Origin: an uncultured Bacteroidales bacterium
GTDB taxonomy: Bacteria; Bacteroidota; Bacteroidia; Bacteroidales; UBA932
Reading direction: 5' to 3'
DNA: 64,000 bases
Assembly: GCA_945870315.1 (NCBI GenBank)
Contig: CAMBRR010000004.1
Span: 1 to 64,000, forward strand
Part shown: positions 1 through 64,000 of the stretch, piece by piece
How positions within the stretch are numbered: position 1 is the stretch's first letter
Layout: every line of letters begins with the position of its first letter
The notes under the pieces: generated by a model
Told to the model about the DNA's origin: nothing
The model's input: the letters and a program-made list of their open reading frames with translations, nothing else
Databases searched by the model: none
Made by a program: the position numbers and the translations under genes

Positions 1-6
1 TTAATA

Positions 7-3000
7 CTATTTAACCTTGCTGACGCCGATAAAGATTGAGCCATCATTCCACTCAACCTCGCTAAGGTCGCACTCCCCTGCCAATTCACGGGCCTCAACG
101 CTCGCAGCAAGAGTCTGACCTGTAATATGTTCTCCGAAACTTTCAAGAGAGAGTCTGATGTCGGAGAGATATGCTTCAGGAGCGAGGATGAGGACCTCGA
201 CCTTGTCTGTCACCTTAAGGTCACTATCCTTACGGACGTTCTGGATTCTGTTGATGAGCTCCCTGGCAATGCCTTCCAAACGAAGCTCCTCTGTGATGGT
301 CACATCCAGAGCAATGGTCAACGGGCCATCCGAAGCCACCAGCCAGCCTGGCATATCCTCGGAAGTTATCTCGTAATCACCCTTAGACAAGGAAACATCT
401 CCGGAAGGCAGATGCATCAGATATGGTGCACCCGACGCTTCTGAAGCCTCGATATTGCTGATATCCTGCTGTCCAAGGGTTCCGAAGGCTGCAGCAATTT
501 CCTTCATCTGCTTACCGTAAGCCTTACCCAGAGTCTTGAAATTCGGACGTATCTTCTTGGTAATGATTCCGGTAGTATCGTGAATGAACTCAACCTGCTT
601 GACATTTACCTCGGTGAGGATGATATTCTTCACAAGTTCGAACTGCTCCTTGACACTGTCATTAAGAACAGGTATCACGAGTCGTGAAAGCGGTTTGCGG
701 ACATTGATTCCGACTTTCTTTCGAAGGGCAAGCACCATAGATGAAGACTTCTGGGCCAGAACCATCCTCTCTTCGAGAGCCTTGTCCACCAGACTGTCAT
801 CACAAACAGGCATAGAGTGGAAGTGGACAGAATCTGCTCCCGGAACAAGGTCAAGCCAAAGCCTTTCGCTGTAGAATGGAGCTATCGGAGCACTTAGAAG
901 AGCAATGTCCTTAAGCACCTCATACAGAGTCTGATATGCAGAAAGCTTATCCTCAGCGATACCGGAACCCCACAAACGTTTCTTGTTCAGACGGACATAC
1001 CAGTTACTCAAATCTTCAATCACGAAATCCTGGATAAGACGTCCTGCAAGGGTTATGTCATAATCCTCATATGCAGCCACAACAGCCTTGACAAGAGAGT
1101 TGAGCCTGCTGATTATCCATTTGTCAAACTCAGGTCTTTCCGAATACGGAACAGCAGGAGAATTCACATCAAAGCCGTCGATATTGGCATATAGAGCAAA
1201 CATCGAGTAGCAGTTGTACAATGTGCTGAAGAATTTCCTGCGGACTTCGTCCACACCGGCTTCGTCAAAACGCAGATTGTCCCAAGGCTGGGAGCTAGTG
1301 AGCATATACCACCTGAGGGAATCCGGTCCGAATTTATCGAGTTCATAGAACGGATCTACTGCATTGCCAAGTCTCTTGGACATCTTGTCTCCATTCTTGT
1401 CAAGAACCAATCCATTGGAAATCACCCTCTTGAAAGCACACTTTCCGCTGACCATAGTGTTGATTGCGTGGAGTGTGTAGAACCATCCGCGAGTCTGATC
1501 AACTCCCTCTGCAATAAAATCGGCAGTACAGCCGAACTTATCACTGCCAAGGTTGCGAAGGCCCTCCTGGGCATAAGGCATTGCACCGGAATCGAACCAA
1601 ACATCGATAAGATCGGCCTCGCGTTTCATCTTCCTTCCGCTTTCCGAAACCAAGAAGATATTGTCCACATATGGCCTGTGGAGGTCAATCTTGTCATAAT
1701 TCACCTTTGACATATCCTCCGGATCAAATCCCTTGTCCCTCAACGGGTTGGAAGACATAAACCCTGCCTCCACAGCCTTGTCAATCTCGCTGTATAGTTC
1801 TTTCAGGCTGCCGATGCACTTGACCTCACGACCGTCCTCAGTCATCCACACCGGAAGCGGAGTACCCCAGTAACGGCTGCGGGAAAGGTTCCAGTCCTGG
1901 ATATTCTCAAGCCATTTTCCGAAACGGCCCGTTCCGGTGGACTCCGGTTTCCAGATGATGGTATCATTCAGTTCCATCATTTTTTCACGAACCGCTGTGG
2001 TCCTGATAAACCAGGAGTTCAGAGGATAGTACAAAACAGGCTTGTCTGTCCTCCAGCAGTGAGGATATGTATGGGTATGTTTTTCAATCTTGAAGGCCTT
2101 GCCCTGCTGCTTGAGCATCACACAGATGTCCACATCAAGTGTAGGAGCATCCTCGGCCAGGTCGGGATCATAGGCATTTTTAACCCATCTTCCAGCCCAC
2201 TCTGAATATGAAGGATCCACATTGGCAGCCACATAATCAGCGTCCAGATCTTCGAGACGGTAGAAACGGCCCTTAAGGTCCACCTGAGCCTGAGAATTTC
2301 CGTCCTTGTCCACCACCATAAGAGCAGGCACACCGGCAGCCTTGGCAACTTTGGCATCGTCGGCACCGAAGGTTGGAGCGATATGAACTATTCCGGTACC
2401 ATCCTCCACGGTCACATAGTCGCCCGGAATTACCCTGAATGCTCCCTCTCCCGGATTGAACCAAGGAATGAGCTGATGATAAGAAATCCCGACAAGTTCG
2501 GACCCTTTGAACACTCCGTCAAGTACCCTGTACGGCACCAGCTTGTCGCCCGGAGTATAATCCGCAAAAGACACATCCTTGGCTTTCGGATTGAACAACG
2601 AGCCAACCAAAGCTTTGGCTACCACATAGATACACGGATCTCCAGTATATGGATTGAAAGAGGCCACCCTCACATATTCGATATTTGGGCCGACACACAA
2701 GGCAGTGTTGGAAGGCAGTGTCCACGGAGTCGTGGTCCAGGCAAGGAAAAACACCGGAAGAGTCTCACAACCATAAAGCAACTGCGACTTCTCATTCTTG
2801 ATGACCTCGAACTGGACAGTTGCAGTAGTATCTTTCACGTCCCTATAACACCCAGGCTGATTGAGTTCGTGAGTACTCAGCCCCGTACCGGCTGCCGGGC
2901 TGTATGGCTGGATGGACTTGCCCTTGTAGAGGTAACCCTTTTCATATATCTTCTTAAGCAACCACCAAAGCGTCTCGATATAGCGGTTGTCATAGGTGAT

Positions 3001-3444
3001 GTATGGATCATCCATATCCACCCAGTAGCCAATCCTCTCTGTAAGGTTGCGCCACTCGGCAGTATATTTCATCACCTCCTCACGGCAGGTACGGTTATAT
3101 TCCTCCACGCTTATCTTACGGCCTATGTCTTCCTTTGTAATGCCAAGCTTCTTCTCCACGCCCAACTCCACTGGAAGACCATGAGTATCCCATCCTGCAC
3201 GTCTGTTGACCTTGTAGCCGCTCTGAGTTTTGTAACGGCAGATGGCATCCTTGATGGAACGGGCCATCACGTGATGGATGCCCGGCATACCATTGGCTGA
3301 AGGCGGTCCTTCAAAAAACACAAATTCAGGAGCTCCTTCCCTCAGTTTGAGAGACTGCTCAAAAGCTCCGTTCTTTTTCCAGCGGTCAAGTACCTCGTTT
3401 CCTATCCCAACGAGATCAAGACCTTTATATTCCCTAAATGCCAT
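7..3444 (-). CDS. ileS: Isoleucyl-tRNA synthetase
   Basis: Class Ia aminoacyl-tRNA synthetase that charges tRNA-Ile in the cytoplasm. The 1145-residue protein carries the HIGH-type signature as GIHH around residues 55-58 and the KMSKR loop (GDKMSKRLGN) near residue 687. Between them lies a long editing (CP1) region with TTPWTLPSN and the GTGIVHIAP motif. After them come the anticodon-binding helices. The length matches the long form of the enzyme usual in Bacteroidota. The ATG at 3444 is followed directly by the conserved N-terminus and no upstream in-frame alternative is needed. The gene is divergent from cvpA, and a possible minus-strand promoter lies in the roughly 100 bp between them. The stop codon lies only 6 bp from the window edge, so its downstream neighbour is not visible. 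The identification is secure from motif order and length. Confidence 0.98.
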   Translation of the reverse strand: MAFREYKGLDLVGIGNEVLDRWKKNGAFEQSLKLREGAPEFVFFEGPPSANGMPGIHHVMARSIKDAICRYKTQSGYKVNRRAGWDTHGLPVELGVEKKLGITKEDIGRKISVEEYNRTCREEVMKYTAEWRNLTERIGYWVDMDDPYITYDNRYIETLWWLLKKIYEKGYLYKGKSIQPYSPAAGTGLSTHELNQPGCYRDVKDTTATVQFEVIKNEKSQLLYGCETLPVFFLAWTTTPWTLPSNTALCVGPNIEYVRVASFNPYTGDPCIYVVAKALVGSLFNPKAKDVSFADYTPGDKLVPYRVLDGVFKGSELVGISYHQLIPWFNPGEGAFRVIPGDYVTVEDGTGIVHIAPTFGADDAKVAKAAGVPALMVVDKDGNSQAQVDLKGRFYRLEDLDADYVAANVDPSYSEWAGRWVKNAYDPDLAEDAPTLDVDICVMLKQQGKAFKIEKHTHTYPHCWRTDKPVLYYPLNSWFIRTTAVREKMMELNDTIIWKPESTGTGRFGKWLENIQDWNLSRSRYWGTPLPVWMTEDGREVKCIGSLKELYSEIDKAVEAGFMSSNPLRDKGFDPEDMSKVNYDKIDLHRPYVDNIFLVSESGRKMKREADLIDVWFDSGAMPYAQEGLRNLGSDKFGCTADFIAEGVDQTRGWFYTLHAINTMVSGKCAFKRVISNGLVLDKNGDKMSKRLGNAVDPFYELDKFGPDSLRWYMLTSSQPWDNLRFDEAGVDEVRRKFFSTLYNCYSMFALYANIDGFDVNSPAVPYSERPEFDKWIISRLNSLVKAVVAAYEDYDITLAGRLIQDFVIEDLSNWYVRLNKKRLWGSGIAEDKLSAYQTLYEVLKDIALLSAPIAPFYSERLWLDLVPGADSVHFHSMPVCDDSLVDKALEERMVLAQKSSSMVLALRKKVGINVRKPLSRLVIPVLNDSVKEQFELVKNIILTEVNVKQVEFIHDTTGIITKKIRPNFKTLGKAYGKQMKEIAAAFGTLGQQDISNIEASEASGAPYLMHLPSGDVSLSKGDYEITSEDMPGWLVASDGPLTIALDVTITEELRLEGIARELINRIQNVRKDSDLKVTDKVEVLILAPEAYLSDIRLSLESFGEHITGQTLAASVEARELAGECDLSEVEWNDGSIFIGVSKVK

Positions 3445-3503
3445 AAAATAAAAATAATTGTCTATTTTTGCACCCTGTTGCAGGATGCGGAATTATTAAA
3501 CTG

Positions 3504-3534
3504 CAAATATAAATATTTTTGCTAACAATACAGA
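3504..3534 (-). promoter_or_regulatory. Candidate Bacteroidales promoter for ileS
   Basis: Read on the minus strand, TATATTTG (3511-3504) matches the Bacteroidales -7 element TAnnTTTG. It is preceded after 19 nt by TCTG (3534-3531), a three-of-four match to the -33 TTTG. Two plus-strand TATTTTTG boxes (3463-3470 and 3514-3521) could serve cvpA but lack a clear -33 partner. The assignment is by pattern only. Confidence 0.45.
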
Positions 3535-3549
3535 AGTATAGAGCCACAA

Positions 3550-4053
3550 ATGTATATCTTGGACGCCATAATCGGTATTTGTTTCGCCTGGTTTACTATT
3601 GACGGTATCCGGAAAGGATTCGTATCTCAGGCTATGGCAATCATTGGTCTTATTGCCGGAGTGTGGGCATCCTTCAAATTTGCAAGCCTTGTCTCTAGCT
3701 GGCTCTCGGGATATATTCAGGGATCGGAGCAAATACTCAGGCTTGTGGCCTTCGTACTGATATTCATTGCAGTCATCACCCTGATAACCGTTATCGGGAA
3801 ATTGATTGAAGTTACGTTGAAATTCGTGCTGCTGGGCTGGCTGAACAAAACTCTCGGTGCCATTTTTGCCTTTCTGAAATGTGCCCTGATTGTGTCCCTT
3901 ATAGTGATGGCCTTCCATTCCCTCAACGCAACATTCAACTTTGTATCTACAGAAAAACTCTCAGAATCAATATTTTATACCCCTTTGAAAAATATGGCCT
4001 TCTCCGTTTTCCCATATCTGAAAGACCTGTTGTTCTGGGGAAAACAGTCATAA
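3550..4053 (+). CDS. cvpA: CvpA family inner-membrane protein
   Basis: A 167-residue protein with four predicted hydrophobic membrane segments. The N-terminus, MYILDAIIGICFAWFTIDGI followed by RKGF, is the characteristic start of the CvpA family, which was named for a requirement in colicin V production in E. coli. Its molecular function in Bacteroidota is not established. The gene starts a two-gene plus-strand unit with tsaB. Its stop codon lies inside an exact 16-bp tandem duplication that also creates a possible tsaB start. The length is normal for the family, and the C-terminus after the last hydrophobic segment is short. The call rests on the N-terminal pattern and topology. Confidence 0.85.
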   Translation: MYILDAIIGICFAWFTIDGIRKGFVSQAMAIIGLIAGVWASFKFASLVSSWLSGYIQGSEQILRLVAFVLIFIAVITLITVIGKLIEVTLKFVLLGWLNKTLGAIFAFLKCALIVSLIVMAFHSLNATFNFVSTEKLSESIFYTPLKNMAFSVFPYLKDLLFWGKQS

Positions 4054-4070
4054 TGGAAAACAGTCATAAT
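4039..4070 (+). repeat. 16-bp perfect tandem duplication at the cvpA/tsaB junction
   Basis: GGAAAACAGTCATAAT occurs twice back to back (4039-4054 and 4055-4070). The first copy contains the cvpA stop codon. The second copy ends directly before the ATG at 4071. Removing one copy leaves the CvpA sequence unchanged. Confidence 0.95.
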
Positions 4071-4751
4071 ATGGAACGAATAATCCTGATAGAAACATCC
4101 ACTTCCCTTCTGTCAACCGCCCTCGTGGAGGATGGGAAGGTGATATCATACAAAGAAAGCAGTGCGGAAAAGGCGCACGCAAGCCTGACTGCCGTTTTCA
4201 TCAATGAGATGCTGGAAGAAAACGGGCTATCGATGAAAGGTTGCGATGCTGTCTGCGTGAGTGAAGGTCCCGGTTCATATACCGGTCTGAGGGTTGGAGT
4301 TTCCACTGCCAAGGGACTTTGCTTCGGCTCCGGAAAGCCACTCATCGCCGTAGGAACCCTCGACACCCTTGTGGCTCAGGTTGAGAATCCGGGCGAATAC
4401 GACTGGATTGTGCCTATGATAGATGCCAGAAGGATGGAGGTTTATTCAGCCATCTTCCGCCCAGACGGGACAAGGTTGACTGATGTGGAGCCTGTCATCG
4501 TGGATAAGGACAGTTTCTCGGAATACCTCTCGAAAGGCAAGGTGCTCTTCATCGGAGACGGAGCCGAAAAATGCAAAGGTACAATCACCAGCGAAAATGC
4601 CACCTTCCTGCAATGCCATCCTAAGGCCAGTTCAATGTTAAAACCGGCCCTGGAGCAATTTCACCAAGGCCGGTTCAAAGATGTCGCATATTTCGAGCCT
4701 TTCTACCTGAAGGAGTTTGTGGCCACCGTCAGCAAAAAGAAACTCTTCTGA
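4053..4751 (+). CDS. tsaB: tRNA threonylcarbamoyladenosine biosynthesis protein TsaB
   Basis: TsaB is the inactive ASKHA-fold partner of TsaD, needed for N6-threonylcarbamoyladenosine (t6A37) in ANN-decoding tRNAs. The protein begins IILIETSTSLLSTAL and continues with SEGPGSYTGLRVGVSTAKG, the family hallmark. The listed ORF extends upstream to 3879, but that part overlaps cvpA and reads as CvpA shadow. Two starts are plausible. The ATG at 4053 overlaps the cvpA TAA (TAATG) and gives 232 residues. The ATG at 4071 gives 226 residues beginning MERIILIETS, which fits the family better, because the extra six residues come from the 16-bp duplication. The gene is probably translated together with cvpA and converges on the thioredoxin-like lipoprotein gene. 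Confidence 0.93.
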   Translation: MENSHNMERIILIETSTSLLSTALVEDGKVISYKESSAEKAHASLTAVFINEMLEENGLSMKGCDAVCVSEGPGSYTGLRVGVSTAKGLCFGSGKPLIAVGTLDTLVAQVENPGEYDWIVPMIDARRMEVYSAIFRPDGTRLTDVEPVIVDKDSFSEYLSKGKVLFIGDGAEKCKGTITSENATFLQCHPKASSMLKPALEQFHQGRFKDVAYFEPFYLKEFVATVSKKKLF

Positions 4752-4793
4752 CGCCAAATCGATTCAGGTAAAGTGACGCCAAATCGATTCAGG
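4749..4793 (+). repeat. 20-bp direct repeat just after tsaB
   Basis: TGACGCCAAATCGATTCAGG occurs at 4749-4768, where its first three bases are the tsaB stop codon, and again at 4774-4793. The period is 25 bp. It sits between the convergent tsaB and thioredoxin-like genes. I see no obvious hairpin in it. Confidence 0.95.
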
Positions 4794-4825
4794 CAGGTGC
4801 GGCTCAACTCTATTTGATAAGGGAT

Positions 4826-5965
4826 CTATTTGAGAAGAGACTCCAACAGTTTGTCAAGAGACTTCGAGTCCACAATCTTGCCGTCCACCAAAGATCCATC
4901 CTTCAGGATGAACATTGCAGGAAGGTCCTGCAGGTTGTAAAGTCCTACATATGGGGACTGTATGCCTCTGGAATCACATACATTGGTCCACGGGAGTTGC
5001 TGTTTCTTCAGCACTGATGCCCAGGCAGCCTTGTCAACGTCGAGTGAAACCTGATAGATGTCGAATCCTCTTGAATGGTACTTATCATACAAAGGTTTGA
5101 GGACATCCAGGTTGAACATCTTCTGCTCGGCCTGAGATGAAGACCAGAACTGGATGAGGACAACCTTTGAATCAAGGTCAGAAAGTTTCACCTTTTCTCC
5201 CTCAATTGAAGGGAGTTCTATGTCAGGATAGTTTATCTGGTCAGCGTTTTTGAGCCTATTGTCCAATTCCATATAGTCACGGCGGGTTTCAGCCTCTTTC
5301 CTGAGGGCCTTCACATATTTGGAGTCCGGATAAACACTTGAGAGCGAATCACATACAGACTGAAAATGAATAGCGTCAGTCACTTGGCCGAACACCGGAA
5401 GGTTTTCATCAAGATTCTGGAACAGGACAGGCACACAAGTGAGCGAATGACTGTTTTCCATCACATATCTGACGCAGGTCCGGTAATAATCCACATACTC
5501 CCTGGTCATCTGCTGTCTGATGGCTGGCTGCTCGGAAGCAGGAGCCGAGGCATATTCAGCTGACAAAGCCCTCAATCTGGCTGTCACCTGGCTTTGGGAA
5601 CGCTCCAGTTGGGAGAGTTTCTCGCTTTCCTCAGAACCGGTCACTGAGTAATTGCCTAAGGTATCAGCCTTGACTTCCACCTTGTCCCCGGCTTCCAGAA
5701 GCAGGGATGCAACCTTGACGTCACCGTAGAAAAGATAAACGAACTCAGGCTGACCTTTCTGGACAGAAACCTTGCAGGATAATTTTCCTGCATCATCGGT
5801 CCTGACTGTGTCAAGCACCTGGTATCTATTGATATCCAGCAACTTGACTATGATATCCTTCTGGGGAGCCTGCTCAAGGACGGCATTGATTGTCGCTTTC
5901 CGGGAGCAGGAAACTGCTGCTGTCAAAAACAGGGCACAGAGCAGGAATCTGGATAATCTTGTCAT
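4826..5965 (-). CDS. TlpA/thioredoxin-like lipoprotein with DUF4369 domain, CxxC lost
   Basis: A 379-residue predicted lipoprotein. The ATG at 5965 gives a signal peptide ending in a lipobox (TAAVSC). The listed upstream extension to 6007 would run into the HIT gene and is rejected. Residues of about 25-115 resemble DUF4369, the beta-rich N-terminal domain of many Bacteroidota thiol-disulfide proteins. A helical linker follows, then a C-terminal thioredoxin/AhpC-TSA fold (DLDSKVVLIQFW...DIYQVSLD...LPAMFILKDG with the cis-Pro loop). Where the family has WCxxC, this protein reads WSSSQAEQK, with both cysteines replaced, so ordinary disulfide exchange is not possible. It is last in the minus-strand run ribF-greA-HIT, five bases after the HIT stop. 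It may act in the cell envelope as a binding or scaffold protein. Confidence 0.85.
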   Translation of the reverse strand: MTRLSRFLLCALFLTAAVSCSRKATINAVLEQAPQKDIIVKLLDINRYQVLDTVRTDDAGKLSCKVSVQKGQPEFVYLFYGDVKVASLLLEAGDKVEVKADTLGNYSVTGSEESEKLSQLERSQSQVTARLRALSAEYASAPASEQPAIRQQMTREYVDYYRTCVRYVMENSHSLTCVPVLFQNLDENLPVFGQVTDAIHFQSVCDSLSSVYPDSKYVKALRKEAETRRDYMELDNRLKNADQINYPDIELPSIEGEKVKLSDLDSKVVLIQFWSSSQAEQKMFNLDVLKPLYDKYHSRGFDIYQVSLDVDKAAWASVLKKQQLPWTNVCDSRGIQSPYVGLYNLQDLPAMFILKDGSLVDGKIVDSKSLDKLLESLLK

Positions 5966-5969
5966 TTTT

Positions 5970-6374
5970 CTAAAGTTTGATGAATTCATTATAAATGGCC
6001 TGTGCAACCTCAGCCATTTCTTCAGGAGGAAGCTGGAGCTTAGGTTTGCGGAAATCCATATCGGCTTCGCAGTTCAGAGGAACAAGATGGATGTGAGTAT
6101 GAGGAACCTCCATTCCAAGTACGGCAACGCCTACCCTCTTGCAAGGAACTGCCTTTTCAAGAGCTTTGGCAACCTTGCGCGCAAAGGCACACAAGCCCAT
6201 ATAAGTCTGCTCGTCCAAATTGAAGATATAGTCATTTTCTACCTTCCTCGGGATGCAGAGTACGTGTCCTTTAGTTAGCGGAGCGATATCAAGAAAGGCA
6301 TAGAAATCCTCTGTCTCGGCAACTTTCCAGGACGGGATCTCTCCGTTTGCAATCTTTGTAAAAATTGTAGCCAT
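5970..6374 (-). CDS. HIT family nucleotide hydrolase/transferase
   Basis: A 134-residue histidine-triad protein of the HINT branch, cytoplasmic, predicted to hydrolyse nucleoside phosphoramidates or related AMP conjugates. The N-terminus IFTKIANGEIPSWKVAE is typical, and the catalytic triad reads HTHIHLVPL (HxHxH) near residue 92. The C-terminus is somewhat longer than in E. coli HinT. It lies four bases after greA and just ahead of the thioredoxin-like lipoprotein gene, so the three are probably cotranscribed. Physiological substrates of bacterial HIT proteins are mostly unknown. Confidence 0.95.
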   Translation of the reverse strand: MATIFTKIANGEIPSWKVAETEDFYAFLDIAPLTKGHVLCIPRKVENDYIFNLDEQTYMGLCAFARKVAKALEKAVPCKRVGVAVLGMEVPHTHIHLVPLNCEADMDFRKPKLQLPPEEMAEVAQAIYNEFIKL

Positions 6375-6377
6375 AGC

Positions 6378-6845
6378 CTAAAGGGTAATGTCCAGAATTT
6401 CGAATTTGATAATGCCTGCAGGAACCCTGGCCTCAACGATTTCTCCTACTGAGTGACCGAGAAGAGCCTGACCTATAGGAGTTTTCACTGCCAATTTACC
6501 TGCGGTGAAGTCAGCCTCGCTCTCTCCCACCAAAGTAAAGTTCATAATCTGACCTGTAGTAAGATTCTTTACCTTGACCTTATTGAGCATCTGAACCTTA
6601 TCGGTTCCAATCTGTGTTTCGTCTATTACCCTGGCATTGGCTACCAGATTCTGGAGCTTGGAAATGTTCAGTTCCAGCAGGCCCTGAGCCTCTCTGGCTG
6701 ACTCATATTCCGCATTTTCAGAAAGGTCACCCTTGTCACGAGCCTCAGCAATCTGAGCAGAGATCACCGGACGCTGGGCAATCGCATCCGCCAATTCCTT
6801 TTTCAGCTTATCCAAGCCTTCCTGTGTCATATAATGTACTTCCAT
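6378..6845 (-). CDS. greA: Transcription elongation factor GreA
   Basis: GreA rescues backtracked RNA polymerase by stimulating cleavage of the nascent transcript through the secondary channel. The 155-residue protein has an N-terminal coiled coil carrying the conserved acidic tip GDLSENAEYESAREAQ around residues 40-55. A C-terminal FKBP-like domain includes TPIGQALLGHSVGE. Length and domain order are normal. The first residues MEVHYMTQEGLDKLKKEL match Bacteroidota GreA. The gene lies 15 bp after ribF and four bases before the HIT gene. Confidence 0.97.
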   Translation of the reverse strand: MEVHYMTQEGLDKLKKELADAIAQRPVISAQIAEARDKGDLSENAEYESAREAQGLLELNISKLQNLVANARVIDETQIGTDKVQMLNKVKVKNLTTGQIMNFTLVGESEADFTAGKLAVKTPIGQALLGHSVGEIVEARVPAGIIKFEILDITL

Positions 6846-6860
6846 AACAATGTGGTTTTA

Positions 6861-7757
6861 TTAATTATTAATTTTCAATTTCTCTTCAAGACAAACTTCC
6901 TTGTCCCTGGAGAGCTGGCATTTCAACTCCTCCAAGGTACTGAACCGGACTTCATCCCTTATCTTGGACAGGAAAGAAACTTCAATATCCAGACCATAAA
7001 TATCTTCATCAAAGTCAAAGATATGAGTCTCAATCGTCCTTTCCTTGCCCTCCCCAAGGGTAGGACGGCAACCTATGTTGCACATCCCGAAGAAGTCTCT
7101 ACCAAGTGTATTCACCTTGACGAAATAGACTCCTCTTGCAGGAATCAGTTTCAAAGGCTCATACAACTGCATATTGGCAGTCGGATATCCAAGGGTCCTG
7201 CCGAGGCGGTGTCCCCCTACTACCACTCCGCAGAGGCTGTAATTGTAGCCAAGCATCTGATTGGCCTGAACCACATCCCCTTCCTGAAGTCTGTCCCTGA
7301 TTTTCGTAGAACTTATTGCAACCTGGTCGGTAAAACGGAGATTGTCCATCCTCACGACTTCCAAACCCAATGAAATAGCCGTATTCTCGACAAAATCGGC
7401 ATCCGTGGCATCGTTCCCCATTCTGTTGTCGTACCCTAGCACGATGCTGCGCGCCCCAAAGCGTTCCACAACCACGTCACGAAGATACTCCAAAGTGGTC
7501 ATCTGGCTGAACTCACGAGTAAAGGGAAGAACCTCAACTCTGTCAACGCCCAATTCACCCAGCATCCGTTTCTTCTCTGAAAGTGACGTAAGGAGCCTCA
7601 ATTGTCGGGCATCCTTTTGAAGAACATTCCGGGGATGAGGCCAGAATGTGACGACTAGGCTTTCATCCCCGGCATTTTTTGCCATTTCCACGAGTTTCCG
7701 GATTACCAGGCGATGTCCCAGATGGACTCCGTCAAAGAAACCGGTCGCTACAACCAT
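6861..7757 (-). CDS. ribF: Bifunctional riboflavin kinase / FAD synthetase
   Basis: RibF converts riboflavin to FMN and then FAD. The 298-residue protein has an N-terminal nucleotidyltransferase domain with GFFDGVHLGHR at about residues 6-16 and the ISSTKIRDRL motif near 170. A C-terminal flavokinase domain follows with GRTLGYPTANM and the GVYFVKV strand. The ATG at 7757 lies one base after the stop of the upstream glycogen synthase/phosphorylase gene (TAAgATG), within an 11-bp tandem duplication. This start gives a protein slightly shorter at the N-terminus than many homologues but keeps the whole first strand. The position suggests translational coupling to the glycogen cluster. Confidence 0.96.
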   Translation of the reverse strand: MVVATGFFDGVHLGHRLVIRKLVEMAKNAGDESLVVTFWPHPRNVLQKDARQLRLLTSLSEKKRMLGELGVDRVEVLPFTREFSQMTTLEYLRDVVVERFGARSIVLGYDNRMGNDATDADFVENTAISLGLEVVRMDNLRFTDQVAISSTKIRDRLQEGDVVQANQMLGYNYSLCGVVVGGHRLGRTLGYPTANMQLYEPLKLIPARGVYFVKVNTLGRDFFGMCNIGCRPTLGEGKERTIETHIFDFDEDIYGLDIEVSFLSKIRDEVRFSTLEELKCQLSRDKEVCLEEKLKINN

Positions 7758-7771
7758 CTTACAACCATCTT
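7750..7771 (-). repeat. 11-bp perfect tandem duplication at the glycogen/ribF junction
   Basis: ACAACCATCTT occurs twice back to back on the plus strand (7750-7760 and 7761-7771). It spans the stop codon of the synthase/phosphorylase gene and the ribF ATG. Each copy contains an ATG on the minus strand, but only the second opens ribF. Removing one copy would leave the upstream protein ending in the same residues. Confidence 0.95.
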
Positions 7772-10700
7772 ACAAGTTCAAAGTCCTGTCTGTGAGGCAG
7801 CATAGGATTCTTCGCATAGATTCGTCCTGCAGCCTGATAAACACCTGAACGGTCAGGATTGATCTTGGCAACATATTTTGCCTGGCCGTCCTTTGACTCT
7901 ACCGGAGTGAAATCATACCTCTCCTGGATGTGGAATTTGCCCTTTGCATCTGTTGTAGCGATGAGCAGTTCAACTCCGATTTCGTCAGGATTGAGGTTAC
8001 CGATATTCAGCACCACCTCTCCTTCGTAGTCATTTCCGATGGAAAGATTGTCGGAGTTGCTGTCAGGCAGGTTAGTGGAAACCACTTCCACATTCTGCCA
8101 TTCCCTGCGGAGTTTCTTCTTCCAGGCAGCAATTTCACGAGCCTTGGCATAGTCGTTTGCAACGATGCCGTCAAACCTCTTGGACTGAGGCTCATAGTAC
8201 TGGTTGATATAATCGGTAAGCATACGGTTGGTCGTGAAGTTGCATGCAACCATTGCCACAGTATTCTTGATATATTCAATCCAGTCTGTAGAGCGTCCGG
8301 TTGAAAGGCTCTTGTTGTAGAAGGTAGGAGCGATTTCGTTCTCGATGATATTGTAGATAGTAGCGGCATCGAGTTCGTCCTGATAGTTTTGGTCATCGTA
8401 GGTACGTTCCATAGGAAGAGCCCAACCGGCCCCTTTCTTATAACCCTCAACCCACCAGCCATCGAGCACGGAGAAGTGCATTACGCCGTTCATTGCAGCC
8501 TTTTCTCCGGATGTTCCGGATGCCTCAAGCGGACGGGTTGGGTTGTTCATCCATACGTCAACACCCTGTACAAGGTATTTTGCTACTGTGATGTCATAGT
8601 TAGGAACAAAGACAATCTTTCCGATGAACCTCTCCTGCTTTGAGATGTCCACAATCATCTTGATAAGGTCCTGTCCTGCCTTGTCTGCCGGGTGAGCCTT
8701 ACCTGCGAAGAGGAACTGAACCGGCTGCTTAGGGTCATTCACAATCTGGTCGAGCCTGTCAAGGTCGCGGAACAGCAGGTGTGCCCTCTTGTAGGTTGCA
8801 AAACGTCTTGCAAAACCGATGGTGAGTACATCGTCACGAAGGGTTTCCTTGATGCGTACCACCTGACGAGGTGAATAGTGATTTGAAGCAGAAGGGTCTG
8901 AGAGTCTGCGTTTTACCTCATCGATGAGTTTCTTGCGCAGAGAGGTGCGGATGTTCCATACCTCCTCGTCTGAAACCTTGTAAATGCCATCGAAGCAAGA
9001 CTTGTCATAGTGGTGTGTCTTGAACTCCTCTCCAAACACCTTGGCGTGAACCTCTTTCCATTCCGGAGCTGTCCAGGTAGGATAGTGGACACCGTTGGTG
9101 ACATAGCTAACGTGAAGTTCCTCAGGCAGATAGCCAGGCCACATATGGCCGAGGATATCGCGGCTCACCTCGCCGTGCAGCCAAGATACACCGTTAACCT
9201 CCTGGGAGATGTTTGCTGCGAGAATACTCATTGAGAATTTCTCGTTCACGTCAGCTCCATTGTTCTTTCCAAGGCCCATCATTGTCTCCCAGTCAATCTT
9301 CAGACGCTGAGGATAGTGGCCGATGTATTTACGCAGAAGGCCCTCGTCAAAGGCATCGTGTCCTGCAGGAACCGGAGTGTGAGTTGTGAACAGGGACGAA
9401 GCCCTTACAACTTCAAGAGCTTCCTGGAATTCGAGGTTATCGTCATTGATAAGTTCGCGGAGTCTTTCAAGACCGATGAAGGCTGCGTGTCCTTCATTGC
9501 AATGATATACCTGAGGATTGAATCCGAGTTTACGAAGGGCGCGGATACCACCGACTCCAAGAAGAAGTTCCTGTTTGAGACGGTTCTCCCAGTCGCCGCC
9601 ATAGAGGTTGTATGTCACTGACCTGTCCTCTGGAAGGTTCTCAGGGAAGTCAGTATCAAGCAGATAGAGCTCTGTACGTCCCACGTCCACTCTCCAGATG
9701 CGCGCATTGAGGTTTCTGCCTGGGAAAGCCACGCTGATGGTCACCCAGTTGCCGTTCTCGTCACGCACCGGAGTAGCCGGAATCTTCATAAAGTCCTGAG
9801 CCACATCTTCGGCAACCTGCTCGCCCTGAGCCGTAAGTTTCTGATTGAAATAGCCGTACCTGTACAGAAGTCCCACTGCCACAAGGTTGGTATTCATATC
9901 AGAAGTTTCTTTGATATAGTCTCCGGCAAGGATTCCAAGACCGCCGGAATATATCTTCAGGGATGTATCCAGACCGTACTCCATACAGAAATATGCCACG
10001 GACGGAGATGTCCTCTGGGCTTTGAGAGCCATATAGTCATTAAATTCGGTCATCACTTCCTTCAACTTGATAAGGAAGTTGCTATCCTTCTCAAGTTTCT
10101 GGTATCTTTTGAGGCTGACCATATCCAGAAGAGCAATCGGATTGTGTCCGGACTTCTCCCAGGATGCCTCATCTATGCTTTTGAAAAGATTCTTCGCTGA
10201 TTCATTCCAGCACCACCACAAGTTCTTGGAAAGAGTCTCCAGATCCTTGAGACTTTCAGGAAGATGGCGTGCTACAAATACACTATTCCAGGTTGGTTGA
10301 TTTACTTCAAATTTTCTGTATTCCATATTTTTTTCATTCTTGGTCAAAGGACAAAGGTCCTTGGCCTTCATTATTATTTCTATTGCGCTTGAATATGCCT
10401 GTTTATAATATATGATATTGTTTTCCCAAAGAGCTATCTCAGAAACATCCTTCGCATTCTGCATATATTTGTTTCTGGTGTCTTTGTGGATGGTTGCGAT
10501 TTCCCTTATTCTATCCGCCACGGCATCCACCACCTCGAAGTAGTTGGAGTCGTTGCGGTCAACCACGGTAATTCCCGGATGGGCCTTGGTACAGTGAGTG
10601 CGCACCCACAGTCCGAACCCGGCAAGGGATGTGGTCAAGGTTGGCACTCTGAAAGCGAGGCTCTCAAGAGGAGTATAGCCCCAAGGCTCATAGTATGAAG

Positions 10701-12018
10701 GGAATACGGTCAAATCAAGACCTGCGAGGAGGTCATAGTAGGACATATTGAATATGCCGTCATTTCCATTGAGATAGGAAGGAATGAAATAAACCTTCAC
10801 CTTGTCGCCGGAGGCATTGTTGAGATGAAGGTCATTAAGACGCCTTACCACTGAGTCGTATTCCGGATTCATCAGATAATGTGAAGTGGTAGTCACATAG
10901 GAAGAATCCCCATTGCCGGAAAGTTTGGCTACAAGCTGTTTATCAGGGCCGTTGTGTCCGGAAGGGACCATAATGAAAGCGTGAACGGCCTTGCCTTTGA
11001 ATTCTGTGTGATTGAGCTTGTCCAAAGCATCCACGAATACGTCGATACCCTTGTTCTTCCACTCATAACGCCCGCTGATACCCACCAGGGCAACATTTTC
11101 AGGGACGATTTCTCCGCACATCGCAGAGGCTACGGTGAGCAGTTTCTTACGCGCTCTTTCTCTTGCAGCCGCAAAATCGGCATCGGTTGCAGGAGTAAAA
11201 CTAGGTTCGAAGCCGTTCGGAGTGACTACATCAACCTTTCTTCCGAGGAAACGTTCACATTCCAGAGCGGTGATGTCACTTACTGTAGTGAATATGTCAC
11301 AATATTGAGCGGCTTTCTTTTCAAGAGAATGTCTCGCCACAACGTTGAAACGCCTTGCCATCTCATCCGCATTGTATGAGGACATATTGTCATAAAGAGG
11401 CAGGTTGTTGCCGGCGATGCATCTGCCGATAACAGTTGCGTGTGTGGTGAAAACTGTTGCTACAGGGAGTTTATGTCCCTTGAGATATAGCAGACCGGCA
11501 CCTGTCATCCACTCATGGAACTGAGCAACGACCTTGTCGGTAGCTTCTAGATTGAATTTATAAAAACTCTCGATTACCCTTCCGGCAGCATATCCGAAAA
11601 GGGCTGATTCGCGATAATCCCAGTTACCTGTCAGGGAATCAACTCCGAACATCTTCCAATACTCGGTAAGGATGTTGTTCTGGTCGGTGAGGAACTGCTT
11701 GAAATCCACCAGAATAGCTGTCGGTTTTCCTGGCACGTTCCATCGTCCTACCCTCACCCTGAGGCCTTCTGAGGCCGCCTGCACCCGCCAGGCACGGTAG
11801 AGCTGCGGGTCTTCTATAAAATCAGGATTGGTATCGGTGTCCATCCATACGTCCGGACCTACCATTATGTGATTTCTCTTGAGTTCTCCGCTCAGGTACA
11901 AGGACTTGGTTGCAATCACGGTGTAGATTCCACCCACCTTGTTGCATACTTCCCAGCTTACCTCGAACAGATAGTCAGGTTTCATCGGGCAATCCGGTTT
12001 GTCAGTTTGTTTAGCCAT
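7759..12018 (-). CDS. Glycogen synthase (GT3) - alpha-glucan phosphorylase (GT35) fusion
   Basis: A 1419-residue cytoplasmic protein joining two complete enzymes of opposite direction. Residues 1 to about 560 form a GT3, eukaryote-type glycogen synthase (DYLFEVSWEVCNKVGGIYTV at the N-terminus). Its E-x7-E motif, EPWGYTPLE, lies near residues 443-451. From about residue 565 (MEYRKFEVNQPTW) a DUF3417-type N-terminal section leads into a short-form alpha-glucan phosphorylase. The motif EASGTSGEKAAMNG contains the expected PLP lysine at K1173. Met565 could in principle be an internal start, but the frame is continuous. The synthase half transfers glucose from a nucleotide sugar onto glycogen. The phosphorylase half releases glucose-1-phosphate. 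The gene lies between the GH57 gene and ribF, with a 146-bp structured spacer before its ATG. Confidence 0.92.
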   Translation of the reverse strand: MAKQTDKPDCPMKPDYLFEVSWEVCNKVGGIYTVIATKSLYLSGELKRNHIMVGPDVWMDTDTNPDFIEDPQLYRAWRVQAASEGLRVRVGRWNVPGKPTAILVDFKQFLTDQNNILTEYWKMFGVDSLTGNWDYRESALFGYAAGRVIESFYKFNLEATDKVVAQFHEWMTGAGLLYLKGHKLPVATVFTTHATVIGRCIAGNNLPLYDNMSSYNADEMARRFNVVARHSLEKKAAQYCDIFTTVSDITALECERFLGRKVDVVTPNGFEPSFTPATDADFAAARERARKKLLTVASAMCGEIVPENVALVGISGRYEWKNKGIDVFVDALDKLNHTEFKGKAVHAFIMVPSGHNGPDKQLVAKLSGNGDSSYVTTTSHYLMNPEYDSVVRRLNDLHLNNASGDKVKVYFIPSYLNGNDGIFNMSYYDLLAGLDLTVFPSYYEPWGYTPLESLAFRVPTLTTSLAGFGLWVRTHCTKAHPGITVVDRNDSNYFEVVDAVADRIREIATIHKDTRNKYMQNAKDVSEIALWENNIIYYKQAYSSAIEIIMKAKDLCPLTKNEKNMEYRKFEVNQPTWNSVFVARHLPESLKDLETLSKNLWWCWNESAKNLFKSIDEASWEKSGHNPIALLDMVSLKRYQKLEKDSNFLIKLKEVMTEFNDYMALKAQRTSPSVAYFCMEYGLDTSLKIYSGGLGILAGDYIKETSDMNTNLVAVGLLYRYGYFNQKLTAQGEQVAEDVAQDFMKIPATPVRDENGNWVTISVAFPGRNLNARIWRVDVGRTELYLLDTDFPENLPEDRSVTYNLYGGDWENRLKQELLLGVGGIRALRKLGFNPQVYHCNEGHAAFIGLERLRELINDDNLEFQEALEVVRASSLFTTHTPVPAGHDAFDEGLLRKYIGHYPQRLKIDWETMMGLGKNNGADVNEKFSMSILAANISQEVNGVSWLHGEVSRDILGHMWPGYLPEELHVSYVTNGVHYPTWTAPEWKEVHAKVFGEEFKTHHYDKSCFDGIYKVSDEEVWNIRTSLRKKLIDEVKRRLSDPSASNHYSPRQVVRIKETLRDDVLTIGFARRFATYKRAHLLFRDLDRLDQIVNDPKQPVQFLFAGKAHPADKAGQDLIKMIVDISKQERFIGKIVFVPNYDITVAKYLVQGVDVWMNNPTRPLEASGTSGEKAAMNGVMHFSVLDGWWVEGYKKGAGWALPMERTYDDQNYQDELDAATIYNIIENEIAPTFYNKSLSTGRSTDWIEYIKNTVAMVACNFTTNRMLTDYINQYYEPQSKRFDGIVANDYAKAREIAAWKKKLRREWQNVEVVSTNLPDSNSDNLSIGNDYEGEVVLNIGNLNPDEIGVELLIATTDAKGKFHIQERYDFTPVESKDGQAKYVAKINPDRSGVYQAAGRIYAKNPMLPHRQDFELVRWL

Positions 12019-12063
12019 TGTCTAAATCGTATAATTACAATAAATTTATATGTCAATGTTAAC

Positions 12064-12112
12064 CCGTTTACCCCCGGAAAGGGACCATCTTGTTCCTGTC
12101 CGGGGATAAACC
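12064..12112 (-). promoter_or_regulatory. Hairpin in the leader of the synthase/phosphorylase gene
   Basis: CCGTTTACCCCCGG (12064-12077) pairs with CCGGGGATAAACCG (12099-12112) at 12 of 14 positions across a 21-nt loop. It sits in the 146-bp gap between the GH57 stop and the ATG at 12018. It could be an attenuator, a processing site or a partial terminator. It lacks a clean U-tract in the reading direction. Confidence 0.5.
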
Positions 12113-12164
12113 GTTATAATATGGATGACACTTATCCCTCTTCACGAGGGATACGGACACATCC

Positions 12165-13535
12165 CTATTCCGCTTTCTTGGCCGATGCTTTCTTAGCAGA
12201 TGCTTTCTTGGCAGTGGTTTTCTTTGCCGGAGCATCTTTGGAAGCTGCCTTTTTAGCAGGGGCTTTCCTGGTTGCGGCCTTCTTTGCAGGAGCCTTTTCC
12301 TTCGGAGCTTCTACTTTTGCGGCTGCAAAGTTAACATCTGAAACGGAAATTGCATCATCAACTCGCAAAATAAAATCACTAAGAACATTCATATAGTTGA
12401 TAAATGCCTCATATGGAGTATCATACGGGTTGAAATATTTATGAACAGCTCCGTCAGAGAAGAACTTCGTGCACATATAATAGAAGTGGTCGCTTTCCTG
12501 GAGGTGACCGAAATCGGACCAGAGAGCCTCATCGTTGAGGATGGCGAGCTTCTCGGTCTGGTCATACAATTTCTTGAAAGCATCATTCTGGAGCTCGTTG
12601 CCAAGCCAAGCGGTGAGGTCTCTCTCCTCGTCTGCCCAGGAAATAGGATCCGGAACATCCAGCGTTGCCACAGGTCTGTGTTTCTTGACAGCCTGGGAAG
12701 GAGTAACGAACTCGAATTCGCCGTCTGCAATGACTGCCTCAGGAAGATATCTCATAAAATCAAAGATACCGCTCTGAGCCTTCTGGTGCTCTCCGAAGGT
12801 CTCGTAGTCCATAAACAGGTTCACGATGTCGTCGTTCTGGGCTGCTGACTTTATCCAAGAGAGATATTTCTCGCAGGTAAGAGGCCAATCGGACCATCCC
12901 CTGTCAGAGAAACGGAATGCAATGTCATCGCTCAAGGATGAATTCTTCAGGAGGAGTTTCAAAGCCGGAGCATTTGCACAGCTGTAGAGGAAGTTAGGGC
13001 TCTTCCATCCCAGAACGTGCTTTGCACCCTCTGTAAGCATAGCTTTGAATCCCATCTCGCTTACCATCTGGCCAATGGCATCTGAGTAGATGAGCTCAGT
13101 ATTGCGGAAAGCCTTAGGAGTAACGCCGAAATAATGCTCGATAGCGTCCTTATGCTTGAGTACCTGATGTTTGAACTCGGTCTCTGATGCAAGGGATGCA
13201 AGAGAGTGGTAGTAGGTCTCTGACAAGAACTCCACGTCACCTGTCTGCGCGAGGCGGCGGAAACTCTCTATTACCTCTGGTGCATATCTGTCGAACTGTT
13301 CGAGGACGGTTCCAGAGATGGAGAACGTAACCTTGAATTCACCTTTGTGGGCATTGATAAGTTCCAGAAGGAGGGCGTTCATCGGAAGGTAACACTTCTG
13401 GGCAACCCTTCTGAGGATAGTTCTGTTCGCAAAGTCGTCATAATAATGCGAATCCTTTCCTATATCGAAGAATCTGTATAATCTCAATCTTGCAGGCTGA
13501 TGTACCTGGAAATACAGACATATACTTTTTTTCAT
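12165..13535 (-). CDS. GH57 alpha-amylase/alpha-glucanotransferase with Lys/Ala-rich tail
   Basis: A 456-residue cytoplasmic glycoside hydrolase of family 57, acting on alpha-1,4-glucans. Conserved GH57 motifs are VHQPARLRLY (about residue 11), the SISGT region (72), RNTELIYSD with the predicted nucleophile E147, and MDYETFGEH with the predicted acid/base D243. No signal peptide is seen, consistent with an internal role on glycogen. The last 50 residues (about 407-456) are an unusual repetitive tail of AKKA/APAKKA units, strongly basic and similar in composition to histone H1 tails. The tail is encoded by imperfect GC-rich repeats at 12168-12312. The gene is five bases after the GT4 gene and fourth in the glycogen run. 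Confidence 0.93.
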   Translation of the reverse strand: MKKSICLYFQVHQPARLRLYRFFDIGKDSHYYDDFANRTILRRVAQKCYLPMNALLLELINAHKGEFKVTFSISGTVLEQFDRYAPEVIESFRRLAQTGDVEFLSETYYHSLASLASETEFKHQVLKHKDAIEHYFGVTPKAFRNTELIYSDAIGQMVSEMGFKAMLTEGAKHVLGWKSPNFLYSCANAPALKLLLKNSSLSDDIAFRFSDRGWSDWPLTCEKYLSWIKSAAQNDDIVNLFMDYETFGEHQKAQSGIFDFMRYLPEAVIADGEFEFVTPSQAVKKHRPVATLDVPDPISWADEERDLTAWLGNELQNDAFKKLYDQTEKLAILNDEALWSDFGHLQESDHFYYMCTKFFSDGAVHKYFNPYDTPYEAFINYMNVLSDFILRVDDAISVSDVNFAAAKVEAPKEKAPAKKAATRKAPAKKAASKDAPAKKTTAKKASAKKASAKKAE

Positions 13536-13539
13536 ATCA

Positions 13540-14844
13540 TCATTTATTTAAAGTCTCACTTATTGCTGATTCATAAACGGCCTTTACCTTGGCAGCCGCA
13601 TTGTTCCATTTGAGCGAATTCACCTCATCATAGCCGCAGCGTGCAGCCAAATTTGAGATGGCCGGATAGTTGAGCAGTCCGTAGATTGCATCCGACATCG
13701 CATCCACGTCCCAGAAGTCCACTTTCAGAGCATATTTAAGAATCTCCGCACAACCGGACTGCTTGGAAATGATGGACGGAACGTTGGTCTGCATTGCCTC
13801 AAGAGGCGAAATTCCGAAAGGCTCGGAAATGGACGGCATCACATAGACATCTGACAGAGCAAACATCTTCTGCACCTCCGCTCCACGGAGGAATCCTGTG
13901 AAATGGAATCTGTCTGAAATGCCGAGTCTTGCGACGTGACGGATGCAACGGTTAAGCATATCACCGCTACCGGCCATCACGAACCTGACATTCTTGCATC
14001 TCTTGAGCACCTTTGCGGCAGCCTCGATGAAGTACTCAGGACCTTTCTGGTAAGTGACACGACCAAGGAAAGTGACAACCTTGTCCTTGACGTTCCTTTC
14101 AACCTGAATATTGGTCCTGCCGCTGAAATCCACTGCATTGTGAACTGCGACGACTTTTTCAGGAGCGATACCGTATTTATTGATACAGATGTTTCTTGTG
14201 AGCTCGCTGACGGCAATAACCCTGTCAGCAGCCTGCATACCCTTGGTTTCGATATCAAGAACCCTCGTATCAATCTTGTCTTCGCTGGCCCTGTCGTATG
14301 AAGTGGCGTGCATATGCACCACCAGAGGCTTTCCGGTCAGTTGCTTTGCAGCAATGCCGGCGAGGTAAGTCAGCCAATCGTGAGCGTGGATTACATCGAT
14401 CTCATCCTTGTGCTGAAGAGCGATGGTCGCACCCACCATAGCATAGCGGGCAACTTCTTCCATAAGATTGGCTCCGTATTTTCCGGAGAATTTGAATTTC
14501 TGTCCATATTGCACCCTGAAACTCTTGATCTGTCTCTTGCGCTCCTTCTCGACCATAGTTGTAAAGTCTTGAGGGTCGACATATGGAACCATATTGGTGC
14601 CGATATGTACGAACTGGACCTTTCCGAGGAACTCATCCACCGTGGCGCTGACCGTATCAACGGCCACATCGCTGGCATTGATAATCTTCACTGCACTCTG
14701 GTCCTCGTCTCCCGAGGCCGAAGGCATCACGAAAAGTACGTCCACATTGTTGTAGGCAAGACCCTTGGTCATACCATAACAGGCAGTTCCCAATCCTCCT
14801 GCGATATGAGGAGGGAATTCCCAACCGAACATCAGAACCTTCAT
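13540..14844 (-). CDS. GT4 family glycosyltransferase of the glycogen cluster
   Basis: A 434-residue GT-B fold glycosyltransferase. It begins MKVLMFGWEFPPHIAGGLGT, with the Gly-rich acceptor/donor loop, and has a C-terminal donor site (SISEPFGISPLEAM) carrying the E-x7-E motif of GT4. No signal peptide or membrane segment is apparent. Its ATG overlaps the stop of the debranching gene (TAATG), and a strong AAGGAGG-type ribosome binding site lies inside the end of that gene. Such a Shine-Dalgarno match is notable in Bacteroidota, where these sites are usually weak. The context points to maltodextrin or glycogen primer synthesis. The exact donor and acceptor cannot be read from sequence. Confidence 0.9.
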   Translation of the reverse strand: MKVLMFGWEFPPHIAGGLGTACYGMTKGLAYNNVDVLFVMPSASGDEDQSAVKIINASDVAVDTVSATVDEFLGKVQFVHIGTNMVPYVDPQDFTTMVEKERKRQIKSFRVQYGQKFKFSGKYGANLMEEVARYAMVGATIALQHKDEIDVIHAHDWLTYLAGIAAKQLTGKPLVVHMHATSYDRASEDKIDTRVLDIETKGMQAADRVIAVSELTRNICINKYGIAPEKVVAVHNAVDFSGRTNIQVERNVKDKVVTFLGRVTYQKGPEYFIEAAAKVLKRCKNVRFVMAGSGDMLNRCIRHVARLGISDRFHFTGFLRGAEVQKMFALSDVYVMPSISEPFGISPLEAMQTNVPSIISKQSGCAEILKYALKVDFWDVDAMSDAIYGLLNYPAISNLAARCGYDEVNSLKWNNAAAKVKAVYESAISETLNK

Positions 14845-16781
14845 TATTTCTCCTCCTTGTATTTATTCATAAGATAGTCTATTCTGAGCAGTGCCGAAGT
14901 GCTGCAGGCGCAGGAAATGGCTCCGTGAGGCTCGTGAGGAGGGTCTCCGTCATAAAGCTCCGAGAAGAGTCCGACTCCGTGCTTGTTTACATCCTGATAG
15001 AAGCCCTCGGTAAGATATTCTGCCTTCTTATAGAATGTGCTTCCCATCATCTTGAAGCAGATGTCAATATAAGGAGCGAGGAGTGCCGGGAAGGCGCATC
15101 CCTGGTGGTATGCAAGGTCACGGTCTATCTGAGAGCCTTCATACACACCCTTGTAGGCTTCATTCCTTGGGGAAAGCGAACGGATGCCGCGCTTTGTCAG
15201 CAGTTCGTCATTGATAGTCATCACTACCTCTGACTTGACCTCGTCGTCAACCGGAGAATAATCAAGACAAATAGCAAAGAGCTGATTTGGACGCACAGCA
15301 GCATCCACAGGGCCATTGCCTACATAGTCTGCCAGATAACCCCATTCCGGTTTCCAGAAGGTTGGCTGGAAATTGCGTTTCACAAGTTCCATTACAGGAG
15401 TCCATTTCTTGACGAACTCACTTGACTTAGGGCCATACTTGCCTTCCATCTCAATGGCGAAACAAAGGGCATTGTACCAGAAAGCATTGGTTTCAACCTG
15501 ATATCCAGCCCTTTCGGTAACAGGACGACCGTGTACATAGGCGTTCATCCATGAAAGTGCAGTGGAATCCTTCTGGGCCCAGAGAAGGCCGTTAGGATGC
15601 ATGGCGACCTCCTGTCTGTGTCCAGGTGCATAACTCTCGATGATACCCTTCAGGGTTTCGCCATATTTCTTCCACACCCGTTTTTCATCTGCTCCGAAGT
15701 GGATGTACTGCTGGATGGTATCGGTCAGACGAAGAGGAGACTCGACCTGAGTGGTGCGATGGAAAAGTCTTTCCTGCTCGTCGGCAATGAGAGTATCGAG
15801 AATTTTCTCGAATTCAGCCGTATCACCGTTGGCATAGAGGGTAAGGCCAGGCAAAGCTATGATGGTTTCCCTCAAAAGGCCTGTCTCAAGCCAGGAATAT
15901 CCCGCATTGATCCTTTCGCGTCCTCCGACCTCACACTTAAGCAGCTCGGCATTGCGGACCAGCAGGTCATGGTATGAATTCACATCGCCCCTCTTGCGAA
16001 GAGTATCGGCAAATTTTCTTTTCAACTGTTTAGGATTAACCTCATCCAAAGAAGCGGACAGGACCACAGCCTCGCCCGGCTTGACTTCCAAAGTGAAAGT
16101 ACCCGGAACGAAGAGATCTTCACGACAATCGAATCCGCGGCGGTATTCATCTGAATAGGTTACGCCGTTGTACCAATAAGGCTGGTACTTGAACACTGGT
16201 TTGCCGGAAAGCTGGATGTTCAGGTCAGGGAAGCCCTGATACATCCTGAAGGAAACACCTGACTCAACCTCATCATATCCGGTATAGGCCTCGGAATTCT
16301 GAGAGGTGAGAGAATGCACGCTTCTGAAAGCAAGGAAAGGTTTCAGGATGAGCGAAACCTTGGAAGGAGCCTCAAGAAGTTCATACTTGATGAGTACCTG
16401 ATCACTGTCCGGAGCCATCATTATGGTCTTGGTGAAGACGATTCCACCGACCTTATATGTCAACTTCGGAACAGGCACGGCATCAAAGTCGATGATATAC
16501 TTGTGGCCTCTTGGCTCATAAGTGTCACCATAACAATGTATGCCGAGGTTGAACTGCTTGCCGTCCAGCAGCAGACTTTCGTCAACGGAGGAAAGGAGCA
16601 TAAATTTCCCACCTCCCAACTGAGGTACCGGAACAGCAAGAAGCCCGTGGTAACGCCTTGTATTGCAGGTCACTATGGACGTATTGCAATAAGCGCCCCT
16701 CCTGTTTGCCTCGATTATCTCCCTTTTGAGGGAATATTCAAGGTTTACAAGTTCGGACTTGTTGAAATTCAAAAAAGCCAT
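14844..16781 (-). CDS. Glycogen debranching enzyme (amylo-alpha-1,6-glucosidase, GH133-type)
   Basis: A 645-residue protein predicted to hydrolyse alpha-1,6 branch stubs of glycogen. The N-terminal beta domain (GDE_N type) starts LEYSLKREIIEANRRGAYCN and includes NTRRYHGLL. From about residue 300 the (alpha/alpha)6 catalytic domain follows, with YSWLETGLLRETIIALPGL, FHRTTQVESPLRL, HPNGLLWAQKDSTALSWMNA and DYVGNGPVDAAVRPNQL, typical of the archaeal/bacterial amylo-alpha-1,6-glucosidase family. No signal peptide is present. It lies 27 bp after glgB and overlaps the GT4 start, so it is in the centre of a tight glycogen operon. Confidence 0.93.
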   Translation of the reverse strand: MAFLNFNKSELVNLEYSLKREIIEANRRGAYCNTSIVTCNTRRYHGLLAVPVPQLGGGKFMLLSSVDESLLLDGKQFNLGIHCYGDTYEPRGHKYIIDFDAVPVPKLTYKVGGIVFTKTIMMAPDSDQVLIKYELLEAPSKVSLILKPFLAFRSVHSLTSQNSEAYTGYDEVESGVSFRMYQGFPDLNIQLSGKPVFKYQPYWYNGVTYSDEYRRGFDCREDLFVPGTFTLEVKPGEAVVLSASLDEVNPKQLKRKFADTLRKRGDVNSYHDLLVRNAELLKCEVGGRERINAGYSWLETGLLRETIIALPGLTLYANGDTAEFEKILDTLIADEQERLFHRTTQVESPLRLTDTIQQYIHFGADEKRVWKKYGETLKGIIESYAPGHRQEVAMHPNGLLWAQKDSTALSWMNAYVHGRPVTERAGYQVETNAFWYNALCFAIEMEGKYGPKSSEFVKKWTPVMELVKRNFQPTFWKPEWGYLADYVGNGPVDAAVRPNQLFAICLDYSPVDDEVKSEVVMTINDELLTKRGIRSLSPRNEAYKGVYEGSQIDRDLAYHQGCAFPALLAPYIDICFKMMGSTFYKKAEYLTEGFYQDVNKHGVGLFSELYDGDPPHEPHGAISCACSTSALLRIDYLMNKYKEEK

Positions 16782-16808
16782 ACTTTAAAATATTTAGGTT
16801 AACCAAAA

Positions 16809-18824
16809 TTAATCTATTTTCTTCAAAACAATTGCACATCTCGACGGAAGGTAAAGATAGAGGGTATCATCATATCTTTTATCTCCATTCGGACATTTGA
16901 CCGGCACGGTCAAATGAGCCTCTCCGGTCTTTAACCTTGAGAAGCCGTCAAATTCGTTTTCATCAGTATCAAGGACAACTTCGTATTTTCCGGCAGGTGC
17001 GGCAAAGCCGTAATCCGCGAACGAAGAAGTGGGGTTGAAATTGAGCGCAAAGATACAGTTATTTCTTTTGAAAATCAATATTTTTTTCTGCTCGTCCTGA
17101 ACCAGAAGTTCCGGTCTTTCAGCCAAAATGGCCTCCTGACGAGCCATGCTTATCATTGCCTTGTCAAAATTGCGAAGATAACGGTATCTCAAATAATCCG
17201 GTTCGGCAAGCGACCACTGGCGACGGGCATATTTGTATGACCATCCGTTCCCCTCTCTAGGAAAATCAATCCATTCAGGATGTCCGAATTCATTGCCCAT
17301 AAAGTTAAGATAGCCGTCTCCGGAAGTGGCCAGTGTAACCAGCCTTATCATCTTGTGCAGGGCCACTCCCCTGTCCACTACTGCCGACTTGGAGTCCTTG
17401 TTCATCGAGGTGTACATCTGGGCATCCATCAGGCGGAAGGCTATGGTCTTGTCACCCACCATCGCCTGGTCGTGACATTCGGCATAGCTGATGGTCTTTT
17501 CATCGGCCCTCTTGTTGGTAAGCTGCCACCAGATTTCGCCCATGCTCCAGGCCTCGTCAGGCAGGGTTTTGATCCATTTTATCCAGTTGTCGGCAACGCC
17601 CATACTCATTCTGAAATCGAAGCCGACGCCGCCACAGGCATATGGTGCAGCCAAACCGGCCATTCCGCTGACATCCTCCGCAATCGTAAATGCATCACGA
17701 TTGACCTCGTGAATGAGAATATTGGCCAGAGCAAGGTAAGTCACGGCATTTTCATCCACGCCGCTGTTGAAATAATTGTCATATCCGACGAAATCCTTGC
17801 CCAGTCCGTGGTCCCAGTAAAGCATACTGGTCACTCCGTCGAAGCGGAAACCATCGATATGATATTCTTCCATCCAGTACTTGCAGTTGGACAGGAGGAA
17901 GTACTTGGTTTCATCCTTGCCATAATCGAAACATCTTGAGCCCCAGGCAGGATGGCGTCCCTGAGGTCCGCTGTAGAAATACAGGTCCTCGCGGCCATCG
18001 AACTTGCCAAGCCCCTCGGCTTCATTGTCCACGGAGTGTGAGTGAACTATATCCATCACCACTGCGATACCCCTGGAGTGGGCATCGTCCACCAGGGCCT
18101 TGAACTCCTCAGGAGTACCGAAACGGGAAGACAAGGCATAGAAATTTGCGACCTGATAGCCGAATGAACCATAATAAGGATGCTCCTGAAGGGCCATTAT
18201 CTGCAAGGTATCATAACCAAGTTCTGCGACCTTCGGGAGCACATCACGGCGGAACTCTTCAAAAGTACCGACCTTTTCTTTTTCTGAAGCCATTCCGATA
18301 TGGCATTCATATATCATAGGATTCGTCCTCTTACCAGGCTTGCGACTGCGCCACCTGTATGGCTTTTCGGGATTCCACACCTGGGCGCAGAACTGCTTTG
18401 TCACAGGATCTTGCACTGCCCTGGTAGCATAGGCGGGTATCCTCTCCGCACCACCTCCGGGCCACTCTATGAACAACTTGTACAGAGTGCCGTGGCTAAG
18501 GAACATACTGTTTAGTTCAATCTCCCAATTACCGTTCCCCACAGGATGCAAGGCATAGGCCTCAGTACGTTTCCAGTTATTGAAATCACCTATCAGATAG
18601 ACTCTTGTAGCGTGAGGCGCCCACTCGCGGAAAATCCAGTTGCCCTCCGGCGTGGTATGAAGTCCATAGTAAAGATGATTATTGATGCCCTTGGAAAGAG
18701 ACCTGCCCACAGACATCTTCTTGCGAGCCTGCTCTATCCTTTCGTGGCGAGCGTCTATGACGCTTTTGAACGGTACCAGCCACTGGTCCTTCTCGTAAAT
18801 CATCGGCAGTTTTTTCTTTTGCAT
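16809..18824 (-). CDS. glgB: 1,4-alpha-glucan branching enzyme (GH13)
   Basis: GlgB creates alpha-1,6 branches in glycogen. The 671-residue protein has an N-terminal CBM48 domain (NWIFREWAPHATRVYLIGDF), then a GH13 barrel. The predicted nucleophile Asp lies in GFRFDGVTSM (about residue 326), the acid/base Glu in TIAEDVSGM (about 381), and the third acid in ECHDQAMVGDKT. The C-terminal beta domain follows. The short N-terminus and the WDHGLG stretch resemble the eukaryotic-type branching enzymes common in Bacteroidota. It is the first glycogen gene and starts 21 bp after the xseB stop, so transcription may run in from the xse genes. Confidence 0.96.
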   Translation of the reverse strand: MQKKKLPMIYEKDQWLVPFKSVIDARHERIEQARKKMSVGRSLSKGINNHLYYGLHTTPEGNWIFREWAPHATRVYLIGDFNNWKRTEAYALHPVGNGNWEIELNSMFLSHGTLYKLFIEWPGGGAERIPAYATRAVQDPVTKQFCAQVWNPEKPYRWRSRKPGKRTNPMIYECHIGMASEKEKVGTFEEFRRDVLPKVAELGYDTLQIMALQEHPYYGSFGYQVANFYALSSRFGTPEEFKALVDDAHSRGIAVVMDIVHSHSVDNEAEGLGKFDGREDLYFYSGPQGRHPAWGSRCFDYGKDETKYFLLSNCKYWMEEYHIDGFRFDGVTSMLYWDHGLGKDFVGYDNYFNSGVDENAVTYLALANILIHEVNRDAFTIAEDVSGMAGLAAPYACGGVGFDFRMSMGVADNWIKWIKTLPDEAWSMGEIWWQLTNKRADEKTISYAECHDQAMVGDKTIAFRLMDAQMYTSMNKDSKSAVVDRGVALHKMIRLVTLATSGDGYLNFMGNEFGHPEWIDFPREGNGWSYKYARRQWSLAEPDYLRYRYLRNFDKAMISMARQEAILAERPELLVQDEQKKILIFKRNNCIFALNFNPTSSFADYGFAAPAGKYEVVLDTDENEFDGFSRLKTGEAHLTVPVKCPNGDKRYDDTLYLYLPSRCAIVLKKID

Positions 18825-18845
18825 ATGTGATATGGTTATCAGTTT

Positions 18846-19079
18846 TTACATTTCTTCATCAAGTTTCTCCACCTTCATCTCGGCCCCTCTCAGATAAGCC
18901 TTGCAAAGACGAAGCAATTCTTTGGAGCGAAGGATGTATTTGTCAATGTCATCTATCGCCGTTGATGGGTCCTCCACCTTAGCGGCTATCTCCTCAAGTT
19001 CGGCCAGGGAAGCTTCGTAATCGAAATCTTCAGGCAGTTCGGCCAGCGTTGCATTTACATCTTCCATAATATATATCAT
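18846..19079 (-). CDS. xseB: Exodeoxyribonuclease VII small subunit
   Basis: A 77-residue small subunit of exonuclease VII, which degrades single-stranded DNA from both ends together with XseA. The conserved core FDYEASLAELEEIAAKVEDP, with an acidic, helical continuation through SKELLRLCKAYL, identifies it. The ATG at 19079 overlaps the xseA stop as ATGA, the usual coupled arrangement. An internal ATG at 19067 (MEDVNATL) is an alternative. It is followed closely by glgB. Confidence 0.93.
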   Translation of the reverse strand: MIYIMEDVNATLAELPEDFDYEASLAELEEIAAKVEDPSTAIDDIDKYILRSKELLRLCKAYLRGAEMKVEKLDEEM

Positions 19080-20260
19080 TCATTTGTTTCCACCTTACTT
19101 ATCCGGCAACGGAGACGACCGTCAGAAAAAGCGACAGTCACCTCTTCGCCCACGTTGCGCCCAGATGCCGACTTTAAGACAGCCCCGTCAGGACCGGCAA
19201 CCAGGGCATAGCCTCTCTCCAACACCCGCCTCGGATCCGCCGTCTGGATTCTGGCAGAAAGGTTATCCAGCTTAAGGCGCATCATCCCGATCTTTCCCGA
19301 GAGAGCCCGCCTAATCCTCTGCCTCATGGTTTCAACATCGCCCTGCTCCCTCTGCACCTTCATTCTCAAAGCCCACCTGATACGACGGGACAAGTCACAC
19401 AACATCGCATCGGCATCCTCAAAAATCGACAGAAGCTCATCTGCAAGGGCTGTAGGAGTCTTGACAAAACGGTTTGCTACCATATCGCAAACGTGGAAAT
19501 CCTGGTCGTGTCCTATAGCCGTAAGCACCGGAAGAGGACATTCTGAAATGGCCACCGCAAGGCTGTAATCATCAAAGCAGGCCAAATCCAGCATACCACC
19601 GCCTCCTCTCAGTATCAGGACGGCATCGAAGTTTTCCCCACAAACGGCAATTTCCGAAAGAGCACTGACAATGGAGGCAGGACATTGCTCACCCTGCATC
19701 AGAGCCGGGAAAAGCCTGGTAACGAAACAAAAACCGAACTCATTTTCGTGAAGATGCCTCATAAAATCACGATAACCGGCAGCATCCTCGGCAGAGATAA
19801 CGGCGAAACGCCTTGGCAACATCCCCATAGAAAGACCTTTTTGGAGTTCCATCCTACCCTCTTTCTGGAGTCTTTCGATGGTGCGTCTCCTTTCAAGTTC
19901 CTTTCCTCCTATGGTAAATTCAGGATCTATTTCATTGATTATAAGCGAGAATCCATACAATTGGCTATAATTTGCCTGAACTGATGCAAGAATAGTCATA
20001 CCTTCTTTCAGGTCGGACCCCGTGATGTTACGGAACAGTGGAAAGATTGCCCTGCAGCGGCTTGCCCAAATTATGGCAGTTGCCTTGGCCACCAGCTTTC
20101 CGTCCTCGCTCTGAGACAATTCAAGATAACAATGCCCCCCGGAACGGACCTTCAGCGAGCTGATCTCAGCCTTAAGCCAGAAAAAGGAAGGGAACATATG
20201 TTCCACTCCACTTTTCATCATCGACTGAAACTTCAGCAAATCAATATATTCTCTTCCCAT
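19076..20260 (-). CDS. xseA: Exodeoxyribonuclease VII large subunit
   Basis: Catalytic subunit of exonuclease VII. The 394-residue protein has an N-terminal OB-fold (FFWLKAEISSLKVRSGGHCYLEL). The catalytic domain follows with RFAVISAEDAAGYRDF, LILRGGGGMLDLACFDDY and TAIGHDQDFHVCDMVANRFVKTPTALA. A coiled-coil region and the C-terminal VLERGYALV motif complete it. It is shorter than E. coli XseA, mainly in the coiled-coil part, as in other Bacteroidota. It is divergent from engB across about 90 bp and overlaps xseB. Confidence 0.96.
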   Translation of the reverse strand: MGREYIDLLKFQSMMKSGVEHMFPSFFWLKAEISSLKVRSGGHCYLELSQSEDGKLVAKATAIIWASRCRAIFPLFRNITGSDLKEGMTILASVQANYSQLYGFSLIINEIDPEFTIGGKELERRRTIERLQKEGRMELQKGLSMGMLPRRFAVISAEDAAGYRDFMRHLHENEFGFCFVTRLFPALMQGEQCPASIVSALSEIAVCGENFDAVLILRGGGGMLDLACFDDYSLAVAISECPLPVLTAIGHDQDFHVCDMVANRFVKTPTALADELLSIFEDADAMLCDLSRRIRWALRMKVQREQGDVETMRQRIRRALSGKIGMMRLKLDNLSARIQTADPRRVLERGYALVAGPDGAVLKSASGRNVGEEVTVAFSDGRLRCRISKVETNE

Positions 20261-20351
20261 CGTTCAAACCGTAAGCATAAACGCAACAAATTTAGCAAAA
20301 TTTATTAAAAATTCATATCTTTGCCGACTGATTTTTGTACGTAAAACGATT

Positions 20352-20972
20352 ATGAAGATAACCGAGGCCCTTTTTGCCGGAAGCAGCACAAGAATTTCAG
20401 AAAAACCCAAGCAGAGATACCCTGAATTTGCCTTCATAGGCAGGTCAAATGTAGGTAAATCCTCTTTGATAAACATGCTTTGTCGCAACAAGAAACTTGC
20501 GATGACCTCCAGTACACCCGGCAAAACCAAGTTGGTCAACCACTTCCTAATCAACAGACAGTGGTACCTGGTGGACCTTCCCGGCTACGGATACGCAAAA
20601 ATGTCGGCCACCGGCAAACAGAAACTTGAACAAGTCATCCGAGGCTATATCAATTTCTCGCAAGAACTCACCGTGCTGTTTGTCCTGATTGATTCCAGGC
20701 ACGAAATAGGAAAGGTGGATATGGACTTTCTCATCGAACTTGGACTAAGCGGGATTCCATTTGCCATCATCTTCACCAAGGCCGACAAGAGCGGCCCTAA
20801 CGTGCTGGCTGACAGGATAGAAAAGAACAAGCAGCAGATTCTCGAACACTGGGAAGAACTGCCCCCGATTTTCATCAGTTCTGCAGAAAACGGCACGGGA
20901 AGGGAGGAAATCCTGGATTACATAGCCTCCGTACTCGAATCATTGGAAACTAAACCCACAACATATGCATAA
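20352..20972 (+). CDS. engB: Ribosome biogenesis GTP-binding protein EngB/YsxC
   Basis: A 206-residue essential-type GTPase of the TrmE-Era-EngA-YihA-Septin class, involved in large ribosomal subunit assembly. G-motifs are visible in order: G1 GRSNVGKSSL (about residue 30), G2 region TSSTPGKT, G3 DLPGYGYAK, G4 TKAD, and the G5-type SSAENG. Length is usual. A candidate -7 element, TATCTTTG, lies at 20316-20323. The last eight bases overlap the start of prs, suggesting coupled translation. Confidence 0.96.
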   Translation: MKITEALFAGSSTRISEKPKQRYPEFAFIGRSNVGKSSLINMLCRNKKLAMTSSTPGKTKLVNHFLINRQWYLVDLPGYGYAKMSATGKQKLEQVIRGYINFSQELTVLFVLIDSRHEIGKVDMDFLIELGLSGIPFAIIFTKADKSGPNVLADRIEKNKQQILEHWEELPPIFISSAENGTGREEILDYIASVLESLETKPTTYA

Positions 20973-21915
20973 CGAACACAAAATCAAACTCTTTGCCGGC
21001 AGAGCCTCCAGAGACTTCGCAGTCAAAGTCGCCAAGGCGATGAACATCGAACTCGGCGCATCAGATGTACTGACTTTCAGCGATGGAGAATTCCAGCCTT
21101 CATACAATGAAAGTGTCAGAGGAGCGACCGTATTCATCGTACAGTCCACTTTTCCACCGGTTGACAACCTGTTCGAACTTCTTTTGATGATTGATGCGGC
21201 AAAGAGAGCGTCCGCACACAAAGTGATAGCCGTAATGCCATACTTCGGCTGGGCAAGACAAGACCGCAAGGACAAGCCAAGAGTCTCCATCGGAGCCAAA
21301 CTTGTGGCAAATGTCCTCCACGCGGCAGGCTGCGACAGGGTGATGACCTGCGACCTTCACGCAGACCAGATCCAAGGTTTCTTCGATTTCCCGGTAGACC
21401 ACATCTATGCAAGTTCTGTCTTTCTGCCTTACCTGAAGAACCTCAACATCGACAACCTCGCCATTGCAGCTCCAGATATGGGAGGAGCAAAGAGGGCCAA
21501 CGCTTATGCAAGATACCTCCAGTGCCCGGTGATTATCTGCCACAAATCCCGCGAAAGGGCCAACGTAGTGGGTTCAATCACAGCCATAGGAGAGGTTGAA
21601 GGCAAGAACGTTATCATCGTGGACGATATGATTGACACCGCCGGAACCCTGACCAAGGCGGCTAACGTACTTAAGGAGATGGGAGCCATCAGCGTAAGGG
21701 CCTGTGCTACACACGCAGTATTTTCCGGCCCTGCATATGAAAGGATTGCCGAATCGGCCCTTGAAGAGGTTATCGTATCCGACACAATTCCTCTAAGCAG
21801 CGACCCTGCAAGAGACAAGAGCAAGATCACCGTTCTTTCAATGACAGACACCTTTGCCGACATCATTGAAAAGGTGTACAACTACGAGCCTATCAGCTCC
21901 AGCTTCATAAACTGA
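20965..21915 (+). CDS. prs: Ribose-phosphate pyrophosphokinase (PRPP synthetase)
   Basis: Makes 5-phosphoribosyl-1-pyrophosphate from ribose-5-phosphate and ATP for nucleotide, His and Trp synthesis. The 316-residue class I enzyme shows KLFAGRASRDFAVKVAKAM at the N-terminus, ARQDRKDKPR in the catalytic flexible region, and CDLHADQIQGFF. The PRPP-binding loop is VIIVDDMIDTAGTL. Its ATG lies eight bases inside engB. The small Cys-rich membrane protein gene follows with one base between. Confidence 0.97.
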   Translation: MHNEHKIKLFAGRASRDFAVKVAKAMNIELGASDVLTFSDGEFQPSYNESVRGATVFIVQSTFPPVDNLFELLLMIDAAKRASAHKVIAVMPYFGWARQDRKDKPRVSIGAKLVANVLHAAGCDRVMTCDLHADQIQGFFDFPVDHIYASSVFLPYLKNLNIDNLAIAAPDMGGAKRANAYARYLQCPVIICHKSRERANVVGSITAIGEVEGKNVIIVDDMIDTAGTLTKAANVLKEMGAISVRACATHAVFSGPAYERIAESALEEVIVSDTIPLSSDPARDKSKITVLSMTDTFADIIEKVYNYEPISSSFIN

Positions 21916-21916
21916 T

Positions 21917-22162
21917 ATGGCAGTATTTATTGCGGCTATCATCCTGATTGGATTATGTGTGTTTGGTTTATGTTTCAATATCATTTTCAGGAAGGACGGG
22001 AAGTTCCCGGAGACTGAGATTGAGAGGAACAAGGAACTGCGGAAAAGGGGCATCACCTGCGCCAAGGAGGAGGAAATGAAACTCTGGGGCAAGAAGAAAG
22101 GCAGGGCTCCATCCTGCAGTGATATGGGTTGCAGCGATTGCAACTCCTGTTTTCACGACTGA
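21917..22162 (+). CDS. Small Cys-rich single-span membrane protein, unknown function
   Basis: An 81-residue protein with one N-terminal membrane segment (about residues 3-23). A basic and charged cytoplasmic-type stretch (FRKDGKFPETEIERNKELRK) follows, and the C-terminal tail reads CSDMGCSDCNSCFHD with four cysteines. I recognise this as a Bacteroidales conserved small-protein type but know of no assigned function. It sits between prs and der, one base after prs, so it is expressed with housekeeping genes. The clustered cysteines could bind a metal or iron-sulfur centre, as in FeoB-associated Cys-rich proteins. That similarity is only in layout. Confidence 0.8.
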   Translation: MAVFIAAIILIGLCVFGLCFNIIFRKDGKFPETEIERNKELRKRGITCAKEEEMKLWGKKKGRAPSCSDMGCSDCNSCFHD

Positions 22163-22190
22163 GCCCGTTATGGGATTTAATTGATTTGTT

Positions 22191-23498
22191 ATGAGCCTTT
22201 TAGCTATCGTGGGCAGACCGAATGTAGGCAAGTCCACATTGTTTAACCGCCTGGTGGGAATGAGACAGGCGATAGTAGATGAGACCGCCGGAGTCACTCG
22301 CGACAGACATTATGGAAAGTGCGAGTGGTGCGGCTGCGAGTTTTCCGTGGTTGACACGGGGGGATATACTTCCAATTCAGACGACGTCTTCGAAGAGGAG
22401 ATTCGCAAACAGGTGATGCTGGCCGTTGAGGAAGCATCCGTCGTGTTGTTTATGGTGGAGGCCGCCACAGGTGTGACCGACTATGACGAAGAGATTGCAG
22501 ATATGCTGCGCCGCAGCGGAAAGCCGGTAGTGCTGGCCGTGAACAAGGTCGATACCGGAGACAAGATGTATGATGTCTATCAGTTCTATTCTCTGGGGCT
22601 CGGCGAGGTATGGAGCATATCAGCTGCCAACGGCGGTGGTACGGGAGACCTTCTGGACGAAATAGTAAAATTGCTTCCGAAGGATGACCCTGACAAGGAC
22701 GAACATCCGGAACTGCCTCATTTCACCATCGTCGGCAAGCCGAATGTGGGCAAGTCTTCGCTGACCAACGCGCTTCTGGGCAAGGAAAGAAATATAGTCA
22801 CTCCGGTTGCCGGCACTACAAGAGACTCCATAGCAACTCTTTACAACAAATTCGGTCATGAATTTATGCTGGTTGACACCGCAGGAATGAGGAAGAAGAC
22901 CAAGGTTCACGAGGACCTGGAGTTCTACTCCGTGATGAGGTCCATCAGGGCCATCGAGCATTCGGACGTATGCATTCTTATGGTGGATGCCCAGACAGGA
23001 ATCGAGTCTCAGGATTTGAGCATATTCAATCTGATTCAGCGCAACAGGAAAGGATGCGTCATCGTGGTCAACAAATGGGACACCATAGAGAAGGATTCCA
23101 ACACGATGAAAGAGTACGCCAAGGCTATCAAGGACAGACTGGCTCCGTTCAATGACCTGCCGATTATCTTCACCTCCGTCATCAACAAGCAGAGGATAAT
23201 GGATGTGCTGGACGCTGCCGTTCACGTCTATGAGAACTACTCCCGCAAGATTCCTACTTCTCAGTTGAATGATGAGATGCTTCCTGAAATCGAAAATTAT
23301 CCGCCACCGGCTTGGAAAGGGAAATATATCAAGATAAAATATGTAACCCAGCTACCGACAAAAAGTCCTTCGTTCGCCTTCTTCTGCAACCTCCCGCAAT
23401 ATATACGTGACCCGTACAGAAGATTCATAGAGAACAGGCTAAGGGATAAATTTGACTTCCTGGGTTGTCCGATTCAGGTATTCTTCCGTCAGAAATAA
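22191..23498 (+). CDS. der: Ribosome-associated GTPase Der (EngA)
   Basis: A 435-residue double-GTPase for 50S subunit assembly. Two G-domains are visible. The first has [14 protein letters not shown] at residue 8, DTGG and NKVD. The second has [15 protein letters not shown] near 182, DTAGMR and NKWD. The C-terminal KH-like domain includes the [16 protein letters not shown] stretch. Length and order are as expected. The gene is the fourth in the plus-strand run engB-prs-small protein-der. Confidence 0.97.
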
Positions 23499-23536
23499 AT
23501 CGGGCGGAGCCTCAAGCATAGCCAAACCTGAATGAA

Positions 23537-24394
23537 ATGGTCATCATAGCAGACAGCGGAGCCACCAAGACTGACTGGTTCGTATGTTCCGGGGAGAGAT
23601 GCGATATTATCCGGACAGAAGGAATAAATGCTTCCACTATGGATGAGGAGGCAGTTGAGAGTATTGTGGCTCGATTCGCTTCTCGGCTACATCTGCCTGA
23701 GAATGTGAAACTTATACGATTCTATGGCGCAGGCCTGTTGTCCAAGGAATCCTGCGGCAGGGTTGAACAGGCTCTGGAGAGGTATTTTCCGGGCAGCAAA
23801 ATTGTCCTGAAAAGCGATCTGGGCGCAGCATCTGAAGCCCTGTTCCCCGAGCAGAGCGGAGAGTATGTGGCTGCCATTCTCGGGACCGGTTCCAACAGTT
23901 GCCTCTACAGGGACGGAATTCCGGTAAGGAACATCAGACCAGGGGGCTTCATCCTGGGGGACGAAGGGAGCGGCGCATCACTTGGGAAACTGCTTCTTTC
24001 TGACTATTTCAAAGGGTTGGTTCCCGAAGACCTTTCAAAGAAAATGGAAGAGAGATTCGACCTTCGATACGGAGTTGTGGTTGAACAGGTGTACAGGGGT
24101 GCAGCTCCATCCCGCTACCTTGCCTCTTTCGCTCCTTTCCTTCTGGAGAATTTGGACAATGAATATGTTCTTGCCCTGGTGGAAGGGAATCTTCGCAGTT
24201 TCATAGAAAGGGTTCTGGTTCAATATGAATGTTCAAGGATTGGAATAGCAGGTGGCCTCGGATATGCATGCAAGGATATCCTTTCCCGTCTTGGCGCCGG
24301 ATACGGGCTCAATTTTGAGCGATTTGTAAAATCTCCTGTGGAAGTTCTTGCCGGACAAAGCGGAAAAATGAGAGAGCAAAACAATGGCATATAA
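23537..24394 (+). CDS. BadF/BadG/BcrA/BcrD-type ATPase, probable sugar kinase (GlcNAc kinase-like)
   Basis: A 285-residue ASKHA-fold protein. The phosphate-1 loop ADSGATKTDWFV is at the N-terminus, the second phosphate loop is AAILGTGSNSCLY near residue 115, and the adenosine-proximal GGFILGDEGSGASLG follows. A C-terminal GIAGGLGYACKD closes the fold. This layout matches the Bacteroidota proteins annotated as BadF/BadG-family ATPase or N-acetylglucosamine kinase. The 4Fe-4S cysteines of the true benzoyl-CoA reductase activators are not evident, so a hexosamine kinase role is more likely. The 3-prime end overlaps recR by 11 bases. Confidence 0.82.
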   Translation: MVIIADSGATKTDWFVCSGERCDIIRTEGINASTMDEEAVESIVARFASRLHLPENVKLIRFYGAGLLSKESCGRVEQALERYFPGSKIVLKSDLGAASEALFPEQSGEYVAAILGTGSNSCLYRDGIPVRNIRPGGFILGDEGSGASLGKLLLSDYFKGLVPEDLSKKMEERFDLRYGVVVEQVYRGAAPSRYLASFAPFLLENLDNEYVLALVEGNLRSFIERVLVQYECSRIGIAGGLGYACKDILSRLGAGYGLNFERFVKSPVEVLAGQSGKMREQNNGI

Positions 24395-25007
24395 AGACAA
24401 ATATCCATCAAAACTGCTTGAGGACGCTGTGGATGCAATCAGTACGCTTCCCGGCGTAGGACAAAGAAGTGCCCTGCGCCTGGCTCTTCATCTTTTGAAA
24501 CAGCCGTCGGAAAATGTACACCATTTTACCGAAGCCATCAATCATCTGCGTGACGAGGTGAAATACTGCAAGCAATGCCGGATGATTTCAGACGAAGATG
24601 TATGTTCAATCTGCTCTGACAGAAGCCGTGACAGAAGCACTGTCTGTGTAGTACAAACTGTAAGAGACGTGATGAGCATAGAAAAGACGGGGCAATACCA
24701 CGGCCTCTACCACGTTCTCGGAGGCATCATTTCCCCGATAGCGGGCATAGGTCCTTCCGACCTGACAGTCAGGGAGTTGACGGAAAGGATTGCAGATCCT
24801 TCATCGCAGATTAAAGAGATTATACTGGCCCTTAGCGGAGACGTCGAGGGAGAAACCACAGCATTCTATATTTACCGTCAGATTGAGAAGTTCAACCTGC
24901 AGGTGACATCGCTTGCAAGGGGTCTGGGCTTTGGAGATGACCTCGAATATGCCGACGAATTGACTCTCGGGCGCTCCATCGCAGGAAGACAGCCATTCCG
25001 TCCATAA
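24384..25007 (+). CDS. recR: Recombination mediator protein RecR
   Basis: RecR acts with RecO/RecF to load RecA at gaps. The 207-residue protein has an N-terminal helix-hairpin-helix (LPGVGQRSALRLALHLL), a C4 zinc finger (CKQC...CSIC at about 55-75), and a TOPRIM domain with VVQTVRDVMSIEKTG and ALSGDVEGETTA. The C-terminal LTLGRSIAGRQPF is the typical end. The ATG lies inside the upstream kinase gene. Confidence 0.97.
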   Translation: MAYKDKYPSKLLEDAVDAISTLPGVGQRSALRLALHLLKQPSENVHHFTEAINHLRDEVKYCKQCRMISDEDVCSICSDRSRDRSTVCVVQTVRDVMSIEKTGQYHGLYHVLGGIISPIAGIGPSDLTVRELTERIADPSSQIKEIILALSGDVEGETTAFYIYRQIEKFNLQVTSLARGLGFGDDLEYADELTLGRSIAGRQPFRP

Positions 25008-25010
25008 TTT

Positions 25011-25042
25011 TTTGTCATTATCAATAATAATTCATACTTTTG
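25011..25042 (+). promoter_or_regulatory. Bacteroidales-type promoter for corA
   Basis: TTTG (25011-25014), 20 nt, then TACTTTTG (25035-25042) is a close match to the -33/-7 pattern of the primary Bacteroidales sigma factor. Transcription would start near 25050, leaving about 70 nt of leader. The corA start is preceded by an unusually clear GGGAGG ribosome-binding stretch. Confidence 0.65.
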
Positions 25043-25117
25043 CACGCTTGCTTTGTCCCCTGGATGGCAAGCAATCCTGTTATCATAATGTGAAACCGTT
25101 TAAAGGGAGGTAGAGGT

Positions 25118-26071
25118 ATGATTGAAATCTTCTACAAGGACAACGGGCAGATGATGGTCTGTCAGAGTGAGACCGATTTTGCCACAATCAATAAGCAAGA
25201 CGTAGTATGGATAGACCTGTACTCTCCCAGCGGTGATGAAAAAAGAGCCACCGAGGCTTTTCTAGGTACAACAATCCAGAGCCGCGCACAGGCGGAGGAG
25301 ATTGAGAGTTCATCACGTTTTTCAGAGACGGAGAAAGCCATATTTGCAAATACCAACTTCCTGATTCCTGGTCCGGAAGAATATTCGATGGAGACTGTTT
25401 CCTTCATCATAAGCGATAACATCCTGACCACTTTGAGGGAATGTCCATTGAGAAGTTTCACGGACCTTCAGAGAAGGATGCTCGCCTTCCCGAAGATGTA
25501 TGGAAGCGGGCCTCACGTATTTGTCAGCATTCTGGAACAACGTATTGACCTTGATGCAGATATGGTCGAGTTGGTCTCCAAGGAAATTGCCCAGTACAAC
25601 AAAAAGGTCAGTTTGGGAGAAGACATCTCAGAAGACTTCCTCATCGACATCAACCAGTTGCAGGACAACACAATGATGATCCGGGAGAACATCGTCGACA
25701 AGCAGAGGGTAATCTCCAGCATACTCAAGAGTGATAAATATCCTTCCGAGCTCCAGCCAAAGCTGAATGTGCTTCTGAAGGACATTTCATCCCTTATCAA
25801 TCATACCAATTTCAGTTTCGAGCGTCTGGAATACCTCCAGAATACCGTCCTTGGTATCATTAACTTGGACCAGAACAAGATTATGAAGGTATTCACCCTC
25901 GTTTCCCTGATGCTGATGCCACCAACCCTGATTGCCAGCTTTTTCGGAATGAACGTGACCTTCGGCTGGTTCTTCGAGACCTCGGGCTGGGCTTGGGTAA
26001 TCATAGTCGGGATGATGATGCTCTCTTTTGCGGCTATATTCCTGGTTTTCAAGCGCAGGAAAATGTTCTGA
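25118..26071 (+). CDS. corA: CorA-type divalent cation (Mg2+) channel
   Basis: A 317-residue inner-membrane protein forming pentameric Mg2+ channels. The large N-terminal cytoplasmic domain (about 1-250) is acidic and helical. Two C-terminal membrane segments follow, and the signature GMN lies at residues 277-279 (SFFGMNVTFGW) at the end of the first. The cytoplasmic C-terminus ends in a basic RRKM stretch. The gene has its own promoter candidate and converges on the xerD-like gene 12 bp away. The leader is too short for a known Mg2+ riboswitch, and I see none. Confidence 0.93.
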   Translation: MIEIFYKDNGQMMVCQSETDFATINKQDVVWIDLYSPSGDEKRATEAFLGTTIQSRAQAEEIESSSRFSETEKAIFANTNFLIPGPEEYSMETVSFIISDNILTTLRECPLRSFTDLQRRMLAFPKMYGSGPHVFVSILEQRIDLDADMVELVSKEIAQYNKKVSLGEDISEDFLIDINQLQDNTMMIRENIVDKQRVISSILKSDKYPSELQPKLNVLLKDISSLINHTNFSFERLEYLQNTVLGIINLDQNKIMKVFTLVSLMLMPPTLIASFFGMNVTFGWFFETSGWAWVIIVGMMMLSFAAIFLVFKRRKMF

Positions 26072-26083
26072 TGCCGGCGCAGA

Positions 26084-26947
26084 CTACCTCCTGGGATGGT
26101 GGTCAAGGATGGTCTTTTGCCACAGGGCGGTGGAAACGTGGGTATATATTTCAGTTGTAGTTATGTTTTCATGGCCGAGCATATCCTGAACAACCCTCAA
26201 GTCGGCGCCGTTTTCTATCAGATGAGTCGCAAAGGAATGCCTGAAAGTATGCGGTGATATTTCTTTTCTTATCCCGCACACCAAGGCCTGCCTCTTGACT
26301 ATATTGAACACCCACACTCTGCTAAGTCCCCTTCCTCTTGAATTCAGGAACACCACATCCTCAAAACCGGCTTCTGCCTGCGGCCTGACCTGAAGGTATT
26401 TTTCCAGAGCTGAACGCGCCATATCCCCCAGAGGGACAAGCCTTTCCTTGCTTCCCTTGCCGAAAACCCGGACAAAGCCCTCATTGAAGAAAATGTTTGA
26501 CATTTTCAGGGTACAAGCCTCAGAGACTCTCAACCCACATCCATAGAGGACTTCCAGTATGGCCCTGTCACGAAGGGAGGCCGCATCATCTCCGGAAACC
26601 GACTCGATGATGTCTGTAACCTCCTCCACTGACAGGACATCAGGAAGATAACGGCCCAACTTGGGAGAATCCACCTTGTCACAAGGATTGTCCTTCAGGA
26701 CTCCCTCCAGAATAAGCCAGCCGAAGAAATTGCGCAAGGAACTCAACAGACGCGCCTGGGAGCGCTTTGAAAGTCCTTCCAAAGTCGCCAGATATGCAGA
26801 AATATCTTCCGGTACAATGTCCTGAGGCGCCTTCTTGCAGGATGTCAGAAATTTTTCCACATCAGAACAATACGAACTCACCGTATTGGGCGAGTTCGCA
26901 CGTTCCACCCTGAGGTGGTAATTATAGTCCTTGAGCAACCTGTCCAT
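26084..26947 (-). CDS. xerD: Site-specific tyrosine recombinase XerD-type
   Basis: A 287-residue tyrosine recombinase probably resolving chromosome dimers at dif. The N-terminal SAM-like core-binding domain covers about 1-90 (YNYHLRVERANSPNTVSSYCSDV). The catalytic domain has the first Arg in YGCGLRVSEAC, the HxxR box HTFRHSFATHLIENG, the LGH motif, and the nucleophile Tyr in TTEIYTHVS. Length and the lack of neighbouring mobile genes favour a housekeeping Xer protein over an integrase. It lies five bases after the DPP III gene, so the two are likely cotranscribed. XerC versus XerD cannot be decided with certainty. Confidence 0.9.
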   Translation of the reverse strand: MDRLLKDYNYHLRVERANSPNTVSSYCSDVEKFLTSCKKAPQDIVPEDISAYLATLEGLSKRSQARLLSSLRNFFGWLILEGVLKDNPCDKVDSPKLGRYLPDVLSVEEVTDIIESVSGDDAASLRDRAILEVLYGCGLRVSEACTLKMSNIFFNEGFVRVFGKGSKERLVPLGDMARSALEKYLQVRPQAEAGFEDVVFLNSRGRGLSRVWVFNIVKRQALVCGIRKEISPHTFRHSFATHLIENGADLRVVQDMLGHENITTTEIYTHVSTALWQKTILDHHPRR

Positions 26948-26952
26948 CAGGA

Positions 26953-28956
26953 TTACAAAGTGGCGTATTTCCTTCCGTACTCAAGCATCTGGCCAAGATA
27001 ATCATCGGTATAGACAATCTTGTAATCCACAATCTTCCCTCCCCTCTTGACAGGGACGATATCCGGATTGACAAATCCGCCATAAGGCTTGAGATTGAGT
27101 GCGGCATATCTCTCACGCACTTCCTTGTGCAGTTGAGGGTCAATCTCGATTGCATATGTCTCCACCAATGCCTTTCCGGCGAGATAATCGCCCTCTGACT
27201 TGATTCTCTGCACCTCGGCAAGGAGTTCGCCGAAAAGATTGCGCAGGGCAGGATAGTCATTGACAACAAAATAAGTTTTTCCGTCACGGACTTTCTTTTC
27301 TATCACATTGTCAGCCAAGCCCTTCTCGTAGCACCACTGTGCAATGAGTTTGCGGTTCTGCATATGGGCCTCGGTATTCTTCCTGCCAAGCTCCACCCTT
27401 GTGAACTGAGTGAAGAGACCATTTCTTATATAGCTGGAATACTGAGCCTTATATGCATCTTCAGAAGGAAGGATACCCAATTCCACAAGCTTTTTGTCTG
27501 CCATATAATACAGGCCGAAGAGGTCGGCGCGCGCTTCCTCTAGAGTGGAGCTGTATTCTCCGAGAGCATTCGGGGATGTTCCGGGCAGAAGCTGTCCGCT
27601 ACCGTGACCAAGACACTCGTGAAGGTCGGTATGAATATCATCTGTGATGGAACCATACTGTTTCTGGAGGGCTATTTCTTCCTCCGACCAGGCAAACTCG
27701 CTGAGCATATTCTTAGGAGACTCCTCTGCCGCCTTTGCATATGCGGAGGTAATGTTGGCGATTGTAACTGACTTGGAACCGTGTTCACGCCTTATCCAGT
27801 CTGCATTAGGAAGATTGATGCCGATAGGAGTTGCAGGATAGCAGTCTCCTGCAAGGGCAGCCACATTGATAACCTTGGCGCTTACACCCTTCACGACAGG
27901 CTTCTTGAAACGAGGGTCAACCGGGGAGTTATCCTCGAACCACTGAGCATTTTCGCTGATTACTTCAGTCCTGTGCGATGCCTCGATGTCCTTTATGTTC
28001 ACCAGGCCCTCCCAGCTTGCCTTGCGTCCAAGCGGATCATTGTAGTCCTCGATGAAACCGTTCACAAAATCGACAGTTCCGAGGGTATCCTTCACCCAGG
28101 CCACATTGTATCTGTCCCAGGTACGCAAATCTCCGGTACGGTAGTAATCTACCAGAAGTCCGATATATTCCTTCTGAAGGTCTGACTCAGCCACTTCCGC
28201 AGCCTTGCAGAGTTCTTCGCAAATTTTCTTGATAGCTGCACCATAAAGGCCATCCTCCTTATATACCTGTTCACGGATTACCCCGTCATCACCTTTGACC
28301 AGTTTGCTGTTCAAGCCATATGAAACAGGTTCCGGGTCCTCGGCATCCACGATGGATGCGTAGTAAGCCTCGACCTCATCCTTGGTCACACCCTCATAGA
28401 AATTCACGGCAGACTCTTTCACTATATCGCCGGAAAGGTTGGTGGACTTGCGCTGTGGCATCAGGTCAGGATTATATACAATGTCAGTCAAGGAAATGAC
28501 GGACTCCATCGGATAACCGGCCTTCATCAGAAGAGAGGTAAAATAATCCTTGGAACATTCCGGGAAGAATTTGTCTTCTGAGTAATGATGGTGAATTCCA
28601 TTGGAGAAGAAAACTCTCTTTGCATATACCAGGAATTTATCATATTCTTCCTTTCCTTCCTCCCCTGCACAGGTGGCGATAATGTCTTCAAGCGCGTGCC
28701 TTACATCCAGGTTCACACTGCAATTCTGTGCCCAGAGTATATCCCGGCCATATTTGGCAGCCTCGGAAAGATGATAGACATATTCCTTCTGCTGAAGAGT
28801 CAGGTTATCCCATCCAGGCACCTGATACTTCATTATTTTCAGATCTGCAAATTCGTCAATAAGATACTTGAAATCAGTTTCGGCAGCCTTCTTCGAGCAG
28901 GAAGACATGGCAACTGCCGCAATACCGGCAACAGTGATCATTCTCAATAATTTCAT
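26953..28956 (-). CDS. Dipeptidyl peptidase III-like lipoprotein (family M49)
   Basis: A 667-residue zinc metallopeptidase predicted to release dipeptides from short peptides. The M49 signature HECLGHGSGQ lies near residue 445 and the downstream zinc ligand region reads EEARADLFGLYY. The N-terminus, MKLLRMITVAGIAAVAMSSC, is a lipoprotein signal, so the enzyme is anchored in the periplasm or at the surface rather than cytoplasmic as in eukaryotes. Bacteroidota M49 proteins of this kind are known. It is divergent from the C11 peptidase gene across about 80 bp, and transcription probably continues into the Xer gene. Confidence 0.92.
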   Translation of the reverse strand: MKLLRMITVAGIAAVAMSSCSKKAAETDFKYLIDEFADLKIMKYQVPGWDNLTLQQKEYVYHLSEAAKYGRDILWAQNCSVNLDVRHALEDIIATCAGEEGKEEYDKFLVYAKRVFFSNGIHHHYSEDKFFPECSKDYFTSLLMKAGYPMESVISLTDIVYNPDLMPQRKSTNLSGDIVKESAVNFYEGVTKDEVEAYYASIVDAEDPEPVSYGLNSKLVKGDDGVIREQVYKEDGLYGAAIKKICEELCKAAEVAESDLQKEYIGLLVDYYRTGDLRTWDRYNVAWVKDTLGTVDFVNGFIEDYNDPLGRKASWEGLVNIKDIEASHRTEVISENAQWFEDNSPVDPRFKKPVVKGVSAKVINVAALAGDCYPATPIGINLPNADWIRREHGSKSVTIANITSAYAKAAEESPKNMLSEFAWSEEEIALQKQYGSITDDIHTDLHECLGHGSGQLLPGTSPNALGEYSSTLEEARADLFGLYYMADKKLVELGILPSEDAYKAQYSSYIRNGLFTQFTRVELGRKNTEAHMQNRKLIAQWCYEKGLADNVIEKKVRDGKTYFVVNDYPALRNLFGELLAEVQRIKSEGDYLAGKALVETYAIEIDPQLHKEVRERYAALNLKPYGGFVNPDIVPVKRGGKIVDYKIVYTDDYLGQMLEYGRKYATL

Positions 28957-29035
28957 ATTTGTATGTTCTAAAATATTAATTCACATCCCGCAAATATAAC
29001 AATAATTTTTACCTTTGCGAGATTGATGTATTGAT

Positions 29036-30406
29036 ATGAAGAGAATATTTCACATATTTATCTGTCTGATGGCCATCCTTGTACCCTTTGTGACAGGGTG
29101 CGTTACCCCATATGAAGACGAATGGACTAATCCGAGTGTCAACAAACCCGGAATCGCTGGTGAAAGAGTGCCTTCAGAATCATTCAAACACACATTCCTT
29201 ATATTATCACTCGGTCACAACAACCTCTCCAGCGCCTTGGAAGAGGATATAAATGATATGAAGAACGGAGTCTTGCCGACTTTAGGGAGAAGCGATGACA
29301 TTATGCTGGTGTTCAGCCACAAAACCCCATCCTGGGGAGATTATTCCAGCGAAGCCTCTCCCGCCCTCATCCGCCTTTACAGAACATCCGGCGGCAAGGT
29401 AATAGCCGACACGGTCAAAGTCTGGCCCGGATATACGATATCTGCCAGCGGAGAGACCATCAGCGAAGTATTGGAATATGTCAAAAGCCATTATCCATCA
29501 AGAGATTACGGAATCCTGCTTTCATCTCACTCCACAGGATATCTTCCGGCAGGTTTTTATGCCAATCCAGATTCATATGTCTTCGGTTCAGACGGCCTTT
29601 CCTCAGGAATGATGCAGTATGGAAGATATGCCCAAAGGGGGTTCAGCGCAGTTCCATATATGGAAGCGCCACTGATAAGCGACGGTCCGCTTGTCAAGAC
29701 AATCGGACAGGACCAGCACGCAAGGACATCCTACGAGATGGAAATTGAAGACTTCGCCGCTGCCATTCCCGTCGGTATGAACATCTCCTACATCATCTTC
29801 GATGCCTGTCTTGTCGGCGGAATCGAAGTGGCATATTCGCTCAAGGACAAGTGCGGGATGCTGGCATTCTCACAGACCGAGGTGCTTTCCGACGGCTTTC
29901 CATACACGACTATGGGAGAGAGGATATTCAATCAGGGACACAATGTCAAAGGGATATGCGAAGATTTCTTCCAGCATTATGACGCGCAGACCAACTCATC
30001 GATGCGTTCAGCTACCATCTCGCTTGTGGACTGCAGCGAAGTGGAACGCCTGGCGGATGTCTGCAAGGAACTCTTCGACAAATACCGCAACAAAATCCTG
30101 CAAATTGACGCATCTTCTATACAGAAATATTTCCGCTATTCCTACCATTGGTTCTATGACCTCAGGGACATCCTCGTCAAATGCAATATTACACAGGAAG
30201 AACTCGAAAAACTTGATGAAGCCCTGCAGGAGTGTGTCATCTATGCCAATGCCACTCCGACCTTTATGGCAGGAAGCGGAGGATTCTCTATCACAACTCA
30301 TTGCGGACTATCGATGTACCTTCCGGGCAACGGGCACCCGGAACTGAATAAGTTTTATCGCACCCTTCCGTGGAATATAAAGACATCACTGGTGTCCGGC
30401 AACTAG
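29036..30406 (+). CDS. Clostripain-family (C11) cysteine peptidase lipoprotein
   Basis: A 456-residue predicted lipoprotein (signal peptide ending FVTGC). The C11 fold is indicated by the LILSLGHNNLSSALEEDI strand region. The putative catalytic His is H165 in LLSSHSTGYLPAGF and the putative catalytic Cys is C258 in IIFDACLVGGIEVAYSL. These follow the clostripain order His-then-Cys. Family members cleave after basic residues and are often self-processed. The Bacteroidales enzyme fragipain belongs here. A -7-like TACCTTTG lies at 29010-29017. No cognate operon partner is apparent, since rplY follows with its own promoter. Confidence 0.88.
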   Translation: MKRIFHIFICLMAILVPFVTGCVTPYEDEWTNPSVNKPGIAGERVPSESFKHTFLILSLGHNNLSSALEEDINDMKNGVLPTLGRSDDIMLVFSHKTPSWGDYSSEASPALIRLYRTSGGKVIADTVKVWPGYTISASGETISEVLEYVKSHYPSRDYGILLSSHSTGYLPAGFYANPDSYVFGSDGLSSGMMQYGRYAQRGFSAVPYMEAPLISDGPLVKTIGQDQHARTSYEMEIEDFAAAIPVGMNISYIIFDACLVGGIEVAYSLKDKCGMLAFSQTEVLSDGFPYTTMGERIFNQGHNVKGICEDFFQHYDAQTNSSMRSATISLVDCSEVERLADVCKELFDKYRNKILQIDASSIQKYFRYSYHWFYDLRDILVKCNITQEELEKLDEALQECVIYANATPTFMAGSGGFSITTHCGLSMYLPGNGHPELNKFYRTLPWNIKTSLVSGN

Positions 30407-30435
30407 GCTTCAGTATCAAATTAAGGCAGAAAGGC

Positions 30436-30466
30436 CTTGCCGTTTGAAAATATTTTTCTATCTTTG
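30436..30466 (+). promoter_or_regulatory. Candidate promoter for rplY
   Basis: CTTG (30436-30439), 19 nt, then TATCTTTG (30459-30466) fits the Bacteroidales -33/-7 pattern with one mismatch. Transcription would begin near 30473. Confidence 0.55.
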
Positions 30467-30467
30467 C

Positions 30468-30522
30468 AGCCCTCTAAAAAGCTAGGGCTTTTTGGTGCAA
30501 TGGGGTTTCCGGCATCGGAAAC
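30468..30522 (+). promoter_or_regulatory. Two hairpins in the rplY leader
   Basis: AGCCCT (30468-30473) pairs with AGGGCT (30484-30489). GTTTCCG-gcat-CGGAAAC (30505-30522) is a perfect 7-bp stem with a four-base loop, about 28 nt before the rplY ATG. The second hairpin is certainly inside the predicted leader, whereas the first may straddle the start site. The elements could serve ribosomal-protein autoregulation. Confidence 0.5.
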
Positions 30523-30550
30523 TGAGTAACACATTTTAATCAAACACACA

Positions 30551-31123
30551 ATGAAACACATTGAACTCAAAGGCCAGGTTCGTGAAACCGGCAACAAAGC
30601 AGTCGTAAAGGCTATCCGCAAAGAAGGAAACGTTCCTTGCAACCTCTATGGTCTTGGAATGGAAAACGTACTTTTCACAGTTTCAGCACAGGATTTGAAA
30701 TCAATCACCGACACTCCTAACTCTTACATCATTGACCTTGAACTCAACGATGGCAAGAAGTTCTTCGCAGTGCTCCACGAGGTTCAGTTCCACCCTGTAA
30801 CTGATGAAGCCATCCACGTTGACTTCCTCGCAGTATGCGATACCAAGCCTGTAACCATCGACGTTCCGGTTATCGTAACAGGTCACTCAGAGGGTGTCAA
30901 ACTCGGTGGTAAACTTCTCGTTTCTTCACGCAAACTCCGCGTGAGCGCAATGATGGAGAATCTTCCTGATACACTTGAAGTTGACTCAACTCACCTTATG
31001 ATTGGCAAGCAGATTGTAGCCGGTGACCTCCACTACGAGGGTGTGAACATCGTTTCACCTAAGGCAACCATCATCTGCTCAGTTCGTCCTACCCGTGCTA
31101 CACAGCAGGCCAAGAACGAATAA
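30551..31123 (+). CDS. rplY: 50S ribosomal protein L25/general stress protein Ctc
   Basis: A 190-residue CTC-type L25, binding 5S rRNA. The N-terminal L25 beta-barrel (about 1-92) begins IELKGQVRETGNKAVVKAIR and includes NVPCNLYG. The C-terminal Ctc domain (about 95-180) has VDVPV-like VTIDVPVIVTGHSEGVKLGG and the closing VDSTHLMIGKQIVAGDL. The tail after position 180 is polar. It is followed 15 bp later by pth, the usual rplY-pth pairing in Bacteroidota. Confidence 0.96.
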   Translation: MKHIELKGQVRETGNKAVVKAIRKEGNVPCNLYGLGMENVLFTVSAQDLKSITDTPNSYIIDLELNDGKKFFAVLHEVQFHPVTDEAIHVDFLAVCDTKPVTIDVPVIVTGHSEGVKLGGKLLVSSRKLRVSAMMENLPDTLEVDSTHLMIGKQIVAGDLHYEGVNIVSPKATIICSVRPTRATQQAKNE

Positions 31124-31138
31124 TTGACCTGAAAGACA

Positions 31139-31726
31139 ATGGCCAATTTTCTTATTGCAGGTCTTGGGAACATAGGCGAGGAATACGCCTTCACAAGACA
31201 CAATATGGGATTTATGATATTGGATGCCTGGGCAAAGGCATCCAATGTTGTTTTTGAGAGCGGGCGCTACGGAAGCACTGCCACAGTTTCGTTTAAAGGA
31301 CACAAGTTCACCCTTCTGAAGCCATCCACCTATATGAACCTCAGTGGCAAGGCTGTACGCTACTGGATGACGGAACTTAAACTTCCATTGGAAAACCTGA
31401 TGGTAATCTCCGACGACCTCAACCTTCCGTTCGGCACTCTGCGTCTTCGCAAGGGAGGAAGCGCCGGCGGCCACAACGGGCTGACCAACATAAACGAGAT
31501 GCTTGGTACTCAGGACTATGCCCGTATCAGAGCCGGAATAGGAAACGATTTCGGAAGAGGGCACCAGGTAGATTTTGTACTTGGGAAGCTCTCCGAGGGG
31601 GAATTGGCCGATATGGCTTCCATTTCCGAAAGGGCTATTGAGGGAGTCAAGACCTGGGCCTGTGCAGGCATTGACAGGGCTATGAATTCTGTAAATACAC
31701 GTCCAAAGAAGGATGAACAAGCATAA
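31139..31726 (+). CDS. pth: Peptidyl-tRNA hydrolase
   Basis: Releases tRNA from prematurely dropped peptidyl-tRNA. The 195-residue protein has the Pth N-terminus LIAGLGNIGEEYAFTRHNMGF with the catalytic His in TRHN. It continues with KPSTYMNLSGKAV, DDLNLPFG and the GGSAGGHNGL loop. Length is normal, and the gene forms a pair with rplY upstream. Confidence 0.97.
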   Translation: MANFLIAGLGNIGEEYAFTRHNMGFMILDAWAKASNVVFESGRYGSTATVSFKGHKFTLLKPSTYMNLSGKAVRYWMTELKLPLENLMVISDDLNLPFGTLRLRKGGSAGGHNGLTNINEMLGTQDYARIRAGIGNDFGRGHQVDFVLGKLSEGELADMASISERAIEGVKTWACAGIDRAMNSVNTRPKKDEQA

Positions 31727-31770
31727 ATGTCCTATTTTTAGGATGTTATGTGTTTTTTTTACCGGAAAAA

Positions 31771-31802
31771 TTTGTTTTTCTTCGTTTTACTCTATAACTT
31801 GG
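31771..31802 (+). promoter_or_regulatory. Candidate promoter for the histone-like gene
   Basis: TTTG (31771-31774), 20 nt, then TAACTTGG (31795-31802) matches the -33/-7 pattern with one change in the -7 box. It leaves about 40 nt of A-rich leader before the ATG at 31851. Confidence 0.5.
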
Positions 31803-31850
31803 CAGAACTTTTTTGAAACTAATCGTTTAACGAACTAAAAAAAACACAAA

Positions 31851-32024
31851 ATGAAAGAACTTGTAGAACAGATCAAAGCAGAGTATGCTGCATTCGCAGA
31901 GAACGCAGACGCTCAGGTTGAGAAAGGTAACAAGGCAGCAGGAGCACGTGCTCGCAAGGCAGCTTTGAACATTATGAAGTTGATGAAGGATTTTAGAAAA
32001 GCTTCTGTTGAGGCTGCTAAATAA
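31851..32024 (+). CDS. Histone H1-like DNA-binding protein (Hc1 family)
   Basis: A 57-residue protein missed by the ORF track because of its length. It starts MKELVEQIKAEYAAFAENAD and contains KGNKAAGARARKAALNIMKL and KDFRKASVEAAK, a pattern I recognise as the small Bacteroidota histone H1-like (Hc1) family. It is helical, Ala/Lys-rich and mildly basic. The family is thought to coat and compact DNA. It has its own promoter candidate, an A-rich leader with no strong ribosome binding site, and a perfect 17-bp terminator hairpin immediately after it, so it is a stand-alone transcription unit. Start and stop are unambiguous. Confidence 0.9.
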   Translation: MKELVEQIKAEYAAFAENADAQVEKGNKAAGARARKAALNIMKLMKDFRKASVEAAK

Positions 32025-32038
32025 TTATCATTAACGGT

Positions 32039-32075
32039 AAGAAGAAAAGGGTGGCTTTGCCACCCTTTTCTTCTT
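32039..32075. terminator. Perfect 17-bp stem terminator
   Basis: AAGAAGAAAAGGGTGGC (32039-32055), loop ttt, then the exact complement (32059-32075). The A- and T-rich ends flank the stem on both sides, so it can act in both directions. It lies 15 bp after the histone-like gene and about 40 bp from the end of the opposing kinase gene. Confidence 0.9.
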
Positions 32076-32099
32076 ACTGTCAGAGACTGTCCAAACCCC

Positions 32100-32117
32100 C
32101 GTAGACTTTCGTCTACG
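32100..32117 (-). terminator. Short hairpin overlapping the kinase stop codon
   Basis: CGTAGAC-tttc-GTCTACG is a perfect 7-bp stem. On the minus strand it covers the final codon and stop of the sugar kinase gene. It may help terminate that transcript together with the downstream stronger hairpin. Confidence 0.5.
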
Positions 32118-33264
32118 ACAGAAAATCTTTTACGACTTTGAGCATCTGGTCATACTGCTGCTCCATGGACTGCAGCAAGCGGTACTGAGCCCTTGTCCTG
32201 ACAAGGTTGTGGTCCGCATACTTGGTTTTGTAATAGACATCCCCATCGAGATAGTCCATAAGGAAACGCAAAACCTGCTCAAAAGTGATATATCTGGCGG
32301 AGAAGGCCAGCCAATCCAATTCAGTCTCAGTCATTGTATCCCGCCTTTCTGACAGATAACCTTGAGTATACGCCCTGAACATATCCAAAGACATCGCAAC
32401 ATTATCCAGGTCCCTGTCGTCCTCTGCACCGGTATTCGTATATGAACGGATTGCATCACCGAAATCATTCAACGAAGTGCTGCTCATACAGGTATCCAGA
32501 TCTATCACGCAGAGAACCTCTCCCTTTTCATCGAACAGAATATTGCTGATCTTGGTATCATTGTGAGTCACCCTCCTCGGGATGGCCCCGCTCTCAACCA
32601 GAGACCAGAAATCAAGCATTTCCTCCCTACGAGACTCTATCCACGAAATCTCCTCCTTCACTGAAGCAGCCCTGGAGGCAGCATCCCTCTTGAGAGCCTC
32701 ATCCCACTGCTGAAAACGCCAGCGGATATTGTGGAAACCCGGGATAGTCTCGGAAAGTTCCTGAGTAAAATCCGCCAGATCGGACTGAAAACGACCGATG
32801 CCCTGACCTCCCTTATATGCAAGAGCCGGAGAATCAGCCTTTTCATAAGTCACAGAACCCTCTATAAACAGGCACATTGCCCAGAAATTGCCGTTTTCAT
32901 CCTTATAATATAGGTTACTATGAGGCAGGGCCTTCTCCTCCTCAGCAATAGACGCAGCATTTCGAGGCACAATGGTCAGCACCTCCCTGTCAGGATCCCC
33001 TCCCCTTGCAGCCACCTTGGCCTTGATGTGGGCTGTTACCATTGCTATATTGTTCATCATCCCAGGGACATCCGGGAAAACAAGATGATTCTTTCGCTGC
33101 AGGATATAGCGCGGACCGGCATTCCCATCAGAGGTCAAAGTCTTTACTATCAGCGTATCATTGATAAAACCAGGTCCAAGAGGCTTTATCTGCTGAATTT
33201 TACCGGCAATCTCGAATTTACAAGCAATTGCCTTCAATTGGTCATCAGTGTACATATGTATCAT
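32113..33264 (-). CDS. Phosphotransferase of the APH/choline kinase fold, NahK-like
   Basis: A 383-residue cytoplasmic kinase. The ATP-binding N-lobe starts about residue 20 (IKPLGPGFINDTLIVKTL). The catalytic loop HNDTKISNILFDEKGEVLCV and the metal-binding IDLDTCMSSTSLNDFGDAIR follow at about residues 232-270. This arrangement resembles N-acetylhexosamine 1-kinase (NahK), which phosphorylates GlcNAc/GalNAc at C1 for salvage of mucin or glycosaminoglycan sugars. Generic naming is aminoglycoside phosphotransferase family. Two ATG codons (33264 and 33255) are possible starts. The gene is one base after the small lipoprotein and third in the M6 peptidase operon. A link to the nearby glycosaminoglycan locus is plausible but not shown. 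Confidence 0.82.
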   Translation of the reverse strand: MIHMYTDDQLKAIACKFEIAGKIQQIKPLGPGFINDTLIVKTLTSDGNAGPRYILQRKNHLVFPDVPGMMNNIAMVTAHIKAKVAARGGDPDREVLTIVPRNAASIAEEEKALPHSNLYYKDENGNFWAMCLFIEGSVTYEKADSPALAYKGGQGIGRFQSDLADFTQELSETIPGFHNIRWRFQQWDEALKRDAASRAASVKEEISWIESRREEMLDFWSLVESGAIPRRVTHNDTKISNILFDEKGEVLCVIDLDTCMSSTSLNDFGDAIRSYTNTGAEDDRDLDNVAMSLDMFRAYTQGYLSERRDTMTETELDWLAFSARYITFEQVLRFLMDYLDGDVYYKTKYADHNLVRTRAQYRLLQSMEQQYDQMLKVVKDFLS

Positions 33265-33265
33265 T

Positions 33266-33676
33266 TTAAAGATTATCCAGTTTCATCACTACCACACCCA
33301 GTGAAGAGTTTGAATTCCAGAGCTTTATAAGACCGGACTCTTCAACGGAAGCCACCTCGAACTTAACCCCGAACTGTCTGACCAAAGTGGTAGAGGTTGT
33401 AAAAGTAAGGTCACCCTTGACGCTTTGTCCCGCTACAGGAGAACCCTTCAAAGTAAGGATGAAATACTCACCCATATCATCCCTGCAGGCCCAGAACTTA
33501 TTCTCGGAAGCATTGTAACCCATCTGCCAGGAATTCTCATCGTAACTACATTCCGTCACACCCTTCCTGATAACACAAACATCATTTTGAGGCATCAGGG
33601 TCTCTTCCATCAAATTATCCTGGACACAGGACACTGCCAGAACAGCAGCTATGAATATGAATATATACTTTTTCAT
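33266..33676 (-). CDS. Small lipoprotein, unknown function
   Basis: A 136-residue predicted lipoprotein with signal MKKYIFIFIAAVLAVSC. The mature part appears all-beta, with alternating hydrophobic strands and a single repeat-free domain (WQMGYNASENKFWACRDDMG, GDLTFTTSTTLVRQFGVKFEV). I do not recognise a family. It starts two bases after the M6 peptidase stop and ends one base before the kinase start, so it is tightly coupled to both. Small envelope proteins encoded beside a secreted peptidase are sometimes its inhibitor. Nothing in the sequence proves that here. Confidence 0.8.
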   Translation of the reverse strand: MKKYIFIFIAAVLAVSCVQDNLMEETLMPQNDVCVIRKGVTECSYDENSWQMGYNASENKFWACRDDMGEYFILTLKGSPVAGQSVKGDLTFTTSTTLVRQFGVKFEVASVEESGLIKLWNSNSSLGVVVMKLDNL

Positions 33677-33678
33677 AT

Positions 33679-35871
33679 CTATTCAATTTCTACATTTGAC
33701 ACTAGATTGATTTTTTTGACGAGCACATCCTTAGAGCCATCCGGACGATATATTATTGCCTTCATAATTCCGGACTTTTCAGGATGGAAATAGCAACTTG
33801 CATCTACGCTAACCTTCTTAGAGTTGAAATACCACTCTATTTTTTCAGCATCCGAAGCATTGTCAACCCTCAGAGGAAAGCCGACTCCCATCGGGAAAGC
33901 TGATTCAGAGCCATTTACCCTGGCAACGGACTTCAAGTTAATGCTGGACGGGAAGGTGTTCTTTCGGGAAGTTATGAAGTTGGATGTTGCTGCTGTTCCC
34001 GTTAGACCGGAATCAGAAACTATGGACATCTTCACATTGTAGTATGTACCGCTGTCCAGTCCTTCAATCAGCAGGGCGTAATGTCCCGGCTCATAAGGCG
34101 CAACTATAACCGGCTCGCACAAGGCAGCCTGAGATGCCCCCCAAGAGACCGAAGCAGAAAGCATACAGGCAGGATCTTCCGATTCGAAAGTCACGATGGC
34201 GGCATCCTGGAAACGGTCACACACGGGTTTGATGGCAGCAGGAGGGATAGGTTCCTTTGAGAGGCCTGTCACGTTGAACGAGACATCATCTCCCGACTTT
34301 GTTATGTCTGTGATCTTTATATCAGAAGCAGCGCCGCTCCAGAAAGAGAGCTCATATGACGTCCCTCCTGACGGATAAAAGATTCCGGAGAGAGAATTTC
34401 TCAAAGCAGAGGAGTATGACTCCCAACTAGAAAAAATGTCAGTTCTCTTGTCAGCCTCAACCAAATCCGCACACTGGTGAGTCGGATAAGTATTCACTTC
34501 ATTGTATTGCTCAGACCAGCGGTTTGCAGCAGTAATGGACCCGACACGGCGGGTAGATTTGTCTATATGATAGATTATCATGCCTTTCCCGCCTATGTAT
34601 TTGTCCCAGCCCGAATCAGAACGGCACTCAAGCAGGAAGTATTCATTATTGGTATCGGTGTCCAGGCGATAAATCTGACCCTGCTCGTTTATCGGTTTCA
34701 GAGTATATCTGCCGTCAGATGTTATAGTAACTGGGGTTCCTATGCCCATTATCTCCCTGTCGATGGCATTGAAATATGGTGGCGTATTACCGCTATTGTT
34801 GCTATTGCCTCCATCCATTAGGGAAAGTATGTTCCAGGTTGATGCGGACACTCCGCCACTTTTCGCATAATCAGTATCATAGAGATCCGGAAGGCCGAGG
34901 GTATGGGAATACTCGTGGCAGAATGTTCCGATGCCGGTAATGGTTGTATTGCTGTTGCTTGTCGGCATCAGTTCAGAAGTGCAGGCATATCTGTCTATCC
35001 GCTTTCCATCCAGGAACAGTGACTTGCCTGCCCCGGAATAGATGTACCAAGCGTGAGACCAGATACAATCACTGTGTCCGCTGGCATAATCAGCCTCGTC
35101 ATCTCCGGCAAATATGACAAATACATTATCAACCACACCGTCCCCGTCCTGGTCAAAGGGAGCGAAATCAAGCCCATTTTCATCCGCCTTACGGCAGGCT
35201 TCAATCACCATTTCTTCAGGGGCCTTGTCATCACCACTATCATCATTTTTACCGTAGTACGACCTCTTCTGGGATACTGTCAGAATCTCGCTCACATAAA
35301 AATCGAACTGATAGCCAGAGCCAAACTGTTCCTCGAAATACTCTTTCGCACTGCCTGTCGCACCACCAACCGAATATCCCGCCTGGGTAAGCATCTTGAC
35401 AAAGTCATCCTTTGTGTACTTGAATTTTACATCAGTGAACTGAGCCAGGAGCACAAGACCATGCTTGACAACAGGATTGCCTGCCTTGGTAGAAGGATTC
35501 TGCCTCCTGAGGATATTCATAATATTTTCTGACTCCATCTGCAACTGATTGAATCTCTGCCTTTTGTCAGAAACTGCCCTCGCAGCGAAACTTGATGCCG
35601 GAGGATTGCCCTGCCCAACTTTCACACCCGAGCTCACCAATTTGCCATCCTCATCAGCAACTGCATAGAACCACCACCCGTCACCGTCCTGAACAACGGA
35701 AAAACCTTCAGGCGTTTCCCTCACCTTGTGGAACTCATCGCCATAGAATACTATTGAAAAAGTACTGCCATCGGGTTGAGCTACAAGAGTCTGTACAGGA
35801 CGTACCGGCTTGGAAAAGGTCACAATGGACAGAGAAACAAGCCAAATTATTATTAAAAGAAACTTTCTCAT
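33679..35871 (-). CDS. Secreted M6-family metallopeptidase
   Basis: A 730-residue secreted zinc peptidase of the M6 (immune inhibitor A-like) family. The ATG at 35871 begins MRKFLLIIIWLVSLSIVTFS, a signal peptide without lipobox. The listed start at 35910 only adds a leader not expected in an exported protein. A propeptide-like N-terminal domain (about 25-110, ending before the RRQNPSTKAGNPVVKHGLVLL start of the catalytic domain) is followed by DGDGVVDNVFVIFAGDDEA and the zinc motif HEYSHTLGLPDLYD near residue 316. C-terminal Ig/FN3-like domains cover about 520-730. No type IX secretion tail is seen. It is divergent from the PCMD protein gene. Confidence 0.9.
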   Translation of the reverse strand: MRKFLLIIIWLVSLSIVTFSKPVRPVQTLVAQPDGSTFSIVFYGDEFHKVRETPEGFSVVQDGDGWWFYAVADEDGKLVSSGVKVGQGNPPASSFAARAVSDKRQRFNQLQMESENIMNILRRQNPSTKAGNPVVKHGLVLLAQFTDVKFKYTKDDFVKMLTQAGYSVGGATGSAKEYFEEQFGSGYQFDFYVSEILTVSQKRSYYGKNDDSGDDKAPEEMVIEACRKADENGLDFAPFDQDGDGVVDNVFVIFAGDDEADYASGHSDCIWSHAWYIYSGAGKSLFLDGKRIDRYACTSELMPTSNSNTTITGIGTFCHEYSHTLGLPDLYDTDYAKSGGVSASTWNILSLMDGGNSNNSGNTPPYFNAIDREIMGIGTPVTITSDGRYTLKPINEQGQIYRLDTDTNNEYFLLECRSDSGWDKYIGGKGMIIYHIDKSTRRVGSITAANRWSEQYNEVNTYPTHQCADLVEADKRTDIFSSWESYSSALRNSLSGIFYPSGGTSYELSFWSGAASDIKITDITKSGDDVSFNVTGLSKEPIPPAAIKPVCDRFQDAAIVTFESEDPACMLSASVSWGASQAALCEPVIVAPYEPGHYALLIEGLDSGTYYNVKMSIVSDSGLTGTAATSNFITSRKNTFPSSINLKSVARVNGSESAFPMGVGFPLRVDNASDAEKIEWYFNSKKVSVDASCYFHPEKSGIMKAIIYRPDGSKDVLVKKINLVSNVEIE

Positions 35872-35932
35872 ATACTTAAGAAAATTAAAACTCGTATATT
35901 TGCAAACCAAATTGCATATTTAGACATTTTTT

Positions 35933-36913
35933 ATGAGACGAACAAAATTTTTAACCATTGCCGCAGGGATATTCTTGTGCTCTGCCCTATCCTCACACGC
36001 CCAACTGTCCCCTTCTGACAAAGAAAAAATCAGCTTGATCAACTCATATGGTAAGTTTGACAACTGGTGTGTCCGGGAAATAAAGGAATCCGGAGCAATC
36101 GGAGGCAAAACAAAATATCTATACGAATTTTTCGGCAATCAGGACACCCTGCGCACCGGCAAAACCCCTTTCACTTCTCCGAAGGACTATCTATGGAGAA
36201 CCAACAACGTCCTGGCAATTGTTGCCGGCATCACGAAGACCAACAATACTGTCTTTCCGGAAAAAAGGGGCGAAGGATATTGCGCAAGGATTGAGACTCA
36301 CATCGAAGACGTGAAAGTCATCGGTATCATCAATATGGATGTAACCTGTCAGGGAGCCCTCCTTGTCGGCACACTTCCGGAACCAATCAGGGATACGAAA
36401 GACCCCCTGGGCAAAGTCTTCTACGGCATCCCATTCAACGGCAGGCCAAAGGCTCTCAAGTTCGACTATAAGGCAGATGTTGGACACGAAATTATAAGAG
36501 GAACCGGCTTCAGCAAACTCAAGCCGATGGGTACACCGGACTACCCTATTATAAGCATCATCCTTCAGAAAAGGTGGGAAGACGAAGAAGGCAACATCCA
36601 CGCTCTCAGGGTTGGGCAAGGCATAGAAATCGTCAGGAAAAATGCTCCGGATTGGGTGAACGGTCACATGGTCGAAGTTGTTTACGGCAACCCCACTTCG
36701 AATCCGGCCTATTCCCTCAACACAACTGAAGACACCGCCCTCCACGCCCTCAACTCGAAGGGCAAGAATGTGGTAATTCTAGAGGATGGGTGGGCATCTG
36801 CTGACGAGATCCCAACACATATGATCATATCATTCCTATCCAGTTGCTCGAAAGCCTTTTATGGCGGAGTCGGTAACACCCTATGGATTGACAATGTGGA
36901 AGTTGTAATGTAG
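35933..36913 (+). CDS. Secreted PCMD-domain protein (putative carbohydrate metabolism domain)
   Basis: A 326-residue exported protein with signal peptide MRRTKFLTIAAGIFLCSALSSHA. The C-terminal two thirds (from about residue 95) look like the PCMD domain of Bacteroidota, a beta-sandwich. Its landmarks are GIPFNGRPKALKFDYKADVGHE, ILQKRWEDEEGN, and the final TLWIDNVEVV, typical of carbohydrate-binding jelly-roll folds. No catalytic residues are assignable. A -7-like TATATTTG lies at 35895-35902. The gene is alone on its strand and ends in a structured terminator. The role is probably glycan binding, inferred from the fold only. Confidence 0.75.
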   Translation: MRRTKFLTIAAGIFLCSALSSHAQLSPSDKEKISLINSYGKFDNWCVREIKESGAIGGKTKYLYEFFGNQDTLRTGKTPFTSPKDYLWRTNNVLAIVAGITKTNNTVFPEKRGEGYCARIETHIEDVKVIGIINMDVTCQGALLVGTLPEPIRDTKDPLGKVFYGIPFNGRPKALKFDYKADVGHEIIRGTGFSKLKPMGTPDYPIISIILQKRWEDEEGNIHALRVGQGIEIVRKNAPDWVNGHMVEVVYGNPTSNPAYSLNTTEDTALHALNSKGKNVVILEDGWASADEIPTHMIISFLSSCSKAFYGGVGNTLWIDNVEVVM

Positions 36914-36956
36914 TTCCACAGAAAATCGGGAAAGCCAAGGAAGTTTTACAAAAACT

Positions 36957-37017
36957 AAAGGGGCTGACTAGAAAGTCTTTGTTTTGTCTTTCGACAGACT
37001 TTTTGGCCAGCCCCTTT
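36957..37017. terminator. Long branched terminator hairpin
   Basis: AAAGGGGCTG (36957-36966) pairs exactly with CAGCCCCTTT (37008-37017). An inner AAAGTCT (36972-36978) pairs with AGACTTT (36996-37002). The nested stem lies between the converging PCMD and DUF5017 genes and can serve both directions. Confidence 0.75.
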
Positions 37018-37103
37018 AACGTGTACTAAAACCTAAACCTGATACAAAGATGCAGGTCAGATATTTTTCGTTGCATCAAAGTGCAATTTTTTTCAAAATT
37101 TTA

Positions 37104-38066
37104 TTATTCCTCCAATAGTTTCGGAAGCACGATTATAGTGAATTCATGAACTTTCTCTGACCTACCGGCATAATTGGAATTGGTACCCACGAAAGTGACC
37201 GTATAGGTTCCCGGCTCAGTCCAGGTGTACTCGAATGTATGCAGATAGTTCTGCAAGTTCTTGATGACTGTTCCCTGGTCGTTGGACACCTTGTTCAGAG
37301 GTATCGGCTTCGAAATCAACCAGCCGTCAATTGCATAAGGCAGAGCATTTGCGCCAACTCCCTGCATCACGATATCAGCTTCCCGTTTGTTGAGGTTGAT
37401 GGTGCCGTTGCCATTGTTCTTGTAGTAAGGGTCCTCTATTTCCTCGTTCATCATGACCGAAACAAGGTCAAGGCTTGTGAAGTCAATGACAGATGGGTTC
37501 ATTCCCTCAAGGTTGAGAGTGATCTCGCCATTGATCCAATAAGTCCTTTGAGTCTTGGTGTTTTTCGGAGGATTCCAGTGGAAGGCAATTGAGAAACCAT
37601 TCATATAGTCTTTCAGGTCATAATTCTGGCTTGTCCACTTTGTACTTGCGCCTTCCTGATAGTCAAGTTTGGTCCAACCTTTCATGCCACCATCTACCAT
37701 AGCCTTGATTGCAGCCCTGTCAGCAGCGCCGTCGCTTCCGTTCAAGCCCTCGAAACTATTGCTTACCCAGACTTCAAGAGCACCGGCTTCGCCGTATCTT
37801 GCCTGATATTCAATATTCATATCAGCTGCCTTCACGGACTCCATCGGCACTTCATACCTATCCTTGAATTTGTACTGATGACCGATTTCTCCGCTGTAGA
37901 AGACGATATTGTCCACTAAACCGTCGAAATTGAAGCGTACAGGTTCTCCAGCCATATAAGTATTCTCCTTGTCGAGAGAAACAGTGTAGTCAATTTCATA
38001 GACCACATTCTGTGTGCAGGCTGCGGCAAGAGCCGCAACCGCACCTAATATTGTAATTTTCTTCAT
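37104..38066 (-). CDS. DUF5017 lipoprotein, probable surface glycan-binding protein
   Basis: A 320-residue predicted lipoprotein encoded at the SusE-like position after SusD. The ATG at 38066 (MKKITILGAVAALAAAC) gives a clean lipobox. The listed start at 38078 adds four residues. The N-terminal part reads GEPVRFNFDGLVDNIVFYSGEIGHQYKF, the hallmark of DUF5017. The C-terminus EYTWTEPGTYTVTFVGTNSNYAGRSEKVHEFTI looks like a PKD/Ig-like closing domain. By position it should sit on the cell surface and bind the glycan handled by the SusCD pair. The last gene of the minus-strand PUL arm. Confidence 0.85.
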   Translation of the reverse strand: MKKITILGAVAALAAACTQNVVYEIDYTVSLDKENTYMAGEPVRFNFDGLVDNIVFYSGEIGHQYKFKDRYEVPMESVKAADMNIEYQARYGEAGALEVWVSNSFEGLNGSDGAADRAAIKAMVDGGMKGWTKLDYQEGASTKWTSQNYDLKDYMNGFSIAFHWNPPKNTKTQRTYWINGEITLNLEGMNPSVIDFTSLDLVSVMMNEEIEDPYYKNNGNGTINLNKREADIVMQGVGANALPYAIDGWLISKPIPLNKVSNDQGTVIKNLQNYLHTFEYTWTEPGTYTVTFVGTNSNYAGRSEKVHEFTIIVLPKLLEE

Positions 38067-38084
38067 TTTCTCAATCATAATCCA

Positions 38085-39788
38085 TTACCTCCACAATTCG
38101 TTCTGAACCAGTTCCTTGTTTACACCAAGTTCGATAGCCGGAATAGGCAGAAGCACATGCATAGGCTTGATGTAGCCACCCATGTTCGCAGCCCTTGAGG
38201 CCTTGGCACTCTTGCTCCATCTCTCATCTGCTGCCCACTCGGTGTATTTGTTCATCTCCTTCACATAGATTCCCCATCGGATGAGGTCGAAACGGCGAAG
38301 AGACTCGAAGCAAAGTTCCCTTCCTCTTTCGTTACGAACCAATTCGCGGAAACTATCCTTGTCGTATGAGCCCATAGGAAGAGTTGCGATACCTGCCCTG
38401 GTCCTGACCTTCGCCACGCAGTCATAAGCCTCCTGTGTAGGGCCTGAAAGTTCATTTGAAGCCTCTGCATACATCAGAAGCACATCTGAGTAGCGGAGGA
38501 TAGGATAGTTGATTGTGGTATAGAGCAGTTTGGACGTCTTCACTCCTTCATACTGAACCTCCCTGCGGAATTTGCCGCAGTTGCGGATTGCTTGAGCAGC
38601 AGTCGGGTCGTTGCTGGTAGAGACACTGTTATAGACGTAAGGAGTCTTGTCTATACCGGCCACGGCCTTCCCGGAAGTTTCTCCATAAGGAGGCTGCTGA
38701 GCATTTCCAGCATAGTTGTATGGCGGAAGGTTCCACTCCTGACGCTTGTCAGTGATGGTCGGAAGGGCGTTTTCATCTGCTGTCCTGTCTGTCTGCCAGT
38801 AGAGGTCCCAGAGTTTGAGCGAGCCGTCGTACTGACCATATGCGTAATTGCATGTAAACTCAGTGTACTTCGATGAATTACTGTCACCGCTCTGAAGTCC
38901 AAGAAGGTCGCCGATACGTCCGTTTGACCAGTTCTCTGCACTTGAACGGTCGCCAAGGAACTCCGCCTCCCACATCGACTCGTGACACTTGGTGTCGTAC
39001 TCATCCTCAATCATATTGATAAAGACTCTTGAATAGTCAGGGTTCAGGTTATGCTTTCCGCTGTCTATCACGTCTTTGGCAAAGTCGCGAGCCTTAGTCA
39101 GGAAGGCTGTCTTGTCGCCGCCTTTGACGCTCTCGCCGGCAAGGAAGAGATACACCCTTGCAAGTATGCCCTGCATTGTGGTCTTGGTCACCCTTGATGG
39201 CTGCTCGGTCACTTCCTCAGAAGCAAGTTCCAAACAAGCCTCCATTTCGGCAGCAGCCCAGGTGAGGATGTCATATTGCGGTGTTGCCGGGCACATCACC
39301 TCATCAGGTTTCTTGACAGCAACCGTCCTCAGAGGAACGTCACCGAACGACTGAGCAAGAAGGAAATGGTAGTAGGCCCTCAGGAAACGCGCCTCGTTGA
39401 AATACTTTCCATCCTTGTCATAATCCGTATTGACGACAGCTTCCATAAAGGAATTGGCATTATTCACACCCTGATACATAGCAGTCCAGATGTCATAGAC
39501 TTGACTGGTGCTTGCATTGTGGCGGCAGTACTGCAGGTAGTTTGTGCTGATGTCCCTGTTGAAATAACAAAGGTCGTCAATATTCGCGTACATAAGCGAG
39601 TAGTAATTACCATAGAACTGCTCCTTGCCTATGGCGCCATAGACTCCGGCAAGGCCATATTTCACTTCTGCCTCCGAATTGTAGAAAGTCTCAGAGCAGA
39701 TTACCTGCGGCTCCACATCGAAGAAACTGCAAGAGAAGAGTGAGGTTACAGCCGCCGCACCGATTAGAAATCTGTATATGTTTTTCAT
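38085..39788 (-). CDS. SusD/RagB family nutrient-binding lipoprotein
   Basis: A 567-residue outer-membrane lipoprotein (signal MKNIYRFLIGAAAVTSLFSC) forming the lid of the SusC importer. The SusD fold is shown by SETFYNSEAEVKYGLAGVYGAI, the TPR-like helices with KYFNEARFLRAYYHFLLAQSFGDVPLRT, and the C-terminal YPILRYSDVLLMYAEASNEL...RNERGRELCFESLRRFDLIRWG. All are classical landmarks. It follows SusC by 12 bp and precedes the DUF5017 gene by 18 bp. Given its lyase neighbours it should bind glycosaminoglycan oligosaccharides. Confidence 0.97.
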   Translation of the reverse strand: MKNIYRFLIGAAAVTSLFSCSFFDVEPQVICSETFYNSEAEVKYGLAGVYGAIGKEQFYGNYYSLMYANIDDLCYFNRDISTNYLQYCRHNASTSQVYDIWTAMYQGVNNANSFMEAVVNTDYDKDGKYFNEARFLRAYYHFLLAQSFGDVPLRTVAVKKPDEVMCPATPQYDILTWAAAEMEACLELASEEVTEQPSRVTKTTMQGILARVYLFLAGESVKGGDKTAFLTKARDFAKDVIDSGKHNLNPDYSRVFINMIEDEYDTKCHESMWEAEFLGDRSSAENWSNGRIGDLLGLQSGDSNSSKYTEFTCNYAYGQYDGSLKLWDLYWQTDRTADENALPTITDKRQEWNLPPYNYAGNAQQPPYGETSGKAVAGIDKTPYVYNSVSTSNDPTAAQAIRNCGKFRREVQYEGVKTSKLLYTTINYPILRYSDVLLMYAEASNELSGPTQEAYDCVAKVRTRAGIATLPMGSYDKDSFRELVRNERGRELCFESLRRFDLIRWGIYVKEMNKYTEWAADERWSKSAKASRAANMGGYIKPMHVLLPIPAIELGVNKELVQNELWR

Positions 39789-39800
39789 AATTTCAGCGAT

Positions 39801-42800
39801 TTAGAAAGTGAATGAAAGACCTGCGGTAAGGCCGAAGGCACGTGGATAGGCGGACCAGTCGAAGCCCGGGGTAAGGACTGAATTCCTGGTCGAAACTTCA
39901 GGGTCCGGTCCTGAGTAGTTGGTCAGACAGAAAATATTGTCTGCCGAAACATAGACTCTCATAGTGTCGAAATGCATCTTTCTCAGGACTTTGCGAGGAA
40001 GGGTATAGCCCACCGAGATGTTTCTGAGCCTGAGGAAAGAACCGTCTTCAACAACTCTTGAAGAGTATTCAAATACTCCGTTTGCCCCGACGCGAGGGAT
40101 ATCGCTGTTCGGGTTGGCCTCAGTCCACCTTCCGGTATAGGTCTTCCACTGGTTTGTGTTCGACACGGTTCCATTCTCGAAGTAGAGCCTGTTGGCGTTG
40201 AGAATGTCGTTGCCGTAGCTCCAAGAGAAGGCAATGTTCACGTCAAAGCCATAGAAATTGAATCCTGTGCTGAGACCTCCCGTGTGAAGAGGCTGGCCGC
40301 AGCCTATGACAGTACGGTCATTGTCGTCCACGATACCATCACCGTTGATGTCCCTGTACTTAGGGTCTCCCGGACGCACAGCCGATTTTCCTACCGATGT
40401 AAGGTCTGGAATTCCATCCTTGAGAGATGTGCCGGAGTTGAAGTCATCTGCCTTGTATGTTCCTTCATATATATAACCATACATAAGTCCGGATGGCTTG
40501 CCTACCTGGGTAATGTAGGCATACTGGGCATTGAACCTCTGGTCCCATGAAACCTTGCTCAGGAGCGAGTACTGGTCATTGGTCAGTGCCGTAACCTTGT
40601 TGCGGTTGAAGGCAATGTTGAAATTGATGTTCCACTGGAAATTCTTCTTCTGGACAGGAATCAGGTCGAGGGTGAACTCTGCTCCCTGGTTCTGCATTGA
40701 ACCGATATTCATCATCGTTGATTTATATCCCGAAGATGACGGGATAGTTGCCTGAAGAAGCAGGTCGCGGGTATTCTTCAGATACCAGTCAGCCGTAAGT
40801 TTGATTCTGCTTTCGAAGAATGAAAGGTCTAATCCGACATTCCACTGCTCTGTAGTTTCCCATTTGAGCTTGTCATTTGCCATATTGGATGGGAAGAATC
40901 CGATAACGTGCTGTCCTCCAAATACATAGTCAAATGAGTTCTGGTCGCCAGGAAGCGTGGAAATCTGTGAATAATAGTCGTAAGGAGTTGTGGTTCGGTT
41001 GTTACCGGTCAGACCCCAAGAAGCACGGAGCTTACCGTTTGACAGCCATGCCAAATCCTTCAGGGCATCCTCACGGTTGAAGTTCCATGATGCTCCGGCT
41101 GAAGGGAAGTAACCCCATCTGTTGCCGTCCGGGAATTTTGACGAACCGTCGGCACGGAACGATGCGGTGAGATAGTATTTGTAGCGATAGTTGTAGTTGA
41201 GTCTGAACAGACCAGACATCATTGTCCAGTCATACTGCCAAGGCTTGACACTCTGATACTTACCAGTGTTCAGGCCGTTCAGGCCAAGGGACTCGGTTGT
41301 CATCTGCGTAGCCACGGTACCCTTGTAGTTGAAGGTCTCGCCCTGCATCGTGAAGCCACCCAAAAGCTGGAGGTGGTGGTTGCGCTTGATGTGCTTGGTC
41401 CAGGTGAGGGTATTCTCGTTGAGCCAGGTAATCTTGTCATGCCAGTAGATGGCGCCATTGATACCCTTTCCGGAAGGAGAGCCGGGATAACCAGTATAGG
41501 TCTGCGTACCGTTGAACTCCTCCCTGCGGCGTTTGTTCATCGTGTAACCGCCTGTAACCTTGAGCTTGAGGTTCTCGATGATCTCCCAGGTGATTCCGAC
41601 ATTGGCGTTGAGATAATCCACTATTGTCTTGCGGTACTCATTCATTGCCGTCTTTACAGGGTTGAAACGATAGTCATTTGCACCTGTTGTTTCTGCGTCC
41701 ACGAGGTCATCAAAGAGGTCGTCAGAATTGCCGGAACGGATAGGCTTCACCGGACGATATCCCCATACGGAATACATCAGCCAGCCGGTTGCGGAAGATG
41801 CAGCCTGGGCATCTGTAGGAGTGACACCGTTTGTCACAGCGTGCGAGTAGTTTGCCAGCACGTCCACAGTGAATTTCTTGCCTATTTTCTGCTGGAAATT
41901 GACCTTTCCCTGATATCTCTGGAAGTTACTGTTGATGATGATACCGTCCTGATCGATAGCAGAGAAGCTGACATTGTAGCGGTTACCTGCCTCCTTGCTT
42001 CCTCCAGAAAGGGAGATGGAATAATTCTGGGTAAGGGAAGTGCGGTAGAGAGCATCCTGCCAGTCATTGTAAGGAACTTTTTTGTAGTCTTCAACGCTAT
42101 AGCTCGTGGTTCCGTCTGCCGCATCTTCATCAGAAGGCTTGAGATAGGCATTGGTATTACCACTCTGCCCGTAGATTTCTGTCTGCAGGCACACGAACTC
42201 ATATCCATCCATCAGTTCAACCTTGTTGGCAATCTGGTTCATCGTCCAGGATGCAGAAAAATTGACTTTCGGCTTTCCTTCCACACCCTGCTTGGTGGTA
42301 ATCACAACGACACCGTTGGCTCCACGTGCTCCGTAAATAGCTGTTGCTGAGGCATCTTTGAGGATATCTATGGATTCGATATCTGCAGAACTGAGGGCTG
42401 TTGCCATTGAACTTTCAGTCGGGAAACCGTCAATGATGTACAACGGGGCGCTGCTCTGGGTAAGGGAGTTGTTGCCTCGGATGGTAATGTTAGCCTCTGT
42501 GCCAAGGGCACCGTCGGATGTCGTAACTACCACGCCGGCAACCTTACCGGTGAGAGCCTGGTCGAAGTTTGTAACAGGAGCCTTCATCAACTCTCCCATA
42601 TCAACCTTGCTGACCGAACCTGTGAGGTCACGCCTTGAAACCGTGCCGTAACCTACACTGACCACCTCTGCAGCATCAATGGAAAGACTTTCTTCCTTGA
42701 GGGTTACATTGATTACATTCCTGCCTCCTGCCACTTCCTTCACCTCTGTAAAGCCGAGACAGGAGAATACGATGGTGGACTTGGCAGAAGATACTGTGAG

Positions 42801-43004
42801 CGAATAATTTCCGTCGATATCTGTCATCGTGCCGTTGGTCGTCTTTCCATCTTCGAAGACTGTAACCGCAATCAGCGGTTCTCCATTAGCATCTATGACC
42901 TTTCCTGACACTTTCACGCCTTGGGCAATAGCATCTGTCGCTGCCAACAGGCACGACAGAAGTGTCAAGCTCAGAATCGCTGATACTCTTATAAACTTAT
43001 GCAT
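39801..43004 (-). CDS. SusC/RagA TonB-dependent outer-membrane importer
   Basis: A 1067-residue TonB-linked receptor. A signal peptide is followed by a CarboxypepD_reg-like domain (KVSGKVIDANGEPLIAVTVFED, about 30-105). Next come the plug domain (PVTNFDQALTGKVAGVVVTTSDG, TIRGNNSLTQSSAPLYIIDG, ILKDASATAIYGARGANGVVVI) and a 22-strand barrel ending GLTAGLSFTF. The TonB-box area lies around the SVGYGTVSRRDLTG stretch near residue 117. It follows the PL8 lyase gene with about 20 bp between, so both are probably on one transcript from the divergent promoter near 46.0 kb. Confidence 0.97.
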   Translation of the reverse strand: MHKFIRVSAILSLTLLSCLLAATDAIAQGVKVSGKVIDANGEPLIAVTVFEDGKTTNGTMTDIDGNYSLTVSSAKSTIVFSCLGFTEVKEVAGGRNVINVTLKEESLSIDAAEVVSVGYGTVSRRDLTGSVSKVDMGELMKAPVTNFDQALTGKVAGVVVTTSDGALGTEANITIRGNNSLTQSSAPLYIIDGFPTESSMATALSSADIESIDILKDASATAIYGARGANGVVVITTKQGVEGKPKVNFSASWTMNQIANKVELMDGYEFVCLQTEIYGQSGNTNAYLKPSDEDAADGTTSYSVEDYKKVPYNDWQDALYRTSLTQNYSISLSGGSKEAGNRYNVSFSAIDQDGIIINSNFQRYQGKVNFQQKIGKKFTVDVLANYSHAVTNGVTPTDAQAASSATGWLMYSVWGYRPVKPIRSGNSDDLFDDLVDAETTGANDYRFNPVKTAMNEYRKTIVDYLNANVGITWEIIENLKLKVTGGYTMNKRRREEFNGTQTYTGYPGSPSGKGINGAIYWHDKITWLNENTLTWTKHIKRNHHLQLLGGFTMQGETFNYKGTVATQMTTESLGLNGLNTGKYQSVKPWQYDWTMMSGLFRLNYNYRYKYYLTASFRADGSSKFPDGNRWGYFPSAGASWNFNREDALKDLAWLSNGKLRASWGLTGNNRTTTPYDYYSQISTLPGDQNSFDYVFGGQHVIGFFPSNMANDKLKWETTEQWNVGLDLSFFESRIKLTADWYLKNTRDLLLQATIPSSSGYKSTMMNIGSMQNQGAEFTLDLIPVQKKNFQWNINFNIAFNRNKVTALTNDQYSLLSKVSWDQRFNAQYAYITQVGKPSGLMYGYIYEGTYKADDFNSGTSLKDGIPDLTSVGKSAVRPGDPKYRDINGDGIVDDNDRTVIGCGQPLHTGGLSTGFNFYGFDVNIAFSWSYGNDILNANRLYFENGTVSNTNQWKTYTGRWTEANPNSDIPRVGANGVFEYSSRVVEDGSFLRLRNISVGYTLPRKVLRKMHFDTMRVYVSADNIFCLTNYSGPDPEVSTRNSVLTPGFDWSAYPRAFGLTAGLSFTF

Positions 43005-43023
43005 ATGGTTAATTTATTGTTGG

Positions 43024-45966
43024 TTATTTCGTAAGAATGAATTCGACAGGGATACCATTGATACAAGTTGCTTTCACAATGGTTTTTCCATCTGCCTGAG
43101 TCAGTTGTACAGAGGAATTCTCACCCCGCAAAGAATAGACTCCGTTCAAGGTCACCGTCCTTTCAAGCGGCTGACTCGCCTGAGAGGTCGTATAGCCTTT
43201 CTTCGTGATTCCGAGGTCCGGAGTACAGATGCTCATTACCACTGTCCCGTCCTCACGAGTCCTTTCCATAACTATGGTCTCAGGCAAGATTGAAGAGACC
43301 AGGGTTGCATCCGAACTATATCCCTTGTAACTGATATAAGCTGTTGTTCCAGTCGGCTCGTCCTTCACCACGTGTGCGGAATTATCGGCCTGGAGCACCT
43401 TGTAAGGCAGTTTCTTTGAATATTTGCTAGTTTCCTTTCCAGTCGGAGAAACCAGCATCAGATATTCATATGACGCCTGCGAAGGACTGACTCCGTGGTC
43501 AAGATAGGCAGTGACGAAATCTCCCTCTCCATTGCCCTTCTTGGTATCAAGAGGTGATTGCTGATGTTTCTTTTCAACCACAAGTCCCTGGCCATCCTTT
43601 ATTATATATATGTTCTTCTGCGTATCCGTCAGCACTACCTGTCCCCTATCGGTTACACGATATGAATATGGAAATGCATCGGTATATTCATCATTGATGT
43701 CTATCTCGGCATTCTTGTCCTCCAAGCGGAACTGATAGAGGGTGGTTTCCGTAGGGAAGGAGGAATTGTTGCCAATCCCTGTTCCGAGGAAGATGATTCT
43801 ATTGTCGAAACAGAAGACACTCTTGGTAGCAGTCGCCCCCGGGCAGAAATTCTGACGGTTGCCTTCTACTATTGTAAAGGCCAGGCATCCGTTGCGTCCC
43901 TCAAGGGATGACACTCCAGGGAAACGGGAAGAGTTTCTCTCCATAAGCGTTCCCTTCAAAGGATTTTCAAGTTTGTCAAAAGGCAGGTGTATGGTTGTTG
44001 CGCCCGGAATCCGGTTCCAGTCCCAGCCTTCCTGGGAATAACCGCTGGCCTTCGCCCCGTCCTGTCCAATCAATTGGACAGAACCATAAGCAAGATAACG
44101 ACCATAACGGTTGTCCGCTGCATATATTTCCGTACCCCAGACATCAGAGTTGAATCCCTTGAGAGTCAATGCCCAACCATTGCGACGATGGATTCCGAAT
44201 GCTCCATAATTATATACCCTGAACCCATCCGGCTGGACGGAAGCGGAAATTCCTTCTTTTTTGAATTGGGACAGATAAGTCTTATTCTTGCCCTGAAGCG
44301 CGATATATGCACCCGCAAGTTCAGGATCCACATTTTTGCCTGCATCTGTAAGATCCCCCAATACAGCCAGACGAGCGAAAGCCTCGACATCCGGATCCGG
44401 AATACGCCCGTTGAAAGGATGCCTTCCGCACACTCCCAGGCCCCAGTCCTTGCCATTGGTATAATCATACAAGGTCATCAAGGCAAATTTGAAATGCTCC
44501 CTAGCAGTTCTGTCAATGGCAAAATCAGTATCCTTGGTAAAGAAACAATAGTCACCCAGAACGGCAAAAGCTCCAACCGAATATCCCGGATAATGTCCTC
44601 CGTGGTGGAAAGTGGTACCATCAACCTTAAGACCGCCTACAGTACCATCGGTAAACATCAAAGAACCGCTTGTCCAAGCCCCGAGCCCCTTCATATAAGT
44701 ATATTTATCCTGGTCGGAAGGCTGAAGCATCGCCGAAATTACTCTGCAATTATGCAAGGTGTGCCAGGCATCGAGAATACCGTCCCTGGTCTGCTCATAC
44801 GGCCTTCTGATTTCCTGCAGACCTGACCAGTAGGTAAGATGGCGCACATATTCTTCCAACTTCCCTCTCTGCTGGAGAGGCTTTCTCAATATCCATATCC
44901 CCTTGTACAAATCCCTGACCTGATAGCCATAATGGTGGTTGGTTCCCTGTCCGCTTCCATATGCGAAACCCTGGTCTATGGCGTGGTCCATAGCATTGAT
45001 GACCATATCTATATTGGAAGTATTTCCTGTATATAGATAATCAAGGGCGGACCAATAAACTATTTCCTGAATGAAACGGATACGCATCTCCCCGAGGCCG
45101 TTGTTGAACTCATCATCGCTCAGAAGCGGAGCCCCTGTCACGGAACCGTCCTCCAGACGCATGATCCCATATTTATCCAGATGACCCGACAACCTTTTCA
45201 TCAATGTACCGGCAGTATATTCCTTTCCCGGATTGCCTGTGGCTGCCCATTCATCCATCCTCTGTTCCACGGTCCTGAGCATCTGCTCCTTCTCCGGAGT
45301 CATTTCCTCCTTCGGCAGCGGCTCATATTGTTCCCACTCCCAAAGGCGGCACCACTGCCACATATCCCGTTGAAGGTTGTAGTTATTCTGCGGAATCTGC
45401 TGGTCCGGGGTAATCTGGTCGTGCAGTTTTTTCGTAGGGAAACTTACTCTGTCTATATACAGGACACCCGACTCGCAGCAGGAAGGAGGAGTTATCGTCA
45501 TCTTTGCCGCAGCAGTATTGCGTTCGGAAAGTTTCTTATCTCCATAGTGTCCCTCCGGAGTGAGCATATCGATGTATTTCATCCAGATAGCTCTCCATCC
45601 TTTGAAAGAAGCATTGAAATCGAAATGGCAGATTTCCTTGCCGGTCCAATCATAGAAGGTGAACCGGATGGGCTCTTCCATCGGAACAGGGTTATACACC
45701 CACATCATAAGCCCGGATCCATTGACCTTCATCGAGGCTTCTATGTCCGAAAAGTTATTGAATACCAGTTCCGCAGGGGAAGACCACTCGAACTTGACGG
45801 AATGTTTGCCATCCTTGAATTTTTCGCCTGAAACGGACGCATTTCCGTTACCGTTCACAGCAATAAAGCCGGGCAACGAGTTTTCGAAATTATATTGTGC
45901 ATTGATTGCAGCAAAAGCTTGAAAAGCAATGAAAAAGGATATAAAAGCGGTAAATGAACGCTTCAT
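43024..45966 (-). CDS. Chondroitin ABC-type lyase (polysaccharide lyase family 8)
   Basis: A 980-residue exported lyase for chondroitin/dermatan sulfate and possibly hyaluronan. The ORF track begins at a TTG (45972). The ATG at 45966 gives MKRSFTAFISFFIAFQAFA, a signal peptide without lipobox, so a periplasmic location is likely. An N-terminal jelly-roll domain (about 25-180) matches Lyase_N of chondroitinase ABC. The (alpha/alpha)5-type catalytic region has NHHYGYQVRD near 345, the catalytic histidine/tyrosine motif FHHGGHYPGYSVGAF near 453-465, GRHPFNGR, and the Glu motif GTEIYAADNRYGRY. C-terminal beta-sandwich domains follow. Length matches Proteus chondroitinase ABC. First gene of the minus-strand PUL arm. 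Confidence 0.92.
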   Translation of the reverse strand: MKRSFTAFISFFIAFQAFAAINAQYNFENSLPGFIAVNGNGNASVSGEKFKDGKHSVKFEWSSPAELVFNNFSDIEASMKVNGSGLMMWVYNPVPMEEPIRFTFYDWTGKEICHFDFNASFKGWRAIWMKYIDMLTPEGHYGDKKLSERNTAAAKMTITPPSCCESGVLYIDRVSFPTKKLHDQITPDQQIPQNNYNLQRDMWQWCRLWEWEQYEPLPKEEMTPEKEQMLRTVEQRMDEWAATGNPGKEYTAGTLMKRLSGHLDKYGIMRLEDGSVTGAPLLSDDEFNNGLGEMRIRFIQEIVYWSALDYLYTGNTSNIDMVINAMDHAIDQGFAYGSGQGTNHHYGYQVRDLYKGIWILRKPLQQRGKLEEYVRHLTYWSGLQEIRRPYEQTRDGILDAWHTLHNCRVISAMLQPSDQDKYTYMKGLGAWTSGSLMFTDGTVGGLKVDGTTFHHGGHYPGYSVGAFAVLGDYCFFTKDTDFAIDRTAREHFKFALMTLYDYTNGKDWGLGVCGRHPFNGRIPDPDVEAFARLAVLGDLTDAGKNVDPELAGAYIALQGKNKTYLSQFKKEGISASVQPDGFRVYNYGAFGIHRRNGWALTLKGFNSDVWGTEIYAADNRYGRYLAYGSVQLIGQDGAKASGYSQEGWDWNRIPGATTIHLPFDKLENPLKGTLMERNSSRFPGVSSLEGRNGCLAFTIVEGNRQNFCPGATATKSVFCFDNRIIFLGTGIGNNSSFPTETTLYQFRLEDKNAEIDINDEYTDAFPYSYRVTDRGQVVLTDTQKNIYIIKDGQGLVVEKKHQQSPLDTKKGNGEGDFVTAYLDHGVSPSQASYEYLMLVSPTGKETSKYSKKLPYKVLQADNSAHVVKDEPTGTTAYISYKGYSSDATLVSSILPETIVMERTREDGTVVMSICTPDLGITKKGYTTSQASQPLERTVTLNGVYSLRGENSSVQLTQADGKTIVKATCINGIPVEFILTK

Positions 45967-46015
45967 TTTCAATATGTATTATTAGTTTCAGTTTCTGACA
46001 CAAAGCATTGGATGA

Positions 46016-46048
46016 CAAAAGTAGAAATTTTTCCTAATAAAACCGAAA
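46016..46048 (-). promoter_or_regulatory. Candidate promoter of the minus-strand PUL arm
   Basis: On the minus strand TACTTTTG (46023-46016) is a -7 match, with TTCG about 20 nt upstream (46047-46044) as a weak -33. It lies 50 bp ahead of the PL8 ATG. A plus-strand TATCTTTG at 46069-46076 is the corresponding candidate for the GH88 arm. Confidence 0.45.
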
Positions 46049-46120
46049 GGTTATTTACATTTCTTTATTATCTTTGCCCAACTTTCCGTAAACGGTAACG
46101 GAAGTCTTATCCATAATAAA

Positions 46121-47419
46121 ATGAAACTGAAACCAATCTATGCAATCGTGCTTGCCATACTCGCAATTGGCTGCACCCCGAAGAAAGACATCATCAGCGA
46201 AAATGTCGAAAATGCCAAAATCCAACTTCAACTCCTGCTCGATGCATCTGAAGAAGGCGACACTCTCCGTATTCCATCCACTTTCAAGAACGGAGAAATA
46301 GAGTTCGTTCCTACCGACGACTGGGTAAGCGGATTCTTTGCAGGAACCCTCTGGTATATGTATGAACTGACAGGTGAAGAAAAATGGGCCGAGCACGCCC
46401 TCAAACACACTGAGATTCTCAGAGACATCCAGTTCCTCAAATGGCACCACGATGTAGGGTTCATGGTTTACGATAGCTATGGCAATGGACTCAGGCTCAA
46501 GAATATACCGGGATATGACACTGTGCTTGTCAATACGGCCAAGTCACTTGCCACAAGGTTCCGCCCTGCAGCAGGCATCCTCCAGTCCTGGAATGTTGTC
46601 AACAATGGCTGGCAGTCCACAAGAGGCTGGAAGTGCCCTGTGATCATAGACAATATGATGAACCTTGAGCTTCTGTTCAAAGTCAGCGAGATGACGGGGG
46701 ATCCTACATTCAGGAACATAGCTGTCTCCCACGCCGACAAGACATTGGAGAATCACTACCGCAGTGACTTCAGCACCTATCACGTTGTGGACTACGATGA
46801 CCAGACAGGTGAAATCCGCCGCAAATGCACTGCGCAGGGCATCGCCGACGAGTCCCGCTGGGCAAGAGGCCAGGCTTGGTCAATTTACGGATTCACTGTG
46901 GCTTACCGTTTTACCGGTGACGAAAGATACCTCCAGAGAGCAAAGGATGTGGCACATTACCTCCTTGTGGATGAAGACAATATGCCTGAAGACCTCGTTC
47001 CGCTCTGGGACTTCGATGTCGTTCAATATGCAAACGACAGCACGGAGATGGTCAAACTCTTCGGCGACAAGAACGCAATGCTTCCATACACCGAAATCAG
47101 GGATGCATCGTCCGCATCTATCATAGCTTCAGCCCTTTATGAGTTGTACTGGTACACTAAGGACAATATGTACAAGGAGAAAGCCGACAAGATGATTGAA
47201 AGCTTGTCCAGTCCTGCATTCAGGGCAGAGCCTGGCACAAACGGAGGTTTCATCCTTATGCACTCGGTCGGAAGTCTCCCACACTCTGTCATCAATATCA
47301 GGACGAATCCTAATGCGCACAACATAGACGTGCCTCTCAACTATGCGGACTACTATTTCCTTGAGGCACTCATCAGAAAGAGACATATTGAGAAAGGAGT
47401 ATGCCCTGTAGAAAAATAA
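46121..47419 (+). CDS. Unsaturated glucuronyl hydrolase (GH88) lipoprotein
   Basis: A 432-residue hydrolase that cleaves the 4,5-unsaturated uronic acid from disaccharides made by lyases. The family's two key aspartates are visible: D111 in HHDVGFMVYD and D177 in IIDNMMNLELLF. So are DDWVSGFFAGTLWYMYELTG and SRWARGQAWSIYGFTVAYR. The signal MKLKPIYAIVLAILAIGC gives a lipoprotein, probably facing the periplasm. It opens the plus-strand PUL arm and its last 19 bases overlap the next PL8 gene. In the Bacteroides thetaiotaomicron chondroitin locus a GH88 fills the same step. Confidence 0.95.
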   Translation: MKLKPIYAIVLAILAIGCTPKKDIISENVENAKIQLQLLLDASEEGDTLRIPSTFKNGEIEFVPTDDWVSGFFAGTLWYMYELTGEEKWAEHALKHTEILRDIQFLKWHHDVGFMVYDSYGNGLRLKNIPGYDTVLVNTAKSLATRFRPAAGILQSWNVVNNGWQSTRGWKCPVIIDNMMNLELLFKVSEMTGDPTFRNIAVSHADKTLENHYRSDFSTYHVVDYDDQTGEIRRKCTAQGIADESRWARGQAWSIYGFTVAYRFTGDERYLQRAKDVAHYLLVDEDNMPEDLVPLWDFDVVQYANDSTEMVKLFGDKNAMLPYTEIRDASSASIIASALYELYWYTKDNMYKEKADKMIESLSSPAFRAEPGTNGGFILMHSVGSLPHSVINIRTNPNAHNIDVPLNYADYYFLEALIRKRHIEKGVCPVEK

Positions 47420-50400
47420 TCAGTAGAATATCAACTATTTGCGTTGTAGCCATCGTACTCTCATACAGTGCGATGGCTCAAGTCGTTGATTATGGTACCG
47501 AATACGGGGTACATTCTTTTGAACAGTCGGCTGAAGGATATGTGGCAAGCCGTCACTCCAGAGTCCAAATCTCCAATCTTCACTCGAAACTTGGAAACTC
47601 CAGTCTGGAATTCTCCTGGAACAGGACGGGCGAAAATCTCACCTATAAAGGCCCCATTCCATATCTTTCAAAGAATCCTAATCCGGCAGAAACATCTGTC
47701 TCCACCTTCGTGTTTTGGGTTTATTCCGAAAAGCCCTCTGACGGCAAGATGAGGATATCATTCCTCAAAGAAGGCCGGGAATGCTGCCATTTCGACTATG
47801 GAATGAACTTCACCGGCTGGAGGGGCGCGTGGGTAGCCTTTGACAGGGATATGACAGGAACGCCGGAAGAAGGGATGGATTCATTCGTAATCCACGCTCC
47901 TTCAGGGCAGAAAAAAGGACGCCTGTTCTTTGACTGCGTCATTCCGTCAGCCTTTGAGGATATCCGCCACCACTCCCCTGATTTTCAGGCGCCATATGTG
48001 AATGAAAACACAAAAATACACTGGCTGGTCCTCAACAGGAATTGGAACAAGGTTCTGGATGTGGAGCAGAAAAGCTGCATCAGCGAGACCGACATTGAAG
48101 ATATGTCGGTAATCAGGGAAAGATTCATCAGCCTGATCAGACCGAAGGGCAAGGTTTGGAACTTGGAACAAGTAAGAAAAGTATTCGAGTCATATTCAAT
48201 AGTCCGCAATCCCGACGGGACCCTCCGTGGCAAGCCTATATTTTTCACTCGCTTCGGTGAGACCTTCATAAACCTCGGGATTCGGAATGCCTCTGCCTCC
48301 TTCAAGAAAAACGGTCAGTTGCTCAGGCAGTACAACGACAACCTCCTGGCCATAGCGGAAGCCTGGCTCCGTAGCGATTCGGATGAAGAACGTGCAGAGA
48401 TTGCAGGAATGTATGTTCTTATGACAGAACACCTTCTGGATCAGGGGTTTGAGGCCGGAAGCGGTCTTGGTACCGTTCATCATCTGGGCTATAGTATGAG
48501 GAATTTTTACACCTCGCACGTCATAATGAAAGATGTGCTTTCCAAAGCCGGGATCTCCGAAAAGGTTCAGATGGCTATGGAGTGGTTCAGCGGAGTAGGT
48601 GAAGTCAAGACTGCGCCCGAGGAAGACGGGATGGACATAGATGCATTCAATACATCCCTTATGGGAAGGGTGGCTTCCCTGCTGATGCTGGAGGACGGAC
48701 CATACAAATATGCCTACCTGAAAGCATTGACACGCTGGGTGGAAAACGGATTCAAATATGCCGACGGCACCAAGCCTTGCTTCAAGAAGGATGGTACCAT
48801 CTACCATCACCGCAAATGCTACCCAGCCTATGCTGTGGGTGGTCTGGATGGAGCTGTGAACATAGTATGGATGCTCAGGGGAACTGCCTTTGCAATCTCA
48901 CCGGAGAGTCACGCAATATTGAAGGAGTCGCTGCTTGCAATGAGATTCTACTGCAATCTCAGGTCCTTCCCTCTTGCGATGTCAGGCAGGCATCCCGACG
49001 GAAAGGGTGAACTGAATCCGCGTCATTACCTGATGATGGCCCAATCGGGAACTCCAGATGGCAGGCAGGAAGAGGATAGTGAAATGATGGGGGCATACCT
49101 GAGATTGTGCGGCAAATCCAATGACAGCCGCGCGGAAAAGGCTCCTCAGGGAAGCAGGGCTTTCAACTTCAACTGTTCCCTCTCCCACCGCTACGGAGAA
49201 GCGTTAGTGACAATTGCCGGCCATAGCCGCTATCTTTGGTCTGCAGAGATTTACAAAGGGGCCAACCACTATGGAAGATACCTCACACACGGCAGCATGC
49301 AGATTCTCTCTGGCGGGGAACCCATCGATGGAGAGTCCATCGGCGGAGAACCCGTCATAAGTGCAAAGGGAAGCGGCTTTCAAGTGGATGGATGGGACTG
49401 GTGCCATATCCCAGGAACAACAGCTGCAGAGATTCCGATGGAGAAAATGAAGGCGAATGTCCTCAACGTAGATGAGTTCTCGGGCTATGAAGAAATGCTT
49501 CTGTCAGACGAATTGTTTGCCGGGGCAGTCACCCACAAGGATAGATACGGGCTTTTTGCAATGAAGCTTCATGAGAATGACAAATACAACGGAAGCCTCC
49601 GCGCACGCAAGTCATTTTTCGCATTTGGAGACAGAATCATAGCCCTCGGAAGCAACTTGGAAAACTCACTTGAGGGTTCTGAACTTCATACAACTCTGTT
49701 TCAAAATACAATTACGCCCGACACCCCGACGATGGCAGATGGAGAAACCATCACGTCCATGGACTATTCCGGGACCTTCACTGGCCCTGTGACCGTGCTT
49801 GGCGACCGCTTTGGCAATACCTATTATATAAAGGATGCAAGCGTCCGGCTGTCAAGGGGAATTCAACATTCCCTCCACGAAGAAACAGACGCTCCTACAA
49901 CAGGAACATTCGAAAAGGCATATATCTGCCACGGAGACCTCGTTCAGGACGGAAGATATGAATATATGGTCAGGCTTGCATCTGACAAAGCCCGTAATTA
50001 CAAATCTTTCAATGGTTCTTACAAGGTAATCCGGTGCGACAGGAATGTCCACGAGGTCAAGGATATGGAAAGTTCCGTAACTGGCGCCGCGGTATTCGAG
50101 GAAGGAGCAGTTGATTCCCTCGTGAGGTACAGCACTCCTGCTCTTGTAATGTATTCGATGCAGGGATATGACCTCAACCTCAGCCTTTGCAATCCGGATC
50201 TTGCTCTGTATGAAGGAGATGCAGATGTCGTTATCGGTCCTGACGGAAAAAGCGTTGAAAGAAGCGTATATTCCCGTTCCTGGATTAACAATCCTTGCGG
50301 GAAAACATATGTAAAGATAACTCTGAAAGGTCTATGGGATATTATCGGGGATTCTGATTGTATCATTTCCCTGGAAAAAGACGGCGACACGACCATTGTG

Positions 50401-50457
50401 GTTGAAACCACCGGAGCTATGACCAAAGAGTTGAAACTGACAAGAATATTGATGTAG
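47401..50457 (+). CDS. Second chondroitin ABC-type lyase (PL8)
   Basis: A 1018-residue exported lyase, divergent paralogue of the minus-strand PL8. The signal peptide ends SYSAMA and has no lipobox, so the enzyme is probably periplasmic. An N-terminal jelly roll (about 25-190, with GWRGAWVAFDRDM) precedes the catalytic domain. There, EAGSGLGTVHHLGYSMRNFY, the catalytic-site motif IYHHRKCYPAYAVGG (H469/H470), SGRHPDGKG, and WSAEIYKGANHYGRY (E616) are retained. C-terminal beta domains end at TKELKLTRIL. The ATG overlaps the GH88 3-prime end by 19 bases and is preceded by GAAAGGAGT. All expected catalytic positions seem present, so a split in specificity from the other PL8 is likely. Confidence 0.92.
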   Translation: MPCRKIISRISTICVVAIVLSYSAMAQVVDYGTEYGVHSFEQSAEGYVASRHSRVQISNLHSKLGNSSLEFSWNRTGENLTYKGPIPYLSKNPNPAETSVSTFVFWVYSEKPSDGKMRISFLKEGRECCHFDYGMNFTGWRGAWVAFDRDMTGTPEEGMDSFVIHAPSGQKKGRLFFDCVIPSAFEDIRHHSPDFQAPYVNENTKIHWLVLNRNWNKVLDVEQKSCISETDIEDMSVIRERFISLIRPKGKVWNLEQVRKVFESYSIVRNPDGTLRGKPIFFTRFGETFINLGIRNASASFKKNGQLLRQYNDNLLAIAEAWLRSDSDEERAEIAGMYVLMTEHLLDQGFEAGSGLGTVHHLGYSMRNFYTSHVIMKDVLSKAGISEKVQMAMEWFSGVGEVKTAPEEDGMDIDAFNTSLMGRVASLLMLEDGPYKYAYLKALTRWVENGFKYADGTKPCFKKDGTIYHHRKCYPAYAVGGLDGAVNIVWMLRGTAFAISPESHAILKESLLAMRFYCNLRSFPLAMSGRHPDGKGELNPRHYLMMAQSGTPDGRQEEDSEMMGAYLRLCGKSNDSRAEKAPQGSRAFNFNCSLSHRYGEALVTIAGHSRYLWSAEIYKGANHYGRYLTHGSMQILSGGEPIDGESIGGEPVISAKGSGFQVDGWDWCHIPGTTAAEIPMEKMKANVLNVDEFSGYEEMLLSDELFAGAVTHKDRYGLFAMKLHENDKYNGSLRARKSFFAFGDRIIALGSNLENSLEGSELHTTLFQNTITPDTPTMADGETITSMDYSGTFTGPVTVLGDRFGNTYYIKDASVRLSRGIQHSLHEETDAPTTGTFEKAYICHGDLVQDGRYEYMVRLASDKARNYKSFNGSYKVIRCDRNVHEVKDMESSVTGAAVFEEGAVDSLVRYSTPALVMYSMQGYDLNLSLCNPDLALYEGDADVVIGPDGKSVERSVYSRSWINNPCGKTYVKITLKGLWDIIGDSDCIISLEKDGDTTIVVETTGAMTKELKLTRILM

Positions 50458-50473
50458 AATTAATACACTAACT

Positions 50474-53014
50474 ATGAAGCATTTGCGTAATATATTCCCA
50501 ATCACTGCCATTATCCTCGGACTGGTTTCCTGCGCCGATCTGGATTCCCTTGAGAATTCCATTTCCTCTCTGGAAAACAGGGTGAAGGCCCTCGAAGAGA
50601 CCGTCGGTACGATAAATGACAACATCATTGCAATCCAGGCCCTCCTCGGTGAAGAGACAAGAATCGTTGGATTCGAACAGACGGAAGGAGGCTATACCCT
50701 TTCACTGAGCAACGGGACCTCAGTCAATGTAATTTTCGGTGACAAGGTCAGCGGAATCGTTCCGATTGTAGGTATCAGCGAAGACGGTAAATGGATAATG
50801 TCCATTGACGGCGGACAAACATTTACTGAAATTAAAAAAGCCGGTCCTGTCTATGGAGAAGGCGGCATTACCCCTGTTGTTGGAATTGATAAAGATGGTT
50901 ATTGGACAATCAGTTACAATGGTGGTAGCGACTTCAGCCAGATTCTCGGAGAAGACGGAAAACCAATCAGCGCAGTTGACGCAGGCGCAGTTGCTGGCTT
51001 GGTGTCTTTCTTCAAAAATGCAGTTTATGACCAGTCAAATGAGACAATGGTCTTCACCCTGCTGAATGACGAGACCTTCTCCGTTCCGGTAGTGAACAAC
51101 TTCTACCTGAAACTTGAGGCCTACCAGGCGCCCTATTCCGTATGTTTGGACCAGGAGGTCATCTTCAAGGCAACTGTCTCCGATGTTGCAGATGCAGTTA
51201 TCCGTACTCCTGAAGGCTGGTCTGCCACTCTTACCGACGGCAGCCTGACAGTCCACACTCCGGCAACAGGCACAGAAGGAATCTACACTGTGGAAATCAT
51301 CCTGGTTTCAGGCAATGGACTGCTCAAGAGGGTTCCTCTTGAGTTCTCACTTAAGGCTGTCCGATATTCCGATACCTATTGTAAGGAATATAAGGACTAC
51401 CTTGCAGGAAATGAAGCCAACTTGCTTCTTGACTTTTCCTATGCCGGCTACAACCACGGCGAGTCAGCCCCTCTTGAGGCTTCGGCATTCGGCTACACAG
51501 TGTTCAATGTAATGGACTACGGGGCAATCCCAGATGACGGACTTTCCGACAGGGAAGCCTTCCTCAAATGCCTGAAAGCCGCGTTAAGCGTTAACTACAG
51601 TGTAAATAAGAACAATATCATCACCTTCGACAGCAATGACAAAGCCAACGCCATTGTCTATTTCCCTGAAGGTGAATTCATTCTGCATACCGCTGAAGAT
51701 GATGTCCCGCTCGAAGGCAAGAGCCCGAGCCAGACAATACAGATTCGCTCCGGCAACTTCATCCTCAAGGGAGCTGGACGGGACAAGACAACCATAGTGA
51801 TGCAGGCCCCTGCTCAGCCTACCGACCCGTCCATCCTATACAGTTCGCCAGCAATGATTGAACTCAAACACAATAGCGGCCTTTCCGCCCTGACAGCAGT
51901 GACCGCCAATGCAGCCAAGGGGGCATATTCGGTTCAGGTAGCTTCCACCAGCGATCTTAAAGTCGGAGGCTGGGTTTGTCTTTCCACAGTAAACAACGAC
52001 CCGGACTATGTAAAGGCCGAACTCCAGGCCGGCAACCCTACCGCCACAGAGATGGCAAATATGAAAAATATCTCCAATGTAGGAGTACAAGTCTATGATT
52101 ATCATCAGATTAAAGCAATCAGCGGCAACACTGTAACCTTTGTTGAACCGATTATGCACGAAGTTGACCTAAGCTATGAAGTATCTACTGATTCAGGATG
52201 TTACAACTGGCAGATTATGAAATATCCTCACTACGAGAATGTGGGAGTGGAGGATATGACATTCAAGGGGTTCTGCAAAGACAATTTCGTTCACCACGGC
52301 AGCTGGGAGGATGACGGAGCATACAAACCTATCAATATGACGAGAATTGTCAACTCCTGGATGAGAAGAGTTGGATTCGAGAGTGTCAGCGAAGCTTGTT
52401 CCCTTACCAATTGTGCCAATATCTCCGTCTATGACGTGACATTCAGCGGCAAAAGAGGACACTCTGCAATCCGTGCACAGGTTTCCTCAAGAGTATTCAT
52501 CGGAGCAACGGTTGACAAGGCATCCGGTTATCTGATTGACAGCCCAGACACCTATAGGGAAGAAGCCGGGCAGTACCATGCTGTGGGAGTTTCCAAGCAA
52601 AGTATGGGTACCGTCCTGTGGAGAAACACCTGGGGCAACGACAGCTGCTTCGAGTCCCACGCTACCCAACCACGAGCAACATTGATTGACTGCTGCACAG
52701 GCGGTTGGATGAGGTGGCGCCAGGGCGGCGACGAGATTCAGGTCCCTAACCACCTTGCAGATCTGACCATATGGAACTTCGAATCAGTCACTCCATCTTC
52801 AGAAACCTTCATCTGGTGGGATCACAGCAGCAGGTGGTGGAAATTCCTGCCTCCAATCATCGTGGGTTTCCACGGAGAGCCAACATCTTTTGATTTGTCA
52901 CAAGTGGCAGTTGACAGCAACAACGGCGTGATTGTGGCTCCTGAATCCTTGTATGAAGCCCAGTTGAGGGAAAGGCTAGGTTTCGTCCCTTCTTGGTTGA
53001 TATCATTGAAATAA
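50474..53014 (+). CDS. DUF4988 / right-handed beta-helix / DUF4955 lipoprotein, candidate surface lyase (PL29-like)
   Basis: An 846-residue predicted lipoprotein (signal ending LGLVSC). Residues of about 20-60 form a heptad coiled coil (LDSLENSISSLENRVKALEE). It is followed by two WxxSIDGG/WTISYNGG beta repeats of DUF4988 to about residue 200 and an Ig-like part. From about 344 (VFNVMDYGAIPDDGLSDREAF) a pectate-lyase-3-type beta-helix begins. The C-terminal third, ENVGVEDMTFKGFCKDNFVHH through GFHGEPTSF, resembles DUF4955. The chondroitin locus of B. thetaiotaomicron includes a surface endo-lyase founding PL29 (BT_3328). By position, anchoring and size this gene is a good functional candidate, but I cannot confirm homology without a search. 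Confidence 0.75.
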   Translation: MKHLRNIFPITAIILGLVSCADLDSLENSISSLENRVKALEETVGTINDNIIAIQALLGEETRIVGFEQTEGGYTLSLSNGTSVNVIFGDKVSGIVPIVGISEDGKWIMSIDGGQTFTEIKKAGPVYGEGGITPVVGIDKDGYWTISYNGGSDFSQILGEDGKPISAVDAGAVAGLVSFFKNAVYDQSNETMVFTLLNDETFSVPVVNNFYLKLEAYQAPYSVCLDQEVIFKATVSDVADAVIRTPEGWSATLTDGSLTVHTPATGTEGIYTVEIILVSGNGLLKRVPLEFSLKAVRYSDTYCKEYKDYLAGNEANLLLDFSYAGYNHGESAPLEASAFGYTVFNVMDYGAIPDDGLSDREAFLKCLKAALSVNYSVNKNNIITFDSNDKANAIVYFPEGEFILHTAEDDVPLEGKSPSQTIQIRSGNFILKGAGRDKTTIVMQAPAQPTDPSILYSSPAMIELKHNSGLSALTAVTANAAKGAYSVQVASTSDLKVGGWVCLSTVNNDPDYVKAELQAGNPTATEMANMKNISNVGVQVYDYHQIKAISGNTVTFVEPIMHEVDLSYEVSTDSGCYNWQIMKYPHYENVGVEDMTFKGFCKDNFVHHGSWEDDGAYKPINMTRIVNSWMRRVGFESVSEACSLTNCANISVYDVTFSGKRGHSAIRAQVSSRVFIGATVDKASGYLIDSPDTYREEAGQYHAVGVSKQSMGTVLWRNTWGNDSCFESHATQPRATLIDCCTGGWMRWRQGGDEIQVPNHLADLTIWNFESVTPSSETFIWWDHSSRWWKFLPPIIVGFHGEPTSFDLSQVAVDSNNGVIVAPESLYEAQLRERLGFVPSWLISLK

Positions 53015-53057
53015 AGACATTTACATATATTTCCGAAAATCATTAATTAGCAACACT

Positions 53058-55292
53058 ATGAAAAGAATATCTAAAATCTTCTTCAGCATTGTTTCAGCCC
53101 TTGTATTTGCTATCGGCTGCAGCGAGGTTGACAAACTGTCTGAAAGGGTTGAATCTCTCGAAGGACGAGTAACTGCCCTGGAGACTCTCACCTCAACATT
53201 GAATGACAACATTGTTGCCCTTCAAAAACTCGCTGGTGGAAGCACCATCAACAACGTAGCACTGAAGGATGGAGTCTATACCATTACTTTAAGCAACGGT
53301 GAAACTCTTACTATCAACCAGGGTGCAGTGGGAGTTGCCAACGCCCCTATTATGTCCATCGACAGCAAAGGATATTGGATGGTTGACTATGGCAAGGGTG
53401 CCGAGTACATTCTGGTTGGCGGGGAAAAAGTAAAGGCTGTAGGAAGCAACGGCGTAACTCCTAAATTCAGCGTTGATAAGGAAGGCTATTGGACAGTAAG
53501 TTACGACGGAGGCACCACATATGCCCGCGTTAAGGACGAGGCAGGAAATCCTGTAAAGGCAGTCGTGGACGGCTCTTCCGCACAGGATTCATTCTTCGAT
53601 GACGTCAAATATGAGAACGGGGTTCTGACCATCGTGCCGAAAGGAGGCGAGCCTCTTGTGGTACCAGTCATCTCGTCCTTCCTCTGCGCAGTCAAGGATG
53701 CAGCAGACGTACAGGTATTCTCATACGGCCAGACAAGGACCTACAATGTGGAGCAGAAAGGTGTAGCCTCTGCCATTGTTACCGCTCCTGAGGGCTGGAC
53801 AGCAATACTGACCGACACTCAGCTCTCCATCACAGCCCCAGCTGGAACCAAGGCAACCATTGCCGATTCATCCACCGATGTCAGCATCCTGGCCATTTCT
53901 ACCCAGGGCCTTGCCACAGTTGCCAAGGTGCGCGTAATGGTCGAAGGAGGCACAGTTGTAGTAAATCCTTCTGCTACAGTCACTTTCACTTCAGCTGACG
54001 CAAGTTCCGCAACCTTTGAGGTAAGTGTTTCTGATGTAACAGGATGGAAATACATCTGCCAGGCTGCTTCAGAGCCAGCTCCTTCTGCAGAAACTTTGGC
54101 AGCAAGCGGCACCGAAAGCACTACTGGTACAGTTGTAGTTGAAGGCCTTGCCGCAGAAACTGAATACGTTCTCTATGTACTTCCATACAACGGCGAAACT
54201 CTCGGAGCCATTGCTTCCGCTACCGGCAAGACTACCGCAGCCACTGTTGTTGACTATCCTGGACTTTATGGCAAATATATGAAGGGAGAAGACGTTGTCA
54301 TCTGCGGAGTCCCCATCAACAAGACCACCCATCCTGATGCCAACTACATCAGTGCGGAGAGTGAAGACAAGACCATCAAGGCAGGCGTAAACTTTGTCGC
54401 TCCAGATGCAAATGCGCTCTTCTCTACTGTAGAGTTGCCGATGCCTCTGTATGTAGCTGGAAACACCGAAGGGACTAGAAGCCCTATCAAGACCGATGGC
54501 CAGATTAAACTTGCTTCTGCTACTGACACTCAGAACACTTTTGCAATGGAGAACGTTGATTTGACTGCGGAGAATATCACAACTAACTATTTGATTGCCA
54601 ATTGGTATGACTTTGCCATTGAGAAGATTTCTATTGCGAACTGTGGCATTACCCTTCCGGACAACAAAAGTCTCATATATGTGAATAAGGACAGACCGGT
54701 GAATGCATTCTCAATGACTGATTCGGATGTCAAAGTATCACAGACCGATGCCAGCAAGAATATCAATATGATTCAGACTACTGAAACATACACAATGACC
54801 GAGGTCAACTTCACCAACAACGTCTTCTGGTCTCCTGCTGATGTGAAAGGCTTCAATCTCCTTCTCAATAGGAAGGTAACTGCAGCCAACCTCACAGTCA
54901 GCCACAATACCCTTGTAAATCTCTACCCCGCAGCATCATATGCATTCTGCCAGGTTAATGATATGACTGCCGGTAACATCTCCAACAATTTGTTCTACCT
55001 TGTCAACTACACAGCATCTGCAAATGATACTTATACGGGAATTGTCAGGGAAATGGATGGTGCTTGTCCAGATGAATTGTATGAAACATTCGTGAAGAAC
55101 TATGCGATCTACGGTGACAGCGTTCCTACAAAGAAGATGAAGGTTGGACAGAACTCTAACATTGGTCAGATTTTCAACAAGAAGAAGGTTGACTCTGCTG
55201 AAATATTTGATTATGAAGACGGTTCTGCAAACTTCGACCTTGTAAACGGCATCTTCAAACCAAAGAACGCCTCCTACGGCGCTCAGCGCTAA
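53058..55292 (+). CDS. DUF4988 / FN3-like / beta-helix lipoprotein, probable surface glycan-binding protein
   Basis: A 744-residue predicted lipoprotein (signal ending FAIGC). Its N-terminus is a close paralogue of the upstream protein: coiled coil VDKLSERVESLEGRVTALET, then GYWMVDYGKGAEYI and GYWTVSYDGGTTYARV repeats. An Ig-like region is followed by an FN3-like domain at about 303-400 (ATVTFTSADASSATFEVSV...AAETEYVLYVLPYNG). A C-terminal beta-helix of the DUF4957/DUF5123 kind follows, with imperfect rungs such as ANLTVSHNTLVNLYP and AGNISNNLFYLVN. No catalytic motif is apparent. It ends the plus-strand PUL arm and is followed by a strong terminator. A glycan-binding or presenting role is inferred. 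Confidence 0.8.
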   Translation: MKRISKIFFSIVSALVFAIGCSEVDKLSERVESLEGRVTALETLTSTLNDNIVALQKLAGGSTINNVALKDGVYTITLSNGETLTINQGAVGVANAPIMSIDSKGYWMVDYGKGAEYILVGGEKVKAVGSNGVTPKFSVDKEGYWTVSYDGGTTYARVKDEAGNPVKAVVDGSSAQDSFFDDVKYENGVLTIVPKGGEPLVVPVISSFLCAVKDAADVQVFSYGQTRTYNVEQKGVASAIVTAPEGWTAILTDTQLSITAPAGTKATIADSSTDVSILAISTQGLATVAKVRVMVEGGTVVVNPSATVTFTSADASSATFEVSVSDVTGWKYICQAASEPAPSAETLAASGTESTTGTVVVEGLAAETEYVLYVLPYNGETLGAIASATGKTTAATVVDYPGLYGKYMKGEDVVICGVPINKTTHPDANYISAESEDKTIKAGVNFVAPDANALFSTVELPMPLYVAGNTEGTRSPIKTDGQIKLASATDTQNTFAMENVDLTAENITTNYLIANWYDFAIEKISIANCGITLPDNKSLIYVNKDRPVNAFSMTDSDVKVSQTDASKNINMIQTTETYTMTEVNFTNNVFWSPADVKGFNLLLNRKVTAANLTVSHNTLVNLYPAASYAFCQVNDMTAGNISNNLFYLVNYTASANDTYTGIVREMDGACPDELYETFVKNYAIYGDSVPTKKMKVGQNSNIGQIFNKKKVDSAEIFDYEDGSANFDLVNGIFKPKNASYGAQR

Positions 55293-55343
55293 TTCTAACA
55301 CAAATATGTCAATGATAATCTAAGATTCATTTGAACGACTAAA

Positions 55344-55380
55344 GAAAAGGGTTGACTCAATTGGTGAGCCAACCCTTTTC
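55344..55380 (+). terminator. Terminator of the plus-strand PUL arm
   Basis: GAAAAGGGTTGACTCA (55344-55359) pairs with TGAGCCAACCCTTTTC (55365-55380) at 15 of 16 positions across a 5-nt loop. The stem is followed by GTATT rather than a long U-tract, but its A/T-rich base fits Bacteroidota terminators. Confidence 0.85.
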
Positions 55381-55496
55381 GTATTGCCGCTAAACATCGT
55401 TAAAAAGTAAGCGAAGATATATAAGCACTTCGTCGGATGCTTACAAAGTAACAGTCAATGGCAGCAAGTGACGGTCAGTGACGCGTCACTAGACGA

Positions 55497-55531
55497 AAGT
55501 GGCAGCAACCTATCAAAAATTGCTGCCACTT
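55497..55531. terminator. Second convergent hairpin
   Basis: AAGTGGCAGCAA (55497-55508) pairs perfectly with TTGCTGCCACTT (55520-55531). It lies between the two converging transcription units and could terminate the minus-strand fimbrillin/beta-helix gene. Confidence 0.65.
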
Positions 55532-55655
55532 CATTGTTATTGGGTGTCACACGTACTTCATCGGATGCTTACCCGCACATTAATCGGCATCAAAAAGGGT
55601 GGCCCCAAATTTTGACGAAGAGACCACCCAAATTAAATAAACCAACTTCAATGGG

Positions 55656-57911
55656 TTATTTTACCCAATATTTGGTGTCGTACGATGCACCTGTTGCGTT
55701 CTTGATATTTGAACTGTTTACAGGGAAATATCCTTTATTTATGTCAACAGTAGTGAATGGATAGTTTTGGTTCGTACCGTTTTCTTGCTTGGAATTTTTA
55801 GTTGTATAATCAGGAGAATCATATACGGTGGTACCGTTTACTTTCTTTGATTTTCTGTATTTCCATTTAACTGTATTGCCGGATAGAGTAGAAGTAGAAG
55901 TTATATACGTGCTCTGTTCTGCCGTATGGTATCCATATGAATAGTTATTATCAATACTATAAGTCCCGTTATTAGGATTATCAATACCAGAGTAAATACC
56001 AAACATATAACTTGCCGTAAATGGATATTTATCAGTCGCGGTTGATGCAAATGATGAATAATCAATATAAACGACATTCCCATCAACCTCCGCAGACTTA
56101 CAATAATACGCTCTAGCAAGAACATTTCCATTAGTATTGATGTTATAGAGGGTGTTATTGCTTACTACAATCTTAGCATTCTCAAGAGGGAAATCAAGCT
56201 GTCCCCCTGATGCGCCACTTCCCAAATCCATAAGCATTCGCCTTGACAGTGCATTATTAGTATTTGAATATGGTTGCTCTGCATAAATAACACAGTTCGA
56301 AATTTCAAACTTTTCAATATTCTTATATATGGAACTGTCAGTCTCTGGTTTTTCAAGCTTGTTAATATTGATTACAACATAATTAGCATCAGTACCAGCC
56401 AGTTTTATGATACAGTTAATAAAAGACAGATTCTTTATCACAGAAGTCGGAGTACCTGAGGAATATCCACATACATTTTTAGGGGCAGTAATACTACAAT
56501 CTTCAACAACAGCATAGTCAGAAGTGGAAGCAGACGAGCTACTCATTACTAACAGACGACCGGCAGTGCTTGTTCCTCCAATGTTGAGATTTTTGAGAAT
56601 AATGTTACCATTGTCGAGATAAATAGCATGATTAGAAGTCATCGAAATAGAAGGTTGTTTATCCTTATATCTTCCAATTATGATTGTGCCTTTAACTAAT
56701 TTGAGATGCGCTGTTGAAGTCCAATTACCGTCAACGAAAATCAATCCACCTTTTTCCAGATTAGTTTTGGTTACTTGGTCGCCTGAAAGAAGAGTAGCAT
56801 TAGAGTATTTGCTTTTATTGATGGTAAGTCCACCAGCGGCGATATCCTGACCTGCATTGTATATGCTCCAATAGTCATTAGGGTCAGCAGTATCTTCCAC
56901 AGCGTAGCCATCGCCTGTAATATTGATTTTAAGGTCGTTGATGATTCCGGCCTGGAGTTGCATATCACTTGGAAGAGCAATCTTTCTGGTCACCTTTTTG
57001 TTCTTGCTTTGCGCAACCACAGTAAGTTCTGTGTCTTTAGCTTTTTCAACAGGCATTGTCACATACCATACCGTGTATTTGCCGTCTGTTCCTGCAGCAA
57101 GGCCTTCCGCATATTCGGCAGTTACGCTAGCGCTCGCATGCACGGAGCCCCAATCGCCATATCCTGAGACTCCTGCGTTGCTGAAGGTTTCGTCAAAGTT
57201 GAGATAGCACAAGTTGATGAGGTTGTTTTTCTTATGATTCAAACCGCTTACTTTGTTATCTTTAGCAGCGGGGAAGCCGATGGATACTTTTTGCAGGGGT
57301 TCACCGCCGAGAACTTTTTTTTCGTCGCTGAGGGTTACTCGCACGAGGGCGAATAGCCTCTTGAGTTTGAGGTTCTCTGCCGTTATCTCTGTCGCCTGAG
57401 CTTCAGCATTGTAAATGGGCTTGCCCATAATGTAGTCCTGCAGAGGGTCGAAGGACGTGGCGGTAGGATGCTGGATGGAGTCAAGTTTGACATATGGCCC
57501 GGTCTTGGTGCTGTTTGTACTGATGTTTTTGGTGTCACGGTATGGAAGAATGAAATAATAGTTGTATCCTGTGGCACCTGATATGGCATTATGGCTGAAG
57601 GTGTAATTGCTGTTTCCATCGCTTGTGCCTTTGATAATGCCTGCAACAACAGGCTTTCCATCCACGTATTTGCTCTCATCAGCATTGGAATATGCAACCG
57701 CAAGCTCCTCAGCGCCTGTGAGTTTCACAGACTTGTCGTCGGTATCGAAGAAAGATTTCACAGTTGCATCGTCTGACGCAGGGGCAACTTCTGCTGCAAG
57801 GGATACTTTGCGTGTGATGAGATCTTCTTGACCTTGTTCAGTGGATAGTTCTGCTTTTTTGCATCCTGCTATGGCGAGGATGGAGGCCGCAATAATCAAT
57901 GTCTTTTTCAT
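55656..57911 (-). CDS. Fimbrillin-like / beta-helix hybrid lipoprotein
   Basis: A 751-residue predicted lipoprotein. The ATG at 57911 gives MKKTLIIAASILAIAGC. The listed start at 57947 would overlap the small upstream ORF and is rejected. Residues of about 25-330 look like a fimbrillin/Mfa-type double beta-sandwich (YNYYFILPYRD, LKLKRLFALVRVTLSDEKKV, KYTVWYVTMPVEKAKDTELTV, AGIINDLKINI). From about 350 a right-handed beta-helix runs to the C-terminus (NAIYLDNGNIILKNLNIGG-type rungs, VVSNNTLYNINTNGNVL, GYFPVNSSNIKNATGASYD), similar in kind to DUF4957/DUF5123 proteins. The second part is visibly richer in A/T than the first. It is convergent with the glycosaminoglycan locus. A surface adhesin or glycan-presenting role is inferred. 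Confidence 0.78.
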   Translation of the reverse strand: MKKTLIIAASILAIAGCKKAELSTEQGQEDLITRKVSLAAEVAPASDDATVKSFFDTDDKSVKLTGAEELAVAYSNADESKYVDGKPVVAGIIKGTSDGNSNYTFSHNAISGATGYNYYFILPYRDTKNISTNSTKTGPYVKLDSIQHPTATSFDPLQDYIMGKPIYNAEAQATEITAENLKLKRLFALVRVTLSDEKKVLGGEPLQKVSIGFPAAKDNKVSGLNHKKNNLINLCYLNFDETFSNAGVSGYGDWGSVHASASVTAEYAEGLAAGTDGKYTVWYVTMPVEKAKDTELTVVAQSKNKKVTRKIALPSDMQLQAGIINDLKINITGDGYAVEDTADPNDYWSIYNAGQDIAAGGLTINKSKYSNATLLSGDQVTKTNLEKGGLIFVDGNWTSTAHLKLVKGTIIIGRYKDKQPSISMTSNHAIYLDNGNIILKNLNIGGTSTAGRLLVMSSSSASTSDYAVVEDCSITAPKNVCGYSSGTPTSVIKNLSFINCIIKLAGTDANYVVININKLEKPETDSSIYKNIEKFEISNCVIYAEQPYSNTNNALSRRMLMDLGSGASGGQLDFPLENAKIVVSNNTLYNINTNGNVLARAYYCKSAEVDGNVVYIDYSSFASTATDKYPFTASYMFGIYSGIDNPNNGTYSIDNNYSYGYHTAEQSTYITSTSTLSGNTVKWKYRKSKKVNGTTVYDSPDYTTKNSKQENGTNQNYPFTTVDINKGYFPVNSSNIKNATGASYDTKYWVK

Positions 57912-57912
57912 A

Positions 57913-58077
57913 CTACAGTTCCTTACCAAAAACATCATAAGTTTCATTAATAGTAAAATTGTCCAAATCGCTCCAAGTTGACCCTGTCAGAATAAAAGAA
58001 TCAGCTGTCAAAGAGATGATGACACAGGTTGGAGACTTATATTCTGCCCCACCCTGAATTAATTTATTGTTTCTCAT
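57913..58077 (-). CDS. Small 54-residue ORF with Y-x-x-P...TGS pattern, coupled to the fimbrillin-like gene
   Basis: Absent from the ORF track because it is under 60 codons. The ATG is at 58077 and the TAG at 57915-57913. The protein begins MRNNKLIQGGAEYKSPTCVI and continues ISLTADSFILTGSTWSDLDN before an acidic end. The layout (YxxP, a hydrophobic beta-like stretch, then a small polar T/S-G-S turn and an acidic tail) resembles the very common but largely unannotated Bacteroidales small peptides of the form YxxPxxxVxxxxxxxxLxxSG. The stop is one base before the ATG of the lipoprotein gene, and a promoter candidate lies about 50 bp upstream. Both facts favour a real, coupled gene. Function is unknown. 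Confidence 0.65.
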   Translation of the reverse strand: MRNNKLIQGGAEYKSPTCVIISLTADSFILTGSTWSDLDNFTINETYDVFGKEL

Positions 58078-58124
58078 AAAAATATTGTGTAATTAGATAG
58101 TGCTACTACTATAAAGGAACCAAG

Positions 58125-58154
58125 CAAAGATAGTAATTAATTTCAACAGACAAT
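58125..58154 (-). promoter_or_regulatory. Candidate promoter for the small ORF and fimbrillin-like gene
   Basis: On the minus strand ATTG (58154-58151), 18 nt, then TATCTTTG (58132-58125). The predicted start site near 58117 leaves about 40 nt before the small ORF ATG. Confidence 0.55.
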
Positions 58155-58231
58155 TATTATTTTTAAATATGATTGTATTTTACTCATGTTTCGCATATGC
58201 TAATAATATGACAAATCCAGAAGCCGTACTT

Positions 58232-58303
58232 CACAAAACCGCAGTTAAACTGTCGTGCTGGAGTGCATAGACGTTATGGTGATGGCATTTCTGCGGTTTC
58301 GTG
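58232..58303. repeat. Inverted repeat with 46-nt spacer
   Basis: CACAAAACCGCAG (58232-58244) and CTGCGGTTTCGTG (58291-58303) are complementary at 12 of 13 positions. It lies between the iterons and the promoter of the small ORF. Confidence 0.8.
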
Positions 58304-58385
58304 CAAAACATCGAGCAGGGTATTAAAAGCCATATACCTGATAATCAATATGTTAACTTTTTCAAGTATACTCAATCATTGATAA

Positions 58386-58460
58386 TTATCCGTACTAAAA
58401 GGTCATAATATTTGCATATTATCCGTATTAGATAAACGAATATTGTGTCATTTATCCGTA
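58386..58460. repeat. Three TTATCCGTA iterons with exact 33-bp period
   Basis: TTATCCGTA occurs at 58386-58394, 58419-58427 and 58452-58460, each followed by YTA. Start-to-start spacing is exactly 33 bp, about three helical turns. The sequences between are only loosely alike. The array lies about 230-300 bp upstream of the minus-strand promoter candidate. Confidence 0.9.
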
Positions 58461-58568
58461 TTATATCAATAAAATGCCATATTTGCACATAGCTACAAGA
58501 CCACGAATAAGCATCTTTTTCGATGTATAAATGCCATAGCCTCTGTTCTCGGCATCAGGCAGGTTCGA

Positions 58569-60014
58569 TCAGTTCTCAGGACTGAACATAGGGTCCCAGG
58601 CGGGAAGAAGGACTGGGTCAGAGTCAAACATTTTGAGGATATCCGCTGGCACATATTTTTTCTCGACTACGAGGCGGAACATATACTCATTGAACCACTC
58701 GTCTGTCATTATCAGATTGCCCTTGTAGCCGGACGCAGGGCCCCAACTGTTCTCAACCATCCACTTCACAGGTTTTCCGCTCTCAGCGTCGATGTCAACA
58801 GCTATGAGTGTCATAGCATGAGATGAACCACTCGCATGAGTCCTCACCCTCTCACTCTTATCCATACCGAAAGTGAACCCACTGAGCGACTCGTAATCAA
58901 AATTGGCAAGGTCGAGAGTACCCTTGCTCCTGTCCATAAATTTAGCAACATCACAAGAGAAATACATTGCAGTGTTATCCTTAATGGACGCGATGGCCAT
59001 TTCCTTGATCCTTTCCACAGGGAGATTGACATAGAGCCAATTATGTCCATCATAGACGTGACGGTCAAAATCGATTTCATACACCTTCCCGTATTCACGA
59101 CAAGGATCGTTCATCACCATTATGTAGTTATTTTCAAGGTCCTCACCCACAAATTCCTCATAGAAGGACTTCGGAGTATATTCTTTCACGCTTACGATTT
59201 CGGCCTTGCTGTTGCAACGTGTCCATTTAAAACTAACCGGCGGCTCACCTAGGCAGAGAGTAAGGAAACGATAGATTTCAGTTAGCATAGCTTCCTTCAT
59301 AGCAAGCAGTTGCTTCATCGAGCCTTTCGCAGAACGCAACCGGAGGCCGTCTTCACGAAGCTTGAGTTTCAGGAGCGAAGACATTGCGGAGGTGTTGCTG
59401 CTGCAGAACGTTTCCGGCATAGCATCTGAAGGCACTAGTCCGTATTTTGTGACGAGGTTGGATACACCGGTAAACTGTCCACCGTCGGAAAGCGGATTGG
59501 AGAAGAGCCAGTCCACCTTGCGGTCATCGTCAGAGAGTCCCCTGGTATCAATTATTCCTTGTAAGAAAAGATTGCATTTCTCCAACTGGTCGTAAAAGAA
59601 GATGTAGTTCTGTGAGAATTCGAAAGAAGGAAGATCATATTTATCTATCATCTTGGCTCTCAACACATTGAGTCCAGTAAAAAGCCAGCAGCGGCCAGAA
59701 GATTTCTGGTCTGTGATGCCTTTTGTCCTGACTCTGTCCGAGAAGTGTGTATCCATCATTGCAGCATTTTCGGAGTTGACGGCCAGCTTCGATATGGATG
59801 TGCCGGAGAGTGCATTCTTGAGGGCTTTGTCAGTAGCATCGCCCTTATAGGAGTCACGGAGTTTTTCAAGCAATGCTGCATCGATTCCGCCATCAGGATG
59901 TACGTTCTGGGATTCTGTTTGGGCACGCAGCTGGGCCGGAGAGCCTATCACGATTGCTGCGATTAAAGCGAGTGTAAGAAGTCTGCAATTCATAATTGAT
60001 TTCTTTATATTCAT
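58569..60014 (-). CDS. Exported C1B-family cysteine peptidase (aminopeptidase C / bleomycin hydrolase-like)
   Basis: A 481-residue papain-like peptidase. The catalytic Cys is in DQKSSGRCWLFTGLNVLRAK (C109 counted from 60014), the His in GSSHAMTLIAVDID, and the Asn in KWMVENSWGPASGYKG, the C1B order. The N-terminus is a signal peptide (LLTLALIAAIVIGSPAQLRAQ), so it is exported, unlike cytoplasmic PepC. A second ATG at 59993 (MNCRLL) would also give a good signal peptide and may be the true start. It stands alone on its strand between two AT-rich intergenic regions. Aminopeptidase activity is inferred from the family. Confidence 0.92.
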   Translation of the reverse strand: MNIKKSIMNCRLLTLALIAAIVIGSPAQLRAQTESQNVHPDGGIDAALLEKLRDSYKGDATDKALKNALSGTSISKLAVNSENAAMMDTHFSDRVRTKGITDQKSSGRCWLFTGLNVLRAKMIDKYDLPSFEFSQNYIFFYDQLEKCNLFLQGIIDTRGLSDDDRKVDWLFSNPLSDGGQFTGVSNLVTKYGLVPSDAMPETFCSSNTSAMSSLLKLKLREDGLRLRSAKGSMKQLLAMKEAMLTEIYRFLTLCLGEPPVSFKWTRCNSKAEIVSVKEYTPKSFYEEFVGEDLENNYIMVMNDPCREYGKVYEIDFDRHVYDGHNWLYVNLPVERIKEMAIASIKDNTAMYFSCDVAKFMDRSKGTLDLANFDYESLSGFTFGMDKSERVRTHASGSSHAMTLIAVDIDAESGKPVKWMVENSWGPASGYKGNLIMTDEWFNEYMFRLVVEKKYVPADILKMFDSDPVLLPAWDPMFSPEN

Positions 60015-60451
60015 TCCTTATTTTGAATGTCACAAATTTACATCGTGCAAATCTAATGAAACTTTATTAAAATAAAGTCAGGAAAAAGCATCCAATAGCA
60101 TTGTTTTCCTGTTTACCAACGACTTGCTGTTATCGCTACAAAGAGAATCTGCCCAAAAATCTCTTCAACAAGAAAGTCAAAAAGTAAGATTTATCATCAC
60201 TTAGCAACTTGCTAAGCGATGCATTGTGGATTGTTTGTTAAGAATTTTCTTTTGGTTAATATTTTGTTTTGTTTTGGTAAAAAAAGTGAAGGAAGTTGAA
60301 AGAAAATCAAAAAATATATTTTATATTTGTTTTCGATTTGAGTGCAATTGGGTAAAAAAATGATTGCATTTTAAATGAAAAAATTTAATTATTAAACATA
60401 ACGAACTAAAATAACTAATTATTATTCAGTTCATTAAACAACGAAGTTAAA
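60015..60451. other. AT-rich intergenic and leader region
   Basis: No coding sequence is supported. A minus-strand TAAATTTG (60040-60033) could be the -7 box of the C1B peptidase gene. A plus-strand TATATTTG (60322-60329), with GTTG 23 nt upstream, is a loose promoter match for the phosphoesterase gene. If used, it would give a leader of about 200 nt. Confidence 0.6.
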
Positions 60452-60526
60452 ATGATGGTTTCTGATGGCGCATGCTTGTCCATTGGAGATTTTTCTATTC
60501 TTAGTATGAATAGAACTAAGAAATAA
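60452..60526 (+). CDS. Possible 24-residue leader peptide
   Basis: ATG at 60452 to TAA at 60526. The peptide starts MMVSDGACLSIGDFSI and ends NRTKK. A 7-bp inverted repeat (TTCTTAG 60498-60504 / CTAAGAA 60516-60522) lies over its 3-prime end, ten bases before the phosphoesterase ATG. The combination suggests a leader ORF, but its small size makes chance quite possible. Confidence 0.3.
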   Translation: MMVSDGACLSIGDFSILSMNRTKK

Positions 60527-60536
60527 TTAATGTGCT

Positions 60537-62426
60537 ATGAGAAAATACTTTTCATTTCTGCTGGTTTTGTATTTCATTCTGGTTTCATTTGGTTGCAACA
60601 CAGAAGACAAACAAGAGGTTTTTGACGTAATGTTCTCTGTCCCGGAATCAGTTGAAGTCGTTGATCAGGGAGCAAAACTCTCTTTTACAATTCTTTTCGG
60701 GAAAAGTCCTTTGCTGACTGATACGATTGTAATGACCGATTCCAGGGGTGCCAAACACGAATGCAAGATTGTGGGAATGGCCTCGAAATCATTTACAATA
60801 GAACTCTTTGACGGATATTTTCCCGATACATACGAAGTAGGCATACAGAGAGGCAAAGAATATCGTCTTGTCGGCAAGATGTTGCTGTCCGTCCAGACCG
60901 CAGGCCTGGACCTGAAAGAAGGAGTGACCGTGTATGGAACTGTAAGTTGCGACAACAAAGCGATTGCCGGTGCTGTCATTTCAGATGGAGTCGAAGTTGT
61001 AAAGACAGATGAAAATGGAAATTATCAGATGAAGTCAGCAAAAAAGTACGGTTATGTATTCATTTCGATTCCAGAAGGATACGAGGTCGCCTCAGATGGA
61101 ATTCTGCCGGAGCTCCATAAAAAGCTGTTGCTTGATGAAAAATTACCGGAAAGGGTGGATTTTGAACTTCATGATGCCGGGAACCAAGACGATTACACAC
61201 TCCTTGTGCTGGGTGATATGCATCTTGCAAACAGGACAAATGACAGGACGCAATTTTCATATTTCGTCAATGATGTCAATGAGTATGTTTCCGGGCACCC
61301 CGGCGAAAAAATCTATGGAATAACCCTGGGGGATATGACCTGGGACCTTTATTGGTACAGCAACTGTTATCAGTTCAAGGAATATCTCAAAGATGCGAAC
61401 AAGATAAATGGCATCGATATTTTTCACACCATCGGAAATCACGACCATGACATGAATGCAGCAGGTGATTTCAACACCATCCTGAAATACACCGACGTCA
61501 TTGCTCCTGATTATTATTCATTCAACATCGGAGACATTCACTACGTCATCCTTGACAATATATTATGTACAAACTCCGGCAACGGAGACCGCAAATATGA
61601 CACAATGGTGAGTGCAGAACAACTTAAATGGCTGGAAAAAGACCTTTCATTTGTCCCTAAAACAAAGACAATAATGGTCGCAATGCACGCTACAACCGGC
61701 GGGACATCGAATATTTCAAAGGTTACATCCCTTTTATCCGGTTACAAATCGGTACACTTCATAACCGGACATTCTCACCGCGTATCAAATACAGACAGGA
61801 TTTCATATTACGACCACAATAGCGGAGCTGTATGTGCAACTTGGTGGTGGACAGGAAAAAACACTAACAATGCAATACACATAGGTCAGGATGGAGCGCC
61901 TGGCGGATATCAGATTTTCAATATATCCGGCACGGATTTGAAATGGCAATACAAGGCGACTGGAAGCCCGGTTGATTACCAATTCAGGACCTATGACCGC
62001 AACAGCATAAGGCTAACTTCAGACAAATACCTACCTTATGCGTATAAAGACAACAAAAATAGCTTCGACAACCTTGCAAAATATTGGTCTTCGGCATCGA
62101 ATGATAACGAAGTCTATATTAACATTTGGAATCACGACCAGAATTGGACGATTGAGGTTACAGAAAACGGGAAACGGCTGGAGGCATCCAGAGTGACCGT
62201 GATGGATCCTTTGCATCTGTTGTCATATTGCACATTTGCATATAACAATTCGGGCAAGGCTGTCGACCCGACATTCAAGACAACCGGAAATTCACACACA
62301 TTCAAGGTAACTGCGACTTCTCCGACATCGACATTGGAGATAAAAGTTACCGACCGGTTCGGCAACACCTATACGGAGACTATGACACGTCCTAAGGCAT
62401 TCGATATCGAAACGTACGCCCGCTGA
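60537..62426 (+). CDS. Calcineurin-like metallophosphoesterase lipoprotein
   Basis: A 629-residue predicted lipoprotein (signal ending LVSFGC). Two N-terminal beta domains (about 25-125 and a CarboxypepD_reg-like domain at about 128-205 with VTVYGTVSCDNKAIAGAVISD) precede the catalytic domain. All five metallophosphoesterase motifs are present: LGDMHLA (about 226), LGDMTWD, GNHDHD (about 300), AMHATTGG, and GHSHRVS (about 410). A C-terminal beta domain (about 470-629) matches the MetallophosC type. The enzyme should hydrolyse a phosphomono- or diester outside the cytoplasm. It lies 67 bp upstream of a SusC-like gene, so its substrate may be a phosphorylated glycan or glycolipid. Confidence 0.9.
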   Translation: MRKYFSFLLVLYFILVSFGCNTEDKQEVFDVMFSVPESVEVVDQGAKLSFTILFGKSPLLTDTIVMTDSRGAKHECKIVGMASKSFTIELFDGYFPDTYEVGIQRGKEYRLVGKMLLSVQTAGLDLKEGVTVYGTVSCDNKAIAGAVISDGVEVVKTDENGNYQMKSAKKYGYVFISIPEGYEVASDGILPELHKKLLLDEKLPERVDFELHDAGNQDDYTLLVLGDMHLANRTNDRTQFSYFVNDVNEYVSGHPGEKIYGITLGDMTWDLYWYSNCYQFKEYLKDANKINGIDIFHTIGNHDHDMNAAGDFNTILKYTDVIAPDYYSFNIGDIHYVILDNILCTNSGNGDRKYDTMVSAEQLKWLEKDLSFVPKTKTIMVAMHATTGGTSNISKVTSLLSGYKSVHFITGHSHRVSNTDRISYYDHNSGAVCATWWWTGKNTNNAIHIGQDGAPGGYQIFNISGTDLKWQYKATGSPVDYQFRTYDRNSIRLTSDKYLPYAYKDNKNSFDNLAKYWSSASNDNEVYINIWNHDQNWTIEVTENGKRLEASRVTVMDPLHLLSYCTFAYNNSGKAVDPTFKTTGNSHTFKVTATSPTSTLEIKVTDRFGNTYTETMTRPKAFDIETYAR

Positions 62427-62493
62427 CAGGTGTCTTAACTCCGCTCGACAAAATATTAACAAACACTCAATATTACTAACTAAACTACATTTT

Positions 62494-64000
62494 ATGAGAT
62501 TCATTAAAACTATTGCTGCAACTCTGTTGCTGGCGCTTTCGGGCATATTGAGCGCGAATGCACAGGATAGAGTTGTGTCAGGAACAGTTCTTGATGCTCA
62601 GCAGCAGCCGGTTATCGGTGCGTCCGTAGTGGTCGCAGGTACCAGACAGGGTACCGTGACAGATCCAGATGGAACATTCTCAATGAAAGTTCCAGCAGGA
62701 AATGTCACTCTCGAGGTCGCCTGTCTCGGTTACATAACCGTCAACACGACAGTTCCGGAAGGAACATCCAAGATTGTCGTCAACCTTGAAGAAGATAACA
62801 TGCTTCTGGAGGAGACTGTCGTTGTCGGTTATGGTACACAGAAGAAGGTGAACCTGACAGGTGCTATTTCGGTAGTGGATGACAAACAGCTTCAGGACCG
62901 TTCTTCACACAACCTCGTGACAATGCTTCAAGGTTCCGTTCCCGGACTCAATATTACCACACAGTCCGGAAACCCGGGAAGTACAGGAAAGATGAACATC
63001 CGAGGTTTCACATCCATCAACAATTCAGATGCGGATCCTATTGTACTTATTGACGGCGCCATCGGAGACCTGCAGGATGTGAATCCTAACGACGTTCAGA
63101 GCATATCTGTCATAAAGGATGCATCCGCAGCTGCCGTATATGGAGCACGCGCTGCATTTGGAGTTATCCTTGTGACTACAAAGAACGGTGCTGAGGGAGA
63201 CGGAAAAGCAAGAATCCGCTACAGCGGCCGTTTCGGATGGGAGGAGCCGACAACATCCACGGATTACGAAGACAGAGGATATTGGTCAGTATATACACTC
63301 GACCTGTTCTGGAGAACACAAAAGGCAGGAGTCAACTATACCGGCTATACAGAACACGATATGATGGAGCTTCTTGCCCGTGTAAACGACAAGACTGAAA
63401 ATCCTGAACGTCCTTGGGTTGTCAAGGAAGTTCGCAACGGACGTGAGCAGTGGGTTTATTACTGCAACACCGACTGGTACCACGAGATGTTCAACGACAG
63501 GCACCCTGTCCAGCAGCACAACATTTCGATTAGTGGAGGAAGCAAGAATATAAAGTATTTCATTTCAGGAGGTTATGACCGTCAGACAGGTATAATGAAA
63601 CCAACTCCTGACGTTTTCCAGAAATATAATCTTCGTGCCAAGATTGATGCAAAACTCAACAAGTGGCTGAAATTCTCCAACAACACATCCTTCTATAATT
63701 CAAATTATTCATACATAGGAGTCGGTGACATTCAGGATGTATTCCGCAACCTGAGGCACTCTCCAGCATCTTTCCCTCTTTTCAACCCGGATGGAACGGG
63801 ACTTTACAACAACCCTCTGATTACAGGAGGAAATTACAACGTAGCCAATGGCCGTCAGATTATCTTCGCGATGGGGAAACATAAGAATGAAGAAAAGAAA
63901 TTCAATTTTGCCAATACCTCACAGCTTATAATCGCGCCAATCAAGGAATTCAACATCACTGCCGACTTTACATATCGCAAAGTACAGCGTGATGATATGC
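62494..64000 (+). CDS. SusC/RagA TonB-dependent importer, cut by window end
   Basis: An open frame of 502 codons with no stop before the window edge, absent from the ORF track for that reason. The ATG at 62494 begins a signal peptide (MRFIKTIAATLLLALSGILS ANA). A CarboxypepD_reg domain with GTVLDAQQQPVIGASVVVAG follows, then the ETVVVGYGTQKK TonB-box area. The plug domain (LQGSVPGLNITTQSGNPGS, NIRGFTSINNSDADPIVLIDG, VIKDASAAAVYGARAAFGVILV) is followed by barrel strands (HNISISGGSKNIKYFISGGYD). It lies downstream of the phosphoesterase gene and presumably precedes a SusD partner outside the window. Confidence 0.96.
   Translation, partial: MRFIKTIAATLLLALSGILSANAQDRVVSGTVLDAQQQPVIGASVVVAGTRQGTVTDPDGTFSMKVPAGNVTLEVACLGYITVNTTVPEGTSKIVVNLEEDNMLLEETVVVGYGTQKKVNLTGAISVVDDKQLQDRSSHNLVTMLQGSVPGLNITTQSGNPGSTGKMNIRGFTSINNSDADPIVLIDGAIGDLQDVNPNDVQSISVIKDASAAAVYGARAAFGVILVTTKNGAEGDGKARIRYSGRFGWEEPTTSTDYEDRGYWSVYTLDLFWRTQKAGVNYTGYTEHDMMELLARVNDKTENPERPWVVKEVRNGREQWVYYCNTDWYHEMFNDRHPVQQHNISISGGSKNIKYFISGGYDRQTGIMKPTPDVFQKYNLRAKIDAKLNKWLKFSNNTSFYNSNYSYIGVGDIQDVFRNLRHSPASFPLFNPDGTGLYNNPLITGGNYNVANGRQIIFAMGKHKNEEKKFNFANTSQLIIAPIKEFNITADFTYRKVQRDDM

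Follow-up and report, generated by a model that had tools for sequence, protein, structure and literature searches.

Linear polyphosphorylated peptides (LPPs), products of the lpp cluster of Paenibacillus alginolyticus (PMC13381572, Nat Commun 2026), are the described system that lies closest to the genes considered here. In LPP biosynthesis a kinase phosphorylates a core serine several times and an RRE presents the leader to a peptidase (PMC13381572); LPPs are called restricted to Bacillota by the authors, who give their biological role as unknown (PMC13381572). The lasso peptides provide a second point of reference, since lasso-type RREs recognize their leaders by a YxxP motif (PMC12710340).

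The locus that we study lies in a 64,000-nucleotide stretch of DNA from an uncultured Bacteroidales bacterium (contig CAMBRR010000004.1, positions 1 to 64,000; hereafter the window) and is made up of a gene for a 54-residue peptide and, directly after it, a gene for a lipoprotein (Table 1). We consider it likely that the peptide is an LPP-like RiPP precursor and that a single set of enzymes acts on many precursor/adhesin pairs scattered over the genome.

The Bacteroidales system has in common with LPPs a discrete RRE, an HprK-like kinase, a putative SpI/S26-type leader peptidase and an MsbA-like exporter, with an NTP transferase match in some loci, as well as the lack of a B2 peptidase and of any cyclase that could be seen. 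Both have a YxxP leader and, close to where leader and core meet, a Ser (at Y+18 in LPP and mostly at Y+19 in Bacteroidales), and RRE residues N33 and D70 are kept. The two differ in host, Bacillota versus Bacteroidales, in the HQxIxFET part of the LPP leader, which is absent from the Bacteroidales leader, and in the number of precursors, 1-3 within the cluster as against 1-20 dispersed over each genome in the window's genus. Moreover, Bacteroidales precursors are each paired with a fimbrillin-like lipoprotein and come with putative G-tract switches, and the NTP transferase often goes undetected. Taken as a whole the LPP leader consensus, YxxPxVLxHQxIxFETxxS, does not describe the Bacteroidales leader, with YxxP, E and Ser common to both in similar register. 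In all genes that can be compared the system resembles an LPP pathway, but because the full consensus is lacking and the points concerning S26 and NTP_transf_5 are incomplete, we call it LPP-like and not a member of the LPPs.

Phosphorylated lasso peptides (paeninodin, Bsf; PMC10368454) show the same logic of RRE, HprK-like kinase, nucleotidyltransferase and exporter, and a YxxP (or WxxP) leader (PMC10368454), but the Bacteroidales set is without B2 peptidase, without a cyclase in the clusters read and without lasso core features. The combination of a peptide-lipoprotein pair with RRE and kinase is not mentioned in a survey of Bacteroidales RiPPs (PMC10352776), and a search of open-access full text found no described substrate of the RRE/kinase/peptidase cluster of the genus.

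The peptide gene and its family

The ORF encodes MRNNKLIQGGAEYKSPTCVIISLTADSFILTGSTWSDLDNFTINETYDVFGKEL (54 aa, the stop being included in the span of Table 1). Its TAG (57915-57913) ends one base ahead of the lipoprotein ATG (57911-57909), and a Bacteroidales-type -7 box, TATCTTTG, is placed 55 nt upstream of its own ATG. The preliminary description of this DNA had pointed to both the spacing and a promoter candidate, and the latter gains weight from the family as a whole, with TAnnTTTG found in 26 of 79 upstream regions, where shuffled sequences give 4.4 and the opposite strand gives 6.

Table 1. Coordinates of features at the peptide-lipoprotein locus of the window.
Feature	Position	Strand	Basis
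YxxP precursor-like peptide gene, 54 aa	57913..58077	(-)	ORF, genus-wide family, ortholog L023
YKSP codons, predicted RRE-binding YxxP motif, leader aa 13-16	58030..58041	(-)	sequence, family alignment, literature (PMC13381572, PMC12710340)
Ser33 (Y+20), leader/core junction serine that may be modified	57979..57981	(-)	Ser position across 92 peptides
GGGTGGGG, interrupted G-rich stretch where six relatives have unbroken G7-G10	58047..58054	(-)	sequence
TATCTTTG, Bacteroidales-type -7 box of the peptide-lipoprotein transcript	58125..58132	(-)	motif enrichment across family
751-aa lipoprotein, fimbrillin-like N-terminal half and beta-helix-like C-terminal half; start codon 57909-57911	55656..57911	(-)	homologs, model

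That the gene is real, and more than a chance ORF, is confirmed by the same frame in an ortholog, by a genus-wide family and by dN/dS values that are mostly low. The ortholog L023 retains the frame, a YESP motif and the 1-nt spacing, and its lipoprotein is 47% identical. In L022, the closest ortholog (57%), the leader frame is broken within a G9 tract; since the remaining frame and the 1-nt spacing are intact we read this as phase variation, not decay. Conservation of the frame in close relatives, whose absence had earlier been named as refuting, is seen in L023 and, outside the G9 tract, in L022. The Ka/Ks comparison proposed alongside it came out in favor of the gene, pairwise dN/dS being 0.18-0.58 where computable with a single exception of 1.7 that rests on 8 substitutions.

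In order to find relatives a first profile was built from 21 peptides drawn from regions upstream of lipoprotein homologs. In profile searches (E<=1) 110 of the 120 near-complete genomes examined from the window's genus contain the family, at 1-20 copies per genome, and the earlier assignment of this peptide to a broad YxxP class was correct; nine matches were obtained with a larger profile in the genome from which the window derives (G000, referred to below as the own genome). Single-sequence searches with the 54-mer returned only itself or noise, and most weak matches are due to chance, L004 and L006 being true relatives among them. The peptide has no model in Pfam or NCBIfam, its profile found no match in the PDB, and the window gave no match in Rfam and tRNA scans. 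Five of the nine own-genome peptide loci (contigs C1, C12, C23, C51 and C62) lie at most ~1.3 kb from a contig end, which might reflect assembly breaks caused by repeats or by population variation close to the pairs.

The family leader reads YxxP..E.[VIL]..[VIL]..E..[IFLV][CAL].S and is followed by a variable acidic core. In an alignment of 92 peptides in the tyrosine register the leader is gapless over ~20 residues and gives way to an acidic tail that varies; YxxP was a selection criterion, so that its 100% presence holds by construction. The remainder of the leader (E+13, [IFLV]+16, [CLA]+17, Ser+18..20) was no criterion, save for what the profile search favors. Counted from Y, E+13 occurs in 76% of the peptides, [IFLV]+16 in 99%, C/L/A at +17 in 97% and Ser+19 in 68%. 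A Ser falls within Y+16..22 in 89/92, in most cases at Y+18..20, and the core contains 25% D/E and 2% K/R. By analogy with Ser3 of LppA, Ser33 of the window peptide may be the residue that is modified.

The paired lipoprotein and the G tracts

The true start of the lipoprotein gene is at 57911, where a lipobox signal, MKKTLIIAASILAIAGC, begins. The start of the longer ORF, 57947, had already been suspected to be wrong and is indeed not the gene start, because alignments with homologs begin at 57911. No model for the protein exists in Pfam or NCBIfam. In a predicted structure of modest confidence (mean pLDDT 66) the N-terminal half resembles solved Bacteroides fimbrial and cell-adhesion proteins (best E 9e-7), with Mfa2 also among the matches, and has the fold of the FimA/Mfa fimbrillin superfamily (PF13149; PDB 3ufi, 3sy6, 4h40, 5nfi); pectate-lyase-like beta-helix proteins are matched more weakly.

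The pairing that had been noted at this one locus proves to be systematic, with a fimbrillin-like lipoprotein gene directly after the peptide in 78 of 80 fetched loci (76 by an automatic lipobox rule and 2 by eye; the exceptions are L139 and L143). The gap between the two genes is -4 to 37 nt in 74 of 76 measured pairs, and the pair in the window is probably translationally coupled. Mfa_like_1 (PF13149), which we had expected to mark peptide-linked lipoproteins, was dropped as a marker: it is reached by only 9 of 67 partner N-termini, and no YxxP peptide accompanies those Mfa_like_1 fimbrillins that score best in these genomes. DUF4988 beta-helix lipoproteins, including two in the window (50474-53014 and 53058-55292), are likewise found without a peptide, which indicates that the peptide does not go with the beta-helix half; it goes with the fimbrillin-like half. 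The two window genes form a tandem of DUF4988-type lipoproteins with beta-helix-like parts that are related to the C-terminal half of the 751-aa protein.

Copies in and out of frame at a G tract are what slipped-strand phase variation usually leaves behind. A tract of G8 or longer followed within 21 nt by Y-E-[SA]-P codons was found at 5 loci in 250 genomes, and the reversed control pattern at 0. With L101 (G7) there are six peptide genes that carry a G7-G10 tract between start codon and YxxP, all six directly preceding a lipoprotein. YxxP is in frame with the upstream ATG in L360, L361 and L362 and out of frame in L101, L363 and L364, where the reading frame would be opened if the tract changed by one base. 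The pattern suggests slipped-strand phase variation, with homopolymer assembly error a possible source of such differences. At the same place the window peptide gene has the interrupted tract GGGTGGGG and is in frame.

It might be supposed that translation of so small an ORF merely couples or attenuates expression of the lipoprotein and that its product is functionless. Such a leader ORF acting in cis would fit the single base that separates stop codon and ATG in the window, L022 and L023, the short gaps (a few to 20 nt) of most other loci, and the frame-changing 5' G tracts of six loci, which would make an apt translational switch. We nevertheless regard it as improbable. The leader is conserved at the amino-acid level with dN/dS below 1, the gaps vary widely, and, as described in the following section, peptides also occur inside the RRE/kinase cluster and their abundance tracks an RRE and a kinase that act in trans.

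The RRE, the kinase and their clusters

The predicted structure of the own-genome RRE (pLDDT 86.5) matches best TbiB1 with bound lasso leader (TM 0.77), and also TfuB1, again leader-bound; sequence matches of the RRE profile include TfuB1 and LppB (PDB 9x8z). N33 and D70 of LppB are required for holding the YxxP leader (PMC13381572), and the columns aligned to them are Asn and Asp in 73/73 Bacteroidales RREs from kinase loci.

An RRE most like lasso B1 proteins, together with a YxxP leader, could be taken to indicate the precursor of a classical lasso peptide with a cyclised core. We dropped this candidate as exceedingly unlikely: the lasso leader peptidase (B2, PF13471) is absent from the own genome and 27/28 others, no cyclase is seen in the clusters read, and a conserved leader Thr(-2), core Gly1 or Asp/Glu at 7-9 is not found. 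A lasso-like cluster, judged by eye, does occur in the same genus (L173, G013:C1:482000-495000, at 2613-6573), with an asparagine-synthetase-like protein, an HprK-like protein, a sulfotransferase-like protein and an RRE in a row and a PF13471 match nearby at G013:C1:494687-495040; the sulfotransferase in such a cluster looks unusual.

Within the genus the link between peptides and enzymes takes the form of co-occurrence, as most precursors there are far from the enzymes. A stand-alone PqqD-type RRE is present in 108 of 120 genomes. Mean peptide matches are 7.0 with and 0.9 without it (Mann-Whitney p=7.7e-7, shared ancestry uncorrected), and at least three matches are seen in 88/108 RRE genomes versus 1/12 RRE-less ones (again uncorrected for shared ancestry). 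Of the 12 RRE-less genomes 11 lack the kinase as well; the one that has it, G120, is also the only one of them with several clear peptides. Most RRE-less genomes retain Mfa_like_1 fimbrillins, as many as 17, and those in the arrays that were read (G124 and G182) are not preceded by a family-like peptide. Exceptions occur in several directions: G092 and G371 have a peptide with RRE and kinase absent, G032 has 20 peptide matches and an RRE with no kinase match, and G013, G030, G222 and G257 have RRE and kinase with no peptide match. In an order-wide sample the RRE is found in 17/18 peptide-bearing genomes compared with 137/218 overall (Fisher p=0.002).

The RRE of the genus usually adjoins an HprK-like kinase, an S26-type peptidase and an MsbA-like exporter, with NTP_transf_5 in a minority. 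The own-genome RRE lies at a contig edge (G000:C3), and the own-genome kinase (E 8.4e-89) adjoins an exporter on G000:C11; an S26 peptidase was not found beside the kinase there. The HprK-like kinase (A7) has an invariant H145, GTGKST at 163-168 and DD at 185-186, in keeping with the pattern H...GxxGxGKS...DD. Among 80 named kinase loci, all of them Bacteroidales-type records, the counts are 78 for S26, 73 for the RRE, 53 for the exporter, 16 for NTP_transf_5 (with a four-sequence profile) and 12 for a YxxP peptide. Several of these loci bear the name Candidatus Cryptobacteroides, from which we take the probable name of the genus. NTP_transf_5 is a PF14907 match in L177. The S26-type protein has SMxP, HR and GDxN boxes, and the single copy scanned gave no Pfam match.

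In other Bacteroidales families the YxxP peptide is found inside the enzyme cluster itself (L240, L241, L242 and L243). The order is peptide, kinase, peptidase, RRE, NTP_transf_5, exporter in L240 and peptide, lipoprotein, kinase, peptidase, RRE, exporter in L241. The clearest case is L344, from a Bacteroides MAG, where kinase, peptidase, RRE, NTP_transf_5, exporter, peptide and fimbrillin-like lipoprotein are colinear with short gaps; L329 is a further co-localisation. In L249/L135 (G215:C43) an RRE of another kind immediately precedes a YxxP peptide and fimbrillin-like lipoprotein, with a G10 tract in the intergenic region ahead of the peptide. Kinase, S26 peptidase and RRE are also together in L351, from the named, non-MAG strain Paraprevotella xylaniphila YIT 11841, a possible tractable host with no YxxP peptide within 6 kb.

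These results bear on the suggestion that the peptide is a dedicated chaperone or secretion partner of the lipoprotein, for which the near-universal pairing with fimbrillin-like lipoproteins could be cited. The L240 peptide directly precedes the kinase with no lipoprotein alongside, however, the peptide is absent from the Mfa_like_1 fimbrillins of most RRE-less genomes, classical fimbrillins in RRE-positive genomes are also without it, and the YxxP leader and RRE association would be left unexplained, so that we give this role very little credence. A chaperone or regulatory peptide, suggested in the preliminary description, is not supported as the main reading: peptides track an RRE/kinase pathway in trans and sit inside its cluster elsewhere, and Mfa_like_1 fimbrillins persist without peptide in most pathway-less genomes.

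Proposed pathway and its meaning

The scheme that we propose for an LPP-like precursor builds on a gene family with its anatomy and selection, the pairing, the enzyme co-occurrence and co-localisation, and an RRE in which the YxxP-binding residues are kept; its predicted steps would be binding of the leader, phosphorylation, cleavage and export, with a putative effect on the lipoprotein. The basic, YxxP-containing N-terminal ~30 residues would serve as leader. A stand-alone PqqD-type RRE, encoded elsewhere in the genome, would bind this leader and hand the peptide to the HprK-like kinase, which would phosphorylate the serine at the leader/core junction. The S26-type peptidase would then cut off the leader, and the MsbA-like exporter would take the acidic core out of the cytoplasm. 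In the genus a single enzyme set would suffice for many dispersed precursors, each co-transcribed with a fimbrillin-like lipoprotein, and on account of this arrangement the core peptide probably acts as partner or ligand of its lipoprotein, or decorates it. A signalling role, also raised earlier, may apply in the sense of an exported peptide.

A bolder version, which we put forward tentatively and would sooner doubt than assume, is that one pathway modifies a hypervariable set of up to ~20 peptides per genome, that every peptide is bound by its own fimbrillin-like protein or displayed together with it, and that G tracts switch some of the pairs on and off. If true, each cell would have a phase-variable repertoire of modified-peptide/adhesin pairs. 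By the LPP-like reading, tiny Bacteroidales ORFs missed by gene callers and the RRE/kinase/peptidase cluster of the genus are given a testable function, and gut Bacteroidales a large unannotated set of candidate modified peptides. The occurrence of LPP-type core genes in these bacteria beside adhesin-like genes offers a lead to a role at the cell surface.
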